Positions 1 to 64,000 of a DNA stretch of 64,000 bases are shown piece after piece. This DNA is from Lachnospiraceae bacterium AF51-6-b8A. Its GTDB lineage: Bacteria; Bacillota; Clostridia; Lachnospirales; Lachnospiraceae. How positions within the stretch are numbered: position 1 is the stretch's first letter; each line of letters starts with the position of its first letter. The notes under the pieces are model-generated. The model saw nothing but the letters and a program-made list of their open reading frames with translations. It did not search any database and had not been told where the DNA came from. Location: assembly GCA_027682585.1 (NCBI GenBank), contig JAQCZH010000002.1:620001-684000 (forward strand), given 5' to 3'. A program made the position numbers and the translations under genes.

Positions 1-265
1 CCTTGACGATAACGGCAGCGTTCTCATCAAACTTGATGTAGGAACCGTCGCTACGACGGGCGCCCCTGACGGAACGGACAACAACCGCCTTGACAACATC
101 GCCCTTCTTGACAACTCCACCGGGTGTTGCACTCTTGACAGAAGCGACGATGACATCACCAATATTGGCATATCTTCTTGTAGAGCCGCCCAGAACACGG
201 ATGCAAAGCAGTTCCTTCGCACCAGTATTGTCGGCTACTTTCAATCTAGTTTCCTGCTGTACCAT
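1..265 (-). CDS. rplN: 50S ribosomal protein L14 (partial, 3' end outside window)
   Basis: Large-subunit protein uL14, a 23S rRNA binder at the subunit interface. The first 88 codons are visible, starting [19 protein letters not shown], which is the standard L14 N terminus; the family is about 122 residues, so roughly the last 34 lie beyond the left edge. The start is fixed by a GGAGG-type ribosome site just upstream. It follows rpsQ by 16 bases in the usual S10-operon order and should be on the same transcript. Confidence 0.97.
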
Positions 266-281
266 AATGTAGCCTCCTATA

Positions 282-539
282 TTACTTAGCGCGCTCTACG
301 ATCTCCGTAAGTCTCCACCTCTTGTCCTTTGACAGGGGCCTGGTCTCCATTACGCGAACGGTATCTCCCTCATGAGCCTCATTGTTCTCATCATGCGCCT
401 TAAGCTTGTAGGTCCTCTTCACGATCTTGCCATACAGAGGATGCTTTACATTATCCTTGATCGCAACTGTGATCGTCTTATCCATCTTATCGCTGACAAC
501 AACGCCCTGGCGTGTCTTTCTAAGATTTCTTTCTTCCAC
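282..539 (-). CDS. rpsQ: 30S ribosomal protein S17
   Basis: Small-subunit protein uS17, an early 16S rRNA binder. The 85-residue product begins [20 protein letters not shown] and contains the KTITV and HPLYGKIV segments typical of the OB-fold of S17. Length is normal for the family. It lies 33 bases after rpmC and 16 before rplN, in the standard operon order, with an AGAGGAG-like ribosome site ahead of the start. Confidence 0.98.
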
Positions 540-572
540 GATTGTTCTCCTCTCTCAATCTAAGATCGAATC

Positions 573-779
573 TCACTGATTCTTCCCGGCCTCAGTGATC
601 ACAGTCTGGATGCGGGCGATGTTCTTGCGAACCTCCTTGATACGACTGGTATTCTCAAGCTGATTGGTAGCGTTCTGGAATCTCAGATTGAAAAGTTCCT
701 TCTTAGCATCCTCAAGCTGGGCGTTGAGCTCAGCGAGAGACTTGGACTTTAACTCTGCAACAAATGTATTCGTCTTCAT
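573..779 (-). CDS. rpmC: 50S ribosomal protein L29
   Basis: Large-subunit protein uL29, located near the peptide exit tunnel. The 68-residue product shows the L29 two-helix hairpin, including [20 protein letters not shown] and the [19 protein letters not shown] stretch. Its start overlaps the end of rplP by four bases (ATGA), which points to translational coupling within the S10 operon. Confidence 0.98.
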
Positions 780-1207
780 TCGTTCTCACCGCCTTCTAAG
801 TCTGCCTTGGAAACGATCTTGCACTTGCAGGGCAGCTTGTGCATCGCAAGGCGAAGGGCCTCTTTTGCGGACTCCTCCGGTACGCCGGAGATCTCGAACA
901 TCACACGCCCCGGCTTAACAACAGCAACCCAGTACTCCAGGGCGCCCTTTCCTGATCCCATTCGGGTCTCAGCGGGCTTGGCAGTAACGGGCTTGTCGGG
1001 GAAGATCTTAATCCAGATCTTTCCTCCGCGCTTCACATAACGGGTCATAGCGACACGGGCAGCCTCAATCTGATTGGACTTGATCCAGCAGGGCTCCATG
1101 GCTACAAGACCATACTCACCATTCGAAATTTTATTCCCGCGCAGAGCCTTTCCGGTCATCGTTCCACGGAACTGCTTGCGGTGCTTTACTCTCTTAGGCA
1201 TTAACAT
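776..1207 (-). CDS. rplP: 50S ribosomal protein L16
   Basis: Large-subunit protein uL16, which shapes the A site and the peptidyl-transferase region. The product is 143 residues starting [15 protein letters not shown], the universal L16 start. The frame is open for 52 more codons upstream but that stretch lies inside rpsC and resembles nothing. The start lies one base after the rpsC stop. Conserved [15 protein letters not shown] and MGSGKG segments are present. Confidence 0.97.
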
Positions 1208-1208
1208 A

Positions 1209-1865
1209 TTAGCGAGCGCCTCCTTCTGCTTTATTCTTGGTAGGAAGAACCTCCCCCTTATAGATCCAGACCTTGACGCCGACCTTCCCATAGGTCGTAT
1301 CTGCCTCGGCGAATCCGTAATCGATATCTGCGCGCAGAGTCTGAAGGGGAATGGTTCCCTCATTGTAAGACTCGCTGCGGGCGATATCCGCGCCGCCCAG
1401 ACGACCGGAGCACATGGTCTTGATTCCCTTGATGCCGGTCTTCATGGAACGGCTCATAGTGGACTTCATAGCGCGGCGGAAAGAGATACGGTTCTCGAGC
1501 TGCTGGGCAATATTCTCTGCGACAAGCTGCGCGTCCTTATCCGGCCTCTTTACTTCTTTGATGTCAATGAGCAGCTTCTTGGCAGTCAGCTTCTGAGCCT
1601 CAGCCTTGATCTTCTCGATCTCAGCCCCGCCCTTGCCGATAACAACACCGGGCTTGGCAGTGTATACGATCGCCTTCACGCGGTCTGATGATCTCTCAAT
1701 CTCGACCTTGGAAATACCGGCACCATAGAGCTTCTTCTTGAGGAAACTGCGAATGGTATGATCCTCAACGAGGAAGTCGGCAAATTCCTTCTCCGCATAC
1801 CATCTGGAATCCCAATCCTTGATCACGCCGACTCTTAAGCCGTGGGGATTAACTTTCTGTCCCAT
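1209..1865 (-). CDS. rpsC: 30S ribosomal protein S3
   Basis: Small-subunit protein uS3 at the mRNA entry site. The 218-residue product starts [13 protein letters not shown], the family start, after a GGAGG site; an upstream in-frame ATG 16 codons earlier falls in rplV and is rejected. A KH domain with the [11 protein letters not shown] loop lies near residues 60-110, followed by the C-terminal S3 domain ([19 protein letters not shown]). Confidence 0.97.
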
Positions 1866-1879
1866 GTCATTCCTCCTTC

Positions 1880-2266
1880 TTACTTCTCGTCCAGTACCAG
1901 GGTGATATTGCACATGCGCTTCTCAATGCGGTAAGCTCTTCCCTGCGCTCTGGGTCTGATACGCTTCATGATGGGTCCCTGATTGGCATAAGCCTCAGCG
2001 ACATAGAGGTCATTGACATTGAAGCCGTTGTTGTTCTCAGCATTGGCGATTGCGCTCTTCAAGAGCTTGGCAATCACGCTGGAAGCATATCTGGGGTTGT
2101 AGGTAACAATGCCAAGTGCGGTCTGCACATCAAGACCACGAATGGCATCTAATACGAAGCAGGCCTTCTGAACGGAAATCCTGGCATAGGAAAGCTTTGC
2201 TGAAGGTCTTGTATCTTTCTGTTCGTTTCTCTCACGCTTGATCTGGGATCTGTGTCCTCTTGCCAT
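1880..2266 (-). CDS. rplV: 50S ribosomal protein L22
   Basis: Large-subunit protein uL22, whose beta-hairpin lines the exit tunnel. The 128-residue product has the [20 protein letters not shown] core and the tunnel loop followed by [15 protein letters not shown]. It has a short extra N-terminal extension ([20 protein letters not shown]) of the kind seen in clostridial L22 proteins. It sits 14 bases upstream of rpsC. Confidence 0.97.
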
Positions 2267-2296
2267 GGTGCGGAAACCTCCTTTCGAATATTACGC

Positions 2297-2578
2297 TTAT
2301 CTGACGCCAGTCTTCTTCTCGTTGCCCTTATGGCCGCGGAAAGTTCTGGTGGCTACGAACTCACCAAGCTTATGTCCAACCATATCCTCGGTAACATATA
2401 CTGGAACATGCTTGCGGCCGTCATAGACTGCAAAAGTATGCCCTACAAAGCTCGGGAAGATTGTGGAACGGCGAGACCAGGTCTTGATTACGGTCTTGTC
2501 GCCGGAAGCGTTCATCGCATTAACCTTCTTCAATAAGCTCTCGTCAGCAAATGGTCCCTTCTTTAATGAACGTGCCAT
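2297..2578 (-). CDS. rpsS: 30S ribosomal protein S19
   Basis: Small-subunit protein uS19 of the 30S head. The 93-residue product begins [19 protein letters not shown] and contains [19 protein letters not shown] and the [17 protein letters not shown]-terminal motif, all diagnostic. It follows rplB by 10 bases with a GGAGG site. Confidence 0.98.
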
Positions 2579-2588
2579 TATATCCTCC

Positions 2589-3431
2589 TTACTTGATTGC
2601 CTTACCGTCGCGTCTTCTTACGATAAGCTTGTTCGACTTTGCATTCTTCCTTCTGGTCTTCAGACCCAGAGCAGGCTTGCCCCAGGGCGTTGAAGGCGCC
2701 GGACGTCCAACAGGAGCCTTGCCCTCACCACCGCCATGGGGATGGTCGTTGGGGTTCATGACAGAACCGCGGACCGTTGGACGAATGCCCATGTGACGCT
2801 TACGGCCGGCCTTGCCAATCTTAATCAGGGAGTGATCGCCATTGCCTACGACGCCGATGGTAGCGCGGCAGTTGAGACGAACCATTCTCATCTCGCCGGA
2901 GGGAAGGCGAAGCGTCGCAAAGCCATTCTCCTTAGCCATCAGCTGTGCCGCATTGCCGGCGGACCGAACCAGCTGTCCGCCCTTACCCGGATAGAGTTCA
3001 ATATTATGAATCATCGTACCTACAGGGATCTTCTCGATCGGCAGGCAGTTGCCCACACGGATCTCCGCGTTCTCGCCATTCATGACTGTCATGCCGTCAG
3101 TAAGGCCGGCGGGGGCCAGGATGTATGCCTTCTGGCCGTCTGCGTAGACGATCAGGGCGATGTTTGCGGTGCGGTTGGGATCGTACTCAATACCGACTAC
3201 CTTCGCGGGTACATCATCCTTAAATCTCTTGAAGTCAATCATTCTGTACTTGCGTCTGTTGCCGCCGCCATGGTGACGAACCGTGATCTTACCCTGGTTG
3301 TTTCTTCCCGCATGCTTCTTCAGAGAAGTGGTCAGACTCTTCTCCGGAGCGCTCTTAGTGATCTCAGCGAAATCAGAGCCGGTCATGTTTCTTCTGGAAG
3401 GTGTATATGGGTTATATGTCTTAATTCCCAC
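2589..3431 (-). CDS. rplB: 50S ribosomal protein L2
   Basis: Large-subunit protein uL2, needed for subunit association and peptidyl transfer. The 280-residue product has the N-terminal RNA-binding domain ([19 protein letters not shown]) and the C-terminal [17 protein letters not shown] motif containing the conserved histidine. Length matches the family (about 275). It is separated from rplW by 80 bases, the longest gap within this operon. Confidence 0.98.
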
Positions 3432-3511
3432 GTCAAACTCCTTTCACACTGCTGTGTTTATTCTCGTGCTTCACTGCACATATGCGCGGAACCGAAGTCC
3501 CTGTTTCCGTC

Positions 3512-3814
3512 TTAGAGACCAGCAAATACCTCAATGTCCTTGCTGTCCTCGGTGAGTTTTACAATAGCCTTCTTGCTTCTGGCAGTCCTGCCCAGAGGAC
3601 CCCTGCCCTGCCGCTTGGCCTTGCCGTCATAGTTGATGGTGTTGACTCTGGCAACCTTGACCCCGTCAAACATCTTCTCAACCGCTTCCTTAATCATGGT
3701 CTTGTTGGCCTCAGGATGCACAAGGAAGGTGTACTCCTTATTTGCCATGCCGCTCATAGACTTCTCTGTTACGAGAGGTTTGAGGATTACGTCATAGAAC
3801 TGTACGTTAGCCAT
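3512..3814 (-). CDS. rplW: 50S ribosomal protein L23
   Basis: Large-subunit protein uL23, the exit-site docking point for trigger factor and SRP. The 100-residue product contains [32 protein letters not shown] and the [20 protein letters not shown] tail. Its ATG overlaps the rplD stop (TAATG), so translation is probably coupled. Confidence 0.97.
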
Positions 3815-4434
3815 TATGCATATACCTCCTCGATTGACTTAACAGCCTCCTTGGTGACAACAAGGGTGTTGTACTTGAGGATGTCATAAACGTTAATGCT
3901 GTTGGTCTGTGCTGTCTTGACATCTGGAATATTCCTGGCAGAGGCAATTGCCTTCTCATCATCCTGACCAAGAACCACCAGCGCCTTCTCTACGTTCAGG
4001 TTCTTGAGAACCTCTGCGAACTTCCTGGTCTTGATCTCGTCAAAGGCAAGCTGATCGACAACAATCAGCTTGTTCTCCTGCACGCGGCTGGTAAGCGCGG
4101 ATAAAAGAGCCGCTCTCTTCTCCTTCCTGTTGAGCTTGAAGGAATAATCGCGGGGAGTGGGGGCGAACACAACACCGCCGCCGGTCCACTGAGGAGATCT
4201 GGTGGAACCCTGTCTTGCATGACCGGTTCCCTTCTGTCTCCAGGGCTTGCGGCCGCCGCCGCGAACCTCAGAACGGGTCTTGGCCTTCTGTGTGCCCTGG
4301 CGGTTATTGGCCAGCTGCTGCAGAACAGCCATGTGTACCAAATGATCATTTACTTCTACGCCGAATACGGAATCAGCAAGCTCAATCTGCTCGACTTCCT
4401 TACCGTCCATATTGAATACGGATACTTTAGCCAT
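3814..4434 (-). CDS. rplD: 50S ribosomal protein L4
   Basis: Large-subunit protein uL4, which lines the exit tunnel and in some bacteria represses its own operon. The 206-residue product carries the tunnel-loop signature [20 protein letters not shown] and the [19 protein letters not shown] stretch. Whether L4 controls this operon is not shown by the sequence, though the rpsJ leader is structured. Confidence 0.97.
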
Positions 4435-4462
4435 CGTTAAAGCTCCTCCTTTCCTCTCTTAC

Positions 4463-5146
4463 TTACTTGCTAACCTTGGCGCTTTCCTTAATCATAACTA
4501 AGGACTGCTTGGGTCCCGGAACAGCGCCCTTGATCAGGAGCAGGTTGTTCTCGGCGTCAACCTTAACAACCTCAAGGTTCTGGATGGTCACCCTAACGCT
4601 GCCCATATGTCCGGGCATGCCTTTACCCTTGAACACCTTAGAGGGATCAGATGCGGCACCATTGGAACCCTGGTGACGATGGAACTTAGAGCCATGAGCC
4701 ATAGGACCTCTGTGCTGTCCCAGTCTCTTAATGGCACCCTGGAAGCCCTTTCCCTTGGAGATGGCGGTCGCGTCGACCTTATCGCCCTCTGCGAAGATAT
4801 CTGCCTTGATTACGTCGCCGAACTTGTACTCAGAAGCATTCTCAAAGCGGAACTCACGGACATATCTCTTGCCCTCGACGCCCGCCTTGGCGAAATGTCC
4901 CTTGAGAGGCTTGTTCACACCATGTCTGTGATGCACCTCTTTCTTGCCCGCCGCATCCTTGGTGTTGATCTTGTCCTTCTTGTCCACAAAGCCAACCTGT
5001 ACGGCCTCATAGCCGTCGTTTTCCAGAGTCTTAACCTGCGTAACCGCGCAGGGGCCTGCCTGAAGTACAGTGACCGGAATCAGGACGCCGTCTTCATTGA
5101 AGATCTGGGTCATTCCGACTTTGGTAGCTAAGATCGCTTTATTCAT
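4463..5146 (-). CDS. rplC: 50S ribosomal protein L3
   Basis: Large-subunit protein uL3, which reaches the peptidyl-transferase centre. The 227-residue product starts [20 protein letters not shown] after a good AGGAGG site; 12 extra codons upstream are open but lack such a site and L3 similarity. The [20 protein letters not shown] and [12 protein letters not shown] segments are diagnostic. It lies 72 bases after rpsJ. Confidence 0.97.
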
Positions 5147-5218
5147 TATTAACCTCCTGTGATCTACAGCGGAATACGGCAAATGCCATATTCATCCTAG
5201 AACAGTCGTCTGTTCTCA

Positions 5219-5536
5219 TTACTTGTTCTTCATCTTGATGTCGATGTAAACACCGGCCGGCATCTCAAGACGTGACAGAGAATCCACCGTCTTCTGGGTC
5301 GGGGTCAGGATATCGATGAGCCGCTTATGCGTTCTCTGCTCAAACTGCTCTCTGGAATCCTTATACTTGTGTACGGCACGCAGAATCGTGATTACTTCCT
5401 TCTTGGTCGGAAGGGGTACGGGTCCGCTCACTTCCGCTCCATTCTTCTTCACGGTATCAATGATCTTCTTGGCCGATGCATCAACCAGCTCGTGATCATA
5501 TGCCTTCAGAGTGATTCTCATTACCTGTGCTGCCAT
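5219..5536 (-). CDS. rpsJ: 30S ribosomal protein S10
   Basis: Small-subunit protein uS10 (NusE), which also takes part in transcription antitermination. The 105-residue product has [31 protein letters not shown] and [11 protein letters not shown]. It is the first gene of the operon. An AGGAGG site stands 11 bases before the MAAQVM start; the internal Met at codon 6 is the position where most S10 proteins begin, so the exact start is slightly uncertain. Confidence 0.97.
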
Positions 5537-5757
5537 AAAAAAAGTCGCCTCCTTCGCACTTTCTCAGTACGACAAGCGGTGACTGTACACATTTCCGTGT
5601 GTGTCCTTTCGGAAGCACACGTGGTCTCTGCTCAAAGGCAGACCTTCGTTTGTGATACAGTGACTTGTCGCCAGTTTCCTAACTTGACATTCGCTCCACG
5701 GAAAACCTGCCACTTGGGGCAGCAACCTCACGCTTCAACGCTATCAATGTCACAGCA
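5537..5757 (-). other. structured 5' leader of the S10 operon
   Basis: About 220 bases separate the inferred transcription start from rpsJ. The stretch has no open frame that looks coding and contains at least two clear hairpins: CGTGTG/CACACG with an inner TCC/GGA (5596-5621), and GGTCT/AGACC with inner TGC/GCA (5623-5644). A leader of this size fits ribosomal-protein autoregulation, but I could not match it to a named leader class. Confidence 0.45.
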
Positions 5758-5763
5758 AGAGTT

Positions 5764-5792
5764 ACTATACATGAATTTCCGGTACATGACAA
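5764..5792 (-). promoter_or_regulatory. S10 operon promoter
   Basis: On the minus strand a -35 box TTGTCA (5787-5792) and a -10 box TATAGT (5764-5769) are separated by exactly 17 bases. Both are one base from the SigA consensus. Transcription would start near 5757 and read into rpsJ. Confidence 0.75.
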
Positions 5793-5890
5793 GCGCGGGA
5801 AAGCATCTTTTGTATTTTTTCAGGAACATTTTTCGCCTCATCTAAATCTGCTCTCTCTCCTCGCCATTCTTCCTATATCTAGTGTCCCTA

Positions 5891-5899
5891 TGCTATACT
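5891..5899 (+). promoter_or_regulatory. extended -10 promoter candidate for the 6068 methyltransferase gene
   Basis: TGCTATACT forms an extended -10 element (TG, one base, then TATACT). No good -35 box is seen. It would give a leader of about 160 bases before the ATG at 6068. The interval 5793-6067 otherwise shows no gene. Confidence 0.35.
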
Positions 5900-6067
5900 C
5901 TTACCGTCTTGTATGGGCACATACATTCGGCTGATTCAGCAACCGGAATAAGAACTGGATCAGAGATCTTATCAGACAAACAGATTGCCCCCGCCGCCGC
6001 AATCATATTGGAGCGGCAGCAAGCATATTTTATATTTATATGGAAAGAACAACGGAGGAAAATACCT

Positions 6068-6994
6068 ATGTGGCTGGCAGATCGATGGAGCGACTACGAA
6101 GTATACGACACATCAAGGGGAGAAAAGCTGGAGCGCTGGGGCAGCTATACTCTCCTGCGGCCGGATCCCCAGGTCATCTGGGACACCGCCCGCAAGGACC
6201 CCCACTGGAAGAAGCTCAACGCACACTATCACCGTTCCAGACGAGGCGGCGGCGAATGGGAATTCTTTGATCTGCCGCAGGAATGGCAGATCTTCTATGA
6301 GCTTCCCTCGGCCGGACAGCTGACCTTTCACCTCAAGCCCTTCTCCTTTAAGCACACTGGCCTCTTTCCCGAGCAGGCAGCCAACTGGGACTGGTTCTCT
6401 GAGCTCATCCGAAAGCGAAAGGCCGCCAGTCCCCAGTCCGAGATCAGGGTCCTCAACCTCTTCGCTTACACCGGCGGCGCCACTCTGGCGGCGGCGAAGG
6501 CCGGCGCAGCCGTCACTCATGTGGATGCCTCCAGGGGTATGGTGACCTGGGCCAGAGAAAATGCCGCCTCCTCCGGGCTTGCCGATGCTCCCATCCGCTG
6601 GCTGGTAGACGACTGCACCAAGTTTGTTGAGCGAGAAATCCGCCGGGGCAGACGCTATGATGCCATTATCATGGATCCCCCTTCCTACGGGAGAGGCCCA
6701 AAAGGAGAAATCTGGAAAATCGAAGAGCAGATCTATCCTCTGATCTGCCTTGCGGCCAGGATCCTGAAGGATGATCCGCTCTTCTTCTTAGTCAACTCCT
6801 ATACCACAGGCCTGCAGCCTGCGGTTTTAAACTATATGATTTCTACCGCTCTGGCTCCCTTTTGCGGCCGGACAGAGGCCCAGGAGGTCGGCCTTCCCGT
6901 CTCCTCCAACGGCCTGGTTCTTCCCTGCGGTGCAAGTGGCCGCTTTACAGCATCTTCTTGCGATGAAGCAGCCAGGCAATCAGAACCGAAATAA
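6068..6994 (+). CDS. class I SAM-dependent methyltransferase, RlmI/RlmK-like
   Basis: Predicted cytoplasmic SAM-dependent methyltransferase, probably acting on RNA. The 308-residue product has the SAM-binding motif NLFAYTGG (130-137), an acidic VDAS (152-155) and the catalytic-type DPPSYG (203-208), the arrangement found in the RlmI/RlmK family. It lacks an N-terminal PUA domain, so it is a short member of that group. The start was set at the ATG preceded by GGAGG at 6055-6059; 62 more open codons upstream have no such site. Its last 50 bases overlap the convergent corA-like gene, an unusual tail-to-tail arrangement. The exact substrate cannot be told. Confidence 0.8.
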   Translation: MWLADRWSDYEVYDTSRGEKLERWGSYTLLRPDPQVIWDTARKDPHWKKLNAHYHRSRRGGGEWEFFDLPQEWQIFYELPSAGQLTFHLKPFSFKHTGLFPEQAANWDWFSELIRKRKAASPQSEIRVLNLFAYTGGATLAAAKAGAAVTHVDASRGMVTWARENAASSGLADAPIRWLVDDCTKFVEREIRRGRRYDAIIMDPPSYGRGPKGEIWKIEEQIYPLICLAARILKDDPLFFLVNSYTTGLQPAVLNYMISTALAPFCGRTEAQEVGLPVSSNGLVLPCGASGRFTASSCDEAARQSEPK

Positions 6995-7886
6995 CCAGCG
7001 TGATCAGTATAATAATCCCAAAGCCATGCGGTACGTGGGCAAGGGGCATCCACTGATCGTCCACGTTCATTCCATAGATTCCAGAGACAATGGTTGGAAT
7101 GGCCAGAATCAGCGTGACGGAAGTCAGAATCTTCATGACGTCGTTCAGGCGATTATTAATCACCGTAGAGAGAAGCTCTCTGGTCCCGTTGATAATATCC
7201 CGGTAGATCCCCGTCATCTCGATTGCCTGACGATTCTCGATAATAACATCTTCCAGCAGTTCCCGGTCCTCCGGGAACTGCTGCAGTCTTCCATAGCGGG
7301 TCAGCCGATCCAGAACCATGGAATTGGCCCGAAGCGAGGTGGCGAAATAGACCAGATTTGACTCCAATTCATGCAGGTCAAAGAGATCGGAATCTCCTGT
7401 CGAATCGTTGATCCGCTCCTCAATCTCTGTGCGCTTTCGGTCAATGGTGCGCAGAAGCGACTGATAGACAATATTGGAATTATAGAGCATCTGATAGACA
7501 AAACGCATTCGTTTCTTGGTGGAGAACTCCTTCATTCGCTGGTCAATAAATGTCTGAAGAACCGCCGTCTCCTCCGCGCAGACCGTGATGACCACATCCT
7601 CTCTCAGCAGGATTCCCAGGGGAATGGTCTTGTAGGAGTGCCGGTTATTTCGAATTTCCGCTGTCGGAATATCCACCAGGATAAGGGTATATCCTTCCTC
7701 CAGGCTGATTCGGGAGGATTCCTCGTCATCCAGAGCCGCCCGGACGTCAGCCACATCCATCTGAAAGCGATCGGCTAATTCGACGCACTCCTGCGGGCTG
7801 GGATTGGTCAGTTTCACCCAGGCTCCCTCATCATAATCTTTCAGTTCCCGAACGATTCCGTTGTCTGTCCTGTAATAATTGACCAT
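6945..7886 (-). CDS. corA: CorA family magnesium/cobalt transporter
   Basis: Inner-membrane divalent cation channel of the CorA family, taking up Mg2+ and related ions. The 313-residue protein has a soluble N-terminal domain, a long helical stalk (about 150-250) and two C-terminal membrane helices; the first ends with the signature YGMN, the ion-selectivity loop. A short basic tail (LLHRKKML) follows. It lies 50 bases after truA on the same strand and may be co-transcribed with it. The GAGAGGG site before ATG supports the start. Confidence 0.9.
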   Translation of the reverse strand: MVNYYRTDNGIVRELKDYDEGAWVKLTNPSPQECVELADRFQMDVADVRAALDDEESSRISLEEGYTLILVDIPTAEIRNNRHSYKTIPLGILLREDVVITVCAEETAVLQTFIDQRMKEFSTKKRMRFVYQMLYNSNIVYQSLLRTIDRKRTEIEERINDSTGDSDLFDLHELESNLVYFATSLRANSMVLDRLTRYGRLQQFPEDRELLEDVIIENRQAIEMTGIYRDIINGTRELLSTVINNRLNDVMKILTSVTLILAIPTIVSGIYGMNVDDQWMPLAHVPHGFGIIILITLVISVLIAWLLHRKKML

Positions 7887-7936
7887 CTTGCCCTCTCATC
7901 TCTGTGTTCTTCTTCCCTCTTCCGCCTGCTGCGAGA

Positions 7937-8779
7937 TCAGTCGTAATCAACCCTGATCAGACAGAGCCCTCTGGCCGGGGCGGTCGGCCCTGCGGCTCTG
8001 CGGTCTTTGGCCTCAAGAACCTTCTCCATATCCTGTGGATTCATGCGATGCCATCCGACCTCCATAAGCGTTCCCACCAGAATGCGGACCATATTCTGCA
8101 GAAAACCGGTTCCGTGAAAAGTGAAATAGACATAGCCCTTACTTCTGCGAATTTCAATGCGATCCACGGTTCGAACGGTAGATTTCTTCATTCTGGAATT
8201 GCCGCAAAAAGACTTGAAATCATGCTCTCCGAGCAAATACTCCGCCGCCCTCTGCATGGAGGCGACATCCAGTTCCTGCTCCAGAGGCGTATAGTACCTG
8301 CGATTGAAGACCGGTTTGACTCTTCCGTCAAAAGCTGTGTACTGATATGTCTTACCGACCGCCTTATATCTGGCGTGAAAGCGGGGCGCCGCCTCTTTGA
8401 ATCCAGCAATAGAGATATCATCCGGCAGATAGTGATTGAGATAATCCTGCATCTCCTGGCAGGTCATCTTTCTATGCTGATTGTTCCTGCCGTCGGAATG
8501 ATCCTGTCTGCGCTCCCAGGATCCTGTCCGATAGGCAGGCGCGTCAAACGCAATGGAGGCAATCATCCCTCTCGCATGGACTCCGGCATCTGTTCGCCCG
8601 GCCGCTATCAGTTTGATGGGCGTATCCGGCTTCATGAAGTCTCCTGGCTTCATATCCAGACTGCACATGCGGGCCAGAACCTGTTCCAGCTTTCCCTGAA
8701 TGGTCTCCTGTCCCGGCTGGTGCTCCCAGCCGGCGTAACGGGTTCCGTCATATACGATTTTCAGCCGGTAATTCTGCAT
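7937..8779 (-). CDS. truA: tRNA pseudouridine(38-40) synthase TruA
   Basis: Isomerises uridines 38-40 in the tRNA anticodon stem-loop to pseudouridine. The 280-residue protein shows the catalytic motif GRTDAGVHARG with Asp64, and the C-terminal HGTGFLQNMVRILVGTL segment typical of TruA. A polar insertion near residues 90-110 (rich in Arg, Gln, Asn) lengthens it relative to the 245-270 residues usual for the family. The ribosome site is weak. Neighbours are a PerR-like gene upstream and corA downstream. Confidence 0.95.
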   Translation of the reverse strand: MQNYRLKIVYDGTRYAGWEHQPGQETIQGKLEQVLARMCSLDMKPGDFMKPDTPIKLIAAGRTDAGVHARGMIASIAFDAPAYRTGSWERRQDHSDGRNNQHRKMTCQEMQDYLNHYLPDDISIAGFKEAAPRFHARYKAVGKTYQYTAFDGRVKPVFNRRYYTPLEQELDVASMQRAAEYLLGEHDFKSFCGNSRMKKSTVRTVDRIEIRRSKGYVYFTFHGTGFLQNMVRILVGTLMEVGWHRMNPQDMEKVLEAKDRRAAGPTAPARGLCLIRVDYD

Positions 8780-8903
8780 CTGATCTCTCGCTTCCCGCCA
8801 TCCTCATCAGCTCCTCACTCCCCGTCATTATGCCCGGGTCTCTTACTCTCATCATAATCGCTTCTCAGCCAATGATCCTGTGGACACCGCAACAATATAG
8901 CAT

Positions 8904-8941
8904 AAAAAAGAGTTCTCCGCAGGAAATGATCCCCGGAGAAC
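8904..8941 (-). terminator. intrinsic terminator after the PerR-like gene
   Basis: GTTCTCCG (8912-8919) and CGGAGAAC (8934-8941) form a perfect 8-base stem. On the minus strand the stem is followed by CTTTTTT. It separates the regulator gene from truA. Confidence 0.85.
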
Positions 8942-9022
8942 CCCAATTACCCTGGCTCAGGCACAGGGCCGGCAAATGTCTTTTAACCCTGTGATCCGCA
9001 TATATGTAATTTGCAGCAGAAC

Positions 9023-9424
9023 TTATCCTGCGCTCTCAACCGCCTCCCGATCCGCGACTTCCTTCCGACGGCAGGCCTCACAGATCCCCTGCAGAACGAC
9101 ATTCTCTACCTTAAAGGAATCTCCTGCCAGAAGCTGAAGCTCCTCAGGAATCACCAGACGTTCCACAATGCTTCCGCACCGGCTGCAGCAGAGGTGGATA
9201 TGAGGTGTATTGCGGCCATCAAAATGCTCTTTGCCGTTCACCATGAAACTGATTGCTTCGCCGCATGCCGTCATGTCCTTCAGATTGCGATACACCGTTC
9301 CCAGAGAGATATGAGGCATCTGTTCGCGGACAGACGCGTATACCATATCGGCAGAAGGATGATCCGTGCGGTTTTTTAAATTTCTTGCAATCACCTCACG
9401 CTGCTTGGAATATCTCAGTGCCAT
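9023..9424 (-). CDS. perR: Fur family regulator, PerR-like
   Basis: Metal-dependent transcription repressor of the Fur superfamily; PerR members sense peroxide. The 133-residue product has an N-terminal winged helix (HPSADMVYASV, ISLGTVYRNLKDM), histidines of the regulatory metal site (His38, His67, His75, His77) and two CxxC pairs for structural zinc (Cys80/83 and Cys115/118). PerR rather than Fur or Zur is suggested by overall resemblance and by the anaerobic setting, not proven. It is a single-gene unit with its own terminator, and a palindrome covers its promoter, consistent with autoregulation. Confidence 0.85.
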   Translation of the reverse strand: MALRYSKQREVIARNLKNRTDHPSADMVYASVREQMPHISLGTVYRNLKDMTACGEAISFMVNGKEHFDGRNTPHIHLCCSRCGSIVERLVIPEELQLLAGDSFKVENVVLQGICEACRRKEVADREAVESAG

Positions 9425-9458
9425 ACTTCACCTCAAACTCGCTGATCCCATATTGATA

Positions 9459-9491
9459 CAGATATCATAAAACAATAGATATCTGCTCCAA
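9459..9491 (-). promoter_or_regulatory. PerR-like gene promoter with overlapping palindrome
   Basis: Minus-strand boxes TTGGAG (9486-9491) and TATGAT (9464-9469) are 16 bases apart. A perfect inverted repeat CAGATATC / GATATCTG (9459-9466 and 9478-9485, 11-base centre) lies across the spacer and -10 box, a natural place for a repressor. The rest of the 362-base gap 9425-9786 shows nothing I can identify. Confidence 0.5.
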
Positions 9492-9786
9492 GAGCATCCT
9501 ATTGTCATGAATCATACACCTGCCAAAGAAGACACCTCACACGGCGAACAAGATCTGACACTGTACTCATATATCGGCTCGCAATAACAATACTGATTCC
9601 TATCTATTACTATCGTATTATTTATCCAGCTAAATTGCAAGTTATCCCGGCACATATAAAAGCCTGTATCCCAACGCACATAAAACGGATTTTTCGCAAG
9701 GTCCTGTCCGATCCATCACAAGACGGACGACAGATCCATTCCCGCTATATGCGCGTCAAACCGCAGCATACGTTCTCTCCTGAAAT

Positions 9787-11238
9787 TCACTCCGCTCCAT
9801 ATTCACATCCGACGTGAGCCGCTTCAATCTCATCCACCAGCTCCCACTGCCAATCCTTCTTAAGAGACTTGCGGTAGAGCTTAATGGTGCCTGTTCCGGT
9901 GCCGCCGCTCCAGAGTTCTTTGTGGCGGATCTGGCCATCCGGCGTCTCATAGCTGAGTCGCACCATATCCTCCCTGGAACAGTGGATATCTGTATACATC
10001 TTGGACAGGGGCGTCTCCTGAATCATGCGCCAGCGGATATACTCCTTGCCGACCTTGACCTTATACCGGGTCTTGGTCAAAGTCCAGACATGAGAGAAGT
10101 TAAACTGATAAGGTTCTCCCTCATACCACATGGCGCCAAGCAGGCCATTTTCCACTTCCAGATTGCCGACCCGGGGTCTCCCTCCCCCAATCGTAAAAGC
10201 GGAATCACGCAGCTTCTCACCGCTGATCTTTGAAGTAAGGTCACTCGAAGCCAGCCAGATCCATGGTTTGGTAAAATTACTGCCCCAATTTTTATCCGCA
10301 TAACCAAACGAGGTTTCCGGCCGAACCATGTAAATCTGTCCATTATAGACGACTCTTCCCTCATAGGCTGTCTTCATTCCCTCCGCGTGCCAGAGCATCT
10401 GAAGAGCCTCCTGATCACGCATGGGTTTTCCGGCGCCATAACCGATATTAAAGGCAATCTTCTTGTCAATGTGCAGATCCCAGATCAAGTCACCAGCATC
10501 GCTCATCCACTCCGGATGTGCCTCGATCTCCTCCGGGCGCAGACTCACCCGCCCCAGACTTCTGGTCTCACTGAGGAAACAATTGTCCGCACTGATTGAG
10601 AAGGGGGTTCCCTCATTCATGCTGACTTCCTTCCAGGGAAAGAAGCGGTTCAGCTGCTTCGCATCCTCTCCCCAAATCCCGGCCTTGACCATAAGATAGG
10701 ATGGTCTGATTCCCTTGCTCTGCGCTTCTTTGCTCTGCCCCAGGATGGCGGCATCTGTTCCCAGGGCCGGATTCATTGCGAAGAAACAAAGAAAAAAACT
10801 CTTCTCCTCACCAGTAGCCGCATTGTGTCCGGTAAATGACTGCCACCAGCAGTCATAACCCTGCTCTGCCAGCTTGCCGCGGAGCATAAAACGGTCGCGG
10901 TCCAGATCGGACTTGTTGAACCCGCTCTCCATAATGTCGCTGCCCATTTCACCAGCGACATCTATGGCGCTCTTTCCGAACTCTACGGCTCTGCCTGCCA
11001 TAGGATGCTTTCTGGCGACCCCCTCCATAATCTGCCCCATAGATTTGGCCGCAGAAGCGGCCGCCTCATCCAACTTGTATTTCCTGGCGATCTGCCCCGC
11101 CTTGCTGACAGCTCCATCTGTAACATGAATAGCTCCGGTCGCCGCTTTCTTAGCCACCTCAATGGCTATATCCGCATTGTCTGTCGCAGAGTCAATCGCC
11201 CTGGAGATATTGGCCTCAATCTCTTCTAATACGCCCAT
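9787..11238 (-). CDS. tocopherol-cyclase-like (lipocalin-type) domain protein
   Basis: Function unknown. The 483-residue protein has an Ala-rich amphipathic helical N-terminal part (about 1-110), then a beta-rich domain resembling the tocopherol cyclase family: CWWQSFTGHNAATGEEKSFF near 130-149, YADKNWGSNFTKPW at 313-326, and later GLLGAMWYEG. The ADKNWG segment is the most telling family motif. No signal peptide or true membrane span is visible. Quinol or tocopherol synthesis genes are absent nearby. It lies upstream of no obvious partner on its strand, but cardiolipin synthase precedes it by 157 bases, so a lipid-related role is possible. The family call rests on motif memory. Confidence 0.65.
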   Translation of the reverse strand: MGVLEEIEANISRAIDSATDNADIAIEVAKKAATGAIHVTDGAVSKAGQIARKYKLDEAAASAAKSMGQIMEGVARKHPMAGRAVEFGKSAIDVAGEMGSDIMESGFNKSDLDRDRFMLRGKLAEQGYDCWWQSFTGHNAATGEEKSFFLCFFAMNPALGTDAAILGQSKEAQSKGIRPSYLMVKAGIWGEDAKQLNRFFPWKEVSMNEGTPFSISADNCFLSETRSLGRVSLRPEEIEAHPEWMSDAGDLIWDLHIDKKIAFNIGYGAGKPMRDQEALQMLWHAEGMKTAYEGRVVYNGQIYMVRPETSFGYADKNWGSNFTKPWIWLASSDLTSKISGEKLRDSAFTIGGGRPRVGNLEVENGLLGAMWYEGEPYQFNFSHVWTLTKTRYKVKVGKEYIRWRMIQETPLSKMYTDIHCSREDMVRLSYETPDGQIRHKELWSGGTGTGTIKLYRKSLKKDWQWELVDEIEAAHVGCEYGAE

Positions 11239-11395
11239 GTTCGTCCCTCCTTATGGAAGTTACATCACCCTTATTGTGGTCCATCCCATCCGATTTGTAA
11301 ACCAGAAGCACAGACTGCAGCCTGGCCTGCAAAGCCGCCCCTGTCCAGGGAAATCGCACGCGAATCTGACATGGATGCCAAATACAAACAGACCT

Positions 11396-13108
11396 CTACA
11401 GCATAGGGGCTACCAGTTTAAAAATCGCCCCCATAACGCGATCGAGGCGGTTGCGGAAACCTCCGGCTCGGATATCCTCCAGAAAAATCTGCTGGCACCT
11501 GTCCAGGGTCTCATGAAAATCCTCCAGAATATCCCTGATCACCCGGTTCCCATCCACATAGAGCCCCACTTCGAAGTGATGGTAGAGGGATCGATAATCC
11601 AGATTAATGGAACCGACCGTCGCCCGCCTGTCGTCGCTGACAAAAACTTTGGCGTGTATAAATCCCGGTGTATACTCATAGATTTTGACGCCAGCCTCCA
11701 AGAGTTCCCGGTAGTGACTCTTCGCCAGCGTAAAAGCGTAGCGCTTGTCCGGAATATGAGGCAGAATGATCCGCACATCAATCCCGCGCTTGGCTGCGTA
11801 AGTCAGGGCATTCGCCATCGTTGCGTCCAGAATCAGGTAAGGAGTCATAATGTAGACATAGTCTGAGGCGGTCTGCAGGATGTCCAGATAGACCTGTTCT
11901 CCCATCCGCTCTCCATCCAGGGGATTATCTGCGTAGGGAATGACAAAGCCATCTTTAATGATTCGATCAATCGCTGTTCTGACCTGCCTGCGCCGCTTTG
12001 GGCTCTGCCCCTGTTCCGCCTGGATCAGTTCCTGCGCTTCCTCGACCCGCTGTCCTCCATCTGTTCTGAGAAGGCCATAGAGAGCCGAAGCCTCGATATA
12101 GCGATTCTCCTCCGGCATAGGTTTATCAGCCTGGTAATTCCAGGATTCCAGAAAAAGGCGGGTAAAAGTAGCGACGCCATCCCCATAGCTGCGGATGGCC
12201 ACATCTTTCCAGTGACCGAAGGGATGGATAACATTGATATATTCATCCGCCAGATTCAAGCCTCCGGTATAAGCTGTTTTCCCGTCGATCACTGCAATCT
12301 TGCGGTGATCACGATAATTGTACTCCGTGGAGACAAAGGGCGTCACCGGATCAAAGATGCGGCAGGAGATTCCCAGCTTCTTTAACATGGCGGGATAATG
12401 ATGAGGCAGATTGCTGAATTCATTGGTTCCGTCATACATGAGGCGAACCTCTACCCCCTCCTTAGCCTTTTGCGAGAGAATATAGAGCACTTTCCCCCAC
12501 ATCTGCCCCTCAGACACAATAAAATATTCCAGGAAGATAAAATGCCTGGCAGAGGCCAGATCTTCCAGGAAGTCCGGCAGGAAATCCTCACCCAGCGGAT
12601 AATACTTGAGATTGGTAGCCGGATAGGGATGGTAGCCGCAGAGATCATTCATATAATGGGCAAAGGCTTCTCTCTCTGGCCAGCAGTCTGCAATCGCTTC
12701 CATGGTCAGGGGCGTATCAGGCTGTGCCTGGCTCGTATATTTCAAGATTCTGGAAATCTGTTTCTTCAGTCTTCGGTGACCGGCATCACTTCTGACATAG
12801 ACATAGAAAAGAGCTCCAAAGGGACTGCCGAGAGCGACAAAGAGCAGCCAGGAAAGCTTGACGCTGGGATCACTGTCACTGTTGAAAATATGCAATACCG
12901 ATATGACTGTAACCGTCATGGAAAGCATATACATATAAGGACCATAACGGTTCAGCGTATCCACAAGAGCAATCACAAAGAGTATCTGCAGGATGATCAG
13001 AGCAGACATTATGAAGGTTCTGCCATAGACCAGCTTAACCAGACGTTTTTTCCCCCTTTTTAAGAGGCGCATCTCCCGGATATCATTCAGTGAATTGATT
13101 TTTCGCAT
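11396..13108 (-). CDS. cls: cardiolipin synthase (PLD superfamily)
   Basis: Membrane enzyme that condenses two phosphatidylglycerols into cardiolipin and glycerol. The 570-residue protein has two N-terminal membrane helices (about 33-50 and 60-105) and two phospholipase D motifs: HRKIAVID (268-275) and HAKVFVSD (485-492), each followed by the expected Gly/Ser-Asn context (GGLNL, GSINLD). Length is somewhat greater than the usual 480-510, mostly from a charged insertion about 335-385. A GAGGTGAGGG site precedes the ATG. Confidence 0.93.
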   Translation of the reverse strand: MRKINSLNDIREMRLLKRGKKRLVKLVYGRTFIMSALIILQILFVIALVDTLNRYGPYMYMLSMTVTVISVLHIFNSDSDPSVKLSWLLFVALGSPFGALFYVYVRSDAGHRRLKKQISRILKYTSQAQPDTPLTMEAIADCWPEREAFAHYMNDLCGYHPYPATNLKYYPLGEDFLPDFLEDLASARHFIFLEYFIVSEGQMWGKVLYILSQKAKEGVEVRLMYDGTNEFSNLPHHYPAMLKKLGISCRIFDPVTPFVSTEYNYRDHRKIAVIDGKTAYTGGLNLADEYINVIHPFGHWKDVAIRSYGDGVATFTRLFLESWNYQADKPMPEENRYIEASALYGLLRTDGGQRVEEAQELIQAEQGQSPKRRRQVRTAIDRIIKDGFVIPYADNPLDGERMGEQVYLDILQTASDYVYIMTPYLILDATMANALTYAAKRGIDVRIILPHIPDKRYAFTLAKSHYRELLEAGVKIYEYTPGFIHAKVFVSDDRRATVGSINLDYRSLYHHFEVGLYVDGNRVIRDILEDFHETLDRCQQIFLEDIRAGGFRNRLDRVMGAIFKLVAPML

Positions 13109-13246
13109 CCCTCACCTCAGTCCAGTCTTTCTTTTGTCACAGGATTTTCGCGCGCCGTCTGTTCCGATCTGATTATCACAGAGAAAAACTCACGCCATCC
13201 ACACATACCCAATATCCTATACCGCAATAGTAGCGCAAAGATCCAT

Positions 13247-14224
13247 TCAATTACAAACTTTGGTCTGCGCCAAAATTGTCCCTGCGCAGACCAGAATCAG
13301 AGAGAACAGGATGACAGGCCAACCCGCACTCTGTCTCTCCTGCAGGAAGATCGTGGAGAAGATCACACCGAAAACAGGCGTCATAAAGCCAAAGACAGCC
13401 ACTTTGGAGACGGGATTATACTTGAGCAGCTGCCCCCAGAGCGAGTAAGCCACCGCAGAAATACCCGCCAGAAGCAACAGGATTCCCAGACGCAAGCCAT
13501 CCATCTGTCCCAAAAGGACTCCCGGACTGCCGCCCATCAGGCATCCCGCCAGACAGAGCAGGATGCCTCCCAGGACAAACTGATAACCGCTCAACACAAA
13601 AGGCAGCTCCTCCCTGGAATACTCCTTGAGAAAAACGGACGAGAAAGCATACATCACCGTCGACGCGAACACAGCAAGCTGCCCTGGCAGAAAAGCGCTC
13701 GGATTCACCGCCGCCTGTGCGCCTTTTCCTGCCAACAGCGCAAGAAGAAAGCCCGCCAGGTTCAAGAGGAGGACCCCCGAGAAGCCAAGAGCGCTGCCGA
13801 TCAGCTTGCGCCGGGTCATAAGCTCCTGACGGAAGATAAAGCTGGCCACAAAGAGAGCGGCAAAAACGCTGGTTGCCTGAATGATGGAAGCCGAGACACC
13901 GCTGCTGTGCGCCAGCCCCACATAAAAGAAGAAATATTGGCCTACCGTCTGCAGAAGGCAAAGTTTCAGAATCTTGCCCCACATTGCCTTTTGGGGAAAG
14001 AGGACTCTCCGGTAGAGCAGACTTCCAATGGCAATGGCAAGAAGGCCCGCCAGGATAAAACGGAGGCCAGCGAATAAAATCTGATCTCCTGTCGCTGACG
14101 CCCCAATTCCATAGAGTCTATAGCCGATTTTAATGGCGGGAAAAGCCCCTCCCCACAAGGCGCAGGAAACCAGGGCCCCCATCCATACGACAGGAGTCCT
14201 GCTTAGTATATTCTGTCTGGACAT
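13247..14224 (-). CDS. EamA/DMT family transporter
   Basis: Ten-helix integral membrane protein of the drug/metabolite transporter superfamily. The 325-residue sequence is almost entirely hydrophobic segments with two related halves; the first starts at CALWGGAFPAIKIG, and the second has the ISAVAYSLWGQLLKYNPVSK segment typical of EamA repeats. The substrate cannot be predicted. It follows comEB by about 108 bases that consist of tandem repeats, and may be translated by reinitiation or from its own AAGGAAA site. Confidence 0.85.
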   Translation of the reverse strand: MSRQNILSRTPVVWMGALVSCALWGGAFPAIKIGYRLYGIGASATGDQILFAGLRFILAGLLAIAIGSLLYRRVLFPQKAMWGKILKLCLLQTVGQYFFFYVGLAHSSGVSASIIQATSVFAALFVASFIFRQELMTRRKLIGSALGFSGVLLLNLAGFLLALLAGKGAQAAVNPSAFLPGQLAVFASTVMYAFSSVFLKEYSREELPFVLSGYQFVLGGILLCLAGCLMGGSPGVLLGQMDGLRLGILLLLAGISAVAYSLWGQLLKYNPVSKVAVFGFMTPVFGVIFSTIFLQERQSAGWPVILFSLILVCAGTILAQTKVCN

Positions 14225-14241
14225 CTTATTTCCTTCACATG

Positions 14242-14345
14242 TTGTTCCCGCCTGAAACAGGCTTAGCGGTTCATCTTATCTTTCCACCGGAAGCGGACTT
14301 AGCGGTTCATCTTACATCCTCCGGAAGCAGGCTTAAAGGTCCATC
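14242..14345 (-). repeat. three tandem imperfect 34-36 base repeats spanning the comEB stop
   Basis: Units at 14312-14345, 14276-14311 and about 14242-14275 (in transcription order) share GATGAACCGCTAAG and TTCCGG. The first unit contains the end of comEB (ATG GAC CTT TAA); the next two contain a mini-frame ATG AAC CGC TAA, each preceded by a purine-rich ribosome-site-like stretch. They look like a tandem duplication of the gene's 3' end. Confidence 0.75.
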
Positions 14346-14818
14346 TCCACCTTCCTGCCTGAGGGCAAATAACGCCTGCTGGCGACTCCCGCAGCCTTAA
14401 GCATACGCTTGGAAGCAATCACCGACGGTGTGTCCGCATATTTATCCGTCTTAAAAATAATCTCCTTGATCCCCGCCTGAATAATGGCCTTGGCACACTC
14501 ATTACAGGGGAAGAGGGTGACATACATCTTGGTCCCTTCCAAACTCCCTCCCCGATAATTCAGGATGGCATTGAGTTCGCTGTGAGTCGTGTAGAAATAT
14601 TTATTCTCAAGAGGCGCTCCCTCCCGGTTCCATGGAAACGCATCATCCGAACAGCCAATGGGAAGACCGTTGTAGCCAATGGAGAGGATCTTATTCTGCG
14701 GGCTGACGATGCAGGCTCCTACCTGGGTATTGGGGTCTTTGGACCGCATGCCGGCCAGGGTTGCCACCCCCATAAAATACTCGTCCCAACTAATGTAATC
14801 CTCGCGTTTACCGCTCAT
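14333..14818 (-). CDS. comEB: dCMP deaminase (ComEB-like)
   Basis: Zinc enzyme that deaminates dCMP to dUMP, feeding thymidylate synthesis. The 161-residue protein has the zinc and catalytic motifs HSELNAILN and PCNEC, and an early TQVGACIV segment. Family length is 140-180. Its ATG overlaps the TGA of the upstream Sua5 fusion by four bases, so the two are coupled. The 3' end is duplicated downstream. Confidence 0.92.
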   Translation of the reverse strand: MSGKREDYISWDEYFMGVATLAGMRSKDPNTQVGACIVSPQNKILSIGYNGLPIGCSDDAFPWNREGAPLENKYFYTTHSELNAILNYRGGSLEGTKMYVTLFPCNECAKAIIQAGIKEIIFKTDKYADTPSVIASKRMLKAAGVASRRYLPSGRKVEMDL

Positions 14819-16371
14819 ATTCTTTCCTCTTTGCTTTCAGACAAACTTCCCGCCGTCTCATTGAGTTTAACAGCCAGCTTTCCAATCGTCTGATTCAGAA
14901 CTTCGAAGCAAAGACCATACTGCTGCAGGTTTCCTCCATAGGGATTGAGAATATCCAGTTCATCTCCCACATAGTAGGAGAGAACATAAGTATTGTTCTC
15001 GTCAGCACCAGCAAAACGCTGGATAATATCTGCTCTCTGCGCGGCGTCCATGGTGAAGACCAGCGTCGTATCACTGATCTCCTCATTCTTAAGAACCCGG
15101 GACTCATAATCCGCCAATTCCATCCCCTTGCCCTGCAGGACTGCCTGGACCTTCTGGTTGATCGGCTCCGGGAAAAGAACCAGCCTCCCGCGGGCAAGAA
15201 TTTCAACCGGCCGAATCAGTCTCTGCCTGCGCATCAGTTCTGCCGCCATGGGCGCACGGCACACTCCGCGGCCGGAGACAAAGATCACTCTCGTCACTCT
15301 CCTCCCCGCCCGAATCACCTGGTGCGCCGCCGCCTTAATCAGGCGGTTCATAATGGCCGTTCCCATACGGGGTGTATCAAAGGCTTCCGAGTAGATCCGT
15401 TCTATGCCGTCATCATCAAAACGCCGAAGAATTCCAAAGAGATGACGAGCAATCGCCTTATCATCACTGCGAGCTCCGATCTCCGCAATATCCCCTTGCA
15501 GATAGCGGCTTTTTGTCTCGCTGCTTGCGATAATGCCAACCCTTCTTCCCTCCTCAATCGCCTTCGCACTCAGGCGATTGATGGTTTCAACCACATCACC
15601 CTCTGATCCCTCTACTATTTTCAAATCACCTCTGGGCGCGTAGTGCTTATAACGCATTCCTGGCGCCTTGGGCCTTAGTCTGGTGTTCTCTTCCATCAAT
15701 CCGGGATCCATTCGCACACGATCCTGTCCCAGAACATCCTCCAGCATCCGCAGATTGATATAGCCGGGACGAAGTACGGTCGGAATTCCATCGGACAGAT
15801 CCACAATCGTAGATTCCAGACCGATTTCTACCGGGCCTCCGTCAATAATCGCATCTATCTTCCCGGCCAGATCATCAGACACGTGTTCCGCCCGTGTCGG
15901 CGAAGGCCGGCCCGAGGTATTCGCGCTTGGCGCCGCAATCATGCAGCCGCTTGTAAGAATCAGCTGACGGGCCACCGGATGAGAAGGCATGCGCACTGCC
16001 ACGGTATCCAGTCCGCCTGTAGTCTCCATGGGAATCCGGTCATTCTTCCTGACAATCATCGTCATGGGGCCCGGCCAAAAAGCATCCGCCAGAATCTTCG
16101 CCTCCGGGACAAGTTCCTGCGCAATCGCCTCCATCTGAGAGAAATCCGCGATGTGAATGATCAGAGGGTTATCCGAGGGCCTCCCCTTGGCCGCATAAAT
16201 CTTCCTGGAAGAAGCGGCATTCTCCGCATCTCCTCCCAGGCCATATACCGTCTCCGTGGGAAATGCTACCAGGCCCCCCTCGCGCAGAATCTTTCCCGGC
16301 TCTTTTAGTATTTCCTTCAAATCATCTCCAGGCATAACCCGAAATTGTTTTGTCTCCAATGGAGTCCTCAC
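14815..16371 (-). CDS. Sua5/YwlC threonylcarbamoyl-AMP synthase fused to a degenerate low-Mr protein tyrosine phosphatase domain
   Basis: The N-terminal 355 residues are a full-length Sua5: ATP, threonine and bicarbonate are converted to threonylcarbamoyl-AMP for tRNA t6A37. KGRP (62-65), WPGPMT and the SAN motif (149-151) are present, with the C-terminal Sua5 domain after 245. Residues about 360-505 match a low-molecular-weight PTP fold, but the active-site CX5R loop reads VSGRGVCRAP, so the nucleophilic Cys is Ser366, and the general acid of DPYGG is Asn476 (LNPYGG). The second half is therefore probably inactive and may regulate or scaffold. The GTG start has an AGGAAG site. comEB follows with a four-base overlap. 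Confidence 0.9.
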   Translation of the reverse strand: MRTPLETKQFRVMPGDDLKEILKEPGKILREGGLVAFPTETVYGLGGDAENAASSRKIYAAKGRPSDNPLIIHIADFSQMEAIAQELVPEAKILADAFWPGPMTMIVRKNDRIPMETTGGLDTVAVRMPSHPVARQLILTSGCMIAAPSANTSGRPSPTRAEHVSDDLAGKIDAIIDGGPVEIGLESTIVDLSDGIPTVLRPGYINLRMLEDVLGQDRVRMDPGLMEENTRLRPKAPGMRYKHYAPRGDLKIVEGSEGDVVETINRLSAKAIEEGRRVGIIASSETKSRYLQGDIAEIGARSDDKAIARHLFGILRRFDDDGIERIYSEAFDTPRMGTAIMNRLIKAAAHQVIRAGRRVTRVIFVSGRGVCRAPMAAELMRRQRLIRPVEILARGRLVLFPEPINQKVQAVLQGKGMELADYESRVLKNEEISDTTLVFTMDAAQRADIIQRFAGADENNTYVLSYYVGDELDILNPYGGNLQQYGLCFEVLNQTIGKLAVKLNETAGSLSESKEERI

Positions 16372-16407
16372 TCTCTTCCTGTCAAGTCACAGTCCCTGCC
16401 CGATCTT

Positions 16408-18111
16408 CTATTTCCCCGCACTGATCGTCTGCCAGATGGAGGCTGGCTCCATCCCCAGCTTCCAGAAAGCGACTCCAGCCAGATCATTGCTCCGATATAC
16501 TTCCATCTTTCTGGCCATAGAATCGGCGTTCTCCAGCCAGATCTCCACCTTGTTTCCCTCTGCATCCTTCCAGGAGGCCGTGCTCTGTCCCAACTCCTCA
16601 TTCCAGCTGGCCACAGCCTTATTCTGTGTCAGAAGAGCATCCTGATCCTTCATGCCGACAGCCTGGCTGGATACGCTCCCGTCGCTCTTCGTCGTCCAGA
16701 TTCTGGTGTAAAGGGGCAGAGCCAGTATTACCTGTCGGGCAGGCGTACTCTCCAGGGTAGCGGCGACCGCCTTTTGAACATAGCCAATGGACGAATTGCT
16801 GCCCGCGGTCTTATCCGTAGCCCAATGCTCATCATAGGCCATGATTACATTATAGTCCGCGTAGTTGGCCTGTTCCGCCCGGTTATAGTGAAGACTGGAG
16901 GCGCTGGGCGTGTAATTATCGACAGAAACGACCAGATTATTGGCATGAGCCTTAAGGGACAACTCCCGGATAAATTGAATATAGCCATCTGCCGCCTCTG
17001 TCGGCAGGGACTCAATGTCTACATTGATGCCATCCAAATTATAGCGGATTGCAGCCGCAACCAGATGATTGACCAGATTATCTCTTGCCGACGTCGTATT
17101 CAAAACCGCCTTGGTGTCGACCCCATTGGCAGCCAGGTTGCTGACCAGCCCCCAGACAGCAATATTCCCACTATGTGCCTTTGACACATAATCAACGCTT
17201 CCATAGTCATTGATATTGCCCCCATTGTCCTTGAGGGAGAACCAGGTGGGAGAGATCACATTGACACCGTTTGTATTGGCCAAAAGGCCGGATATCCCGG
17301 CATTGCCCGCGGTTGAGGTCACCTGGTGCCAGGCCATCTGGATCTTCTGATCCAAAATCCTGTGGCTGTACTGACGCTCCGGCAAATTCGCCTCGATCTT
17401 GGAATCTCTGATCCCGCTGACCTTGCTTTTGCGAACACAGCCAACCACATTATCTGCAGTAACCACCTGATACCAGCCATCCAGCTCCTGAACAATCGTA
17501 AGCTCATCTCCGCTCTTGCCGTCTTCTAGGATCTGGCTCTTAATTCCCGCCTTGCGGCGAATCCCCTCCGCCCCATTCAGGCTGCCGGTCTTCACTGATG
17601 TCCCTGCTGTCCAGATCGCCAGCCGATGGGGCTGATCGGAAATGGTGTAGGTCAGATCCGTAAACTGCTTGACAAAATCCAGCGCCACATATGTCTTATT
17701 ATTGGCAACAATGACAATCGGGGCGGACCAGCTTCTGGAATTCCTGTCTTCCGTATAGCTGGTGTCAGAGAGATTGACGCTGATCAGACTCTTATCTGTA
17801 GCATAGCGCAGAATGCCTTCTGTCGAATCATAGACCCAACCATCATCAAGATGATCATGAAGCACACTCCACCGGATATAAGTCGTCCCATTAACCACCC
17901 TGGCGGCAGCCGCCTTATCGTCCGCGCTGATCAGATTGCCGTTGGCAATCACTGCGCCATCCTCTTCCCTGTCAATTCCATAGAAGGTATTTAAGCTCAT
18001 GTGTTCTCTGCCGGGACGATACCGTATCGTCAGGAAAGCGACCATGCCAATCAGAACAATCACAAGCAGTAAAATCAACGCCAGAGGCATTCTCTTCTTT
18101 GTCTTCTTCAT
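16408..18111 (-). CDS. GH18 family glycosidase with N-terminal membrane anchor and SH3-like domain
   Basis: Predicted cell-surface hydrolase acting on cell-wall glycans. The 567-residue protein has a membrane helix at 9-29, a copper-amine-oxidase-N-like stalk domain (about 70-165), a bacterial SH3-like segment (about 185-235) and a GH18 barrel (about 255-565). The catalytic motif DGINVDIE places the acid at Glu367, so it should be active. The start MKKTKKRM follows GAGG; nine extra upstream codons are possible. It resembles spore- or wall-associated YdhD/YaaH-type proteins. It is a single-gene unit downstream of a structured intergenic region. Confidence 0.88.
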   Translation of the reverse strand: MKKTKKRMPLALILLLVIVLIGMVAFLTIRYRPGREHMSLNTFYGIDREEDGAVIANGNLISADDKAAAARVVNGTTYIRWSVLHDHLDDGWVYDSTEGILRYATDKSLISVNLSDTSYTEDRNSRSWSAPIVIVANNKTYVALDFVKQFTDLTYTISDQPHRLAIWTAGTSVKTGSLNGAEGIRRKAGIKSQILEDGKSGDELTIVQELDGWYQVVTADNVVGCVRKSKVSGIRDSKIEANLPERQYSHRILDQKIQMAWHQVTSTAGNAGISGLLANTNGVNVISPTWFSLKDNGGNINDYGSVDYVSKAHSGNIAVWGLVSNLAANGVDTKAVLNTTSARDNLVNHLVAAAIRYNLDGINVDIESLPTEAADGYIQFIRELSLKAHANNLVVSVDNYTPSASSLHYNRAEQANYADYNVIMAYDEHWATDKTAGSNSSIGYVQKAVAATLESTPARQVILALPLYTRIWTTKSDGSVSSQAVGMKDQDALLTQNKAVASWNEELGQSTASWKDAEGNKVEIWLENADSMARKMEVYRSNDLAGVAFWKLGMEPASIWQTISAGK

Positions 18112-18153
18112 CTCACACCTCAGAGTGGGAACACACATAATAAATCAAAATGA

Positions 18154-18162
18154 ATTATACCA
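18154..18162 (-). promoter_or_regulatory. extended -10 promoter candidate for the GH18 gene
   Basis: Minus-strand TGGTATAAT is a perfect extended -10 element, about 40 bases before the GH18 ATG. No -35 box is seen; instead the upstream side is occupied by an 11-base perfect hairpin. Confidence 0.5.
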
Positions 18163-18166
18163 TAAG

Positions 18167-18199
18167 AGAGATACCCCGTAGATCATCCGGGGTATCTCT
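18167..18199 (-). other. perfect 11-base inverted repeat upstream of the GH18 gene
   Basis: AGAGATACCCC (18167-18177) and GGGGTATCTCT (18189-18199) flank an 11-base loop. It has no clean U-tract on either strand (minus: CTTATGG), so it is either a weak attenuator at the end of the structured leader or an operator beside the extended -10 element. Confidence 0.55.
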
Positions 18200-18249
18200 T
18201 AGAATGCCTTTCGTGACAGATATGTATTCTTTCGCGCCGATCGGTTCTC

Positions 18250-18425
18250 CGCAGCCGTCGGCTTCCTGACGCAGGTGTCGAGAGATGATGCATCGAGCAC
18301 CTGTACTATTTACAGTTACCTTATCATTCCCTTTTCTTCTCTCGATAAGCTCCTCTCTCCGAACTGCCTTCGGTGCCTTGGCGCCCCATCTGTCCGCCCC
18401 CTGGTCTCCCTTAACCACGGATTCT
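18250..18425 (-). ncRNA. candidate structured RNA or riboswitch-like leader, class unknown
   Basis: Five or more adjacent inverted repeats fill this stretch: TCCG..CGGA with inner TGGT/ACCA (18393-18421), CCGAA/TTCGG (18359-18373), CTTATC/GATAAG (18320-18349), CTGTA/TACAG (18301-18315), GGTG/CACC with TCGA arms (18274-18301) and AGCC/GGCT (18253-18263). On the minus strand it is followed by the 18167-18199 hairpin and then the GH18 gene, the usual layout of a riboswitch. Some segments (GGTGAGAATCCG, GGGAGACC) recall cyclic di-AMP riboswitches but the conserved 3' block of that class is not recognisable. Confidence 0.4.
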
Positions 18426-18845
18426 CACCTGTCTTTCCATTTTGTTCGCCGCATGGATGTCTGTGAGAGCGGTTTCCCCTGCCCCTATCTCCCTGTGGTA
18501 TATGTGTAAAATTGGATGCAGAGACATCAGATGCGTGAGAAAAAGGTCGAAACAGTCTTTACTGACTGCCCTTGTCTTCTCTGTAAGAGAGCAGCCATCA
18601 TTAACTTTTATCTTGCTGATTATTCGGGAAATGCCAGAAATAGCAATATGTTCTGCCGTCGGCTGAGGAATCTCTTTTCCCTATCCCCGAAGGGGAAAAA
18701 TATGCCCTTCTTCTCAACTGGGCTTCTTTCTACCCTAATAGATAGCATCCCCTCGCTTATATGGCAAGTGTCTGAGAGGTACACCCGCCAATCATGACGA
18801 AATTCTGTTTTTTCCTGCTAAGCGTTTGACGGGAATCCTGCATTA
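18426..18845. other. intergenic stretch without a recognised gene
   Basis: This part of the 793-base gap between the GH18 gene and mecA holds several minor hairpins (for example CAGTC/GACTG near 18553-18568 and CCCC/GGGG near 18685-18695). A weak minus-strand promoter of the form TTGCCA-17-TATCTA lies around 18735-18770. I see no protein-coding signal. Confidence 0.4.
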
Positions 18846-18874
18846 TTGCGAATTTCCTAAAATCTTACTATAAT
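18846..18874 (+). promoter_or_regulatory. mecA promoter
   Basis: TTGCGA (18846-18851) and a perfect TATAAT (18869-18874) are 17 bases apart, about 30 bases before the mecA ATG. Confidence 0.7.
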
Positions 18875-18904
18875 AAATCGCACGCAATATCTACAGGAGG
18901 TTTC

Positions 18905-19582
18905 ATGAAGATTGAGAAACTCAGTGACCGACAGGTTCGTTTCCATATTACCCGCTCCGACCTGGAGCACAGAGGGATCAAGCTGGCTGAATTCGCCTAT
19001 GGAAGTGATCGGGCCAAGGCTCTTTTTCGCGAACTCCTGCTCTGGGCTGAATACAAATTCAACTTTGCTGCCCATGACATCCCGATTATGATCGAGGCCG
19101 TTCCTGTCAACGCGGATGAAATCATTCTCATCGTCACCAAACTGAATCCGCAGGAGCTCGAGGCATATCAACAGAATAACAGGGATAAAAGTGCTATCTC
19201 CTCCGATCACAATCCCAGACAGGATCCAGGCTTGCAGAATCCCATTCGGCATTTGATTCCTCCCCGCGTCCCAGCAGAGAAAACAGCCCTCTTCGCCGTT
19301 GATCGCCTGGAAGACCTCCTGTCTCTGGCCCAAAAGATCCCCCATCCGGATCGGGTTACTTCATCTCTCTACCGCGACCCCAAAAGCCAGGTCTATTATC
19401 TCCTGCTCAGTTCCCGTTCTGACAATCAGGAGGCGTTTGCTCTCATTCAGGCAATGACAAGCGAATACGGCAATCTGCTCAATGTTCCCAAATTCGGGGA
19501 GGTATATATCGCTGAGCGCTTTGAGTGCATTTTAGCGGAAGACGCCTTGACAAAGCTGCAGTCGCTCCACTCTATCAACTGA
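18905..19582 (+). CDS. mecA: adaptor protein MecA
   Basis: Adaptor that delivers substrates to the ClpC ATPase of the ClpCP protease. The 225-residue product has the N-terminal substrate-binding domain (MKIEKLSDRQVRFHITRSDL, then NADEIILIVTKLNPQELE), a polar linker (about 90-120) and the C-terminal ClpC-binding domain (LFAVDRLEDLLSLA, then YGNLLNVPKFGEVYIAERFE). Length equals the family norm. A perfect AGGAGG site and a good promoter precede it. In Bacilli MecA controls competence and other regulators; here comEB lies 4 kb away, but no functional link is implied. Confidence 0.92.
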   Translation: MKIEKLSDRQVRFHITRSDLEHRGIKLAEFAYGSDRAKALFRELLLWAEYKFNFAAHDIPIMIEAVPVNADEIILIVTKLNPQELEAYQQNNRDKSAISSDHNPRQDPGLQNPIRHLIPPRVPAEKTALFAVDRLEDLLSLAQKIPHPDRVTSSLYRDPKSQVYYLLLSSRSDNQEAFALIQAMTSEYGNLLNVPKFGEVYIAERFECILAEDALTKLQSLHSIN

Positions 19583-19668
19583 AACAATCTGTGAGGGATA
19601 ACATAGACCAGGCAAAACAGACCCGTGCTCCGGCAATTGAGCGCCCTTTCCATGAATTTACGGCAATC

Positions 19669-19700
19669 AAAAAAACCGCCTCCCTGATGAGAGACGGTTT
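19669..19700 (-). terminator. intrinsic terminator after the ferredoxin gene
   Basis: AAACCGCCTC (19673-19682) and GAGACGGTTT (19691-19700) form a 10-base stem with one mismatch; on the minus strand it is followed by seven T. In the other direction TTTCTTGC follows, so it may also serve mecA weakly. Confidence 0.8.
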
Positions 19701-19721
19701 CTTGCGTCACCTGAATTAAAT

Positions 19722-19892
19722 TTAGGCCTCGGCGGGAGCGCCTACAGGGCAAACTGCTGCGCAGGAACCGCAAGAGATGCAGGTATCCTCATCTACAACG
19801 TACTTGGAATCACCGGCGCTGATTGCGGATACAGGGCACTCAGGCTCGCAGGATCCACAGCTGATGCAATCGTCAGAAATAACGTATGCCAT
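19722..19892 (-). CDS. 2[4Fe-4S] ferredoxin
   Basis: Small cytoplasmic electron carrier of clostridial type. The 56-residue protein has two CxxCxxCxxxCP motifs: Cys9, 12, 15, 19 and Cys38, 41, 44, 48, each able to hold a 4Fe-4S cluster. The start MAYVISDDC follows an AGGAGG site; the longer upstream frame is rejected. It is a single-gene unit with a strong promoter and its own terminator, suggesting high expression. It is divergent from the DUF1858 gene. Confidence 0.95.
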   Translation of the reverse strand: MAYVISDDCISCGSCEPECPVSAISAGDSKYVVDEDTCISCGSCAAVCPVGAPAEA

Positions 19893-19946
19893 TTGAAAAC
19901 CTCCTGTAAAATATCTTTTTAAATCTACCATCCTGTTGGTATGCTC

Positions 19947-19975
19947 ATTATATGGTTGAAAAATGTCCTTGACAA
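19947..19975 (-). promoter_or_regulatory. ferredoxin promoter
   Basis: Minus-strand TTGTCA (19970-19975) and perfect TATAAT (19947-19952), 17 bases apart. A 12-base palindrome lies just upstream. Confidence 0.8.
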
Positions 19976-19983
19976 GTACTAAT

Positions 19984-20136
19984 TTGTGTACACAATTGTT
20001 AGCCAGACCTAGCAAAATAACCTGTGTATTCCAGCCTTCTTTCGTGTGCTCAATCATTTTTTAGCCCTACTTGTTGTGTTTACAACGTATTTGCGGGTAA
20101 AATCATGTAAGATATCTTCATACGTTGTCCTTACAG
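19984..20136. promoter_or_regulatory. operator-like palindromes between ferredoxin and DUF1858 genes
   Basis: Three related sites occur: TTGTGTACACAA (19984-19995, perfect palindrome), TTGTGTTTACAA (20074-20085) and TTGTCCTTACAG (20125-20136). In addition ACAACGTAT (20082-20090) is perfectly inverted as ATACGTTGT (20120-20128). Positioned between divergent genes and adjacent to the ferredoxin -35 box, they look like binding sites for one regulator. A weak plus-strand promoter TTGCGG-16-TATCTT (20092-20119) lies inside. Confidence 0.45.
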
Positions 20137-20209
20137 GGGGCAGGTGTTAAGATCTAGAACAGTTTGGCTGTACTTTGCACCCCGTACAGCATTTCCAGGA
20201 GGTAGAACA

Positions 20210-20452
20210 ATGGCAGAAAACAGTGCACCTGTAGTAAACAAAGATACCATGATCGGAGAACTCATGCAGATTGACCCCGAGCTGGCCCCTATTCTGATGA
20301 GTATCGGCATGCATTGCCTGGGCTGCCCCTCTTCTCAGATGGAGACCATTGCGGAGGCTGCCATGGTTCATGGCTATGACGCTGACGATCTGGTGGATGA
20401 AATCAATTCCTATCTGTCCGCCAAGGCCGCTTCTAAGCCTGCGCAGAAATAG
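20210..20452 (+). CDS. DUF1858 domain protein
   Basis: Small protein of 80 residues with the DUF1858 domain, recognised by MIGELMQIDPELAPILMSIGMHCLGCPSS then METIAEAAMVHG read in pieces; the HCLGC cysteine pair is the family hallmark. Such domains occur alone or with hybrid-cluster and iron-sulfur repair proteins, so a redox or metal role is likely but unproven. The start follows a perfect AGGAGG site. It is divergent from the ferredoxin gene with shared operator-like repeats, which hints at common regulation. Confidence 0.85.
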   Translation: MAENSAPVVNKDTMIGELMQIDPELAPILMSIGMHCLGCPSSQMETIAEAAMVHGYDADDLVDEINSYLSAKAASKPAQK

Positions 20453-20571
20453 GCTCTGCTGTTGCCCTGGCTTTGTGTCGTCATGTTCATGCAGTTCTCA
20501 GCCTGTACGGGCATAAGATTCGTTCTGCGGCAGCACGAACACGCCTTTTCTCCTATCACCCTATAAGCCTA

Positions 20572-20629
20572 AAAGAGGGTCCGGCTCCATGTAACTGTCT
20601 TCCCAGCTACGCGGAGTCGGATCCTCTTT
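20572..20629. terminator. bidirectional terminator between DUF1858 gene and dnaB
   Basis: A long stem pairs AAAGAGGGTCCGGCTCC (20572-20588) with GGAGTCGGATCCTCTTT (20613-20629), with few mismatches. T-rich bases follow on both strands (TTTTAGG on minus, CATTTT on plus), so it can end both convergent transcripts. Confidence 0.75.
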
Positions 20630-20686
20630 GCGCATTTTCGCAGGAATTCTCCTGCTCCCTGTGCTGATTCTGACCGGCACAGCTTG

Positions 20687-22039
20687 TCAGGCAGACGAAC
20701 CCCTGTCATGTTCCTTATTGGCAAATTTCGTGTACTCAGGCAGCCAGACCAGTTCAACCGTACCGATGGGACCATTTCTCTGCTTGGCGATAATGATCTC
20801 TGAGATTCCCTTGAGTTCTGTATCGTGATTATAGTAATCATCGCGATAAATAAACATAACGACGTCCGCATCCTGCTCAATCGCTCCGGACTCCCGCAGA
20901 TCCGACAGCATGGGACGGTGGTCCGGTCTCTGCTCCACAGCTCGTGACAGCTGGGAAAGAGCAACAACCGGAACATTTAACTCACGGGCCACCGCCTTGA
21001 GCGAGCGGGATATCTCGGAAATCTCCTGCTGCCTGGACTCGGACCGGCCGCCCGAAGAGCCGTTCATCAGCTGCAGGTAATCAATAATGATGACATCCAG
21101 CCCCTTCTCCAGCTTGAACTTGCGGCACTTGGACCGAAGTTCAGAGACTGTGATTCCAGGCGTATCATCAATAATCATCTTCGAGTTGCCAACGACACCG
21201 GCGCCCTCGATCAGCTGCTCCCACTCGAAATCCTGCAGGTTCCCGGTGCGCAGTTTCTGAGCATCTACTCTGGCTTCCAGGGAGAAGAGGCGGTTGACCA
21301 GCTGCTCCTTACTCATCTCCAGGGAGAAAATCGCCGCTGCCTTACCCTCATGAAAGCAGATGTGCTGAGCCATATTCAGGACAAATGCCGTTTTCCCCAT
21401 AGAGGGACGAGCCGCGATCAGGATCAGATCTGAGGGCTGCAGACCGGCCGTCTTATAATCCAGATCATAGAAACCGGTCGGAATTCCCGTGACCGTCCCC
21501 TTCTGCCTGGCTGCTGCCTCAATCTTATCCAGAGCATGCAGAACAACCTGGTCAATGGGAACATAATCTCCGCCTCCCCGGTTCTGCACCAGCTGAAAGA
21601 TCTCTCTCTCTGTGCGATCCATAATAACCGCCGCTTCTTCTTTTCCTTCGTAACAGGCATTCTCAATCTCCTGATTCACCCGGATAATATTGCGCAGCAT
21701 GGCCTTCTCTTTGACAATCTTAGCGTAAGAAGCCACATTGACAGAGACCGGAACGGCCGCCACCAGATCTGCCACATAATCAAGGCTTGCCACTTCCGGA
21801 GGCACTTCCTTCTGTCTGAGTTTGTTCTGCAGGGTGACGATATCAACCGGCTGTCCCGCATTATAGAGCTCTGCAATACACGCAAAGAGAACCCCATACT
21901 GCTCGTGATAGAAATCCTCTTTGGTCAGAATCCCCACAGCGGAGACGATGGCCTCTCTGTCCATAATCATAGAACCAACAACAGACTGCTCCGCCTCTAA
22001 AGAGTTGGGCATGATCCGTTTCATCAGTGTCTCATCCAT
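20687..22039 (-). CDS. dnaB: replicative DNA helicase DnaB
   Basis: Hexameric 5'-3' helicase at the replication fork (called DnaC in Bacillus). The 450-residue product has the N-terminal DnaB domain (LEAEQSVVGSMI), Walker A ARPSMGKTA near 210, and the RecA-like core with DYLQLM and the SRSLKAVARELNVPV block. Length is typical. No intein is present. It lies three bases after rplI in a gdpP-rplI-dnaB operon, an arrangement common in Firmicutes. Confidence 0.97.
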   Translation of the reverse strand: MDETLMKRIMPNSLEAEQSVVGSMIMDREAIVSAVGILTKEDFYHEQYGVLFACIAELYNAGQPVDIVTLQNKLRQKEVPPEVASLDYVADLVAAVPVSVNVASYAKIVKEKAMLRNIIRVNQEIENACYEGKEEAAVIMDRTEREIFQLVQNRGGGDYVPIDQVVLHALDKIEAAARQKGTVTGIPTGFYDLDYKTAGLQPSDLILIAARPSMGKTAFVLNMAQHICFHEGKAAAIFSLEMSKEQLVNRLFSLEARVDAQKLRTGNLQDFEWEQLIEGAGVVGNSKMIIDDTPGITVSELRSKCRKFKLEKGLDVIIIDYLQLMNGSSGGRSESRQQEISEISRSLKAVARELNVPVVALSQLSRAVEQRPDHRPMLSDLRESGAIEQDADVVMFIYRDDYYNHDTELKGISEIIIAKQRNGPIGTVELVWLPEYTKFANKEHDRGSSA

Positions 22040-22042
22040 AGC

Positions 22043-22489
22043 TTATGCTTCTCCGACATGCACGCGAAGAATCGCCGTCACCTGGGGATGCAGCTTAACC
22101 TTAATCTCATGCATACCAAGAGAGCGAATGGGTTCTTCAAGGATAATTTTCTTCTTGTCCAGAACCTGATCATACTGTTTCTTAACCTCGTCGGCGATCT
22201 CCTTTGAGGAGACGGAACCAAAGACCTTGCCGTTTTCACCGGTCTTAATCGCAGTCTCTACCTTCCAGCCCTTCATGGCCTCTGCCATCTCCTGCGCTGC
22301 GGCAAGGTGCTCCGCTGCCAGTCTGGCATCATTCTTCGCGCGGAGCTTCAGATCATTTAAATTCTTAGGGGTGGCTTCCAGCCCCCATTTCTTGGCGATG
22401 AGAACATTCCTGGCGTATCCGTCACTGACATTGATAACATCGCCCTTCTTCCCATGGCCTGCCACATCCTGCAATAATACGACCTTCAT
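22043..22489 (-). CDS. rplI: 50S ribosomal protein L9
   Basis: Large-subunit protein bL9 at the base of the L1 stalk. The 148-residue product begins MKVVLLQDVAGHGKKGDVI, the family signature, followed by VSDGYARNVLIAKKWGLEAT, the long central helix and the C-terminal globular domain. The ATG overlaps the stop of gdpP (TAATG), indicating coupling. Confidence 0.98.
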   Translation of the reverse strand: MKVVLLQDVAGHGKKGDVINVSDGYARNVLIAKKWGLEATPKNLNDLKLRAKNDARLAAEHLAAAQEMAEAMKGWKVETAIKTGENGKVFGSVSSKEIADEVKKQYDQVLDKKKIILEEPIRSLGMHEIKVKLHPQVTAILRVHVGEA

Positions 22490-24537
22490 TACAAATCTCC
22501 TTTATTTACATGCTCGTCAATCAGTTCTATCAGCTTTTGCTTGACTTCATCAATATCAGCTCCCGGGATCTGAGCTCCCGCAATGTTGAGATGACCGCCG
22601 CCGCCCAGCTGCTCCATCAATTTCTGCACATCCACCTCATCAATGGATCTGGCGGATATATAGACCTTGCCTCTATAGTCAGTAATCACAAACGACGCCT
22701 TAATTCCGACGATATTCAGCAGTTCATTCGCCGCCTGTGCCCCCACAATAGTCGGAGATTCCACATCCATGGTCTCACAGACCGCCACAGCATAGTGATC
22801 ATGATAGACCTCCGAATCACGAACCACCTGTGCCCTGGCCTTATAGGTCGCCATATCCTCGCGAAGCATCTTGCGAACCCGGATCACATCGGCGCCATTT
22901 CTCCGAAGATAAGCCGCCGCCTCGAAAGTGCGAACTCCGACCTTGGCCGCGAAATTATCCGTATCAATCAGAATGCCCGCGTAAATGCAATCTGCCTCTG
23001 CGGGCCGCAACTGTACCTTCTCCGAAAAATACTGCAGAACTTCTGCAATCATCTCACAGGCGGAGGAAGCATAGGGCTCAATGTAACTTAAGACCGGATT
23101 CTGCACGACCTCCTCCCCCTGACGATGGTGATCAAAAACCACAATATGGCGGGTTCGGTTGAGCAGATCCGGCGCCACCGTATAGTTGGGCCGATTGGTA
23201 TCCACAACCACAACCAGCGCATGCTTGTCAACAATCTGCAGGGCCTCCTCCGGACTGATAATCATGTGCTCCGGATATCCCCGCTCCCCGGTGAAGAGGG
23301 AGACCAACGGGCGCAGAGAAGAAGTCACCGTGTCGACGACGATCCTGGCTTCTTTCCCCAGTTCCCGAGCTGCCACATAGACGCCGACCGCCGCCCCAAA
23401 CGCGTCAATATCTGTGATTTTATGCCCCATCACAAGAATGGTATCGCGGGAAGTCATAATCTCCCGCAGGGCCTGTGCCTTAACCCGGGCCTTAACTCGG
23501 GTATTCTTCTCTACCTCTCTGCCCCGGATGCCATAATAGCGAATCTCATCCCCAGACTTAATGGCAGCCTGCGATCCTCCGCGGCCCAAGGCCAGATCCA
23601 TGGCAGCTCTGGCATACTCTGTATTCTGCGTATAGCTCCTGCCCCCCAGGCCAATACCAATGGACAGGGTGATCTCATTGTCGTTACCGGCCTTGGTATT
23701 CTTGATCTCTTCCAGAATCGAGAATTGATCTTCTTCCATTCTGGCCAGATACTTGCGCTGGAACAAAACGATGTACTTGTCGCGGTCATTTTTGCGAACA
23801 ATGGCGTCGGAACTCTGAAAATATTTGTTGACCTTGCGGTCAATCAGAGCGACCAGAAGAGCCCGGCGCACCGCCTCGACGGAATCAATGGTCTCCTCAT
23901 AGTTATCAATACTGACCTGCGCAACCACGAGTTCCTGATCAATATTCTTCTGACGCAGGCTTACAAGTCTGGTCTCATCAAAGAGCATAAAGGCGATAAC
24001 CCTGTCCATGCTGAGATTGAGAGCACTGGTCGCCTGTCTCTTCTCTCTGAAGTTGTCAATGGTCAGCTGCTGCAGGGTAGCCCGATAGGAGTGATGATTG
24101 CTCTTCAAATCAAAGATCAGGGGATCCTCGCCGATTGCCGCAATGCGATCCTTGTTGATTTCTCCGAAGAGAGAAGTGACGGATTTCTGGAAGTCAGCGT
24201 CCTCTCCTGCCAGCTGAAAGAAAGCTTCGTTGCGCCAGAGGAAGCGCCCGTTGGTATCCAGGAGGGCATATGGGATTTCCAGCTTGCCCAGCAGTTCCTT
24301 CTGAACCGTCCCGTAACGGGTGGCAAAATTGATGATTTCCCGGTTGAGTTGTTCTCTGTTCCAGCGGTAGAAAGCCCAAATCACCAGAGCATAGACCAGA
24401 ATACATGGCACCGCGAAAAGAGCTAGTTTTAAGTTGAGAAAAAAGAGGACAATATCACCGAGCACAAAGAGGACGATGACATAGAGCGGAGCCTTCAGAT
24501 AGTGGTCCAGCTTGCCTCTGTAGATCAAAGTGTTCAC
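22489..24537 (-). CDS. gdpP: cyclic di-AMP phosphodiesterase GdpP (DHH/DHHA1)
   Basis: Membrane enzyme that hydrolyses c-di-AMP to pApA. The 682-residue protein has two N-terminal membrane helices (about 15-55), a PAS-like domain (about 70-170), a degenerate GGDEF domain (about 175-300) and a DHH/DHHA1 catalytic part with ITDIDAFGA, VDTNRPNY, FDHHRQG and the C-terminal GGGGHLNIAGA. All metal-binding Asp and His motifs are intact. A GTG start with AGGAG is used. Its presence means this cell makes c-di-AMP. Confidence 0.95.
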   Translation of the reverse strand: MNTLIYRGKLDHYLKAPLYVIVLFVLGDIVLFFLNLKLALFAVPCILVYALVIWAFYRWNREQLNREIINFATRYGTVQKELLGKLEIPYALLDTNGRFLWRNEAFFQLAGEDADFQKSVTSLFGEINKDRIAAIGEDPLIFDLKSNHHSYRATLQQLTIDNFREKRQATSALNLSMDRVIAFMLFDETRLVSLRQKNIDQELVVAQVSIDNYEETIDSVEAVRRALLVALIDRKVNKYFQSSDAIVRKNDRDKYIVLFQRKYLARMEEDQFSILEEIKNTKAGNDNEITLSIGIGLGGRSYTQNTEYARAAMDLALGRGGSQAAIKSGDEIRYYGIRGREVEKNTRVKARVKAQALREIMTSRDTILVMGHKITDIDAFGAAVGVYVAARELGKEARIVVDTVTSSLRPLVSLFTGERGYPEHMIISPEEALQIVDKHALVVVVDTNRPNYTVAPDLLNRTRHIVVFDHHRQGEEVVQNPVLSYIEPYASSACEMIAEVLQYFSEKVQLRPAEADCIYAGILIDTDNFAAKVGVRTFEAAAYLRRNGADVIRVRKMLREDMATYKARAQVVRDSEVYHDHYAVAVCETMDVESPTIVGAQAANELLNIVGIKASFVITDYRGKVYISARSIDEVDVQKLMEQLGGGGHLNIAGAQIPGADIDEVKQKLIELIDEHVNKGDL

Positions 24538-24617
24538 TGCCTTATCTCCTTTTTATCCGCTTCTGGTTCCCTTCGGGTTCTCAATCACCACCCAATGGGA
24601 GACAGAAGACCAAATAT

Positions 24618-24646
24618 AGTATAGCATTTGCCCCAATTCCTGGCTA
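24618..24646 (-). promoter_or_regulatory. gdpP operon promoter candidate
   Basis: Minus-strand TAGCCA (24641-24646) and TATACT (24618-24623) with 17-base spacing. The leader to gdpP would be about 75 bases. The rest of 24538-24869 shows only the next promoter. Confidence 0.45.
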
Positions 24647-24805
24647 TATCTGCCGATCCATACGACCCATGAAGATCCCCCTGTCGGAATGCGGAATCCG
24701 GGCAGCTCATGAAAATTCCTGCCGAAACACAAAATATGTGCAGCCTGCCAAAACTCCCCCTCTTTTTTTGACGCTCTGCCCATAGGCGCTCCCGAAGACA
24801 TTTCC

Positions 24806-24811
24806 TATAAT
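24806..24811 (+). promoter_or_regulatory. -10 box candidate for the ABC ATPase gene
   Basis: A perfect TATAAT 58 bases before the ATG. No convincing -35 hexamer is seen at the right distance, so an activator may be needed. Confidence 0.4.
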
Positions 24812-24869
24812 AAAAAAGACAAGACAATCGGACGGACGGGGGTTCGTTCGTATAGAGAAGGAGAACACT

Positions 24870-25982
24870 ATGTCAGAAGTAACACTGAAAAATGTCTGCA
24901 AGGTCTACCCCAACGGGTTCCAGGCCGTTAAAGACTTCAACCTTGAGATTCAGGACAAGGAGTTCATCATCTTCGTCGGACCTTCCGGATGCGGTAAGTC
25001 AACGACTCTCCGCATGGTTGCAGGTCTGGAGGAGATTTCCTCCGGTGACCTCATGATCGACGGCAAGCGCATGAATGACGTCGAGCCCAAGGATCGTGAT
25101 ATCGCCATGGTCTTTCAGAACTACGCTCTCTATCCTCACATGACCGTATATGACAATATGGCTTTCGGTCTCAAGCTCCGCAAGGTTCCCAAGGACGAGA
25201 TTGACAAGAAGGTCCGTGAGGCCGCAAAGATTCTCGACCTGGAAGCCCTCCTGGAACGCAAGCCCGCCGCTCTCTCCGGCGGCCAGAGACAGCGTGTCGC
25301 CATGGGACGTGCCATCGTGCGTAACCCCAAGGTCTTCCTCATGGACGAGCCCCTGTCCAACCTGGACGCCAAGCTTCGTGTCCAGATGCGAATTGAGATC
25401 GCCAAGCTCCATGCGAGACTGGGTGCCACCATCATCTATGTAACCCATGATCAGACCGAGGCCATGACCCTCGGTACCAGAATCGTCGTTATGAGCGCCG
25501 GTGTCGTTCAGCAGACAGATACTCCCGAGAACCTCTACAATCATCCCGCCAACCTCTTCGTTGCGACCTTCATCGGTTCTCCCCAGATGAACATCATGGA
25601 TGTCAAGCTGGAGGATAAGGACGGCAAGCTGGTTGCCAAGACCGTTGTCGGTGATCACGAGCTGACCATCCCTGAGAACAAGCAGGCACAGCTGAAGGCT
25701 TACGCCGGCAAGCAGGTCAAGATGGGCATCCGTCCCGAGGACATCTACGACGCCAATTACGCTGAGGGAGTCAACCAGAACGACGTCATCAAGGCAAGCA
25801 TCCGTGTATATGAGCTTCTTGGCGCTGAGGTCTTCCTCTACTTTGATTTCGGCGGTGTCCAGATGACCGCCCGCGTCAACCCCAACACAACCATCCGCCA
25901 GGGACAGGAAGCCACCTTCGCTCTGGATATGGAGAAGGCACATTTCTTCGATCTGGAGACCGAGAAGACAATCTGCGACTGA
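24870..25982 (+). CDS. ugpC: sugar ABC transporter ATPase, UgpC/MsmX type
   Basis: Cytoplasmic ATPase that powers carbohydrate ABC importers. The 370-residue protein has Walker A GPSGCGKST, Q-loop FQNYALYPHM, signature LSGGQRQR, Walker B VFLMDEPLSNLD, the H-loop THD, and a C-terminal TOBE/OB domain (GIRPEDIY). No permease or binding protein is adjacent, as expected for the shared MsmX-type ATPase that serves several importers. Codon choice is strongly biased to C-ending codons, unlike neighbours, which suggests high expression. A strong terminator follows. Confidence 0.93.
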   Translation: MSEVTLKNVCKVYPNGFQAVKDFNLEIQDKEFIIFVGPSGCGKSTTLRMVAGLEEISSGDLMIDGKRMNDVEPKDRDIAMVFQNYALYPHMTVYDNMAFGLKLRKVPKDEIDKKVREAAKILDLEALLERKPAALSGGQRQRVAMGRAIVRNPKVFLMDEPLSNLDAKLRVQMRIEIAKLHARLGATIIYVTHDQTEAMTLGTRIVVMSAGVVQQTDTPENLYNHPANLFVATFIGSPQMNIMDVKLEDKDGKLVAKTVVGDHELTIPENKQAQLKAYAGKQVKMGIRPEDIYDANYAEGVNQNDVIKASIRVYELLGAEVFLYFDFGGVQMTARVNPNTTIRQGQEATFALDMEKAHFFDLETEKTICD

Positions 25983-26025
25983 TTGGCCAAATATGAGTTA
26001 ACTGCTCAGATCATACTGTAATTTC

Positions 26026-26071
26026 GAGAGGCTGTGGAGAAATGAAACCCATTTCTCCACAGCCTCTCTTT
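26026..26071 (+). terminator. intrinsic terminator after the ABC ATPase gene
   Basis: A perfect stem of about 18 bases, GAGAGGCTGTGGAGAAATG (26026-26044) with its complement ending at 26068, loop of six bases, then CTTT. Confidence 0.88.
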
Positions 26072-26116
26072 ACCTCACCTTTATCCTTCCCATCAAAACA
26101 TTTTAACTTTCATCAT

Positions 26117-26154
26117 TTGGGAAAATACATACAAAGCGATATACTGAATTCAGT
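26117..26154 (+). promoter_or_regulatory. promoter and palindrome of the PucR/CdaR-type regulator
   Basis: TTGGGA (26117-26122) and TATACT (26140-26145) are 17 bases apart. A perfect 12-base palindrome ACTGAATTCAGT (26143-26154) covers the end of the -10 box and the likely start site, a plausible autoregulatory operator. Confidence 0.6.
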
Positions 26155-26209
26155 TGTTTTTATTTCCTGCCAATGATCAGGCAGCAGCAGACTTTCCGGG
26201 GGATTCGGC

Positions 26210-27115
26210 ATGAGCGATTCCAAAGAAATTCAAAATTTACTGGACCAGTTACAGGAGAGCACGGGGCTTCCGCTTCAACTCGGCTCCGCGCAGACTGCCC
26301 TTTCTGAGATGACCGACAGCGATGCAACCGTCAACAGGCTGCGCGAACTCCTGCGACTGACCAAGTCCAGTCGGGACAAGCACTACTTCCTTCGCCGCTA
26401 TCTGACCGGCCAACTGGAAGAAGATGAGATCGCCGGCGGCTTTGCCCGCCATCACATCCAGACAGATGCCAGACGAGCTCTTCTTCTGGTAGCTTTCCCC
26501 GAGGATCTGACCGAGGAAACCAGAAGCATTCTCAGCTCCATCTTCCCCCGCAGCCAGGTCTCTCCTCTTGCTATGGGGAGAGACCGGATTCTCTTAATTG
26601 TCAAAGACAGACGGTCCTCTCTTCCCTCTATGGTATCCACCTTACTTGATACGATGGCCTCAGAAGCTATGATCCGTATCAAAGTGGTCTATTCGGATCA
26701 GTCAGAAACAATGGCGCGCCTGCCCGCGGCTTATCAGGATCTGCTGACCAGCCTGATCATCGGCAGCACCTTCTATCCGGCCGAACAGATCTACGAGGCT
26801 GAGTCTCTTGGACTGGCTCGCCTGATCCACCGCCTGCCGGAGGACGTCTGCCAGCGCTACATGAGAGAGCATTTCTCGGATTACGATTTCGGACAAATGG
26901 ATCCCGACACCCTGCGGGCCATTCACACCCTCTTCAAGAATAATCTGAGTCTCTCTGAGACAGCCCGTCAGCTCTTCGTTCACCGCAATACTCTGGCTTA
27001 CCGCCTGGATAAGTTCCAGAAGGCTTCCGGCCTCGATGTGCGCAGCTTCGACGAGGCTATCACCTGCCGGATCGGCATGATGATCTGGCAAAAGCTCCAT
27101 CAGAAGTCGCGGTGA
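26210..27115 (+). CDS. PucR/CdaR family transcriptional regulator
   Basis: Predicted regulator of sugar or sugar-acid use. The 301-residue protein has an N-terminal region without a clear family signature and a C-terminal PucR-type helix-turn-helix: TLRAIHTLFKNNLSLSETAR then QLFVHRNTLAYRLDKFQ (about 235-275). The middle resembles the GGDEF-like domain of CdaR proteins. It lies downstream of the shared sugar ATPase but has its own promoter, so it may regulate that gene or itself. A GGGGGA site precedes the ATG. Confidence 0.8.
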   Translation: MSDSKEIQNLLDQLQESTGLPLQLGSAQTALSEMTDSDATVNRLRELLRLTKSSRDKHYFLRRYLTGQLEEDEIAGGFARHHIQTDARRALLLVAFPEDLTEETRSILSSIFPRSQVSPLAMGRDRILLIVKDRRSSLPSMVSTLLDTMASEAMIRIKVVYSDQSETMARLPAAYQDLLTSLIIGSTFYPAEQIYEAESLGLARLIHRLPEDVCQRYMREHFSDYDFGQMDPDTLRAIHTLFKNNLSLSETARQLFVHRNTLAYRLDKFQKASGLDVRSFDEAITCRIGMMIWQKLHQKSR

Positions 27116-27158
27116 ACTTACGCCGCCAAGACAAGCAATACTGTATTTTAAATGAATC

Positions 27159-27173
27159 TTTGATATCATCAAA
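27159..27173 (+). promoter_or_regulatory. perfect 6-3-6 palindrome ahead of the ImmA/IrrE gene
   Basis: TTTGAT ATC ATCAAA, 30 bases before the ATG. Its position over the presumed promoter fits autoregulation by the N-terminal HTH of the downstream protein. Confidence 0.5.
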
Positions 27174-27202
27174 CTAGCTGCAGATGAAAGGAGGTAGAAA
27201 CT

Positions 27203-28363
27203 ATGCCAACTGTAAATGTAAAGATACAACCCACTATCATTAGCTGGGCGATGAGCCGGACCAGCGAAGAACAACTGGGAACGAAATTACTAAGCAATAT
27301 TCAGCAATGGCTTAGCGGCACAAAAACGCCTACCTTCAATCAAATAGAGACTTTTAGTCGAAAGGCGAATATCCCTCTCGGCTATTTCTTCTTGCAAACA
27401 CCGCCTGTCGAGGATATTAAGTTATTAGAATATAGGACTGTCGATAGTATAGAACTCGCTAATCCAAGCAGGAACTTAATTGATACGATAAATGAGATGG
27501 AGAGAGTTCAAGATTGGATGAGAGAATATCGCCAAGATACGGGCTTTGACGCTCTCCCTCTGGTTGGTCGTCTAAAAGGCCAGACTGAGCCTAAACAAAT
27601 CGCCGAAAAAATAAGAGCGGATCTAAATTTAGGGCTGGAGTGGTATGCCCATTATAAAAATCCGGCAGAATCTTTCAAATATATCAGAGGTCTTTTGGAT
27701 GAAAGTGGTGTAGTCGTAATGCTCAATGGCATTGTTGGAGCAAATAATCATCGTGCATTGAGTATTGACGAGTTTAGAGCCTTTGCCATCATCGATGAAT
27801 GGGCCCCTCTGATTTTTATCAATAGTGCTGACTCTCAGGGCGCAAAGCTGTTTTCCTTATTTCATGAGATTGCCCATATATGGTTCGGAGTAGATGATCT
27901 CTATAACGACAGAAAAAACAGTCCTCATGTTCAGCCACTGGAAGTTATTTGTAATGCTGTGGCAAGCGAGTTAATAGCCCCTCTTGATGTGTTTTTAGAT
28001 AAGTGGAGATATCTTTCTGCATTAGATAAGCGGGAAAGAATCTCTCTGCTGGCAAAGACCTTTAAATGTAGTGAAAGTGTCATTGCCAGGAGGGCATTTG
28101 ATACCAACAAGATCAGCAAAAAAATGTACAATGACGTTGTTGCAGAAGGTATTGAGGCATATAAAATACAAAAAGACAGCAAGGGATCTGGTGGTGGAGA
28201 CTACTATAACACCGCGAAATCTCGACTTGATGGATGTTTTGTACGGGCACTTTGCGAAAGCATTACCTCTGGCAGAACAACATTCACAGAAGCTTACAGA
28301 CTGACAAACACCAATAGAAAGACCTTTCCAGAAGTTGCTATGCGTCTTGGAGGGGGGATTTGA
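27203..28363 (+). CDS. ImmA/IrrE family metallopeptidase with N-terminal HTH-like region
   Basis: Predicted cytoplasmic zinc peptidase of the kind that cleaves repressors or antitoxins. The 386-residue protein starts with an XRE-like segment (residues 10-60, QWLSGTKTPTFNQIETFSRK then IPLGYFFL) and carries the zinc motif HEIAH (221-225) with Glu257 (NAVASELIAP) as a likely third ligand. Its stop overlaps the ATG of the following PIN-like gene (TGATG), so the two form one unit. Base composition is clearly more AT-rich than the flanking housekeeping genes, suggesting acquisition. An antitoxin or anti-repressor-type role is inferred, not shown. Confidence 0.88.
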   Translation: MPTVNVKIQPTIISWAMSRTSEEQLGTKLLSNIQQWLSGTKTPTFNQIETFSRKANIPLGYFFLQTPPVEDIKLLEYRTVDSIELANPSRNLIDTINEMERVQDWMREYRQDTGFDALPLVGRLKGQTEPKQIAEKIRADLNLGLEWYAHYKNPAESFKYIRGLLDESGVVVMLNGIVGANNHRALSIDEFRAFAIIDEWAPLIFINSADSQGAKLFSLFHEIAHIWFGVDDLYNDRKNSPHVQPLEVICNAVASELIAPLDVFLDKWRYLSALDKRERISLLAKTFKCSESVIARRAFDTNKISKKMYNDVVAEGIEAYKIQKDSKGSGGGDYYNTAKSRLDGCFVRALCESITSGRTTFTEAYRLTNTNRKTFPEVAMRLGGGI

Positions 28364-28884
28364 TGGATAAACAGGAAATCTTTCTTATTGATTCAAATGC
28401 ACTCATAACGCCATTCAGGTTTTATTATGCGTTTGATTTAGTTCCGCCATATTGGAAAGAACTAAAAAAGCATCTTGTTTCTGGAGAAGTGGTAATACTT
28501 GACGCAGTGAAGGATGAGATAGAAAAGGGACAGGACGACCTGTCAAAATGGCTTTCCGGTGTGAGTCATCTTGCTATTGTACCTAAAATAACGGAGCAGA
28601 CCGTAAAAGAATACCAAAATGTGATGCAGTTTGTGGCCAGTTCCGGATATTATACAGAAAGAGCGCTGACATCATGGGCCCCGGAAAACATTGCGGATCC
28701 TTGGCTGATTGCTTCAGCGAAAGCAAATGGATATACACTCGTAACTCAGGAAGTAAGGTCTCGTGGATTAAGCAAAAAAACTCCCAACAAGTCTGCCAAA
28801 ATTCCAGATGTCGCGGAGTATTTAGGTGTAAAGGCAATAGATATTTTTGAAATGATGCGTAGATTAGGGATTATCATCCGGTAA
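28363..28884 (+). CDS. DUF4411 family PIN-like protein (putative toxin nuclease)
   Basis: Predicted PIN-fold ribonuclease. The 173-residue protein shows the spaced acidic residues of the fold: Asp10 (FLIDSNALI), Glu52/Glu54 (KDEIEKG), Asp112 (NIADPWLIASAKANG) and Glu130 (LVTQEV). The ATG overlaps the ImmA/IrrE stop, and a GGAGG site lies in the end of that gene. Such pairs are thought to act as toxin-antitoxin-like or defence modules. The acidic set looks intact, so the nuclease should be active if made. Confidence 0.82.
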   Translation: MDKQEIFLIDSNALITPFRFYYAFDLVPPYWKELKKHLVSGEVVILDAVKDEIEKGQDDLSKWLSGVSHLAIVPKITEQTVKEYQNVMQFVASSGYYTERALTSWAPENIADPWLIASAKANGYTLVTQEVRSRGLSKKTPNKSAKIPDVAEYLGVKAIDIFEMMRRLGIIIR

Positions 28885-28954
28885 ATATCAGATGAGTGCA
28901 AATGACATAGAGACATCATATTAGATCCTTTTCGGTAGTATTATTCTCTATGTT

Positions 28955-28983
28955 GGATGGGCGAGTTAAATCTCTGCCCATCC
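28955..28983. terminator. hairpin between convergent genes
   Basis: GGATGGGC and GCCCATCC (28955-28962, 28976-28983) with an inner GAG/CTC pair form a strong stem between the DUF4411 gene and the convergent lipoprotein gene. There is no clear U-tract on either strand. Confidence 0.4.
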
Positions 28984-29002
28984 GACTGATTGAAAAAGTA
29001 AT

Positions 29003-29884
29003 TCAGTTATGGTTTTTTGCATCAACAGAAACGCAGAAGGAACTAGTATCCTTTCTATAATAAATATAAAGAACATATCCATCAGAATTTTCTGCTTTAT
29101 ATGATCCAGAATAACTTTGTGGCTTTGAAGTATAGCCTGCCTCTTTACAATTTTTGATATAGGAATTGAATTGATCTGGGGATACACCAAATACTTCAAA
29201 TGAGAATGAATTTTCATAGTCACTTAGGGTTCTTATAACTTTAGCTTCTGGTTTTGGAATTTTGTTACCAAGTTCTGTTTGCGACCACTGAATTGCCTGT
29301 TCGGTTTCTGAGCCTGATGAATATTTTTTGGAGTCAAAATCATAATATTCAGTATGAATTTTCCCATCATCAACATACTTGATAGTTGCAATATCTGGAA
29401 CAAACATATTATAAAGATCCATGCCGTTTATAGGATAACCATAGCCATAATAACACGCAATGTTTGAAGCACTTTCGTCAGGATTAATGACCTTGGTAAC
29501 GTTAGTGTACATAGTAATCGGTTCACTTTTTATTCGTTCAAGAGTTTTGTCATCAACTTTGAAATTGTTTTTGAGGTCGAAATAAAACTTTGATTTATCA
29601 TCGTCAGTAAGCCCTTCCTTCGTTTTAAAAGTAAGCTTAAAATCGACCAGAATATATTTTGACTTATTTTTGATATTAGTATATACAGAGCGATGTCCGT
29701 CGTCGATACCCTCATCAATTTCCCAATTTAGGTCTTCTATTTTTATTCTTGATTTTGAACTGCCCTCGGTGGATTCTTTAGATGCGGGTCTTGTGTCGTT
29801 GGAATTAGAATTACCGCATCCAACAAAAACTATTGTAATACTAAGCATCAGTATGAGAACAAAAATAGATTTGTTTTTTGACAT
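29003..29884 (-). CDS. lipoprotein with C-terminal DUF6591-like domain
   Basis: Predicted membrane-anchored lipoprotein of unknown function. The 293-residue precursor has a lysine-rich start, a hydrophobic stretch and a lipobox IVFVGCG (Cys about 23), then a Ser/Asn-rich linker. Residues about 215-285 contain a domain (EVFGVSPDQFNSYIKNCKEA, then GYVLYIYY) that also occurs twice in the next gene upstream. The middle part (about 50-205) resembles nothing I know. AT-rich composition marks it as part of the accessory island. Confidence 0.75.
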   Translation of the reverse strand: MSKNKSIFVLILMLSITIVFVGCGNSNSNDTRPASKESTEGSSKSRIKIEDLNWEIDEGIDDGHRSVYTNIKNKSKYILVDFKLTFKTKEGLTDDDKSKFYFDLKNNFKVDDKTLERIKSEPITMYTNVTKVINPDESASNIACYYGYGYPINGMDLYNMFVPDIATIKYVDDGKIHTEYYDFDSKKYSSGSETEQAIQWSQTELGNKIPKPEAKVIRTLSDYENSFSFEVFGVSPDQFNSYIKNCKEAGYTSKPQSYSGSYKAENSDGYVLYIYYRKDTSSFCVSVDAKNHN

Positions 29885-30074
29885 GATTTTGCCTTTCTAT
29901 AAATGATAAAGATTGCAGAAGCAATACTCTGTTTATATGTAATTATGGAGCCATCCGCCTTAGGTTTATGCTTGATCGTTAACTGCAGACCAGTTGATTG
30001 CTCTTTCCCACGGCCATTACATATTAGCCTTCAATATGAAAATTTTTCGCAATCGGCTAAAACCATCGGAATGA

Positions 30075-30105
30075 AATGCCAAACTGATTCTCTCAGCCTG
30101 GCATT
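30075..30105 (-). terminator. terminator-like hairpin after the zinc-ribbon/DUF6591 gene
   Basis: AATGCCA/TGGCATT arms (30075-30081, 30099-30105) with an inner CTGA/TCAG pair; on the minus strand TTCATTCC follows, a weak U-tract. Confidence 0.45.
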
Positions 30106-30133
30106 CCTGGACCAATTAAACAATCAAACGGAT

Positions 30134-31286
30134 TTACTGCACTTCAAGTAGCTTCTTGCTGACTCTCGCCTGTACATCAATATAGTACGCTGTCTCGGCG
30201 TCATTCATGCCATCGCTCTTCCATTGGTCAAACTTATTGATCGTTTCTGCATATTGGCTCATCATCTTCGAATAGTTGGCAAGCAACTTGGGATCGCTCG
30301 GATTCGCTTTATACTTCTTCATAAAATCCACATATTTATTCATAAACGCTTCATAGCTATCCATAGCAGATTTAAAGTCAGCGCGAATTTTAGTTGAATC
30401 TGCCTTGTTCTCTTGGGGTTTCTGTTCCTGCTGAGAACCATCTGATGCCTTTTCAGAACTTGATTGCTGAGACGAAGCTACATCTTTGCCCTTTGGTGCA
30501 TGAATTTCAACTGACATAATGTTGTTTCCAACATAAGTAAGAGAGACATGGTATCCCTCGTTATTATCAGCGTAATAAGATCTCTCCCCTTTGTTATACT
30601 TTACGTTAAACCCTCTGGAAGAGCATTCCGCAACATACTGATCATAATCTGCTTTACTGGTGTCGCTTATGTATAGCTGAAAGCTCTCATCACTTTCATA
30701 TGAAATTTTTCCCTTCAGCGATTTTGGCGTCGGAAGAACCTTTCCGAGCGTGCTTGTAGGCCACGTGATCTCCCCAAATGTCATAGGCGCTTGTAAGTCA
30801 ATCGATATGTCATCACTGCTATGACTCAAATGCAATTTGAAGCCTTTGGAATTGTATGCTTCATATGTACCTGATGACTGTACAGGATCAATTGTAAATC
30901 CTTTTGCACTACAATCATCTTTATATTTCTGATACTGATCATCTTTGACTCCCATAAGAGAAACCGATAATTTCTCACTTGTGTTTATACTGAGATTTCC
31001 CCTTGTTGAAGGAGGTTTTGGGAGCTCTTCCTTTAAGACAATTTTCGACCAGTCGATTCTTTTTCCCCCGTTCCTCCCCGGTCGAATCAAATATATGATG
31101 AAGACTGCCAGAACAAGAATAAGATAGAACCACCACTTCTTATAGATCGGCTTTTGGGGCTTCTTGTGTCGCTCACTTCCCGTTTCTATCGGATTTTGTG
31201 TGACATTTATACCCCCCCTCGGCTTTTGTCCCGCATTTCGGGCAGAAACTTCCCTCAAACTCATTTCCGCATTTCTGACATTTCAT
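30134..31286 (-). CDS. zinc-ribbon, single-span membrane protein with two DUF6591-like domains, split by a G7 tract
   Basis: The natural start is the ATG at 31286, preceded by a strong AGGAGG site; it encodes a zinc ribbon (MKCQKCGNEF then FCPKCGTKAEGG). At a run of seven G (31212-31218) the frame ends 13 codons later. The main downstream frame, open from 31264, is one base out of register and encodes NVTQNPIETGSERHKKP, a membrane helix (KKWWFYLILVLAVFIIYLI), two repeats of a surface domain (about 85-160 and 175-250), a Ser/Gln linker and a helical tail. Losing one G would join the two into a protein of about 383 residues. So the gene is phase-variable, uses slippage, or is broken. galK lies 37 bases upstream. 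Confidence 0.75.
31212..31218 (-). repeat. G7 homopolymer tract at the frame junction
   Basis: Seven consecutive G on the coding strand, exactly where the zinc-ribbon frame must change to the membrane/DUF6591 frame. Six G would restore one continuous gene. Confidence 0.85.
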
Positions 31287-31323
31287 TTCTTTTTCCTCCT
31301 TAAAAATGTCTATCCACACACCC

Positions 31324-32508
31324 TTAATTGGGCAATGCTACCCTTCTCGCCCCGTCTCCGATCTCGACCACATAGAACTCGGCATTGATTCCGGTCTTCT
31401 CCCTGTAGGCAGCCCCGACCTGCTCAATAAATGTGTCAATGGCATCATTCTTCACCAGGCTGACCGTACAGCCCCCGAAGCCTCCCCCGGTAATGCGGCT
31501 TCCGATCACGCCCGGAACCTGCCACGCCTCCTCAACCAGAATATCGACTTCCGAGCAGGAGACCTCATAATCATCCCGCAGAGATACGTGAGAAGCATTC
31601 ATCAGCTGCCCGAACTCCTCGATCCGGCCTGCCTTCAGAGCCTCTACAGCGCGAATGGTTCGCTGATTTTCATAGACAGCATGCTTGGCTCTCCTGCGGC
31701 AAACAGGATCCTGGATCAGGTCTGCGTTGGACGCGAACTCCTCCTCGCTAAGTTCACCCAGGGATTCAATATCCAGCTCCGTCTGTAATTCCTCCAGAGC
31801 CCTGGCGCACTCATTCCTCCGGTCATTGTATGCTGAATCTACCAGAGAGTGCTTAACCTTGGAATTGGTAATCAGAATCTTGGCATCCGGCAGCAGAATC
31901 GGCGCATAGTCATAAGAGAGAGCGGCGCAGTCCAGGAAAATGGCAGCGTCTTTCCTGCCCATAGCGACAGCGAACTGATCCATAATCCCGCAGTTACAGC
32001 CATTGAAATGATTTTCAGAATACTGACCGACCAGAGCCAGATCAATATTGCTGAGCGAGTCGAATCCATAGAGATCACGGACAATCACACCGGTCAGCAC
32101 TTCCAGAGAAGCAGAGGAAGAGAGGCCCGACCCATTGGGAATATCTCCGTAGATCGCCATATCAAAACCCGCATTCAGTGTCAGCCCCTTGACCTTATCC
32201 AGAGCCCAGATTACACCCAGGGGATAGTTGGCCCAGCCATAAGCCTCCTTATAGCTGATATCGGACAAGTCTATCTCCACAGGCTGGCCGCCTTGTATAT
32301 TTACAGAGAAGAAATGGATCTTTGTGTCTTCTCTCTTTCTTGCAAGGCCGTAGGTCCCGATCGTCAGAGCGCAGGGGAAAACATGTCCCCCGTTATAATC
32401 CGTGTGCTCCCCGATCAGGTTGACGCGGCCGGGGGAAAAGTACTCCCGGATATCACCGCCCGCTCCGAAGAGTCCCTCAAACTTATGCCGTAAATCCTCC
32501 CGATTCAT
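31324..32508 (-). CDS. galK: galactokinase
   Basis: Phosphorylates galactose to galactose-1-phosphate (Leloir pathway). The 394-residue protein has the GHMP-kinase signature GRVNLIGEHTDYNGG near 29-43, the ATP-binding GLSSSASLEV and the third motif GGGFGGCTVSLV. The start MNREDLRHKFEG fits the family; a GTG 16 codons upstream is also possible. galT and galE are not in the window. No terminator separates it from the downstream zinc-ribbon gene. Confidence 0.95.
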   Translation of the reverse strand: MNREDLRHKFEGLFGAGGDIREYFSPGRVNLIGEHTDYNGGHVFPCALTIGTYGLARKREDTKIHFFSVNIQGGQPVEIDLSDISYKEAYGWANYPLGVIWALDKVKGLTLNAGFDMAIYGDIPNGSGLSSSASLEVLTGVIVRDLYGFDSLSNIDLALVGQYSENHFNGCNCGIMDQFAVAMGRKDAAIFLDCAALSYDYAPILLPDAKILITNSKVKHSLVDSAYNDRRNECARALEELQTELDIESLGELSEEEFASNADLIQDPVCRRRAKHAVYENQRTIRAVEALKAGRIEEFGQLMNASHVSLRDDYEVSCSEVDILVEEAWQVPGVIGSRITGGGFGGCTVSLVKNDAIDTFIEQVGAAYREKTGINAEFYVVEIGDGARRVALPN

Positions 32509-32689
32509 TTCCTGCTCCCTCTTTCCTGAAATCCCCAAATCACATGCGATCGTCACGAACTCCCATTCCTGTTCAAGGCCCCGGGCTTATTCTCCCTGCC
32601 TTTTCTTTCGCCGTCAGAATCTTTCGGATGCCTCAAGCAGCATCACAATATCATTTAAATTTTACACATCCCTCCGAAAATTGGCAACG

Positions 32690-32727
32690 AAAAAGAGCCC
32701 TCCGGCTTGGCCGAAGAGACTCTTTTT
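32690..32727 (-). terminator. terminator of the rpsF-ssb-rpsR operon
   Basis: AAAAAGAG (32690-32697) pairs with CTCTTTTT (32720-32727), with an inner CCGGC/GCCG stem; the minus strand ends in CTCTTTTTCG. Confidence 0.82.
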
Positions 32728-32746
32728 CTTGCAAAATCGCTTACAA

Positions 32747-32977
32747 TCAGTCTTCCACGTAGGGCATGATTGCAAGATGACGCGCGCGCTTGATCGCAGT
32801 GGTCAGCGCTCTCTGATGTCTGGCGCAGGTACCGGTAATACGACGGGGAAGAATCTTCCCTCTCTCGGAAACATACTTGCGCAACTGGTTGGCATCCTTA
32901 TAATTAATAGCTGCCTCGCTGCCGCAGAACACGCAGACCTTTTTTCTTCTATGCGCGGGTCTTCTGTTAAAAGCCAT
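32747..32977 (-). CDS. rpsR: 30S ribosomal protein S18
   Basis: Small-subunit protein bS18 of the platform, partner of S6. The 76-residue product contains [20 protein letters not shown] and [20 protein letters not shown]. It retains cysteines (VCVFCG and GTCARH), the zinc-capable form of S18. It is the last gene of rpsF-ssb-rpsR. Confidence 0.98.
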
Positions 32978-32990
32978 GACTTAACCTCCT

Positions 32991-33437
32991 CTAGTTAAAT
33001 GGAAGCTCCTCTTCAATACCGTCAGGGATGTTCATAAAGCCATCACCTGCATCTGTCGTCGGAGCCTGCTGCGGCGCTCCCAGATCTGCACCGGTATAAG
33101 AGCCATTCTGCTGGGCTGCGGCCTTGGACTCCGCGAACTCAATATTGTTCGCAATGACCTGAAAACCATAGACCATCTGGCCTTCCTTATTCTGGTAATT
33201 GTCGTTCTGGATCTCACCGTCTAATACGATTTTTGTTCCCTTGCGGAGATACTTCTCAACGAACTCGCCCAGCCTGCCAAAAGCCGTACAATTGAAGAAA
33301 TCTGCGGTGGGCTGACCATCACGCTTAAATCTTCTGTCAACGGCGATGGAAAATCTGGCAATTGCGTTATTGTTGGCACCGCCGTAGCGAACCTCGGGAT
33401 CTCTCGTCAAGCGTCCCATAAGAATGAGTTTATTCAT
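32991..33437 (-). CDS. ssb: single-stranded DNA-binding protein
   Basis: Tetrameric ssDNA-binding protein for replication and repair. The 148-residue product has the OB fold (MNKLILMGRLTRDPEVRY, FNCTAFGRLGEFVEKYLRKG), a Gln/Ala/Pro-rich linker and the acidic C-terminal tip DGIEEELPFN that docks partner proteins. The position between rpsF and rpsR is standard in Firmicutes. Confidence 0.97.
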   Translation of the reverse strand: MNKLILMGRLTRDPEVRYGGANNNAIARFSIAVDRRFKRDGQPTADFFNCTAFGRLGEFVEKYLRKGTKIVLDGEIQNDNYQNKEGQMVYGFQVIANNIEFAESKAAAQQNGSYTGADLGAPQQAPTTDAGDGFMNIPDGIEEELPFN

Positions 33438-33476
33438 CTGATCTCCTATCTGCAGCGAAATACTTCGCTGTGCTAA

Positions 33477-33767
33477 TTACTGCTCGTCCCTGCGAACAAA
33501 TAAGAAGCGAAGAACATTGTCCATGATGCGGATATCACCTTCCAGCTGAGCGGGAACACTGGTCTCTGCCTCAAACTGAATGTAGTAGTAGAAGGCCTCA
33601 CCCATATTCTGGATCTCGTAAGCGAGCTTCTGCTTGCCCTTCTCCTCTACGTCCGTCACAGTGCCGCCGACACGGGTAATGTAACCCTTTGCCTTCTCAA
33701 CGACAGCTGCTCTGGCATCATCTTCGATCTTAGCATTAACAACGAGTGCTAATTCATACTTTGCCAT
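33477..33767 (-). CDS. rpsF: 30S ribosomal protein S6
   Basis: Small-subunit protein bS6, dimerises with S18 on the platform. The 96-residue product starts MAKYELALVVNAKIEDDAR and contains KLAYEIQNMGEAFYYYIQFE. The leader of about 75 bases contains TGCTCCGGAGCA and GTGCCGGGGCCAC hairpins; CCG-bearing stems are known targets of S6-S18 autoregulation, but I only infer that here. Confidence 0.98.
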   Translation of the reverse strand: MAKYELALVVNAKIEDDARAAVVEKAKGYITRVGGTVTDVEEKGKQKLAYEIQNMGEAFYYYIQFEAETSVPAQLEGDIRIMDNVLRFLFVRRDEQ

Positions 33768-33848
33768 TGCGTCTAACCTCCTTCTGGTCTTGTGGCCCCG
33801 GCACTCATGCTCCGGAGCAAGGAATATTTACATATACCACGAATTGAT

Positions 33849-33877
33849 ATTCTATCATGGAAATCAGCAGGCCGCAA
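33849..33877 (-). promoter_or_regulatory. rpsF operon promoter
   Basis: Minus-strand TTGCGG (33872-33877) and TAGAAT (33849-33854), spacing 17. Transcription would start about 75 bases before rpsF. Confidence 0.65.
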
Positions 33878-33894
33878 GAGTCAGTTTGTGCGCT

Positions 33895-33943
33895 ACGGTG
33901 CCGCGTGGCCGCGAGTCGCGGCGTATCACCCGTGTGCCACCGT
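33895..33943. repeat. GC-rich nested inverted repeat upstream of the rpsF promoter
   Basis: Outer arms ACGGTG/CACCGT and a perfect inner palindrome GCCGCGA-G-TCGCGGC (33908-33922). It lies between the DUF951 gene and the rpsF promoter and has no U-tract. Confidence 0.6.
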
Positions 33944-33995
33944 GTATCAGCGTCATTCCATTCTATCCTGAATAATGTGTTCGACTTTCCTTTTT

Positions 33996-34199
33996 TTATA
34001 ATGCAGGGGAATTTCTCTGCCCACTCACCTTCCGTATGCTCTTCTCCACTTTATTTCTTGGCAGCAGGAGCAAATGCCCGCAGCCCAGGCACTCCAGGCG
34101 AATGTCCGCCCCCACCCGCAGAAGCTTCCAGTCTCTGCTCCCGCAGGGGTGGGGCTTTTTCATCGTAACAATGTCACCGACATGCAAATCCATGGGCAT
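33996..34199 (-). CDS. DUF951 family small protein
   Basis: Small protein of unknown function, 67 residues. MPMDLHVGDIVTMKKPHPCG and RVGADIRLECLGCGHLLLLP match the DUF951 family, with two cysteine groups (PCG, CLGCG) that could bind zinc. The start follows a GGAG site; upstream open codons belong to the end of the sirtuin gene region. It is the last gene of a long minus-strand run. Confidence 0.88.
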   Translation of the reverse strand: MPMDLHVGDIVTMKKPHPCGSRDWKLLRVGADIRLECLGCGHLLLLPRNKVEKSIRKVSGQRNSPAL

Positions 34200-34305
34200 A
34201 GCCTCTCTCCTAATCTGTCTCTTGCCAGGGCCATTGATCAACAAAATCCCCGCGGCCCTCTTCATCCCGCAAATCCGCTTAAGACACGCAAGTCTCGGGC
34301 CTTTC

Positions 34306-35124
34306 CTACACCTTGATCTTCCCCAGGATCTCCCCGATCGAACCGTGGATGACCAGATCCGCCAGCTCATCTTGGGCGGTTGCGTCCCGGTTGATCAGAA
34401 CCAGATGTTCCCCCTGATAATAGCGAATAAAACCTGCTGCCGGGTACACCGTCAGAGAGGTTCCCCCAATAATGAGAAGATCCGCCTCCTCAATCGCCTG
34501 CAGAGCGCCATGGATAACTTTCTCATCCAGCCCCTCCTCATAGAGAACCACATCCGGCTTGATGATTCCGCCGCAGTTCGGGCAGCGGGGCACAGGCGCC
34601 TCATCGTCCCTGTGCGCCAGCAGATAGGCCCCATCAAAGAAATGCCCGCAGGACATGCAGTGATTCCTGTGAACAGATCCATGCAGTTCGAAGACCTTCC
34701 TGCTGCCCGCCCGCTGATGCAGTCCGTCAATATTCTGAGTGATGACGGCGGATAACTTGCCGGCGGCCTCCAGTTCCGCCAGTTTTCTGTGAGCGGCATT
34801 GGGCTCAATGTTTCCGTCCCCCTGTCCCCTCCTGGCGGAAGGCTTGCTCCGGGCAACCGTCTTCGGATCCAAAAGACCGGCTACAAGCAGCTTGTCGAAG
34901 TAAAAGCGATAGAAATCCTCCGGCTGGCGCATGAAGAAAGAATGGCTCAGAATCGTCTCCGGCGGATACTTATAGTGCTCGTGATAGAGTCCGTCCTGAC
35001 TGCGGAAGTCCTTAAGACCGCTCTCTGTGCTGACGCCGGCTCCACCGAAGAAGACGATCTCAGAGGCTCCGTCGATCAGCGCCTGCAGACTCCTGATCTG
35101 CTCGTCCAAATTTCGGCTGTTCAT
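34306..35124 (-). CDS. NAD-dependent protein deacylase (sirtuin)
   Basis: Removes acyl groups from lysines using NAD+. The 272-residue protein shows GAGVSTESGLKDFR, TQNIDGLHQRAG, the catalytic HGS, a zinc site of two CxxC pairs (CMSCG, CPNCG) and GTSLTVYPAAG. An insertion of about 24 residues (near 85-110, basic and Gly-rich) separates FDKLL from PNAAHRKL. It lies 48 bases after rsmI in the same direction. Confidence 0.93.
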   Translation of the reverse strand: MNSRNLDEQIRSLQALIDGASEIVFFGGAGVSTESGLKDFRSQDGLYHEHYKYPPETILSHSFFMRQPEDFYRFYFDKLLVAGLLDPKTVARSKPSARRGQGDGNIEPNAAHRKLAELEAAGKLSAVITQNIDGLHQRAGSRKVFELHGSVHRNHCMSCGHFFDGAYLLAHRDDEAPVPRCPNCGGIIKPDVVLYEEGLDEKVIHGALQAIEEADLLIIGGTSLTVYPAAGFIRYYQGEHLVLINRDATAQDELADLVIHGSIGEILGKIKV

Positions 35125-35172
35125 ACCGCACTCCTTCCCGCCTGATGCTCTGCCCCAATGCCATCCGCTCCC

Positions 35173-36051
35173 TTACAACTCTGACCCCGGCTCTTTCGCC
35201 GACTTGTTCCCCTTCAACAGTTCCGCATAGACTTCCCGCTTGGAAATCCCCCGATCCCTGGCCACTGCCTTCATGGCATCCCTCTTGTCCAGTCCCTGAT
35301 CCAGATAGAGCTGCATGTGACGGTCCAGATCCATCTCCTCCCAGCGGGCCCGATCCTCTGAATCTGTCTCCTCCCAGGACTTGCCCTCAATGACCAGAAC
35401 ATACTCGCCGCGGGGATCCTTCTTATGATAGTAGTCCAGGCTCTGCCCCAGAGTCATCCGCATTTTCTCCTCATGCTTCTTGGTCAGTTCCCTGGCAATG
35501 GTCAGCTTCCTCTCGCATCCAAGCGCCGCTTCCAGATCTATCAGAGTCTGCTTAAGACGATGCGGTGCCTCGTAAATGACCATCGTCCTGGACTCGCTCT
35601 TAAGTTCCTCTAGAATTCTGATCTTCTCTTTCTTATCTCTTGGAAGAAATGCCTCAAAGGCGAAACGTCTGCAGGCCTGGCCAGAAGAAGTTACTGCTGC
35701 AATCACTGCCGCAGGACCGGGAACAGCATAGACTGAGATCCCCGCCTCATAACACATGCGGGTCAGTTCCTCGCCCGGATCAGAGATCCCGGGCGTCCCC
35801 GCATCTGTAATACAGGCGACTGTCGCGCCCGCCTGCATTTTCCCGATCAGGGATTTCGCCTTGTCGATCTTATTGAACTCATGGTAGGCCGTCATGGGCG
35901 TATGGATATTGAAATGCCGCAAAAGCTTCATGGAATTGCGCGTATCTTCCGCGGCAATCAGATCCGCCTCACTTAAGATGCGAACCGCCCGGAAGGTCAT
36001 ATCCTCAAGATTTCCGATGGGCGTCGCCACCAGGTAGAGACATCCTGCCAT
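35173..36051 (-). CDS. rsmI: 16S rRNA 2'-O-ribose C1402 methyltransferase RsmI
   Basis: Methylates the ribose of C1402 in 16S rRNA using SAM. The 292-residue tetrapyrrole-methylase-fold protein begins LYLVATPIGNLEDMTFRAV and has AEDTRNSMKLLRHF, TDAGTPGISDPGEEL and VPGPAAVIAAVTSSG. Length is typical. It is preceded by the TrmN6-like gene, a pairing common in Firmicutes. Confidence 0.95.
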   Translation of the reverse strand: MAGCLYLVATPIGNLEDMTFRAVRILSEADLIAAEDTRNSMKLLRHFNIHTPMTAYHEFNKIDKAKSLIGKMQAGATVACITDAGTPGISDPGEELTRMCYEAGISVYAVPGPAAVIAAVTSSGQACRRFAFEAFLPRDKKEKIRILEELKSESRTMVIYEAPHRLKQTLIDLEAALGCERKLTIARELTKKHEEKMRMTLGQSLDYYHKKDPRGEYVLVIEGKSWEETDSEDRARWEEMDLDRHMQLYLDQGLDKRDAMKAVARDRGISKREVYAELLKGNKSAKEPGSEL

Positions 36052-36152
36052 TGCTCACTCCTCTTTTTACAAGAATGTTCCAGTAAATCCACCGCCTGCC
36101 CGGACACATGTGCACCGCTTTCAGCCTGCGCACAAAGAACCCGCAGGATCCA

Positions 36153-36944
36153 TCAGAGAGCGGGTCCCTCCCTTTTTCTTTCTTCCCCTGTATCCCCATC
36201 AAAATAGAGTCTCTTCACCTCATCCGTGTACAGACCCTGGTCTTGATAAATCATCAGGGGCGGCTCTACCTTAAGCCTGCTTCGCCCGCCTCTGACCCCT
36301 TCCACCAGAACCATATTGGGTTCCCGATCCGCATAGGGGTGAACCAGGCGCATGCGCTTTGGCTCCAATCCATAGTCGTGCATAAGAGTCATGATCTCTA
36401 CCAGGCGAAAGGGCCGATGAACGAAATAAGAACGGCCGCCAGGTCTTAATACCCTGGCAGCCTCCCTGACCACATCCTCCAGAGAACAGAGCAGCTCATG
36501 TCTGGCAATGGCCATAGCGTCTGAGGGGTTGGTCAGGCCATGTTTATCCGTCATATAGGGCGGATTACAGGTGACCACATCAAAAGAAGCCGCGCCGAAA
36601 ATCTCATGTGCCCGCTTCAGATCTCCCTCCACAATTTCAATGCAGTTCTCTAGTCCATTGAGGGCCACGCTTCGTCGGGCCATATCACAGGAGGCCGCCT
36701 GTATCTCCAAAGCCCTGTATTCCGCCTTTCCATATCGAGCCTCCATCAGGATTGGGATCACACCGGTGCCGGTTCCCAGATCGAGTACCCTGTCGCCCTC
36801 TTTATTCCTGGCAAATGCTGCCAGAAGGACAGCATCCATGCCAAAGCAAAACCGTCTGGGGCTCTGAATGATCTGATAGCCCTTTCGATCCAAGCTGTCT
36901 GCCCGCTCGCCCTCATGCACAAGCTCCTGCTGCCAACGATCCAT
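36153..36944 (-). CDS. tRNA1(Val) (adenine37-N6)-methyltransferase-like protein (YabB/TrmN6)
   Basis: SAM-dependent N6-adenine methyltransferase of the YabB/TrmN6 group. The 263-residue protein has LDLGTGTGVIPILM (motif I) and the catalytic VTCNPPYM, the NPPY motif of N6-adenine enzymes. The substrate is probably tRNA or rRNA but is not proven. The 146-base gap back to ricT is filled with tandem repeats. Confidence 0.88.
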   Translation of the reverse strand: MDRWQQELVHEGERADSLDRKGYQIIQSPRRFCFGMDAVLLAAFARNKEGDRVLDLGTGTGVIPILMEARYGKAEYRALEIQAASCDMARRSVALNGLENCIEIVEGDLKRAHEIFGAASFDVVTCNPPYMTDKHGLTNPSDAMAIARHELLCSLEDVVREAARVLRPGGRSYFVHRPFRLVEIMTLMHDYGLEPKRMRLVHPYADREPNMVLVEGVRGGRSRLKVEPPLMIYQDQGLYTDEVKRLYFDGDTGEERKREGPAL

Positions 36945-37151
36945 CTCTCTCCTGTCTCTGTATTCTCTCCTGTGGCCCGGGCCCTGCTTAGAACGATTCC
37001 GATGCCACCTCTTCTATCTCGCTCTCTTCATCTCTGCTCTCTCCTGCAGCCCGGGCTGCACATGGAACTATCCGTTGTGCCTCTTCTATCTCACTCTGCG
37101 TCTCTGCTCTCCTGCCTGCGGCTGTACCCGCTCTTGGAATAGCCTCCGTTG
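36936..37151 (-). repeat. about three tandem imperfect 72-base repeats derived from the 3' end of ricT
   Basis: Blocks starting at 36936, 37008 and 37080 share CCTCTTCTATCTC, TCTCTGCTCTC and a GCCCGGGC-like core at a period of 72 bases. The block at 37080-37151 contains the last codons and stop of ricT; the others extend past it to the start of the next gene. The copies have diverged, so the duplication is not recent. Confidence 0.7.
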
Positions 37152-38329
37152 CCGCCTGCTCCATCTGTCCTTCGCGAGCCACGTGACTGCTGAACGAACC
37201 GATCATATCTCTTTGGATTTGCTCCGGCGCTTCTCTCTCTTTTCTGGCCGCCCCTGTCCGAACAATCTTTCCCCTGACTGCCGCGTCGGCCACCGCGAGA
37301 ATATTCCCTCTCGGGATCCTGATTTCTGCGCCCCTCTGTCTCGACGCCTTCCTGTATGCGATTTCCCCTGCCGCGTCGACTCTCCCTGGCACGATTCTCT
37401 CGCCTGTCCTGTTCCCGGGAATTCGAATTCCTGCGACCTCCGCTGCCGGATCCCGGATTCTCCGCACTCTCTGCCTTGTCCCTGCCGGCCCGATTGCCCG
37501 GTTTCCTGCGGCCTCTATGGGCCACAAAGGTCAGATCCTCCGCCGGATATTCTGCAATATCTTTCTCGTCGCCATTTTCAACAACAACGCGGGCTGTCTG
37601 CCGCAGAACATTAATATTCTGGATATAGCCCTCCTTCCCGTCAGGAACCGTAACAATATCTCCGACACGAGGCATCCGGGCATTGAGGTACTCATACGTA
37701 TCCTCCTCATTCTTCAGACAGCACATGAGTCTTCCGCAGAGACCGGAAATCTTGCCTGGATTTAAAGAGAGGCTCTGCTCCTTAGCCATCTTAATCGACA
37801 CCGGGACGAAGTCTGTCAGCCAGGATTTGCAACAGAGTTCCCTGCCGCAGGGACCGATTCCTCCCATGATACGGGTCTCATCACGGACACCAATCTGGCG
37901 CAGCTCAATTCTGGTGTGAAAAATCGAAGCCAGATCCCGAACCAGACTGCGGAAATCCACCCTTTCATCCGCCGTGAAATAAAAGAGCAGCTTATTATTC
38001 TCGAAAGTGTACTCAGCGTCCACCAGTTTCATGTCCAGTCCGTGTTCATGAATCTTCTTCTTGCAGATGGCAAAAGCCTCTTTCTCCTTCTTGCGATTCT
38101 GCTCCTGACGAGCCAGATCATCCTCGGTCGCCTCGCGGATGATCTCCCTGACCGGATGCTTGATCTTATCATCTGGAATCTGGCGGGGATTCATACGAAT
38201 CTCTCCCAGTTCTCTGCCCCTGGCCGTCTCCACCAGGACCTGATCTCCAATCTTCAGATCCCGATCCCCCGGGGAAAAATAATAGATCCTGCCGGTGCCT
38301 CGAAAACGCACGCCCGTAATCCTTGCCAT
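37091..38329 (-). CDS. ricT: RicT/YaaT-type PSP1 domain protein with Arg/Gly-rich tail
   Basis: PSP1-domain protein; in Bacillus RicT acts with RicA and RicF on RNase Y and mRNA maturation. Residues 1-270 are the conserved core with RIMGGIGPCGRELCCKSWL and GKISGLCGRLMCCLKNEED; Cys161, 166, 167, 198, 203 and 204 are the conserved cysteines. Residues about 271-412 are a disordered Arg/Gly/Ser/Asn-rich tail, absent in Bacillus RicT, that resembles RNA-binding RGG tracts. It follows holB by three bases. The 3' end is tandemly duplicated. Confidence 0.9.
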   Translation of the reverse strand: MARITGVRFRGTGRIYYFSPGDRDLKIGDQVLVETARGRELGEIRMNPRQIPDDKIKHPVREIIREATEDDLARQEQNRKKEKEAFAICKKKIHEHGLDMKLVDAEYTFENNKLLFYFTADERVDFRSLVRDLASIFHTRIELRQIGVRDETRIMGGIGPCGRELCCKSWLTDFVPVSIKMAKEQSLSLNPGKISGLCGRLMCCLKNEEDTYEYLNARMPRVGDIVTVPDGKEGYIQNINVLRQTARVVVENGDEKDIAEYPAEDLTFVAHRGRRKPGNRAGRDKAESAENPGSGSGGRRNSNSREQDRRENRARESRRGRGNRIQEGVETEGRRNQDPEREYSRGGRRGSQGKDCSDRGGQKRERSAGANPKRYDRFVQQSRGSRRTDGAGGNGGYSKSGYSRRQESRDAE

Positions 38330-38332
38330 GTT

Positions 38333-39325
38333 CTATCTCCGTTCTTCCCGCATGCACTCCATGAGCTGCTGCAGAATTAAATCTGTATTCACATTCGCGG
38401 CATCCTTCCTGCGGCAGGATTCGATCGCCTCGAAAATTTCCTCCAAATGCCGATAAGAAAGTCCGTCTGCCAGTCGTTTGATCTGATAGACCTGATCCGC
38501 GAAAATCAGTCTGTCCACCTGCTCTGTCGCTTTATATAATAGCACATCACGGTAGAAGACCATGAGCAGGTCCAGGGAATCCATCAAGGGCTCCTTCCTC
38601 TCCTGCATCTTGCTGATCCACATGATCCGATCCGCATAGGTCATTTCAGAAATACGCCGAACCAGAGAGAGCACCAGATCCTTACGGTCCACAAAATCCT
38701 GAGACTGCGCCAGGGCAATCGCTTTACCCATATTTCCCTGAGCGAAAGCCACACTCATGTCCGCCTGGTAGTCCGGAATCCCATAACGTTTCATGAGTTC
38801 TCTGCGCACAAGATCATCCGGTACCGGTTTGGTCTCCAGCAGGATGCAGCGGGATCGGATGGTCGGAAGAAAAGCCTGCGCATTCTTCGTCAGCAAGAGA
38901 ATCACCGCGTAGGAGGGCGGCTCTTCAATGGTCTTTAAGAGAGCGTTCTGCGCCTGTTCATTCATCTTCTCCGCTTCATCAACGATATAGACCTTGTATG
39001 CGCTGTTGTAAGGACGGATAACAACATCGCTGTTGATCTGACTTCGAATATCGTCCACTGAAATGGTCGCCGGCTTCTCATGGGTCAGATAAATGATATC
39101 CGGCTGATTATGGCTCATCGTCTGCCGGCAATGACGGCAGTGTCCGCAGGCATCCGGTCCTTTCTCCTCGCAGAGCAGAGTCTGCGCGAAAGCCTCCGCC
39201 AGCATCCGTTTGCCGGATCCCTCCTCCCCGCTGATTATATAGGCATGAGAGACCTTCTGATTCTGCAGCGCATTTCTCAAATGTTCCTTCAGTTCTTCCT
39301 GACCGATGATATCCGCAAACCTCAT
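38333..39325 (-). CDS. holB: DNA polymerase III subunit delta'
   Basis: Clamp-loader subunit of the replicative polymerase. The 330-residue AAA+ protein has IIGQEELKEHLRNAL, P-loop GEEGSGKRM, a zinc module with cysteines (CGHCRHC), NALLKTIEEPP and the SRC motif (IRSRC). Length matches the family. It is coupled to ricT, the same neighbour as in Bacillus. Confidence 0.93.
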   Translation of the reverse strand: MRFADIIGQEELKEHLRNALQNQKVSHAYIISGEEGSGKRMLAEAFAQTLLCEEKGPDACGHCRHCRQTMSHNQPDIIYLTHEKPATISVDDIRSQINSDVVIRPYNSAYKVYIVDEAEKMNEQAQNALLKTIEEPPSYAVILLLTKNAQAFLPTIRSRCILLETKPVPDDLVRRELMKRYGIPDYQADMSVAFAQGNMGKAIALAQSQDFVDRKDLVLSLVRRISEMTYADRIMWISKMQERKEPLMDSLDLLMVFYRDVLLYKATEQVDRLIFADQVYQIKRLADGLSYRHLEEIFEAIESCRRKDAANVNTDLILQQLMECMREERR

Positions 39326-39427
39326 AGCTTCCCTCTCTCACTCCCCGCCGCCTGTTCTTTGGACACTCCTCTTATTCTCCAGCGGTAACTTTCAAACGCG
39401 GAATATACACTCCTGAATATCCCATTC

Positions 39428-40045
39428 TCATAAACAAGAGCATGCACGCTTCGCGCGTTTTCTCCTTTCGCGGATAAAAGCAGCAATCTGCCTTTTCGTC
39501 TCCTCCAGATCCAAATTCTCAAACCGGTGCCTGATCCCAGCCCGGCACAGGCGATCCTCTGAGAAATCTTCCTGATCCGCCAGGAACCTGCGGCAGAGCT
39601 CCGCGTACCTGGGCATTTCCTGCTCCCGCTCCCTGGCCAGAGCTCTGGCCAGCCGTTCACCGTCATCAAGATAAACATAGATATCGCAGACCGCCCGCTC
39701 CCCGAAGTAGGATCGAATCCTGCAATAGGCCTCCGGGGTTGTAATCAGCAGATAATCATGACTGCTTAAGTCTATGCTGCCATCATCCGCGGTAAAATAA
39801 TTCCACTCCCCGCACATAGTCTGATAAGTGCGCTGTTCAATAACCTTGCCGTCATCGACCAAAGCCTGCATCCCGGTCTGATCTACAAAATGATAGTCGA
39901 TGCCCTCTCTCTCCCCCTCCCGCATAGGACGCGTGGTATAGGGAACCACAGGAGTCAGTTCAAGAACCGGATCCTCCATTAATTTCTTGTAAATACTGTC
40001 CTTACCCGAGGCAGACTTGCCCAGAATACAAAAAATCTCAGCCAT
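39428..40045 (-). CDS. guanylate kinase-like protein
   Basis: Nucleotide kinase fold related to Gmk, which phosphorylates GMP. The 205-residue protein has TTRPMREGEREGIDYHFV, the GMP-site region typical of Gmk, but its P-loop is GKSASGKDS rather than GPSGAGKST and the YGT segment is replaced by GEWNYFT. It is therefore a paralogue of uncertain substrate, and a true gmk probably lies elsewhere. It sits in the decarboxylase-kinase-holB-ricT cluster. Confidence 0.78.
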   Translation of the reverse strand: MAEIFCILGKSASGKDSIYKKLMEDPVLELTPVVPYTTRPMREGEREGIDYHFVDQTGMQALVDDGKVIEQRTYQTMCGEWNYFTADDGSIDLSSHDYLLITTPEAYCRIRSYFGERAVCDIYVYLDDGERLARALAREREQEMPRYAELCRRFLADQEDFSEDRLCRAGIRHRFENLDLEETKRQIAAFIRERRKRAKRACSCL

Positions 40046-40239
40046 ATTTTCCTTCCGCTTTCACGTCTGTCACGTCCGCAGATCTTGCCACAGAATTCAC
40101 GACCAGAGTTCTTCTCCCCTTTGTCCTGCAGATATCCTGTCTCTTACGCCCTTTTGCGGGCATCCCCCTGCGGCAAATAACTTTTGACGCTACCATCTGA
40201 CGATAATGAATCCCGACAAGAGGCCGACGAAAAGAAGTC

Positions 40240-41688
40240 TCAGACCAAGACCCGGGTCTTTCCATCTCTTAGTCCCTGCACCTTAAGTCCATCCGCCAGA
40301 GCCATCTTAAGATAGCGGACAACCTCCTCCGTGATCTCCTCTCCACTGTGAACCAGAGGGATCCCCGGCGGGTAGAGGAGAATGGAGTCTCTGCTGATAC
40401 AGCCGGCACACTCCTCCAGATCCATTTCTTCCCACTTCTTTCGCAGAGCCTGCCAGGGTTCCAGGATCTTCCTGCGCGGACCGTAGACCAGCGTATGATC
40501 TATCACACGGTCGACTCCGCAGATCGCTTTCTGCTCCCCCTGCCGCTCTTCCCGAAGGACATGCCGTCGATCAGCCTCCCCTGCCAAAAGCGCATCGATC
40601 TCAAACAACGCATCCTGCAGGCGCCGCAGTCCCTCGCTGGTATCCATAAGAGAGGTCATGGCCAGAACGTAATCGAAAGAAGCCATTTCCAATTCCAGCT
40701 GATACTCTTCCCGCAGCCATTCCATCAGTCTCTGTCCCGTGAGACTGGTTCGGGCACAGGAAATGACGATCTTGCCCGGATCATCTGTCCGCAGAATCCG
40801 AAGCGCTCTCAAGTCCTCACAGGCCTTGTAAAATTGCTTCAGATCACGGGCATTTTCCCGAAAACGGGCCTCTCCTTCCTGGCGCAAAAAGCGCAGAGCT
40901 GCTGCTGCCTGTCCCATAAGAATATAGGAGGGAGATGATGTCTCCAGATAGTCAATCAGATTCGCCACCCGCTCTCTGTCAGCCCATGATCCATCCGGCA
41001 GGAGCAGAGCCGCCGTCATAGTGTAAAAGGGCAAGGTCTTGTGGAGACTGATCACCAGCAGATCTGCCCCCTGATCGGCCATGGAAGGCGGGAAATAAGG
41101 ATGAAGGCCGAAGTGCGCTCCATGGGCGGCATCCACCAGGAGCAGGGCTCCATGGGTATGCGCGATCTGTGCGATGGCAGACAGATCCGAAACCACCCCC
41201 TCATAGGTCGGAGATGTAATGGCCACAAGCTTGATCTTCTGTCCCCGCTTTTCTGCAGCACATAAGGCCTCCTGAACCGACGCAGCCCGAACCGGCCCCT
41301 GAAGGCCGTTTGTCAGAGCCTGGGGATAAATATATTCTACGGATAATCGGCCCAGAATTGCCCCATGATAGATGCTCTTATGACAGTTTCTCGCCATAAG
41401 CAGGGTATCCTGGGGTTCCAGATGGGACAGGAGACTGACCAGATTTCCCAGCGTGGCCCCTCCCACCAGCAGGCGGGCCTGAGCAACACCGTAGAGTTCT
41501 GCCAGTTCCCTCTCAATATCCGCAATCATTCCCCCTGCGTCGTGCAGGTCGTCAAAACCATCAATCTCTGTGATATCCATCAGATTTGGATCGAAGCTCT
41601 GCGGAAAGCGGCGTTTATGGCCCGGCATATGAAAAGGGTAGGCCTGACTCTTTCCATATGCGAGCAGAGCCTGATCCAGGGCTGTCAT
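40240..41688 (-). CDS. Orn/Lys/Arg family PLP-dependent decarboxylase
   Basis: Decarboxylates a basic amino acid to a polyamine precursor. The 482-residue protein begins with the family motif FHMPGHKRRF and has VDAAHGAHFG (Asp186) and SLHKTLP with Lys217 as the PLP lysine. It is the short form lacking the N-terminal receiver-like domain. Arginine, lysine or ornithine specificity cannot be decided. The ATG overlaps the upstream carboxypeptidase stop by four bases. Confidence 0.9.
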   Translation of the reverse strand: MTALDQALLAYGKSQAYPFHMPGHKRRFPQSFDPNLMDITEIDGFDDLHDAGGMIADIERELAELYGVAQARLLVGGATLGNLVSLLSHLEPQDTLLMARNCHKSIYHGAILGRLSVEYIYPQALTNGLQGPVRAASVQEALCAAEKRGQKIKLVAITSPTYEGVVSDLSAIAQIAHTHGALLLVDAAHGAHFGLHPYFPPSMADQGADLLVISLHKTLPFYTMTAALLLPDGSWADRERVANLIDYLETSSPSYILMGQAAAALRFLRQEGEARFRENARDLKQFYKACEDLRALRILRTDDPGKIVISCARTSLTGQRLMEWLREEYQLELEMASFDYVLAMTSLMDTSEGLRRLQDALFEIDALLAGEADRRHVLREERQGEQKAICGVDRVIDHTLVYGPRRKILEPWQALRKKWEEMDLEECAGCISRDSILLYPPGIPLVHSGEEITEEVVRYLKMALADGLKVQGLRDGKTRVLV

Positions 41689-43139
41689 CGGCGCCCCCGA
41701 TACTTGCGCACACGATTTTTACGCGCTCTTCTTCTGGCCCGCCTCCGCCTGGTCAGAAACAGGAAGACAACAAACAGAAGAACCAGGATGAGAATCATTG
41801 CCAGAAGGATCGGCCCGATTATCGTCCGAAAGACCTTGCCAATATTCCCAAAGAAATTCCCGATCGCCTTACCTGTCTCAGAGATCCCGGACGATTCTCC
41901 GTTCTGTCCCGTTTTCTTTGCAGCCGTCATCGGCCGGCTTACCAGCGGCCGATCTCCAAAGAATATGGTGAGCCGATACGTTTCCTCTTCCCCCCTGTCC
42001 CTGCCTGCCAAATCTGTACCTGCTTCTCTCTTTCCCTCATCTGTCGGGTCTGAATCCTGAGCGGATCCTGTCGGCTCAATCCTGACGGACAGGTCCCCCG
42101 TATGAACTCCCTTCGGCAGAAGAAGGCTTCCCTCTGCCTGCCAGGACAGTCCCGACTTCCCAGACGTCTTGATCGCCTCATCCACCTTGGCCTGCAGACC
42201 GGCATCCTGAATGGAAACCTTATAAAAATTCGTTACTGCCCAGTCCATCAGGGCAATGGTATCCTTATAACTGTCATTGCCCTCTGCGCACATACTTACA
42301 CCGGCCAGATGCCCGCCATTCCTGTCTACATAAGTGACCAGAGTATGCCTGGCCTCATCGGTATAGCCAGTCTTCCCTCCCAGACATCCGTCGTAGAGGA
42401 ACTCTCTTGTCTTGCTGGTAGAGAGCATGGCATGCGTATTGTTGAGAGGAGTGGGCTCCGCGTGCTTATTGGTCGGCGGGATCTCATAGCGCCTGGTTCC
42501 CACCATCTTGCGAATCGTCTCATTCTGATAGGCCGCTCTGGCAATCAGAGCCAGGTCATGGGCACAGGTATAGTGCTGGTCGTCATGAAGACCGCTGGAA
42601 TTGGTGAAATGCGTATTAACACAGCCCAGTTCCTTTGCCTTGTCATTCATGGCCTGAATAAATGTATGATAGTCGCCGCCCATATTAGCGCCCGCATGTT
42701 CCGCAATCGCATAGGCGCACTCATTGGCAGAGGCGAGCAGGATCCCATAGAGGGTCTGCTCCACGCTCATCTGCTCTCCCACATCTCTGGCAATATGAGA
42801 ACTGTTGGTCTCATTCTTAAAAACCGCGTCTGATGAGAACGTGACGGTCTCATCAAGTTTGCTGTGCTCCAAAGCCACCAGGGCCGTCATCAGCTTGGTC
42901 GTTGAGGCCGGATAGCGGGCTGCCTTATCATCCTTGCTGTATAAAACCTCCCCGCTGTCCAGATCCATCAGAACTGCGGATGCCGATAGAACCTCCGGTT
43001 CCTGAGGCCAGCCCCCTGAAGCCGTATTCTCTCCCGCAGAAACTCTCCCCGGCAGGACAAACTGCCCCGCGACAAGAAGACCGGCGATCATCAGGATGAA
43101 AAACTTCCTGCTGTATGTCATCAGTCGATGTAGATTCAC
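41685..43139 (-). CDS. D-alanyl-D-alanine carboxypeptidase (DacF-like penicillin-binding protein)
   Basis: Trims D-Ala from peptidoglycan side chains. The 484-residue product has a signal-like N terminus (helix about 12-29, cleavage near VSA), SxxK at Ser79-Lys82 (ASTTKLM), SAN, and KTGYTDEA, all intact. Unusually, after a long linker a second membrane helix (IIGPILLAMILILVLLFVVF) is followed by an Arg-rich cytoplasmic tail. The chosen GTG start is 6 bases after GGAGG; ATG codons at 43145, 43154 and 43121 are alternatives. Confidence 0.9.
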   Translation of the reverse strand: MNLHRLMTYSRKFFILMIAGLLVAGQFVLPGRVSAGENTASGGWPQEPEVLSASAVLMDLDSGEVLYSKDDKAARYPASTTKLMTALVALEHSKLDETVTFSSDAVFKNETNSSHIARDVGEQMSVEQTLYGILLASANECAYAIAEHAGANMGGDYHTFIQAMNDKAKELGCVNTHFTNSSGLHDDQHYTCAHDLALIARAAYQNETIRKMVGTRRYEIPPTNKHAEPTPLNNTHAMLSTSKTREFLYDGCLGGKTGYTDEARHTLVTYVDRNGGHLAGVSMCAEGNDSYKDTIALMDWAVTNFYKVSIQDAGLQAKVDEAIKTSGKSGLSWQAEGSLLLPKGVHTGDLSVRIEPTGSAQDSDPTDEGKREAGTDLAGRDRGEEETYRLTIFFGDRPLVSRPMTAAKKTGQNGESSGISETGKAIGNFFGNIGKVFRTIIGPILLAMILILVLLFVVFLFLTRRRRARRRARKNRVRKYRGRR

Positions 43140-43180
43140 AATCATCCTCCGCATCTCTGCAATATTGCTCACAGAATCTC

Positions 43181-43225
43181 TGAAAATTTCATTTTCAGTA
43201 TAGCGGTCTGCCAAAAGAGACACAA
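43181..43225 (-). promoter_or_regulatory. carboxypeptidase operon promoter with downstream palindrome
   Basis: Minus-strand TTGTGT (43220-43225) and TATACT (43197-43202), spacing 17. A perfect repeat TGAAAAT-TTC-ATTTTCA (43181-43197) begins at the end of the -10 box and covers the start site, a likely operator. The stretch 43226-43465 shows nothing else recognisable. Confidence 0.6.
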
Positions 43226-43465
43226 GATTGACCCTATTCTCTCTGTGCGAATTTCATGCTCCCTGAGCGCTTCTTTTGACATAAATCTTGAAAAGTTTTT
43301 AACTTGACCGACTTCCATAGGAAATCGAATACCTGACCAGATCATATCAAGATCTATGGACGGAATCCATGAGGCTCAGGCAGGCTGTCATTCACTGGTT
43401 TCATTGATTCAAGGAAAGCGTCCCGAAAGAACACACTTTGTTCACAAATCCCCTGGAATTAGCTC

Positions 43466-43494
43466 TTGCATTCCCCATATCTCTCCCATATAAT
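43466..43494 (+). promoter_or_regulatory. tRNA-Lys promoter
   Basis: TTGCAT (43466-43471) and perfect TATAAT (43489-43494), spacing 17, about 47 bases before the tRNA. Confidence 0.6.
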
Positions 43495-43540
43495 AATCTT
43501 TGTCGCTGAGACAGACAGATTTCAATGTCTGTTTGCTTAT

Positions 43541-43613
43541 GGGTCATTAGCTCAGCTGGCAGAGCACCTGACTCTTAATCAGGGTGTCCAGGGTTCGAAC
43601 CCCTGATGACCCA
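43541..43613 (+). tRNA. tRNA-Lys (anticodon CTT)
   Basis: A 73-base cloverleaf: acceptor arms GGGTCAT and ATGACCC, D-loop AGCTCAGCTGGCAGAGC, anticodon stem CCTGA/TCAGG with loop CTCTTAA (anticodon CTT), and GGTTCGAACCC T-arm. CCA is not encoded. It faces away from the main leading-strand direction of this arm. Confidence 0.97.
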
Positions 43614-43615
43614 CT

Positions 43616-43662
43616 TAGAAGTCCTTATCTTGCAGAGATGGCTGCGGGATTTGGGCTTTTTT
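43616..43662 (+). terminator. tRNA-Lys terminator
   Basis: AAGTCC pairs with GGGCTT around an inner GCAG/CTGC stem, followed by a run of T (CTTTTTTC). Confidence 0.6.
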
Positions 43663-43812
43663 CTTATTGATTATCATCCGTATAAGCTGAAAACATCAAA
43701 AAATCTATGTTTGAGAGGTAATAAGGCATACCGGCATACGCAAAGATGATCTGTATGACGTTATTAAAAATCAGGGAACGCTGTTTGGTTATGTCGCGCA
43801 AACCTGACCCAA

Positions 43813-44526
43813 TTACTGTTCGCGGAGCAGATCCCCCCTGGATGAAGCAGTATATGATGTATCGGCGGGCTGTCTGCGCAGAACCATCTTACAGATCGGA
43901 TTTCCCCTGGAAGAGAACTTCTCCTCATACTCGGTCATGACATTGCCCTGACACATCTTCTCATCCCGGTGCAGATCATATGTCTTCTCCTCAATTTGAA
44001 AGACGGCTGAGGCTGCTGCCGTCTCTAAAGAGAAATCAAAGAGTTCCCGGTTATCCGTCTTAAACTCAATCTTCCCATCACTCATCAGCACCTTATCATA
44101 ACGGCAGAGGAAAGGCTCAGAAGTCAGACGCCGATTCGCATGTCTGGCCTTAGGCCAGGGATCCGAGAAGTTCAGATAAATGCGCTCGACTTCTTCCGGG
44201 GCGAAGATATCGGGCAGATCCCAGGCGTCAATACAGAGAAAGCGCAGATTTGTCGGCATTTGTCCTTCCTGCCTCAGTACCTCCATCTTCTGCAGAGCCC
44301 GATAGAGAACAGAGGTATAGCGTTCTATTCCAATATAATTGATCCTTGGATGCAGGCGAGCCATATCAATAATAAAGCGCCCCTTGCCCATACCGATCTC
44401 CAACTGCAGGGGCTGCCTGCAGTCAAAGAGCTCCTGCCAATGCCCCCTCTGTTTGCCCGGCTCATGCACTACATAACTGCTCTTCTCTATGACCTCATCC
44501 GCCGCCGCAATTCTGCGCAATCTCAT
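43813..44526 (-). CDS. trmB: tRNA (guanine46-N7)-methyltransferase
   Basis: Makes m7G46 in tRNA using SAM. The 237-residue protein has LEIGMGKGRFIIDMA (SAM site), YIGIERYTSVL, the NFSDPWPKARHANRRL catalytic block and the EFKTDNRELFDFSLE segment. Length is normal apart from a short C-terminal extension. An AGGAAAG site precedes the ATG. Confidence 0.95.
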   Translation of the reverse strand: MRLRRIAAADEVIEKSSYVVHEPGKQRGHWQELFDCRQPLQLEIGMGKGRFIIDMARLHPRINYIGIERYTSVLYRALQKMEVLRQEGQMPTNLRFLCIDAWDLPDIFAPEEVERIYLNFSDPWPKARHANRRLTSEPFLCRYDKVLMSDGKIEFKTDNRELFDFSLETAAASAVFQIEEKTYDLHRDEKMCQGNVMTEYEEKFSSRGNPICKMVLRRQPADTSYTASSRGDLLREQ

Positions 44527-44717
44527 CTGTCTTTCCTCATTTTGCTCTAACCGGTGGTTATGCCTTGATGCATATCTTCCCCGGCTTCACTCTTTCGATT
44601 CCGTCCGCTAATACATTTCTACCCAATATGCTAAGATTCCCTCGAAATCAGATGAATGGCAGAGCCATTGATTTCTTCTGACCTTTTTCCATGCCGAGCA
44701 CATCTCGGACAAAGGTA

Positions 44718-44746
44718 CGCATAGCGTCCATTTTTTCTCCTGTCAA
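44718..44746 (-). promoter_or_regulatory. trmB promoter candidate
   Basis: Minus-strand TTGACA (perfect, 44741-44746) and TATGCG (44718-44723), spacing 17. The 408-base gap 44527-44934 holds this and the transporter terminator; no gene is evident. Confidence 0.35.
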
Positions 44747-44802
44747 AATACATTCCTGCCTTCCGCTCAAAAGCGCCCGCTCCAGTCCCTTCCGCTTTCA
44801 TG

Positions 44803-44850
44803 AAAAATCGGACTCAGGAAGATTTCACTCGATGAGATCATCCTGAGTCC
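44803..44850 (-). terminator. terminator of the formate/nitrite transporter gene
   Basis: Perfect 10-base arms GGACTCAGGA (44810-44819) and TCCTGAGTCC (44841-44850), followed on the minus strand by GATTTTTC. A second weaker CCCCC/GGGGG hairpin lies nearer the gene at 44888-44921. Confidence 0.8.
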
Positions 44851-44934
44851 TGAACTTACAATCGTTGAAAGGATCTTTGACGTTTAAGACCCCCAGGATA
44901 TGATCCCAAAGATCCGGGGGACTGCACCCGCACG

Positions 44935-45696
44935 TTATTTGTCCCTGGATGCAATGAAGTAAGGAACGGCGACAAAAATGACACCGCCGATCATATTGCC
45001 CAGCGTAACAACCAAAAGATTATAGAACCAGCCCCCAAGACTGACCGCCTGGCCCGCCGGATTTAAAAGAGCAGAGGTCAGCAGGGTCATATTGGCAACG
45101 CTGTGTTCAAATCCGGTTGTAATGAAGGCGAAGAGACACCAGAAGCACATAAGGATCTTGGCACTGTCACTCTTGACGCGGAAGCCGCACCATACCGCCA
45201 GGCAAACCAGGATATTGCAGAGAATACCGCGGCTTAAGAGGGGCACGAATCCAGCGGACATTTTAGCCAGAGCTCCCTTCGCGATAAATGCCGCAACTGC
45301 CTCTGTCTGCAGGCCGCTGGCGCTAAAAAGCAGAGCCAAGAGAACAGATCCAGCCACATTGCCAAGCCAGCACACAATCCAGAGTTTGACCAAATCTGCC
45401 AGGCTGACCTTGCCTCCCATCACCCCTGAAGACATGACCATAGTGTTCCCTGTAAAGAGTTCTCCTCCGGCGATCACGACAAGGCTTAAGGCGACTCCGA
45501 AAGAAGCTCCCATCACGATCTTCGTGGCCGGATTCCCATTCAGAAGTCCGCCGATTGTAAAGATAAGCAGTATCCCAAAACCGATATAGGCACCTGCCAA
45601 CATAGACAGCAGAAAATAACCCATGGGATTTTTCTTCAATAATCCCGCCTTAGCTACTGCGGCATTGGTCATCGCTGCGAATTCTTCCTTATACAT
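44935..45696 (-). CDS. formate/nitrite transporter (FNT) family protein
   Basis: Pentameric membrane channel for formate, nitrite or related small anions. The 253-residue protein has about six membrane helices, the GGELFTGNTMVMSSG loop and FITTGFEHSVANM with the central histidine (about residue 210) typical of the family. In a fermenter formate export is the more likely role. The start MYKEEFAAM follows an AGAGGAG site; six upstream codons are also open. It is a single-gene unit. Confidence 0.92.
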   Translation of the reverse strand: MYKEEFAAMTNAAVAKAGLLKKNPMGYFLLSMLAGAYIGFGILLIFTIGGLLNGNPATKIVMGASFGVALSLVVIAGGELFTGNTMVMSSGVMGGKVSLADLVKLWIVCWLGNVAGSVLLALLFSASGLQTEAVAAFIAKGALAKMSAGFVPLLSRGILCNILVCLAVWCGFRVKSDSAKILMCFWCLFAFITTGFEHSVANMTLLTSALLNPAGQAVSLGGWFYNLLVVTLGNMIGGVIFVAVPYFIASRDK

Positions 45697-45982
45697 AAAA
45701 CTCTCCTCTTCCATCAGGTCATAAATGTACGCTCGGCAATGCCCTGTAAGCCGAGCCGTAGCGCACGCTCTCCGTGAACATCTGACTGCTGCAAAAACTC
45801 CCCGCCCGGAGCCGGCAAACCTACTGCGACCTATTATAACCCAGATCCAGTTATCCTCAAAATCCTACTTTATCGTCCATTCGAACGTATTCATAATATT
45901 TCAGTCACTTCGTCACACTCGGAAGCTCCGTTGAAATTCGTCTCAGAAGATACGACAGATGAATCTTTCGCATTACCTCGCA

Positions 45983-46846
45983 TCACTCTCTCCGTTCCCT
46001 TAATTTTTCAGTTGTTCTCTCCTTCAAAATTTCGATCAGTCGCTTTTGCATCTCTTTATCATAGGCAGATCGATTTGCCCTGACTTCCCTCCCCTTTTCA
46101 TTATACAGGAACCCGGTATATCCGTTTTCTGTTGCCAGAACCGTATAAATACGGGCCATTGCTTCCGGTGAAATTGAAAACTTTGATTTTATGGCATATG
46201 CTTTTTTCATAATAGCGGGAAGACGATCGTATCGGCTCAAATCAACCTTGACATTCGTTACTCTGACTGCCTGAATGCGAACACCTTCCATGTGTTCCCT
46301 CATATATAGCGAAGCCATCAAAAGCGCTAATTTATTTTGATAATAGGTGGATGCCGGACGATAGTGCTTCCTTCCATCCAGATTGTGAATGTCAAGTTTG
46401 ATAAATGGATAAACGCACAATCCCTGCGACGATATGTTGATAATGCGCCCTCTCCCGCTTCTTCTGAGAGCGTCCTCCATTAATATTGAAATAAGATAGG
46501 GAGCTGCAACATTTGTCGCAAACTGTTTTTCCATTCCCTCATCTGTTATTGCAGGCTTCTTCACTGACAAATCAAAATCAGCTGCATTGTTAATCAATAC
46601 ATGAAGTTCCTTATGCAAAGACAGATACCTGGCAGCCACGCGTCTCACACCCGCCATAGAGGAAAGGTCCGCAAGAAGATAACCGACCTGTTGATTCCCA
46701 GTCTCTTCTGAGATAGAAGAAGCAGCCCTGGCCGCTCTTTCTTCATTTCTACAAATAAGCGTTACATGATACCCTTTTGCTGCAATCTGTCTGGCGGCCT
46801 GATATCCGATGCCGCTGTCAGCACCTGTGATGATACAATTCTTCAT
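45983..46846 (-). CDS. short-chain dehydrogenase/reductase
   Basis: NAD(P)-dependent oxidoreductase of the SDR superfamily; substrate unknown. The 287-residue protein has the Rossmann motif TGADSGIGYQAAR, NNAADFD, and the catalytic Ser...YxxxK set (NISSQG, YYQNKLA). It resembles the retinol-dehydrogenase-like subgroup in length and in the long C-terminal region, which ends in a very charged tail. An AGGAAG site precedes the ATG. No functional neighbours. Confidence 0.88.
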   Translation of the reverse strand: MKNCIITGADSGIGYQAARQIAAKGYHVTLICRNEERAARAASSISEETGNQQVGYLLADLSSMAGVRRVAARYLSLHKELHVLINNAADFDLSVKKPAITDEGMEKQFATNVAAPYLISILMEDALRRSGRGRIINISSQGLCVYPFIKLDIHNLDGRKHYRPASTYYQNKLALLMASLYMREHMEGVRIQAVRVTNVKVDLSRYDRLPAIMKKAYAIKSKFSISPEAMARIYTVLATENGYTGFLYNEKGREVRANRSAYDKEMQKRLIEILKERTTEKLRERRE

Positions 46847-47078
46847 CTTGTCGCTTCCTCAATCATACAAATTCCGATTTGTTATTCTGAATATTCTTAG
46901 ATTTTTCTTTCTATATCAACTACTTTCCCCTTTATTATCCCATAACATATGAGAATAATGGTATACACAGAAAAATAATCCTACAATAAATGTTGGGAAA
47001 GTAATAAGACGAACCTCTTACGGGATCTATCGATTTGAGAGGCTTCAAGCTTTGTCCTATAACTCTACATAGAGCCTG

Positions 47079-47119
47079 AAAAGCGGAAGTCGAAGGAGCT
47101 AATCTCCAGCGGCTTCCGC
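47079..47119 (-). terminator. tRNA-Arg terminator
   Basis: GCGGAAG (47083-47089) and CTTCCGC (47113-47119) with an inner GGAG/CTCC stem; the minus strand continues CTTTTCAGG. Confidence 0.75.
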
Positions 47120-47131
47120 ATGATTCTCTGG

Positions 47132-47205
47132 CGTCCACGATGTGATTCGAACACACGACCTACCGCTTAGGAGGCGGTCGCTCTATCCAGCTGAGCTACG
47201 CGGAC
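47132..47205 (-). tRNA. tRNA-Arg (anticodon CCT)
   Basis: A 74-base cloverleaf on the minus strand: acceptor GTCCGCG with CGTGGAC (one G-U pair), D-arm AGCTCAGCTGGATAGAGC, anticodon stem ACCGC/GCGGT with loop CTCCTAA (anticodon CCT, reads AGG), T-arm TGTTCGAATCA. CCA is not encoded. Confidence 0.97.
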
Positions 47206-47252
47206 TCATGAAATTAGAACTCATCTCTGTTTCATCAGATAAGAACGAATCA

Positions 47253-47261
47253 AGTATACCA
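47253..47261 (-). promoter_or_regulatory. tRNA-Arg extended -10 element
   Basis: Minus-strand TGGTATACT, an extended -10 box about 40 bases before the tRNA; no clear -35 box. Confidence 0.5.
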
Positions 47262-47323
47262 CAATTTTCTCTTTATAGGACCATATTTTTTCAAAACGAG
47301 ACAGGTGTGCTCGCGACTATGAA

Positions 47324-47704
47324 TCATTTCCTGCTCTTGCGAAACTGAATCTTCCAACCCACAATCCACCCCAGGACAAGCAGATAATTTTCAATCGCAC
47401 CGACTCCATTAACCAAACTTCTCTGATCAAGAAAGTGAACAAGGTGATTTGTTCCTATCCCAATTCCACCCACGATAAGAGTCAGAAGAACTGTCTTTAA
47501 AAAGTAAGCGTTATATTTAAGATTTACAGCGATCAGAATAATCATCACTGCGATATCCCAAACGGCTATTTCTCTCTGCCATCCGTAAGAGACATGATAA
47601 GCTGGATGACTTGCCATATCATCAGGAAAAAACAGTTACAGTACAACCGCCCCCGACATTGCAGCTATAACAAAGACAAAGAGGACTCTCAAAAACTTAT
47701 TCAT
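47324..47704 (-). pseudogene. small multi-span membrane protein gene interrupted by an in-frame stop
   Basis: Starting from ATG at 47704 (AGGG ribosome site) the frame reads MNKFLRVLFVFVIAAMSG, a signal or first membrane helix, then meets TAA at 47636-47638 (codon 23). The same frame continues open to 47324 with three more membrane segments (WDIAVMIILIAVN, VLLTLIVGGIGIG, LLVLGWIVGWKI). Read through, it would be 126 residues, so this is one gene broken by a nonsense change. The remaining 97-codon part has an ATG at 47617 but no ribosome site. I do not recognise the family. Confidence 0.65.
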
Positions 47705-47714
47705 ATGCCCTCCT

Positions 47715-48203
47715 TTATATTTCCTTCCCCAGTGCCTTATGCAATGCCTGCTCCTCCTCTTTTCCAAGAGTCGTAACCGAACGGCCGTCAATGATCTCCT
47801 TTATATAAGAATAACATCCCTCTCGGCTGTGCACCACATTCAAGATAAAGCCGTTATTTTCTCGGGTCAGCATAGCCAGAGAGAAACTGAGCTTGCCGCC
47901 CATCTGATCTAAGGCATTATACTTCATCAGACCGTATTTCTGAAAAGTTACCGCCGCCTTGTCTGAGAGATTCTTAATATTGCGTTCATTGGCGGCATTG
48001 GCCTCAACCAATTCATCTGCCTGATCCATACGAAAGACAAGACTCTCTTCCAGGGATTTTGCATTCTTTCCTCTCATAAAAACATCATACTTCTTCTGCA
48101 GCTTACGGATCTTAACCAGACTGATCAGAACCAGAATCAGAAGAACCAGGGCCAAAAAAATCAAGCCAATCACAACAAAAGGATTAACGACGTACTCTAA
48201 CAT
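47715..48203 (-). CDS. DUF4446 family membrane protein
   Basis: Unknown function; the family is found next to parB in many Clostridia. The 162-residue protein has one membrane helix (about 8-30), a coiled region (QKKYDVFMRGKNAKSLEESL) and a conserved C-terminal domain (KYNALDQMGGKLSFSLAML and LNVVHSREGCYSYIKEI). The start MLEYVVNPF follows GAGGT; 22 upstream codons are open but overlap a hairpin. It probably belongs to the parA-parB transcript. Confidence 0.85.
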   Translation of the reverse strand: MLEYVVNPFVVIGLIFLALVLLILVLISLVKIRKLQKKYDVFMRGKNAKSLEESLVFRMDQADELVEANAANERNIKNLSDKAAVTFQKYGLMKYNALDQMGGKLSFSLAMLTRENNGFILNVVHSREGCYSYIKEIIDGRSVTTLGKEEEQALHKALGKEI

Positions 48204-48227
48204 ATTTAACCTCAGCATTCTCATTTG

Positions 48228-48260
48228 AAAGTCCCCTCGCATTTCATGCGAAGGGACTTT
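48228..48260 (-). terminator. hairpin between parB and the DUF4446 gene
   Basis: AAAGTCCC..TCGCA pairs with TGCGA..GGGACTTT (one bulge). The U-tract is short (CTTTC), so it probably attenuates rather than fully ends the parAB transcript, or protects its 3' end. Confidence 0.55.
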
Positions 48261-48282
48261 ATTCTTCACACCTGTTTCTGTC

Positions 48283-49308
48283 TCACTGCTTCCTGAGTTG
48301 GATCAAATCCATAATTCTCTGCAACTCATCCTGAGAATAGTATTCTATCTCAAGTTTTCCCTTCTGATTATCTTTGGGATGAATCTTGACCTTAGTCCCC
48401 AGCGAAGTCTTCAGGTTTTCCTCCATCGTCTGATAGAGTATCATCATCTGCTCTGTCAGCGCCTTTTGCGTCTCAGACTTCCTTGGAAGTGGCTTCTGCA
48501 AACGGTGAACTTCCCTCTCCACATCGCGGACAGACATCTTCTGATCAAATGCCCTCTGTGCCAGATCAAACTGCAGATCCTTATTGCCAAGTCCAAGAAT
48601 TGCCCTTGCGTGACCGGTCGAGATCATCTCATCGATAACCATCTGCTGTACCCTGGGGTCCAGCTTGAGCAAACGCATCGAATTCGTGACCGCCGTTCTG
48701 CTCTTGGAGACTCGTTCAGCTACCTGGTCTTGTTTCAAATGAAACTCATCCAACAATTTCTTGTATGCCTGTGCCTCTTCAATGGGGTTGAGATCCTCAC
48801 GCTGAATATTCTCAATGAGCGCAATCTCTACGATTTCCTGTTCAGACAGATTTCGGATGATGACCGGCACTTCTTTCAGACCGGCAATCTTGGCCGCCCT
48901 CCAGCGACGCTCTCCGGCGACAATTTCATAGTAGTCGCCTCTCTCCTGAACCACCAAAGGCGAAAGCACACCAAACTGACGAATGGATTCCGCTAATTCT
49001 TCCAGCGCGTCCTCATCAAACCGTTTTCTTGGCTGCTCCCGGTTAGGCTCTACTTTATGAATATCAACAAATACGACACCTTCTCCAGCCTTTGACTTAC
49101 TTTCTTTCTTTCCTTTATTTTCATCAGCTTTGATTGGTTCGCAACCTGCATGAATGGGTCCTTGTTTATGACCACCGGATTTTCCAGTGCTGCTATCCTT
49201 CATTGCCGTCTTGCTGACTGTTCTGTTTTTTAACTTCCCGCCGCCAGTTGTCTTATTGGGAATCAATGAATCCAAGCCTCTTCCAAGACCACTTTTTTTT
49301 GCTGCCAT
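48283..49308 (-). CDS. parB: chromosome partitioning protein ParB (Spo0J)
   Basis: CTP-dependent clamp that loads at parS and organises the origin region. The 341-residue protein starts MAAKKSGLGRGLDSLIPNK, has a basic, Ser/Lys-rich linker (about 20-75) longer than usual, then the CTP-binding N domain with GERRWRAAK and ENIQREDLNPIEEA, the HTH (DQVAERVSKSRTAVTNSMRL) and the C-terminal dimer domain. It abuts parA directly. Three parS sites lie within 2.2 kb. Confidence 0.96.
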   Translation of the reverse strand: MAAKKSGLGRGLDSLIPNKTTGGGKLKNRTVSKTAMKDSSTGKSGGHKQGPIHAGCEPIKADENKGKKESKSKAGEGVVFVDIHKVEPNREQPRKRFDEDALEELAESIRQFGVLSPLVVQERGDYYEIVAGERRWRAAKIAGLKEVPVIIRNLSEQEIVEIALIENIQREDLNPIEEAQAYKKLLDEFHLKQDQVAERVSKSRTAVTNSMRLLKLDPRVQQMVIDEMISTGHARAILGLGNKDLQFDLAQRAFDQKMSVRDVEREVHRLQKPLPRKSETQKALTEQMMILYQTMEENLKTSLGTKVKIHPKDNQKGKLEIEYYSQDELQRIMDLIQLRKQ

Positions 49309-50079
49309 CTAGATATCCTTCCTCTCAATTACTTCCCTGGCCAGATTCCGATATGACTCTGCTCCAGAAGAACGGCTGTCATAGAGATGAATTGGCAGGC
49401 CGTGCGAAGGCGCCTCCGCCAGACGAATATTTCTGGGAATAATCGTATTATAAATTTTTGTATTGAGATTCTCGCGGACAGATGCTACAACATCTGCTGA
49501 CAGATTCGTTCTGGCATCATACATGGTGAACACCACGCCATCCATAGTCAGATCCGGATTCAGGCGTTCCTGCACCAATTCAATCGTATGGATCAGCTGA
49601 CTCATTCCCTCCAGGGCATAATACTCACACTGAATGGGAACGAGTACGCTGTCTGCTGTTGTCATAGCATTAACCGTCAATATATTGAGGGACGGCGGAC
49701 AATCGATCAAGATATAGTCATAATCATCTCGAATATAATCAACTGCATTTCTAAGAATATATTCCTTCTCATCAAGTTCCAGCAATTCAACTTCAGCTCC
49801 TGCCAGATTCACATTGGAAGGAAGCACCGTAAGATTCTCCGCGCCATCCACTGCCCGCATTGCCTGGCGGATCCCACACTCATCAACCAGCAATTCATAA
49901 ATTGTATTTTCCAAATGATCCTTGTCAATTCCCAGTCCGCTCGTCGCATTTCCCTGTGGATCGCAATCAATCAGAAGGACCTTCTTCCCCGCTTCTGCCA
50001 GGCATGCTGCTAAATTAATCGAAGTTGTCGTTTTCCCCACGCCACCCTTTTGGTTGGCAATTGCAATGACTCTTCCCAT
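49309..50079 (-). CDS. parA: chromosome partitioning ATPase ParA (Soj)
   Basis: Walker-type ATPase that works with ParB in origin segregation and also acts on DnaA in Bacillus. The 256-residue protein has the deviant Walker A KGGVGKTTT, IDCDPQGNATSG and DCPPSLNILTVNAM. The start MGRVIAIANQKGG follows an AGGAG site; a 14-codon upstream extension reads through a parS site and is rejected. Its stop is directly followed by the parB start. Confidence 0.96.
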   Translation of the reverse strand: MGRVIAIANQKGGVGKTTTSINLAACLAEAGKKVLLIDCDPQGNATSGLGIDKDHLENTIYELLVDECGIRQAMRAVDGAENLTVLPSNVNLAGAEVELLELDEKEYILRNAVDYIRDDYDYILIDCPPSLNILTVNAMTTADSVLVPIQCEYYALEGMSQLIHTIELVQERLNPDLTMDGVVFTMYDARTNLSADVVASVRENLNTKIYNTIIPRNIRLAEAPSHGLPIHLYDSRSSGAESYRNLAREVIERKDI

Positions 50080-50098
50080 ATTTCTCCTTTTCCCTATA

Positions 50099-50114
50099 TG
50101 TTTCACGTGAAACA
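50099..50114. other. parS site 1
   Basis: TGTTTCACGTGAAACA, the perfect 16-base parS palindrome, 20 bases before the parA start and within its leader. Confidence 0.95.
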
Positions 50115-50202
50115 TACACATATTTTACAGCGAAGTTCTTCTCAACGAAAGTACAATATAACAAGTGCATCCTACTAAATATAGAATTTTTAAAACCAAT
50201 AA

Positions 50203-50218
50203 TGTTTCACGTGAAACA
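50203..50218. other. parS site 2
   Basis: TGTTTCACGTGAAACA, a second perfect copy, 104 bases from the first. The 393-base interval 50080-50472 is AT-rich, carries the parS group and presumably the parA promoter, and has no gene. Confidence 0.95.
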
Positions 50219-50449
50219 CAGAATTTAATTCCTTGGAATCATCATAATGATTCATCCCTACACACCAAAAGATAATCTGATTCAGCCTTGGGGATGGACG
50301 ATTATTTCTACGATTATAATTTCAGAAGTTCTTACCACATATTGAAACAATATATACGCGACATGACCCTGTATTTTTTTATTCTAATTCTCTATAAATA
50401 CCGCCAACGAATAAATATCGCATGTGCTTATTTCCACATATCAAGATTA

Positions 50450-50465
50450 TGTTTCACGTGAAACA
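50450..50465. other. parS site 3
   Basis: TGTTTCACGTGAAACA, third perfect copy, just after the rsmG stop. Confidence 0.95.
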
Positions 50466-50472
50466 TATAAAA

Positions 50473-51213
50473 TCATTTGTTCTCTTTTCTGTCTCCTTTA
50501 AGCGGATCTTTTGACGGTGTGCCTGCCTTTCGCGGATAAATCTTCGGTGTTCTTCCTGTTTTACGGATCATGACTAAGGACCTGGAAAAATCAGAGTTGG
50601 GGAGCATAAACTGTTCTACATGTACAATTTTTCCTCCCAGCAGTTGAATTCCAAACTTTCCCTCACGGAGTTCCCTCTCTATCTGCCCTGACTTATAGGC
50701 GATGAAGTTCCCGCCTTCTTTCACAAAGGGAAGACAATATTCAGAGAGCGTCGAAATATTTGCCACTGCGCGAGAGACAACATGATTGTAAGACTCCCGA
50801 TACTTCTTTTGCCTGCCCATTTCTTCGGCACGCCCATGAATTGCTTCAATACCCCTAAGTCCTAATCGATCAATGACCTCCTGTAGAAAATGAATTCTCT
50901 TATTCAGGGAATCCAGAAGTGTTATCTGCAGATCAGGATAGACGATTTTTAGCGGGATTCCCGGAAATCCTGCTCCGGTTCCCAGATCAAGCATTTTTCC
51001 CTCTAAACTCGAACATATGTTTGATATGGAAAGGGAATCCAGAAAGTGCTTACTGACAACTTCTGAATAATCTGTGATTGCTGTCAGGTTCATCACCTTA
51101 TTTTTCTCAATCAACATATCGTAATAGGTCAGAAAGGCCTCATATTGCCGGTTATCCAACTGATATCCCAGACAATTCAGTCCCTCCTTAAATTTGCGAA
51201 TATCATACTTCAT
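50473..51213 (-). CDS. rsmG: 16S rRNA (guanine527-N7)-methyltransferase RsmG
   Basis: Makes m7G527 in 16S rRNA; loss gives low-level streptomycin resistance. The 246-residue protein has VMNLTAITD, HFLDSLSIS, the SAM motif MLDLGTGAGFPGIPLKI and VSRAVANISTLSEYCLP. Length is typical. It lies between mnmG and the parS-parA region, as in Bacillus. Confidence 0.96.
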   Translation of the reverse strand: MKYDIRKFKEGLNCLGYQLDNRQYEAFLTYYDMLIEKNKVMNLTAITDYSEVVSKHFLDSLSISNICSSLEGKMLDLGTGAGFPGIPLKIVYPDLQITLLDSLNKRIHFLQEVIDRLGLRGIEAIHGRAEEMGRQKKYRESYNHVVSRAVANISTLSEYCLPFVKEGGNFIAYKSGQIERELREGKFGIQLLGGKIVHVEQFMLPNSDFSRSLVMIRKTGRTPKIYPRKAGTPSKDPLKGDRKENK

Positions 51214-51393
51214 ATCATGCCCTGTTCTTCTGAAATTTTCCTGAAATGATCCGTTTTCCTGTCCTCATATCAATTCTGATGTCATATGATATCGCATTCT
51301 GCGGATACAAATATGACACCTATAATTTCACTCCACGCATACGAATCTGATCCTGCATTATTTTCAGCCGCGGAAAAAGCTAAACTAACTGCC

Positions 51394-53286
51394 TCAGCGC
51401 TCAAGATATTTTCCCTGTTTGATATAGACCATCAGCACAGAAATATCTGCAGGCGAGACGCCTGATATGCGGGAAGCCTGTCCTATGTTTTTAGGACGAA
51501 TCTTAGATAGCTTCTGTCTGGCTTCAATGCGAAGGTTATCGACCTTCGCGTAATCGAGTTCCTCTGGAATAACTTTCTCCTCCAATTTTTTAAAATGTTC
51601 CACCTGCTTGATTTGACGATCAATATAGCCCTGATACTTAATCCCAATATTGATCTGTTGGCAGACATCCTCTGCAAGCGATGGCCGGCCCGGATCCAGA
51701 ACTACCAGCTTCTGATAGGATAGTTCCGGCCTGCGAATCAGTTCCTCCAGAGAAACAGATCCATCCTCCGGAATAGGAGAGGAGTTCTGTGATTGCAGAA
51801 TATCATTGTTCTGTCGGCTTCCTCCCAGACGTATACCCTTGATTCGCTCCCGTTCCCTCTCAATTGCCAGCCTCTTGATCTGAACCTTTCGATAACGATC
51901 TTCAGAAATTAGTCCGACCTGATAGCCAAGCGGCGTCAATCGAAGATCCGCATTGTCCTGACGAAGCAGAAGACGATATTCCGCTCTGGATGTCATCATA
52001 CGATAGGGTTCGAAGGACTCCTTAGTCACCAGATCGTCAATCAAAACTCCAATATAGGAGGAAGACCGGTCCAGGATCAGCGGTTTTCTTTCCTGAACTT
52101 TCATTGCCGCATTAATCCCGGCAATCAGTCCCTGCGCAGCCGCCTCCTCATAACCAGAAGAACCATTAAACTGTCCGCCTGCAAATAGACCCGGGACTTC
52201 CTTAAATTCCAAAGAAACATCCAGTTGATTGGCATCGATACAGTCGTATTCGATAGCATAGGCATTTCTTGTTATCTTCGCGTGCTCCAGACCTGGAACT
52301 GTATGATAGAAGTCGTACTGTACATCTTCCGGCATGGAAGAGGAAGCTCCGGAGATATACATCTCATTGGTATCCAACCCCTCAGGTTCTACAAAAAGCT
52401 GATGACGGGATTTGTCCGGAAATTTAACCACCTTATCCTCAATAGAGGGACAGTAGCGGGGACCTGTTCCCTCAATTACACCGGCATAAATGGGTGATCG
52501 ATCAATATTTTCCCGCAGAATGCGGTGTCCCCTCTCATTGGTGTAGGTTAGATAGCAGGTAACCTGTTCCTTCTGTACACTGGCCGGATCCGTCGTGAAA
52601 GAGAAAGGTACGACCGGACTGTCTCCATATTGAGGCTGCATTCGACTGAAATCAATGGAAGATCGATCTATACGGGCCGGTGTTCCTGTCTTAAAACGCC
52701 GCAGAGCGATCCCAAGCTGCTCCAAAGAAGCAGTCAGATGATTAGCAGAACGGAGTCCATTGGGACCGGTATACTCAATCACATCGCCATAGAAACAGCG
52801 AGCCCTGAGATAAGTCCCGGTCGCAAGAATTACCGCCTTTCCCCAATAGCTTGCACCGGAGAAAGTTCTGCATCCTGCAGCACTTCCATTCTTCGTCAGA
52901 ATCTCAGTGATCTCAGCCTGTCGCAGAGTCAAATGCTCTTCAGCCTGCAAGGTCTTTCGCATTTCAACGGAATAACGATATTTGTCAGCCTGACAGCGCA
53001 GAGAGTGAACAGCAGGTCCCTTGGAAGCATTGAGCATCTTGGATTGAAGGAAAGTCTTATCTATATTGATTCCCATCTGACCTCCCAGAGCATCAATCTC
53101 ACGAACCAAATGTCCCTTGGAAGAGCCTCCAATATGCGGATTGCAGGGCATCATGGCCACAGAGTCCATGCTGACTGTGAAAATGATGGTCTCTAATCCC
53201 AGTCTGGCACAGGCCAAAGCGGCCTCACAGCCAGCATGACCTGCACCGACCACTATGACATCATAATTTTCTGAAACATGATTCAT
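51394..53286 (-). CDS. mnmG: tRNA uridine-5-carboxymethylaminomethyl modification enzyme MnmG
   Basis: FAD enzyme that with MnmE installs cmnm5 at the tRNA wobble uridine. The 630-residue protein begins [20 protein letters not shown], has [24 protein letters not shown] and the C-terminal domain ending [19 protein letters not shown]. The start follows AGAAGGA; seven more codons upstream are open. It is downstream of mnmE, separated by a terminator-like hairpin, so it probably also has its own promoter. Confidence 0.97.
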
Positions 53287-53362
53287 GCGAATTTCCTTCT
53301 CGCTCATTTCTCATAATACAGGGGAAAGATTTTTTAAAATTACAATTTCTTCCATGCAAACC

Positions 53363-53403
53363 AAAAATCCCTGTCCTGTTCTCAACCACCTAGGGACAGA
53401 TTT
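53363..53403 (-). terminator. terminator-like hairpin between mnmE and mnmG
   Basis: CTGTCC and GGACAG pair with extended AAAT/ATTTTT arms, ending on the minus strand in GGGATTTTTGG. It lies about 145 bases after the mnmE stop. Confidence 0.5.
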
Positions 53404-53546
53404 CAAAGACAGATATCGCTTACGCCCTCCATTCATAGGAATACCATCTGCCCTTTCCCGTTATTTCTGTCCTCCCGATAATTGAATCCTGCTGACTTCT
53501 GAATTTCTGCCAGCAGAAATTTATACTGACAGATTAAGCAGCAATG

Positions 53547-55088
53547 CTATTTCCCCATACAAAATTTAGAAAATATTTCATCTGCCAGGTCATCCTCCAG
53601 GGTCTCCCCCGTAATCAGTCCCAGCTGCTCATAACAACTCATCAAATCCACAGTGAGAAAGTCTTCTGGTATATGCTTATTCATTCCCTCAAGTACCAAA
53701 TCCAAAGCCTTCTTCGCCTCTTCCAGAGCATACTTATGGCGGGCATTTGTAATGAAAATCTGTTGATTTTCCTGAATCTGACCCCTGAAAAACATTTTTT
53801 CAATAACAGAAGCCAGAAGACCCAGCCCCTCTTCCCTGCGAACCGAGACCGACAGAATTCGCTCGGAATTCATCTGTGGCAGAGTCTGCTGAATCTGTTC
53901 TGCCGACAGAACAGAAGTCAGATCCATCTTATTGAGCAAAATGATACTGTGTTCCAGATAGCCACAAGAAGAGAGCTGCTTCAGCATTTTCCGATCCTCA
54001 TCATCCAGGGGCCGAGAAGCGTCCATCACGAAGATAATCAAATCTGCCTGCTCCATGGATTTTCTGGCTCTCTCTACACCAATCTGCTCAATTCGATCTT
54101 CCGACTCGCGAATCCCCGCCGTATCAATCAGCTGCAGTGTCACATGACCCAGACGAACCCTCTCCTCCAGTGTATCTCTCGTTGTTCCCGGAATATCCGT
54201 GACAATAGCCCGTTCCCTGCCGGCAAGAGCGTTGAGCAGAGAGGATTTCCCCGCATTTGGCCTTCCGACAATCGCCGTCAGAATCCCGTCTCTGAGATAG
54301 GATCCCTCCTTGCTGGAATCCAGAAGTCTTCGCAAATCAGCAGCTATATTCTCAATGCTCCTCTTCAGATGATCGCTGTGTCCATCCAGGTCATAGTGTT
54401 CCGGGTCGTCCAGAGCGGACTCAATAAAGGCAATCTCATAGAGAAGTTTTTCTCTCATTTCCTTAATGCAGCGGGAGAGAACGCCAGACAGCTGTTCCAG
54501 AGAATTGCGAACCGCAAGTTCACTTTGCGCGTGGATTAAATCCATGACCGATTCCGCCTGTGCCATATCAATGCGGCCATTGAGAAATGCCCGCTTGGTA
54601 AATTCCCCGGGCTCTGCCGGTCTGGCACCGCAGGAGAAGAGAAGCTGCAGAATCTCCTGAAGAATCAGTATCCCTCCATGACAGTTGATCTCCACCACAT
54701 CTTCTCTGGTATAGGTTCGGGGAGCGCGAAAAATTGAGACAAGGACTTCATCAACAGGGCGATCGCCTTCCTCATCTTTTATCCTTTCCCCCTCATTTTT
54801 TCCCTCTGCATTTAAATTCTTCTCCGCTAAAAATTCTCTGTCAGAGCCTTTTAATTGTCCTATTTCCTTCGAATAAATCTCACTAATGGATCCTTGACCT
54901 GGCTGATATGCAGGCGCAACAATATGGCCATAAGAGACGGTATGACTTTCCATTTCTGTCAGTGCCCTCTTCCCTCGAAAGACAGAATCCACGATGGAAA
55001 TCGCGTCCGGGCCGGAAATTCTTATAATGCCGATCCCGGCATTGGACATTGCTGTCGCAATCGCAGCGATTGTGTCCGTCTGAAACAT
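53547..55088 (-). CDS. mnmE: tRNA uridine-5-carboxymethylaminomethyl modification GTPase MnmE
   Basis: GTPase partner of MnmG. The 513-residue protein has the N-terminal folate-binding domain ([20 protein letters not shown]), the GTPase domain inserted after about 230 with [32 protein letters not shown] and NKMD, and the C-terminal FCMGK that carries the catalytic Cys. Between HIVAP and VDEVLVSIF there is an insertion of about 45 residues, very rich in Glu, Lys and Gly, where other MnmE proteins have about ten. The core motifs are intact. Confidence 0.96.
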
Positions 55089-55125
55089 ACACTCTCCTTA
55101 TGTAATCCATGATCATTCTTTTGAT

Positions 55126-55152
55126 ATACGGATCATCCGTATCATTATAGCA
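55126..55152 (-). promoter_or_regulatory. mnmE promoter with start-site palindrome
   Basis: Minus-strand TGCTATAAT (55144-55152) is a perfect extended -10 element placed directly against the upstream terminator. A perfect palindrome ATACGGAT-C-ATCCGTAT (55126-55142) covers the expected transcription start. Confidence 0.6.
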
Positions 55153-55155
55153 TGA

Positions 55156-55207
55156 AAAAGGTACCGGTCTCCATGACAGCGCTCTGCCATGGAGACCGGT
55201 ACCTTTT
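55156..55207 (-). terminator. terminator of the rpmH-jag operon
   Basis: Two perfect 20-base arms (55156-55175 and 55188-55207), ending in CCTTTTTC on the minus strand. One of the strongest hairpins in the window; the plus strand also has TTTTCTTTC. Confidence 0.9.
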
Positions 55208-55351
55208 CTTTCACTCCATCAAATTGCGATCTCTACGCTTTTTCAAAACATCATTATCATACACTGCAATCGAATTCGGTATCACTCCTATCTTCGATAT
55301 ACGATTTCTTCAAGCTTCTATGAAAGGATTCCATCCCGGGAAAAGACAGAA

Positions 55352-56203
55352 TCAGTCCTTCGGACTGATGACCACATGACGATAGGGCTCCTCCCCTTCG
55401 CTGTGCGTATCTACTCCATGAACGCCCTGCAGAGCGGAGTGAATAATACGTCTCTCATAGGGATTCATCGCCTCAAGTTCCTCCGCTTTTCCTGACCGCT
55501 TTACACGAAATGCCACATTTCTGGCCAGATTTTCAAGTGTTGCCATACGGCGGGCCCGATAGTCCTCCGTATCAATCTTCACTCTGGTATAAACAGAAGA
55601 CTTACGGTTTAATGCCAGATTGGTCAGATACTGGAGCGAATCCAATGTCTGTCCTCTTTTTCCAATGATAACTCCCATCTCCGGACCGGACAGATCGACA
55701 TCAAGCGTATTCTCGCTGGCATCAAAATGATAATCTGCCTTGACATCCATCTTCATTGCCGCAAAAAGATCCGCCAGAAATGCAGACACAATTGCCTGGG
55801 TTTCCTGAGGATCTGCTGCCTTTCTGACATGATCCAGCTTTTCTTCTTTACCTGTATGAGAAACCGGCTTGGCAGTTTTCTTATCATCTCCCTTATCTGC
55901 AGTCTTCCTATCAGCAGATTCTCCAGTCTGAGAGAAAGCGGGAGTTCCTGTATCCAAATCATCTTTCTCCTTGAGAATTGAAAACTCCGCCCTGGCCTCT
56001 TCTGTGACTTCTCTGCTCACCTGATCCTGTTCCTGATCTACTTTAGCCCGAATGACAGCATTCTTACTTCCCAGACCAAAGAGTCCCGCAGATCCCTTCT
56101 CTACAACAGTATAAGAAATCTTTTCACTGGTCACACCCAATTTCACAGATGCCGCAGTCAGCGCATCACTAATGGTCTTGCCGGTAAATGTCATATAATC
56201 CAT
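55352..56203 (-). CDS. jag: Jag/KhpB RNA-binding protein (SpoIIIJ-associated)
   Basis: Cytoplasmic RNA-binding protein linked to cell elongation and division. The 283-residue protein has an N-terminal Jag_N domain (TGKTISDALTAASVKLGV; GSAGLFGLGSKNAVI), a charged linker (about 70-135), a KH domain with VIIGKRGQTLDSLQYLTN and a C-terminal R3H domain (ENLARNVAFRVKRSGK, NPYERRIIHSAL). It lies 12 bases after yidC, the standard neighbour. Confidence 0.95.
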   Translation of the reverse strand: MDYMTFTGKTISDALTAASVKLGVTSEKISYTVVEKGSAGLFGLGSKNAVIRAKVDQEQDQVSREVTEEARAEFSILKEKDDLDTGTPAFSQTGESADRKTADKGDDKKTAKPVSHTGKEEKLDHVRKAADPQETQAIVSAFLADLFAAMKMDVKADYHFDASENTLDVDLSGPEMGVIIGKRGQTLDSLQYLTNLALNRKSSVYTRVKIDTEDYRARRMATLENLARNVAFRVKRSGKAEELEAMNPYERRIIHSALQGVHGVDTHSEGEEPYRHVVISPKD

Positions 56204-56215
56204 AAGGCGCCTCCA

Positions 56216-57502
56216 TTACCTGGACTCTTCGTCCTTCTGATTGTTATTAAATTTCTGAACACGATTTGCCTTGGCCGCAAGGGAATTCTTGCCGGCTTTC
56301 GCTCGATTCTCCGCTGCCTGATTCAAAGCACTCTGTTTCTCAGAAGAAATGCCTGCTTTCGAAGAGAGGCTTCTCTTTGCATTGGTTGTGGCAGCACTTC
56401 GGATCTGCTCTCGACGTGCTCCTCGCTTGGCTGCCTTTGCCTGGGCCTTCTCTCTGTTCTTGTCAACGATCTGCTGCAGATCCATCTTTTCAAAATGTTT
56501 ATTGAGGAAATACTGTTGAATGACACGGACAACAGAACCAATGATCCAGTAGAGAACAAAACCAACCGGAAGAGTGAATCCAATCACCAGAGATACCAGA
56601 GGCATCATGGTATTCATCATCTTCATCTGCTGTTCCATCTGATCGCTGCCCGCGCCTGTGGCAGTAGGCATCAATTTCATAGAAAGGAACTGGAAGAAAT
56701 AGGAGGCAATGGGAATCAGAAGCGCCACTATCACCAGAGCCCAGTTCTTCTGATCAGCAAAAAAACCCTGCTTAATCAGATTCCAGGGGGTCTCTGAAAT
56801 GTTCAGATTCAAGAAATAGTTGACCTGCATCATCGCACTATGCGTAGAGTCAATGGCAGAAGTCAAAGTCGGAAAGGAAGTATGCAGAGCAGACCAGCCG
56901 GAATCTCCCAGCTTGTAAAGAACATCAATGATGTAATTATTCATTGCCGCTGGATCTGTCGTCTGAAAGTTGACCTGAACCGTATTGATCTTGGCATTCT
57001 TAAAAATGGTCTGCATGGTATCCGCATACCCATCCACACCCATAATCTGGCCCGCCAGACCAGAGAAGACTCCCTTGACATCATCAATATAGGCAGGAAT
57101 GTTGTAGATCACCCGATAGAGTCCAAAGAGAATGGGGAGCTGAATAATCATCTGCAGACAGGAACCCATGGGACTAATGCCATACTTATCATAGAGGGCC
57201 TGCTGTTCCTCCTGCTGAGCCATCATACTGGCCTGATCTCTTTTTCCCTTGTATTTCTTCTGAATTGCCTTTGTCTCAGGCGCGATTTTCTGCTGTAATA
57301 TGGAGAACTTCTGCTGACGTACGGTCAGAGGCAGAAGTGCCATATATATAATAATTGTAAAAACGACAATCGTCACCCAGATGTCCTTGATTCCAAAGAC
57401 ATTGCTCAAGCCAATATAGACCCCGTTCATGATCCATCCCAACACTCTGGCGATTGGTCCAAGAATCTGTCCCTGATAGGCAGTCAAATACATTGAAGTC
57501 AT
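56216..57502 (-). CDS. yidC: membrane protein insertase YidC/Oxa1
   Basis: Inserts and folds membrane proteins with or without SecYEG. The 428-residue protein has several membrane helices (about 25-50, 55-85, 115-140, 245-270, 300-340), the cytosolic loop KFSILQQKIAPETKAIQKKY and ISPMGSCLQMIIQLPILFGL, and a long basic C-terminal tail (about 345-428, Ala/Arg/Lys-rich) of the kind that contacts the ribosome. No lipobox is evident, unlike Bacillus SpoIIIJ. The start follows GGAGGG. Confidence 0.94.
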   Translation of the reverse strand: MTSMYLTAYQGQILGPIARVLGWIMNGVYIGLSNVFGIKDIWVTIVVFTIIIYMALLPLTVRQQKFSILQQKIAPETKAIQKKYKGKRDQASMMAQQEEQQALYDKYGISPMGSCLQMIIQLPILFGLYRVIYNIPAYIDDVKGVFSGLAGQIMGVDGYADTMQTIFKNAKINTVQVNFQTTDPAAMNNYIIDVLYKLGDSGWSALHTSFPTLTSAIDSTHSAMMQVNYFLNLNISETPWNLIKQGFFADQKNWALVIVALLIPIASYFFQFLSMKLMPTATGAGSDQMEQQMKMMNTMMPLVSLVIGFTLPVGFVLYWIIGSVVRVIQQYFLNKHFEKMDLQQIVDKNREKAQAKAAKRGARREQIRSAATTNAKRSLSSKAGISSEKQSALNQAAENRAKAGKNSLAAKANRVQKFNNNQKDEESR

Positions 57503-57652
57503 AAACCCTCCAATTCAATGTTTCATTCTGTATGATCTGATGTTTTCTCATATCGCACTCAACATGTGCGTTGCTTATCTATTCACTTCAGTCTTATTTC
57601 CCACATAATATGTAGATAAAAATCGCGTGATATACCTGCCATGAAGCCTTTC

Positions 57653-57928
57653 TTATTCTTCCCTCTTCTTATATGGAAAGGAAATCAGCTTATAACGCTG
57701 CCTGATTTCTGCCCTGTCCAGGGGCACCGGATCAATTCCTCCATGAGAGAAGGGATTACATCGCAAAATGCGATAAGCTGTCAGAAGACCTCCGATCAAG
57801 GCCCCGTGCCGTGAAATTGCCTCATAACCATAAGCGGAACAAGTCGGACAATAAGGACACCTGTTTCTCTTCATCGGCGATATGTGCTTCTGATAAATTC
57901 GAATCAATCGCAGCAGAAGTCCTCTCAT
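57653..57928 (-). CDS. yidD: membrane protein insertion efficiency factor YidD
   Basis: Small protein encoded between rnpA and yidC. The 91-residue product has [28 protein letters not shown] broken as IYQKHISP and the [11 protein letters not shown] cysteine motif, then [14 protein letters not shown], all characteristic. It overlaps rnpA by four bases. The 150 bases between it and yidC show no gene. Confidence 0.95.
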
Positions 57929-58275
57929 ACTCGATCTTCCTCCAAAGTCAGCTTCTGAAGACGTGCGATATGCAAAAGCGCGGATTCCATCTGATGAAAG
58001 TCGGCATCCCTCGCCTGCTTGCGCACGACGACTACCATGTCCCAGCCAATCTGAAACAGATCTTCATGCAGTCGATAAGATTCTCTGATCAGTCTCGTCA
58101 AATGATGTCGGACCACACTGTTTCCGACTTTCTTGGAAACAGAGATGCCCAGTCGATTTCGATCCAGTCCATTGAGGCGCACATACAGGACAAGAAGACG
58201 ATTCGCCTTGGAATTGCGTTCCTGATAAACTTTTTGAAAATCGACATTCTTCTTTAGTGATTCGCTAAAAATCAT
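57925..58275 (-). CDS. rnpA: ribonuclease P protein component
   Basis: Protein subunit of RNase P, which matures tRNA 5' ends. The 116-residue product has [20 protein letters not shown] and the RNR-type motif [19 protein letters not shown], then RRLIRE-like [10 protein letters not shown]. The start MIFSESLKK follows GGGAG; 16 upstream open codons are rejected. It is coupled to yidD. Confidence 0.95.
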
Positions 58276-58345
58276 AAAAGCTCCCACAAAGTAGAAAAGA
58301 CCACATAAAATGTGGTCCTGCATTCATACATATATTGATCTATGA

Positions 58346-58489
58346 TCAAGCTGAAAGCGACTTTCTACCCTTGGCTCTTCTTGCTGCGAGGACCTTACGT
58401 CCGCCGGCAGTGCTCATTCTCTGACGAAAACCATGAACTTTCGCTCTCTGTCTGGTCTTCGGCTGGAATGTCATCTTACCCTTATGCAT
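58346..58489 (-). CDS. rpmH: 50S ribosomal protein L34
   Basis: Small large-subunit protein bL34, 47 residues: [20 protein letters not shown] then [20 protein letters not shown] and GRKSLSA. Three extra N-terminal residues precede the common MKMTFQP start; the chosen ATG has a GGAGG site seven bases upstream. First gene of the rpmH-rnpA-yidD-yidC-jag operon. Confidence 0.97.
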
Positions 58490-58533
58490 TCAGACACCTC
58501 CTTACATTCAGAATATGACAAAACATCATTACA

Positions 58534-58562
58534 AATATAAGGGGCTTTCTTTTAAATGTCAA
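58534..58562 (-). promoter_or_regulatory. rpmH operon promoter
   Basis: Minus-strand perfect TTGACA (58557-58562) and TATATT (58534-58539), spacing 17. It lies next to the left DnaA-box cluster, so DnaA binding could affect it. Confidence 0.8.
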
Positions 58563-58572
58563 GAAAAAGCCT

Positions 58573-58632
58573 TGTGGATTTCCTGTGGATTCCTGTGGAT
58601 CAATGAACAAAACAAAAAAATTCTGTGGATAA
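58573..58632. other. oriC left part: DnaA-box cluster between rpmH and dnaA
   Basis: Four TGTGGATNN boxes in the same orientation at 58573, 58584, 58594 and 58624; the last, TGTGGATAA, is the perfect complement of TTATCCACA. Spacings are 11, 10 and 30 bases, so the boxes are in phase on the helix. The surrounding 58490-58931 interval also holds both operon promoters and no gene. Confidence 0.85.
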
Positions 58633-58739
58633 GATTCCTGCTGTTTCTATTCTTTTTTCATTCTTTCTAACAGGGCAAATAAGCCCATACAGCCCTTTTC
58701 CCATCTTTCTTCCATTTTTTATCCCCAAACGCCCTTTCA

Positions 58740-58768
58740 TTGAAAAACAGGCGGTTTTAGAGTAGAAT
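58740..58768 (+). promoter_or_regulatory. dnaA promoter
   Basis: TTGAAA (58740-58745) and TAGAAT (58763-58768), spacing 17, giving a leader of about 155 bases. A second possibility is the TATAAT inside the perfect palindrome CCTATTATAATAGG (58876-58889), which lacks a -35 box. Confidence 0.6.
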
Positions 58769-58931
58769 AGATAAGTAGTATGCCCTGAATCTATCAGAAT
58801 ATCAGGACTTTTGACAGCAATATTTCACAGAGCAGTTCAAAGAGGGCTGCTCTATAAGAACTAAACCAGTTTCTTCCTATTATAATAGGTACATGTTCTC
58901 TGACTGAATCAAAGAAATGGAGTAGGGCCGA

Positions 58932-60311
58932 ATGGATCTGTTGACCAAGGAATGGGCGCACATTCTTAAAACGGTAAAGCAAGAATATAATATCACAGAC
59001 ATTTCTTTCAAAACCTGGCTGGCTCCTTTGGAGGTTTTCTCTGTTCAGAATGATACTTTAATCCTTCTCTTTCCAACAGACGAATCCAACCAGATGAGTC
59101 TGAATTATATCAGTAAAAAATATGAACTTCCCCTCAAGGTCACAATAGCGGAAATTACCGGAAGAGAATATCACTTACAGTTCATCCTCCCGGGCCAGGC
59201 GGCAACGCTAAAGCCCAGTGATGTTGTCAGTCAGAGTAAAGGACAATATGATCCGGCTGATCATGAGAACTTTCTCTCTTCCCATCTCAATTCCCGCTAT
59301 ACTTTCGATACTTTTGTGGTTGGAGCCAATAACCGTTTTGCGCAGACAGCTTCTCTTGCCGTTGCGGAATCTCCGGGACAAGCCTACAACCCTCTCTTCA
59401 TCTATGGCGGTCCTGGACTGGGCAAGACCCATCTCATGCATGCCATTGGCAATTTTATTCTCCAGGACAATCCCTCCAAGAAAGTCCTCTATGTTACTTC
59501 AGAAGACTTTCTAAATGAAGTGATTGAATCAATCCGTAATAATTCCTCCGGTTCCATGTCCCGTTTTCGAGATAAATATCGGACTGTAGATATTCTCCTG
59601 ATCGATGATATTCAATTCATCATCGGCAAAGAGTCCACACAGGAAGAATTTTTCCACACATTCAACGCCCTGCACTCCGCGGGCAAACAGATTGTTCTGA
59701 CCTCGGATCGCCCGCCTAAGGAGATGGAGACTTTGGACACCCGAATTCGCTCTCGTTTCGAATGGGGTCTGATGGCTGACGTCGGGTCGCCCGATTATGA
59801 GACTCGGATGGCTATTCTGCGAAGACGCTGTGAAATGGATCATTTTTCCCTGCCGGATGAGATTCTGGATTATATTGCTGCTAATATTAAATCCAATATC
59901 CGGGAACTGGAGGGGGCGCTTAATAAGCTAATCGCTTACTCCAATCTGGAAAAAACAGAAATCACAATGGAGATTGCCAGCCGGGAACTGCAGAATATCA
60001 TTTCTCCGGATACCCCCCGCGAAATCACTCCCCAGCTGATCATCGAGATGGTCTCTGAACACTATCAAATATCTGTTGACCAGATGATCTCCAAGAATCG
60101 ATCTTCCGCCGTAGCCAGGCCCAGGCAGATTGCCATGTATCTCTGCAAAGATATGACTTCATCTCCCCTGGAGGCAATTGGCTCCCTTCTGGGAGGCCGG
60201 GATCACTCTACGATTATTCACGGTGCCAACAAGATTGCCGATGAATATAATTCAGACGAGGAACTGCACAAGCAGATCGACGCCATCCGCAAGAAATTGA
60301 TTCCCAGCTGA
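58932..60311 (+). CDS. dnaA: chromosomal replication initiator protein DnaA
   Basis: AAA+ initiator that binds DnaA boxes and melts the origin. The 459-residue protein has domain I (about 1-80, ISFKTWLAPLEVFS), Walker A GGPGLGKT (159-166), DILLIDDIQFI (Walker B), the ISM helix region and the domain IV HTH with GGRDHSTIIHGANKI. Length and domains are standard. It is flanked by DnaA-box clusters on both sides. Confidence 0.98.
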   Translation: MDLLTKEWAHILKTVKQEYNITDISFKTWLAPLEVFSVQNDTLILLFPTDESNQMSLNYISKKYELPLKVTIAEITGREYHLQFILPGQAATLKPSDVVSQSKGQYDPADHENFLSSHLNSRYTFDTFVVGANNRFAQTASLAVAESPGQAYNPLFIYGGPGLGKTHLMHAIGNFILQDNPSKKVLYVTSEDFLNEVIESIRNNSSGSMSRFRDKYRTVDILLIDDIQFIIGKESTQEEFFHTFNALHSAGKQIVLTSDRPPKEMETLDTRIRSRFEWGLMADVGSPDYETRMAILRRRCEMDHFSLPDEILDYIAANIKSNIRELEGALNKLIAYSNLEKTEITMEIASRELQNIISPDTPREITPQLIIEMVSEHYQISVDQMISKNRSSAVARPRQIAMYLCKDMTSSPLEAIGSLLGGRDHSTIIHGANKIADEYNSDEELHKQIDAIRKKLIPS

Positions 60312-60380
60312 TTTCTTCGCAGCAGTCTTCTTACAAGAGGTCTTGATCCTTATTGTTTGTAATGTGTGCATATAACCGGG

Positions 60381-60568
60381 CTGTCCACAAAAATTGTGTA
60401 TAAATCATAAACAGTTCTGTGGAAAAGGCGAAATCAAGGAGAATCTTCTTCTGATTCATCCACGAAATATTCGATTTATCCCAATTTCGATCCCCGGACT
60501 GTCCACTGAAGCAAACCTGTTTCATTGCCGTCAAAATAGGGAATGTGTGACTTGCTCACATATCCACA
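60381..60568. other. oriC right part: DnaA boxes between dnaA and dnaN
   Basis: CTGTCCACA (60381-60389), TGTGTATAA (60395-60403, perfect complement of TTATACACA), TGTGGAAAA (60418-60426) and ATATCCACA (60560-60568). With the left cluster this makes a bipartite origin like that of Bacillus. Confidence 0.8.
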
Positions 60569-60582
60569 GCCCCTATTATGAA

Positions 60583-60640
60583 TACTTAAATTTTTAATTA
60601 TATATATAAAAGCGACAATTAAGAAAAAAGAGTTTTCCTC
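60583..60640. other. AT-rich unwinding region candidate
   Basis: A stretch of nearly pure A/T (AATTTTTAATTATATATATA near 60588-60607) starts just after the last DnaA box and a short GC run. Its place between dnaA and dnaN matches the unwinding element of Bacillus. Confidence 0.6.
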
Positions 60641-60672
60641 TTTATACACCGTCGCCAGGAAAGGAGTCTTTT

Positions 60673-61779
60673 ATGAAGATTACATGCGCTCAATCAGAAT
60701 TGGTCAAGGGAGTCAATATTGTCTCTAAGGCAGTTCCCACTAGAACAACGATGCAGATTCTTCAATGTATTTTAATTGACGCTTCTGCAAATCAGATCAA
60801 ACTGGTGGCCAATGATATGGAAATTGGCATTGAGACAATCATTGAGGGGACGATTGAAGAGAGAGGAATGATCGCTCTTGATGCTTCTGTTTTTTCCAAC
60901 ATTGTGAAGAAGCTTCCTGACAATCAAGTGATTATTACAACGGATGGATCCTTTAAGGCCAATATTTCCTGTGAAAAGGCCAATTTCAATATCAATGGGC
61001 TGGACGGGGAGAATTTTGCCTATCTTCCTGTCATTCCCAGAAATGAACCGGTGGTTATCTCTGAGTTTACTTTGAAGGAAGTGATCCGTCAGACCATCTT
61101 TTCGATTGCCGATAATGAAAATAACAAGCTTATGACTGGTGAATTGTTTGAGATTCGCGGCAGTCATATGCGGGTTGTTTCCCTGGACGGACACCGCATT
61201 TCGATTCGCAATATAGAACTTAAGTCTGAGTGCCAGGATCATAAAGTGGTTGTTCCTGGTAAGACTCTGAATGAAATATCTAAGATTATTCCAGGATCCT
61301 ACGAGGAAAATGTGATGATTTACATCACAGATAATCACATCATATTTGAGTTCGGGCAGACTACTGTGGTATCCCGCTTGATTGACGGGGAGTACTTCAA
61401 AATTGAGCAGATGCTCTCATCTGATTATGAGACGAAGATTCGTATTTCCAAGCGAGAATTACTCGACTGCATTGACCGCGCAACCCTGCTGGTCAATCCC
61501 GGAGACAAGAAGCCCATCATTATGAACGTGACGGATGGGAACATGGAACTTAACATTAATTCCTTTATTGGTTCAATGAACGAAAATATATCCATTGACA
61601 AAGAGGGAAGAGATATTCTGATTGGATTTAATCCCAAGTTCTTTATTGATGCTCTGCGCAATATTGATGATGAGGAAATATCCATTTATATGGTCAACCC
61701 CAAGGCCCCCTGCTTTATCAAGGATGATGAGAATAAGTTCCTCTATCTGATTCTTCCCGTTAATTTTAACGCAGCCTGA
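60673..61779 (+). CDS. dnaN: DNA polymerase III beta subunit (sliding clamp)
   Basis: Ring clamp for the replicative polymerase. The 368-residue protein has three repeats of the clamp fold; MKITCAQSELVKGVNIVSKA at the start, and the C-terminal DDENKFLYLILPVNF matching the conserved tail. An AAGGAG site precedes the ATG. Confidence 0.97.
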   Translation: MKITCAQSELVKGVNIVSKAVPTRTTMQILQCILIDASANQIKLVANDMEIGIETIIEGTIEERGMIALDASVFSNIVKKLPDNQVIITTDGSFKANISCEKANFNINGLDGENFAYLPVIPRNEPVVISEFTLKEVIRQTIFSIADNENNKLMTGELFEIRGSHMRVVSLDGHRISIRNIELKSECQDHKVVVPGKTLNEISKIIPGSYEENVMIYITDNHIIFEFGQTTVVSRLIDGEYFKIEQMLSSDYETKIRISKRELLDCIDRATLLVNPGDKKPIIMNVTDGNMELNINSFIGSMNENISIDKEGRDILIGFNPKFFIDALRNIDDEEISIYMVNPKAPCFIKDDENKFLYLILPVNFNAA

Positions 61780-61877
61780 CTCGTAAAAATCGATGTACGG
61801 GAAATGAGTATTTGAAGAGATTATAGTTTGATCCGTCTGTCAAAGAAAATGGCAGAATATAAAAATGAGGAGCAAAA

Positions 61878-62093
61878 ATGCAGGAAGTTGTTCTTCGCGA
61901 AGGTGAAGACTTTATCAGGTTGGGTCAAATGATGAAAAAGGCTGGCATTGTGAGTTCTGGACTGGATGCCAAGTTTCTCATCCAGGACGGTCAGGTAGAA
62001 GTAAACGGGCAGGTTGATAACAGGCGTGGCCGCAAGCTCTATGAGGGAGATCAGGTAACTTTTGAGGGCCAGACCTTTATGGTTGTTAAGTAA
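61878..62093 (+). CDS. yaaA: S4-domain RNA-binding protein YaaA/RlbA
   Basis: Small S4-type protein encoded between dnaN and recF in Firmicutes; a ribosome-assembly role has been proposed. The 71-residue product has the S4 core IRLGQMMKKAGIVSSGLDAK, then GQVEVNGQVDNRRGRKLYEG. The stop overlaps the recF start (TAATG). A GAGGAG site precedes it. Confidence 0.93.
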   Translation: MQEVVLREGEDFIRLGQMMKKAGIVSSGLDAKFLIQDGQVEVNGQVDNRRGRKLYEGDQVTFEGQTFMVVK

Positions 62094-63190
62094 TGTATAT
62101 CCAGTCAATTGAACTGTCCAATTACAGAAATTATCGGTCTCTTGTGATGGAGTTCGACAGGGGAACCAACATTCTCTTTGGAGACAATGCCCAGGGAAAG
62201 ACCAATATCTTAGAGTCCGTTTATCTCAGCGGAACCAGCAGATCCCATCGAACCGTTCGGGATCGGGAGTTGATCCGCTTTGGACAGGAGGAAGCGCATA
62301 TTCGCACGAACCTGTGCAGGGATGACTTGTCCTACCGTATTGATATTCACATCCGTCAGGGCAGAAGCAAGGGGATTGCGGTCAACGGCATGCCTGTCAA
62401 AAAAGCCAGTGAGCTCTTTGGCCTGCTTGGTATTATTTTCTTTTCCCCGGAGGATCTGAATATTGTAAAAAACGGACCGGCGGAGCGCAGACATTTTATC
62501 AATGCCGAGTTGTCTCAAATTGACAGAATTTATCTGTCGGATTTGAGCAATTATAATAAAGCGCTCAACCAGCGCAACAGTCTGCTCAGGGAGATTTTTA
62601 ATCATCCGGAGATGAAAGAAACTCTGGATGTATGGGATGAGCAGCTGATTGCCTATGGCAAGAGGATTATTGCCCGCAGAAGAGCATTTGTTGCGGATAT
62701 GCTTCCGATTGTTGCAAAGATACACAGGAAACTTTCCGGAGAAAGAGAAGAATTGGTCATTTCCTATGAGCCGAGCATTGATGACATCTTCTTTGAAGAT
62801 GAACTTCTTCGCACAAGAGACAGGGATATGCGGATGGGAACGACCAATGTTGGTCCTCACAGAGATGATTTAAAACTCTCCATTGGAGGTGTTGATATTC
62901 GCAAGTTCGGCTCTCAGGGACAGCAGAGAACCTGTGCTCTTTCTTTAAAACTGGCTGAGATTCAAATCATGGAGAATAAAAGAGGTGAGAAGCCTGTTTT
63001 GCTCTTAGATGATGTTCTCTCGGAATTGGACTCGAACCGTCAGAATTATCTCTTGGAATCAATCAATGACATACAGACCATCATTACCTGTACTGGTTTG
63101 GATGAGTTTGTGAAAAATAAATTCTCTGTCCACCGGGTCTATGAGATTTCGAATGGGCAGGCATTTCTTCGCGAGAAGATTGCGAATTGA
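62093..63190 (+). CDS. recF: DNA replication and repair protein RecF
   Basis: SMC-like ATPase that helps load RecA at gaps. The 365-residue protein has Walker A FGDNAQGKTNILES, the signature GSQGQQRTCALSLKLAE and Walker B PVLLLDDVLSELD. Length is typical. It is translationally coupled to yaaA and followed by gyrB after 12 bases. Confidence 0.96.
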   Translation: MYIQSIELSNYRNYRSLVMEFDRGTNILFGDNAQGKTNILESVYLSGTSRSHRTVRDRELIRFGQEEAHIRTNLCRDDLSYRIDIHIRQGRSKGIAVNGMPVKKASELFGLLGIIFFSPEDLNIVKNGPAERRHFINAELSQIDRIYLSDLSNYNKALNQRNSLLREIFNHPEMKETLDVWDEQLIAYGKRIIARRRAFVADMLPIVAKIHRKLSGEREELVISYEPSIDDIFFEDELLRTRDRDMRMGTTNVGPHRDDLKLSIGGVDIRKFGSQGQQRTCALSLKLAEIQIMENKRGEKPVLLLDDVLSELDSNRQNYLLESINDIQTIITCTGLDEFVKNKFSVHRVYEISNGQAFLREKIAN

Positions 63191-63202
63191 ATGGAGGAAG
63201 GA

Positions 63203-64000
63203 ATGGCACAGCAGGAATACGGAGCAGATCAGATCCAGATTCTGGAGGGATTGGAAGCGGTCCGAAAGCGGCCGGGTATGTATATTGGTTCCACTTCGGC
63301 GCAAGGGCTTCATCATCTGGTTTATGAGATTGTGGATAACTCTGTGGATGAGGCTCTGGCAGGTTATTGTCATCATATCCGTGTCACAATCAACAAGGGG
63401 AACTCGGTGACTGTGGTCGATGACGGACGAGGAATTCCTACCGGAATTAACCACAAGGCCGGTATTCCAGCTGTTGAGGTTGTATTTACGATCCTTCATG
63501 CGGGTGGAAAGTTTGGCGGCGGCGGATATAAGGTCTCCGGTGGTCTGCATGGAGTTGGAGCCTCTGTGGTCAATGCCCTCTCTCTCTGGCTGGAAGTTGA
63601 GATCCGTCGTGACGGCATGGTATGGCAGCAGCGTTATGAGAGCGGTAAGACCATGTATCCGCTCAGGAAAGTGGGAACTTGTGATCCGTCAGAGACAGGA
63701 ACAAAGGTTACTTTCCTCCCGGATGACGGCATTTTTGAGACGACGGAATTTGACTATGGAGTTTTGCGAAGAAGGTTGAGAGAGACTGCTTTTTTGACGA
63801 AGGGTCTGCGCATTTCTTTGTGTGATGAAAGAGAGGAAGAGGTTCGCGAAGACTCTTTTTACTACGAGGGAGGCATTAAGGAGTTTGTCAGTTATCTGAA
63901 CCGCGGAGACAAGCCCCTCTATCACGATGTTATTTATTGTGAGGGAACCAGCAATGGGGTCTACGTTGAGGTTGCCATGCAGCACAATGACGGTTATAAA
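63203..64000 (+). CDS. gyrB: DNA gyrase subunit B (partial, 3' end outside window)
   Basis: ATPase subunit of DNA gyrase, which introduces negative supercoils. The first 266 codons are visible: [42 protein letters not shown] and the ATP-lid [15 protein letters not shown] of the GHKL domain, then the start of the transducer domain. The start MAQQEYGAD follows GGAGGAAGG; an in-frame ATG four codons earlier is within that site. Confidence 0.97.

Follow-up and report, generated by a model that had tools for sequence, protein, structure and literature searches.

A Sua5-linked phosphatase-fold domain of Lachnospiraceae, very likely a pseudophosphatase, with an eroded P-loop and a fixed W-loop

Introduction

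The window, a stretch of 64,000 nucleotides from Lachnospiraceae bacterium AF51-6-b8A, contains a gene in which the tRNA-modification enzyme Sua5 is joined to a domain of the low-molecular-weight protein tyrosine phosphatase (LMWPTP) type. In this domain, the positions of the nucleophile Cys and of the general-acid Asp are both occupied by other residues. The Lachnospiraceae are gut and mouth bacteria, and the question raised by this locus is whether the domain has decayed in a single genome, is the vestige of a lost phosphatase, or is retained throughout the family for a purpose other than chemistry.

Results and discussion

Architecture and gene neighborhood

The features of the locus are given in Table 1. 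The fusion of Sua5 with an LMWPTP-type domain, which the earlier note had read from the sequence, was borne out by profile searches. The N-terminal two thirds make up a complete Sua5, with both Pfam domains above the cut-off, and residues 362 to 499 cover positions 1 to 143 of the 144 of the LMWPc profile (PF01451; E 1.8e-13), which is a full-length match. An AGGA is found a few bases 5' of the GTG start. Residues K62, R64, S149, and N151 of the Sua5 part, which we take to be Sua5 active-site letters, are invariant in 50 of 50 aligned fusions.

Table 1 Features of the Sua5-LMWPTP-like locus in the window
Feature	Position	Strand	Basis
Sua5-LMWPTP-like fusion gene, 518 aa, GTG start	14815..16371	minus	ORF, Pfam
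Sua5_yciO_yrdC domain, residues 27-203	15763..16293	minus	Pfam PF01300, E 3.7e-59
Sua5 C-terminal domain Sua5_C, residues 205-349	15325..15759	minus	Pfam PF03481, E 6.4e-33
LMWPTP-fold domain, residues 362-499; nearest solved relatives YwlE, 4egs	14875..15288	minus	LMWPc, profile, fold matches
Degenerate P-loop, residues 366-373, SGRGVCRA (canonical CXGNXCRS)	15253..15276	minus	Alignment, motif
Ser366 (TCC), nucleophile position	15274..15276	minus	Codon read
W-loop block, residues 394-407, RGRLVLFPEPINQK, newly conserved in Lachnospiraceae linked copies	15151..15192	minus	Alignment
D-loop, residues 475-479, LNPYG	14935..14949	minus	Alignment
Asn476 (AAT), general-acid position	14944..14946	minus	Codon read
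Deaminase, dCMP/ComEB type, downstream of fusion	14333..14818	minus	Pfam, neighbor count
ATGA overlap, fusion stop/deaminase start	14815..14818	minus	Sequence read
GH18/SH3 protein, recurring upstream neighbor	16408..18138	minus	Pfam, 37/80 loci (many short)

Fold modeling, which had been proposed as a check on the domain, predicted the LMWPTP fold with confidence. The AF2 model of the domain has a pLDDT of 92.5 and TM scores of 0.80/0.84 to 4pic. The best solved match of the fold search was YwlE (4pic, E 1.8e-11), with 4pic, 4kk4, and 4egs in the lead and 4kk3 and 4etn among the best, and a profile search of solved chains placed 4egs first, followed by 4pic. The model of the full-length fusion (pTM 0.66) gave no sign that the domain packs on Sua5 in a fixed arrangement.

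The fusion and the deaminase gene behind it may be translationally coupled through the ATGA that they share. A deaminase gene lies on the same strand, at most 3 kb behind Sua5, in 47 of 80 related loci, many of which are short. The order is Sua5, LMW, Upp-like, and deaminase in one relative (L025), and Sua5, RpiB-like, Upp-like, and deaminase ORFs in another (L030), where RpiB and Upp are named by the look of the sequence.

Two other genes of the window were recorded. A MecA adaptor gene is present on the plus strand (18905 to 19582), with a MecA relative in 31 of the 80 related loci (many short); McsB and YwlE act on ClpCP substrates, which gives the nearby MecA its interest. A 483-residue protein encoded on the minus strand (9787 to 11238) has a weak match to the tocopherol-cyclase profile PF14249 (E 1.1e-6), which is odd for such a bacterium.

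Loss of the catalytic residues across the family

Ser366 and Asn476 align with the catalytic positions, as originally read, and Arg372 (CGT) is retained. The accompanying claims that exactly these two residues are lost, and that the motifs around them are kept, did not survive comparison with the P-loop motif CXGNXCRS, as given in PMC7948962. Four of the six specified letters are altered in the window copy (C, G, N, and S), leaving C371 and R372, and the Gly of the phosphate cradle is Arg368. The P-loop is eroded, and it is the W-loop that is newly fixed instead.

The same Ser/Asn state was found in clusters 99%, 86%, and 81% identical to the window protein and in Shuttleworthella satelles (L001), a member of the Lachnospiraceae whose protein is 86% identical to that of the window. 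Relatives are encoded in 176 genome stretches. The best 80 of these 176 were kept, and most are titled Lachnospiraceae or with genera that we assign to this family, while a few are Ruminococcus, Eubacterium, Clostridium, or Clostridiales. The domain is fused to Sua5 in some relatives and is a separate ORF directly behind Sua5 in many.

A survey of 250 Lachnospiraceae genomes found Sua5_C in 246, and 120 Sua5 loci (L084 to L203) were taken among the matches listed. They were drawn roughly by order of E value, apart from a few manual omissions and the deliberate retention of the listed genomes with McsB, so that McsB-positive genomes are over-represented (39 of 60, plus 81 others) and the set of linked copies likewise leans towards them. 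The stretch scanned behind Sua5_C was 2.5 kb, or shorter at contig ends (L202). It contained an LMWPTP domain in 54 of the 120 loci (13 fused, 41 separate); no LMWPTP was found in this stretch of at most 2.5 kb in the other 66. As these 66 loci show no linked LMWPTP in the scanned stretch, many relatives can make t6A without the module. L030 also has a Sua5 with no linked LMWPTP.

Cys, Arg, and Asp are intact in 9 of the 54 linked copies from these 120 genomes and lost in 45, including one copy (L133) with an unread P-loop that was counted as degenerate on Asn at 476 alone. In a pooled non-redundant set of 133 copies, the three residues are kept in 16 and lost in 117; this set, 151 aligned sequences less 18 (fragments, a gap at a site, or more than 95% identity), is weighted towards sequences related to that of the window. 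The letters at position 366 are C45, S44, G14, A13, D9, E4, V3, and T1, while Arg is present at position 372 in 95 copies and lost in 38, and Asp is present at position 476 in 61. Most dead copies no longer have the Gly and Asn of the phosphate cradle, and the same is often true of copies that keep Cys/Arg/Asp; P477 and Y478 are mostly retained. The 16 copies that keep the three residues may be enzymes.

These frequencies bear on two explanations in which the altered site would still handle a phosphorylated substrate. Since C-to-S and D-to-N are the classical trapping changes, the window copy, with Arg372 kept, resembles a natural substrate trap that would hold a phosphorylated protein unhydrolyzed, and YwlE C7S with phosphorylated serine is, by its title, the content of 4kk4. 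Such a trap is nevertheless quite improbable: position 366 also holds A, G, D, E, V, and T, the Arg is missing from 38 of the 133 copies, and the cradle Gly/Asn are absent from most dead ones, the Gly being Arg368 in the window copy. With these losses of Arg and cradle residues, binding of a phosphorylated protein, which had been put forward as a possible role, is not supported as a general one. An unusual phosphatase mechanism, in which Ser or some other residue acts as nucleophile, would agree with the kept fold and with the retention of P477 and Y478, yet we consider it extremely improbable, given that the copies have no shared replacement letter and that Ala, Gly, and Val are unfit as nucleophiles.

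Copies from outside the family draw served for comparison. Sua5_C was found in 138 genomes drawn at class level, and 40 loci were taken (13 for long reading frames and 27 hand-picked along the list), all from genomes not included in the 250 of the Lachnospiraceae. A linked LMWPTP is present in 35 of the 40, with Cys/Arg/Asp intact in 35 of 35. At least seven of these copies are fused to Sua5 with an intact phosphatase site (L206 to L210, L212, and L214), which means that fusion recurs without catalytic loss. Fusion as the cause of inactivity was rejected on the basis of these intact fusions and of the 41 of 54 family copies that are separate genes. A mix-up with a paralog was rejected as well: in 15 Lachnospiraceae genomes with a dead linked copy, the unlinked LMWPTP paralog shows CXGNICRS together with DP every time (15 of 15). 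S. satelles has no second LMWPTP, with a single match in its genome.

Conservation of the W-loop

Column entropies were calculated from 35-row subsamples of all 133 family copies and compared with those of the 35 class-level outside copies. The P-loop (366 to 373) has 0.05 bits outside and 1.96 bits in the family, whereas the W-loop (396 to 407) goes from 2.35 bits outside to 0.77 bits in the family, with 0.42 bits for the 16 copies in which all three catalytic residues are present. The D-loop (475 to 479) is less conserved in the family (1.29 versus 0.82 bits). The P-loop difference is also seen with the letters that were not used to define a copy as dead (367 to 371 and 373), which have 0.06 bits outside, 1.99 in the family, and 1.47 in the 16 Cys/Arg/Asp-keeping copies. 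Greater diversity of the family as the source of the extra substitutions was excluded, since diversity over the whole domain is equal inside and outside (1.86 and 1.88 bits), with a mean pairwise identity of 0.37 among dead copies and 0.38 outside.

The family consensus of the W-loop is RGxVVLFPEPxNxK. Its conservation in dead copies is 90% for R394, 91% for V398, 98% for F400, 86% for P401, 95% for E402, 99% for P403, 93% for N405, and 94% for K407. The fixed positions R394, F400, P401, E402, P403, N405, and K407 are common to dead and Cys/Arg/Asp-keeping copies, so the block is independent of catalytic loss, and its fixation can be read as the earlier step. According to PMC7948962, the P-loop is the floor of the LMWPTP crevice and the W- and D-loops are its walls, the W-loop being the variable wall and linked to substrate recognition. 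On this geometry, one wall of the crevice has been fixed while its floor has eroded.

We lean towards the W-loop wall being the working surface of the domain, although the motif could instead act as a structural plug. A different possibility is that the polar residues R394, E402, N405, and K407 make up a novel active or ligand-binding site next to the dead P-loop. These four positions are 90 to 95% conserved in dead copies and other letters prevail outside, as a re-invented enzyme would predict. However, the conserved F400, P401, and P403 resemble a structural or docking motif, the neighboring genes suggest no chemistry, and a few outside copies share Arg at 394 (SRG), all of which leaves this possibility improbable.

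Selection and phylogeny

Omega was estimated for pairs of related genes. The window pair and nine others were tried, and eight were usable; L005-L006 was set aside because its two sequences hardly differ (LMW omega 0.50 at dS 0.01) and L008-L073 because of saturation. The LMW part has an omega of 0.04 to 0.16 across the eight usable pairs (0.04 to 0.15 in the seven besides the window pair), of which six are pairs of dead copies and two (L012-L016 and L027-L028) keep Cys/Arg/Asp. A recount under other limits left two pairs, with 0.098 and 0.18. Between the window and S. satelles, the values are 0.098 for the Sua5 part and 0.16 for the LMW part, the latter being the highest among the genes compared (deaminase 0.040, EamA 0.086, GH18 0.077, and MecA 0.122). 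The LMWPTP-like domain is under purifying selection.

The tree was built with columns 366 to 372 and 476 excluded, from 55 family rows (the 54 linked copies less L133, plus the window and S. satelles) and 10 of the 35 outside copies. The family rows form one side of a branch with a support of 100/99 against the 10 outside rows. Parsimony gives 18 letter changes at position 366, 14 at 372, and 19 at 476, and a count with irreversible loss gives 14 losses of Cys, 12 of Arg, and 13 of Asp on the best tree, in which many forks are weak. The fusion state changes six times.

The question of whether close relatives keep Cys and Asp, with the window copy alone differing, is answered by these data: the loss is family-wide, and relatives with the same loss, together with the omega values, rule out a local decay. 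The family-wide loss combined with purifying selection also speaks for the retained non-catalytic role suggested from the single sequence. Still to be weighed is a vestigial domain, that is, a phosphatase decaying after the loss of McsB as a harmless tail of Sua5. Catalytic residues have indeed been lost in many lineages, McsB occurs in a minority of the family genomes (60 of 250), more than half of the surveyed loci have no linked copy in the scanned stretch, and omega in the window pair is higher in the LMW part than in the Sua5 part. Against this, the low omega extends to six pairs of dead copies, the domain persists as a separate adjacent ORF and not just in fusions, the W-loop is far more conserved than outside, and the overall diversity is that of live outside copies. 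We give a vestige little credence. The domain is very likely a lineage-specific bacterial pseudophosphatase, a pseudo-enzyme maintained by selection.

McsB and arginine phosphorylation

McsB was searched for with PF00217, a query that matched 0 of 14 controls, Bacillus subtilis included, and again with a profile made from two PF00217 hits, which is not fully independent of the first. The two queries agreed on the genomes with McsB, 60 of the 250 Lachnospiraceae surveyed, and neither found McsB in S. satelles (G001). A canonical CXGNXXR P-loop is present in 5 of the 54 linked copies, namely, 5 of 11 with McsB versus 0 of 43 without it (Fisher p 1.5e-4), and Cys/Arg/Asp are kept in 5 of 11 versus 4 of 43 (Fisher p 0.012). 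A phylogenetic sign test of the association of McsB with an intact phosphatase was not significant, and it is underpowered with the 2 to 5 independent supported pairs that differ. Linked copies are rarer in McsB-positive genomes, with 11 of 39 versus 43 of 81 (none in 28 of 39 versus 38 of 81; Fisher p 0.012). McsB as the sole driver of the loss was not accepted, given the sign test and the 6 of 11 McsB-positive linked copies that are dead.

The McsB sequences of 40 of the 60 genomes were read (loci L244 to L283). NEEDH and CPTN, phosphagen-kinase motifs that we take as McsB active-site letters, drift in many of the 40 copies, three of which carry a single stop within the matched region. In the five McsB partners of canonical phosphatases, NE[ED]DH is intact and the Cys position holds C or S, although some of these kinases are altered at other motifs (G232 and G077). 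Of the six McsB partners of dead phosphatases, five have an altered NxxDH together with Tyr or Phe at the Cys position; the sixth, G035, retains both NEEDH and Cys. These residues suggest that kinase and phosphatase were remodeled jointly, and part of the Lachnospiraceae may have an altered or dead McsB.

Proposed role

The explanation that we favor, and regard as reasonably probable, is that a YwlE-type phosphatase next to Sua5 was converted into a non-catalytic docking module, whose acting surface is the W-loop wall and whose role probably lies in t6A synthesis. The ancestor would have been a YwlE-type arginine phosphatase acting on a partner near Sua5, and its W-loop wall would have taken over as a protein-docking surface. 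With the docking role in place, the chemistry would have become dispensable, the more so with McsB absent or altered. The repeated losses of Cys, Arg, and Asp took place in an ORF that purifying selection continued to maintain. The module would dock Sua5 to a t6A partner, in cis in the fusions and in trans for separate adjacent genes; TsaD and TsaB would be the first candidates, and the purpose could be the hand-over of TC-AMP or the setting of t6A output. Several results weigh against this explanation: the full-length model shows no fixed packing, many loci have no linked LMWPTP in the scanned stretch, the LMW part has the highest omega of the genes compared with S. satelles, and the D-loop, which is the other wall, is less conserved in the family than outside.

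The assignment of the docked partner to the t6A pathway is more tentative. Two things make a t6A link plausible: the domain is linked to Sua5, and in B. subtilis TsaD is a target of McsB/YwlE, with effects on TsaD degradation (PMC7546277). A more specific version, which we consider rather unlikely, is that R394, E402, N405, and K407 form a rebuilt pocket wall that binds a t6A partner or a small molecule (e.g., TsaD/TsaB or TC-AMP) and gates Sua5, with McsB altering or disappearing in parallel. If this were true, a regulator of a near-universal tRNA modification would have been made from a dead arginine phosphatase.

The family offers a natural series around a single clade: the outside copies are canonical, some copies inside combine Cys/Arg/Asp with the fixed W-loop, and others have lost one or another of these residues separately. 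This allows a direct test of whether a binding role precedes the loss of chemistry. More broadly, the locus points to a possible t6A regulator and to a remodeled arginine-phosphorylation system in a major gut family.

Comparison with known systems

The literature searched, with most subscription journals outside it, contained no joint mention of ywlC and ywlE, of LMWPTP and Sua5, or of McsB and Lachnospiraceae, and the titles and abstract openings retrieved do not describe a dead phosphatase domain beside Sua5. The closest known system is the protein-arginine phosphatase YwlE/PtpB (PF01451), which has the fold and profile match in common with the window domain and likewise adjoins Sua5, the ywlC-ywlE neighborhood of Bacillus being presumably Sua5 next to YwlE. 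Unlike YwlE/PtpB, the window domain is without the nucleophile Cys, the general-acid Asp, and the P-loop Gly-Asn, has the fixed RGxVVLFPEPxNxK in place of the W-loop, and is fused to Sua5.

Compared with the threonylcarbamoyl-AMP synthase Sua5/TsaC2 (6f87 and 9d3h), the window protein has an extra C-terminal LMWPTP-fold domain. Indeed, the solved stand-alone Sua5 chains that top the search (6f87, 6f89, 2eqa, and 9d3h) have 340 to 352 residues and no phosphatase-like domain. Sua5 is fused to other t6A modules in TsaN, a TsaD-TsaC-SUA5-TcdA modular enzyme (8ide) as its title states; that title names no phosphatase-like domain, in contrast to the window fusion.

Eukaryotic pseudophosphatases such as STYX, MK-STYX, and the inactive myotubularins also have a PTP-type fold without working catalytic residues, and regulatory roles are reported for them. 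Judged by titles and abstract openings, the pseudophosphatases among the matches listed are eukaryotic, whereas the present case is bacterial. The STYX-type proteins belong to other phosphatase subfamilies; the window domain is an LMWPTP tied to a tRNA-modification enzyme, and it differs from them in belonging to one clade within which the catalytic residues have been lost many separate times.
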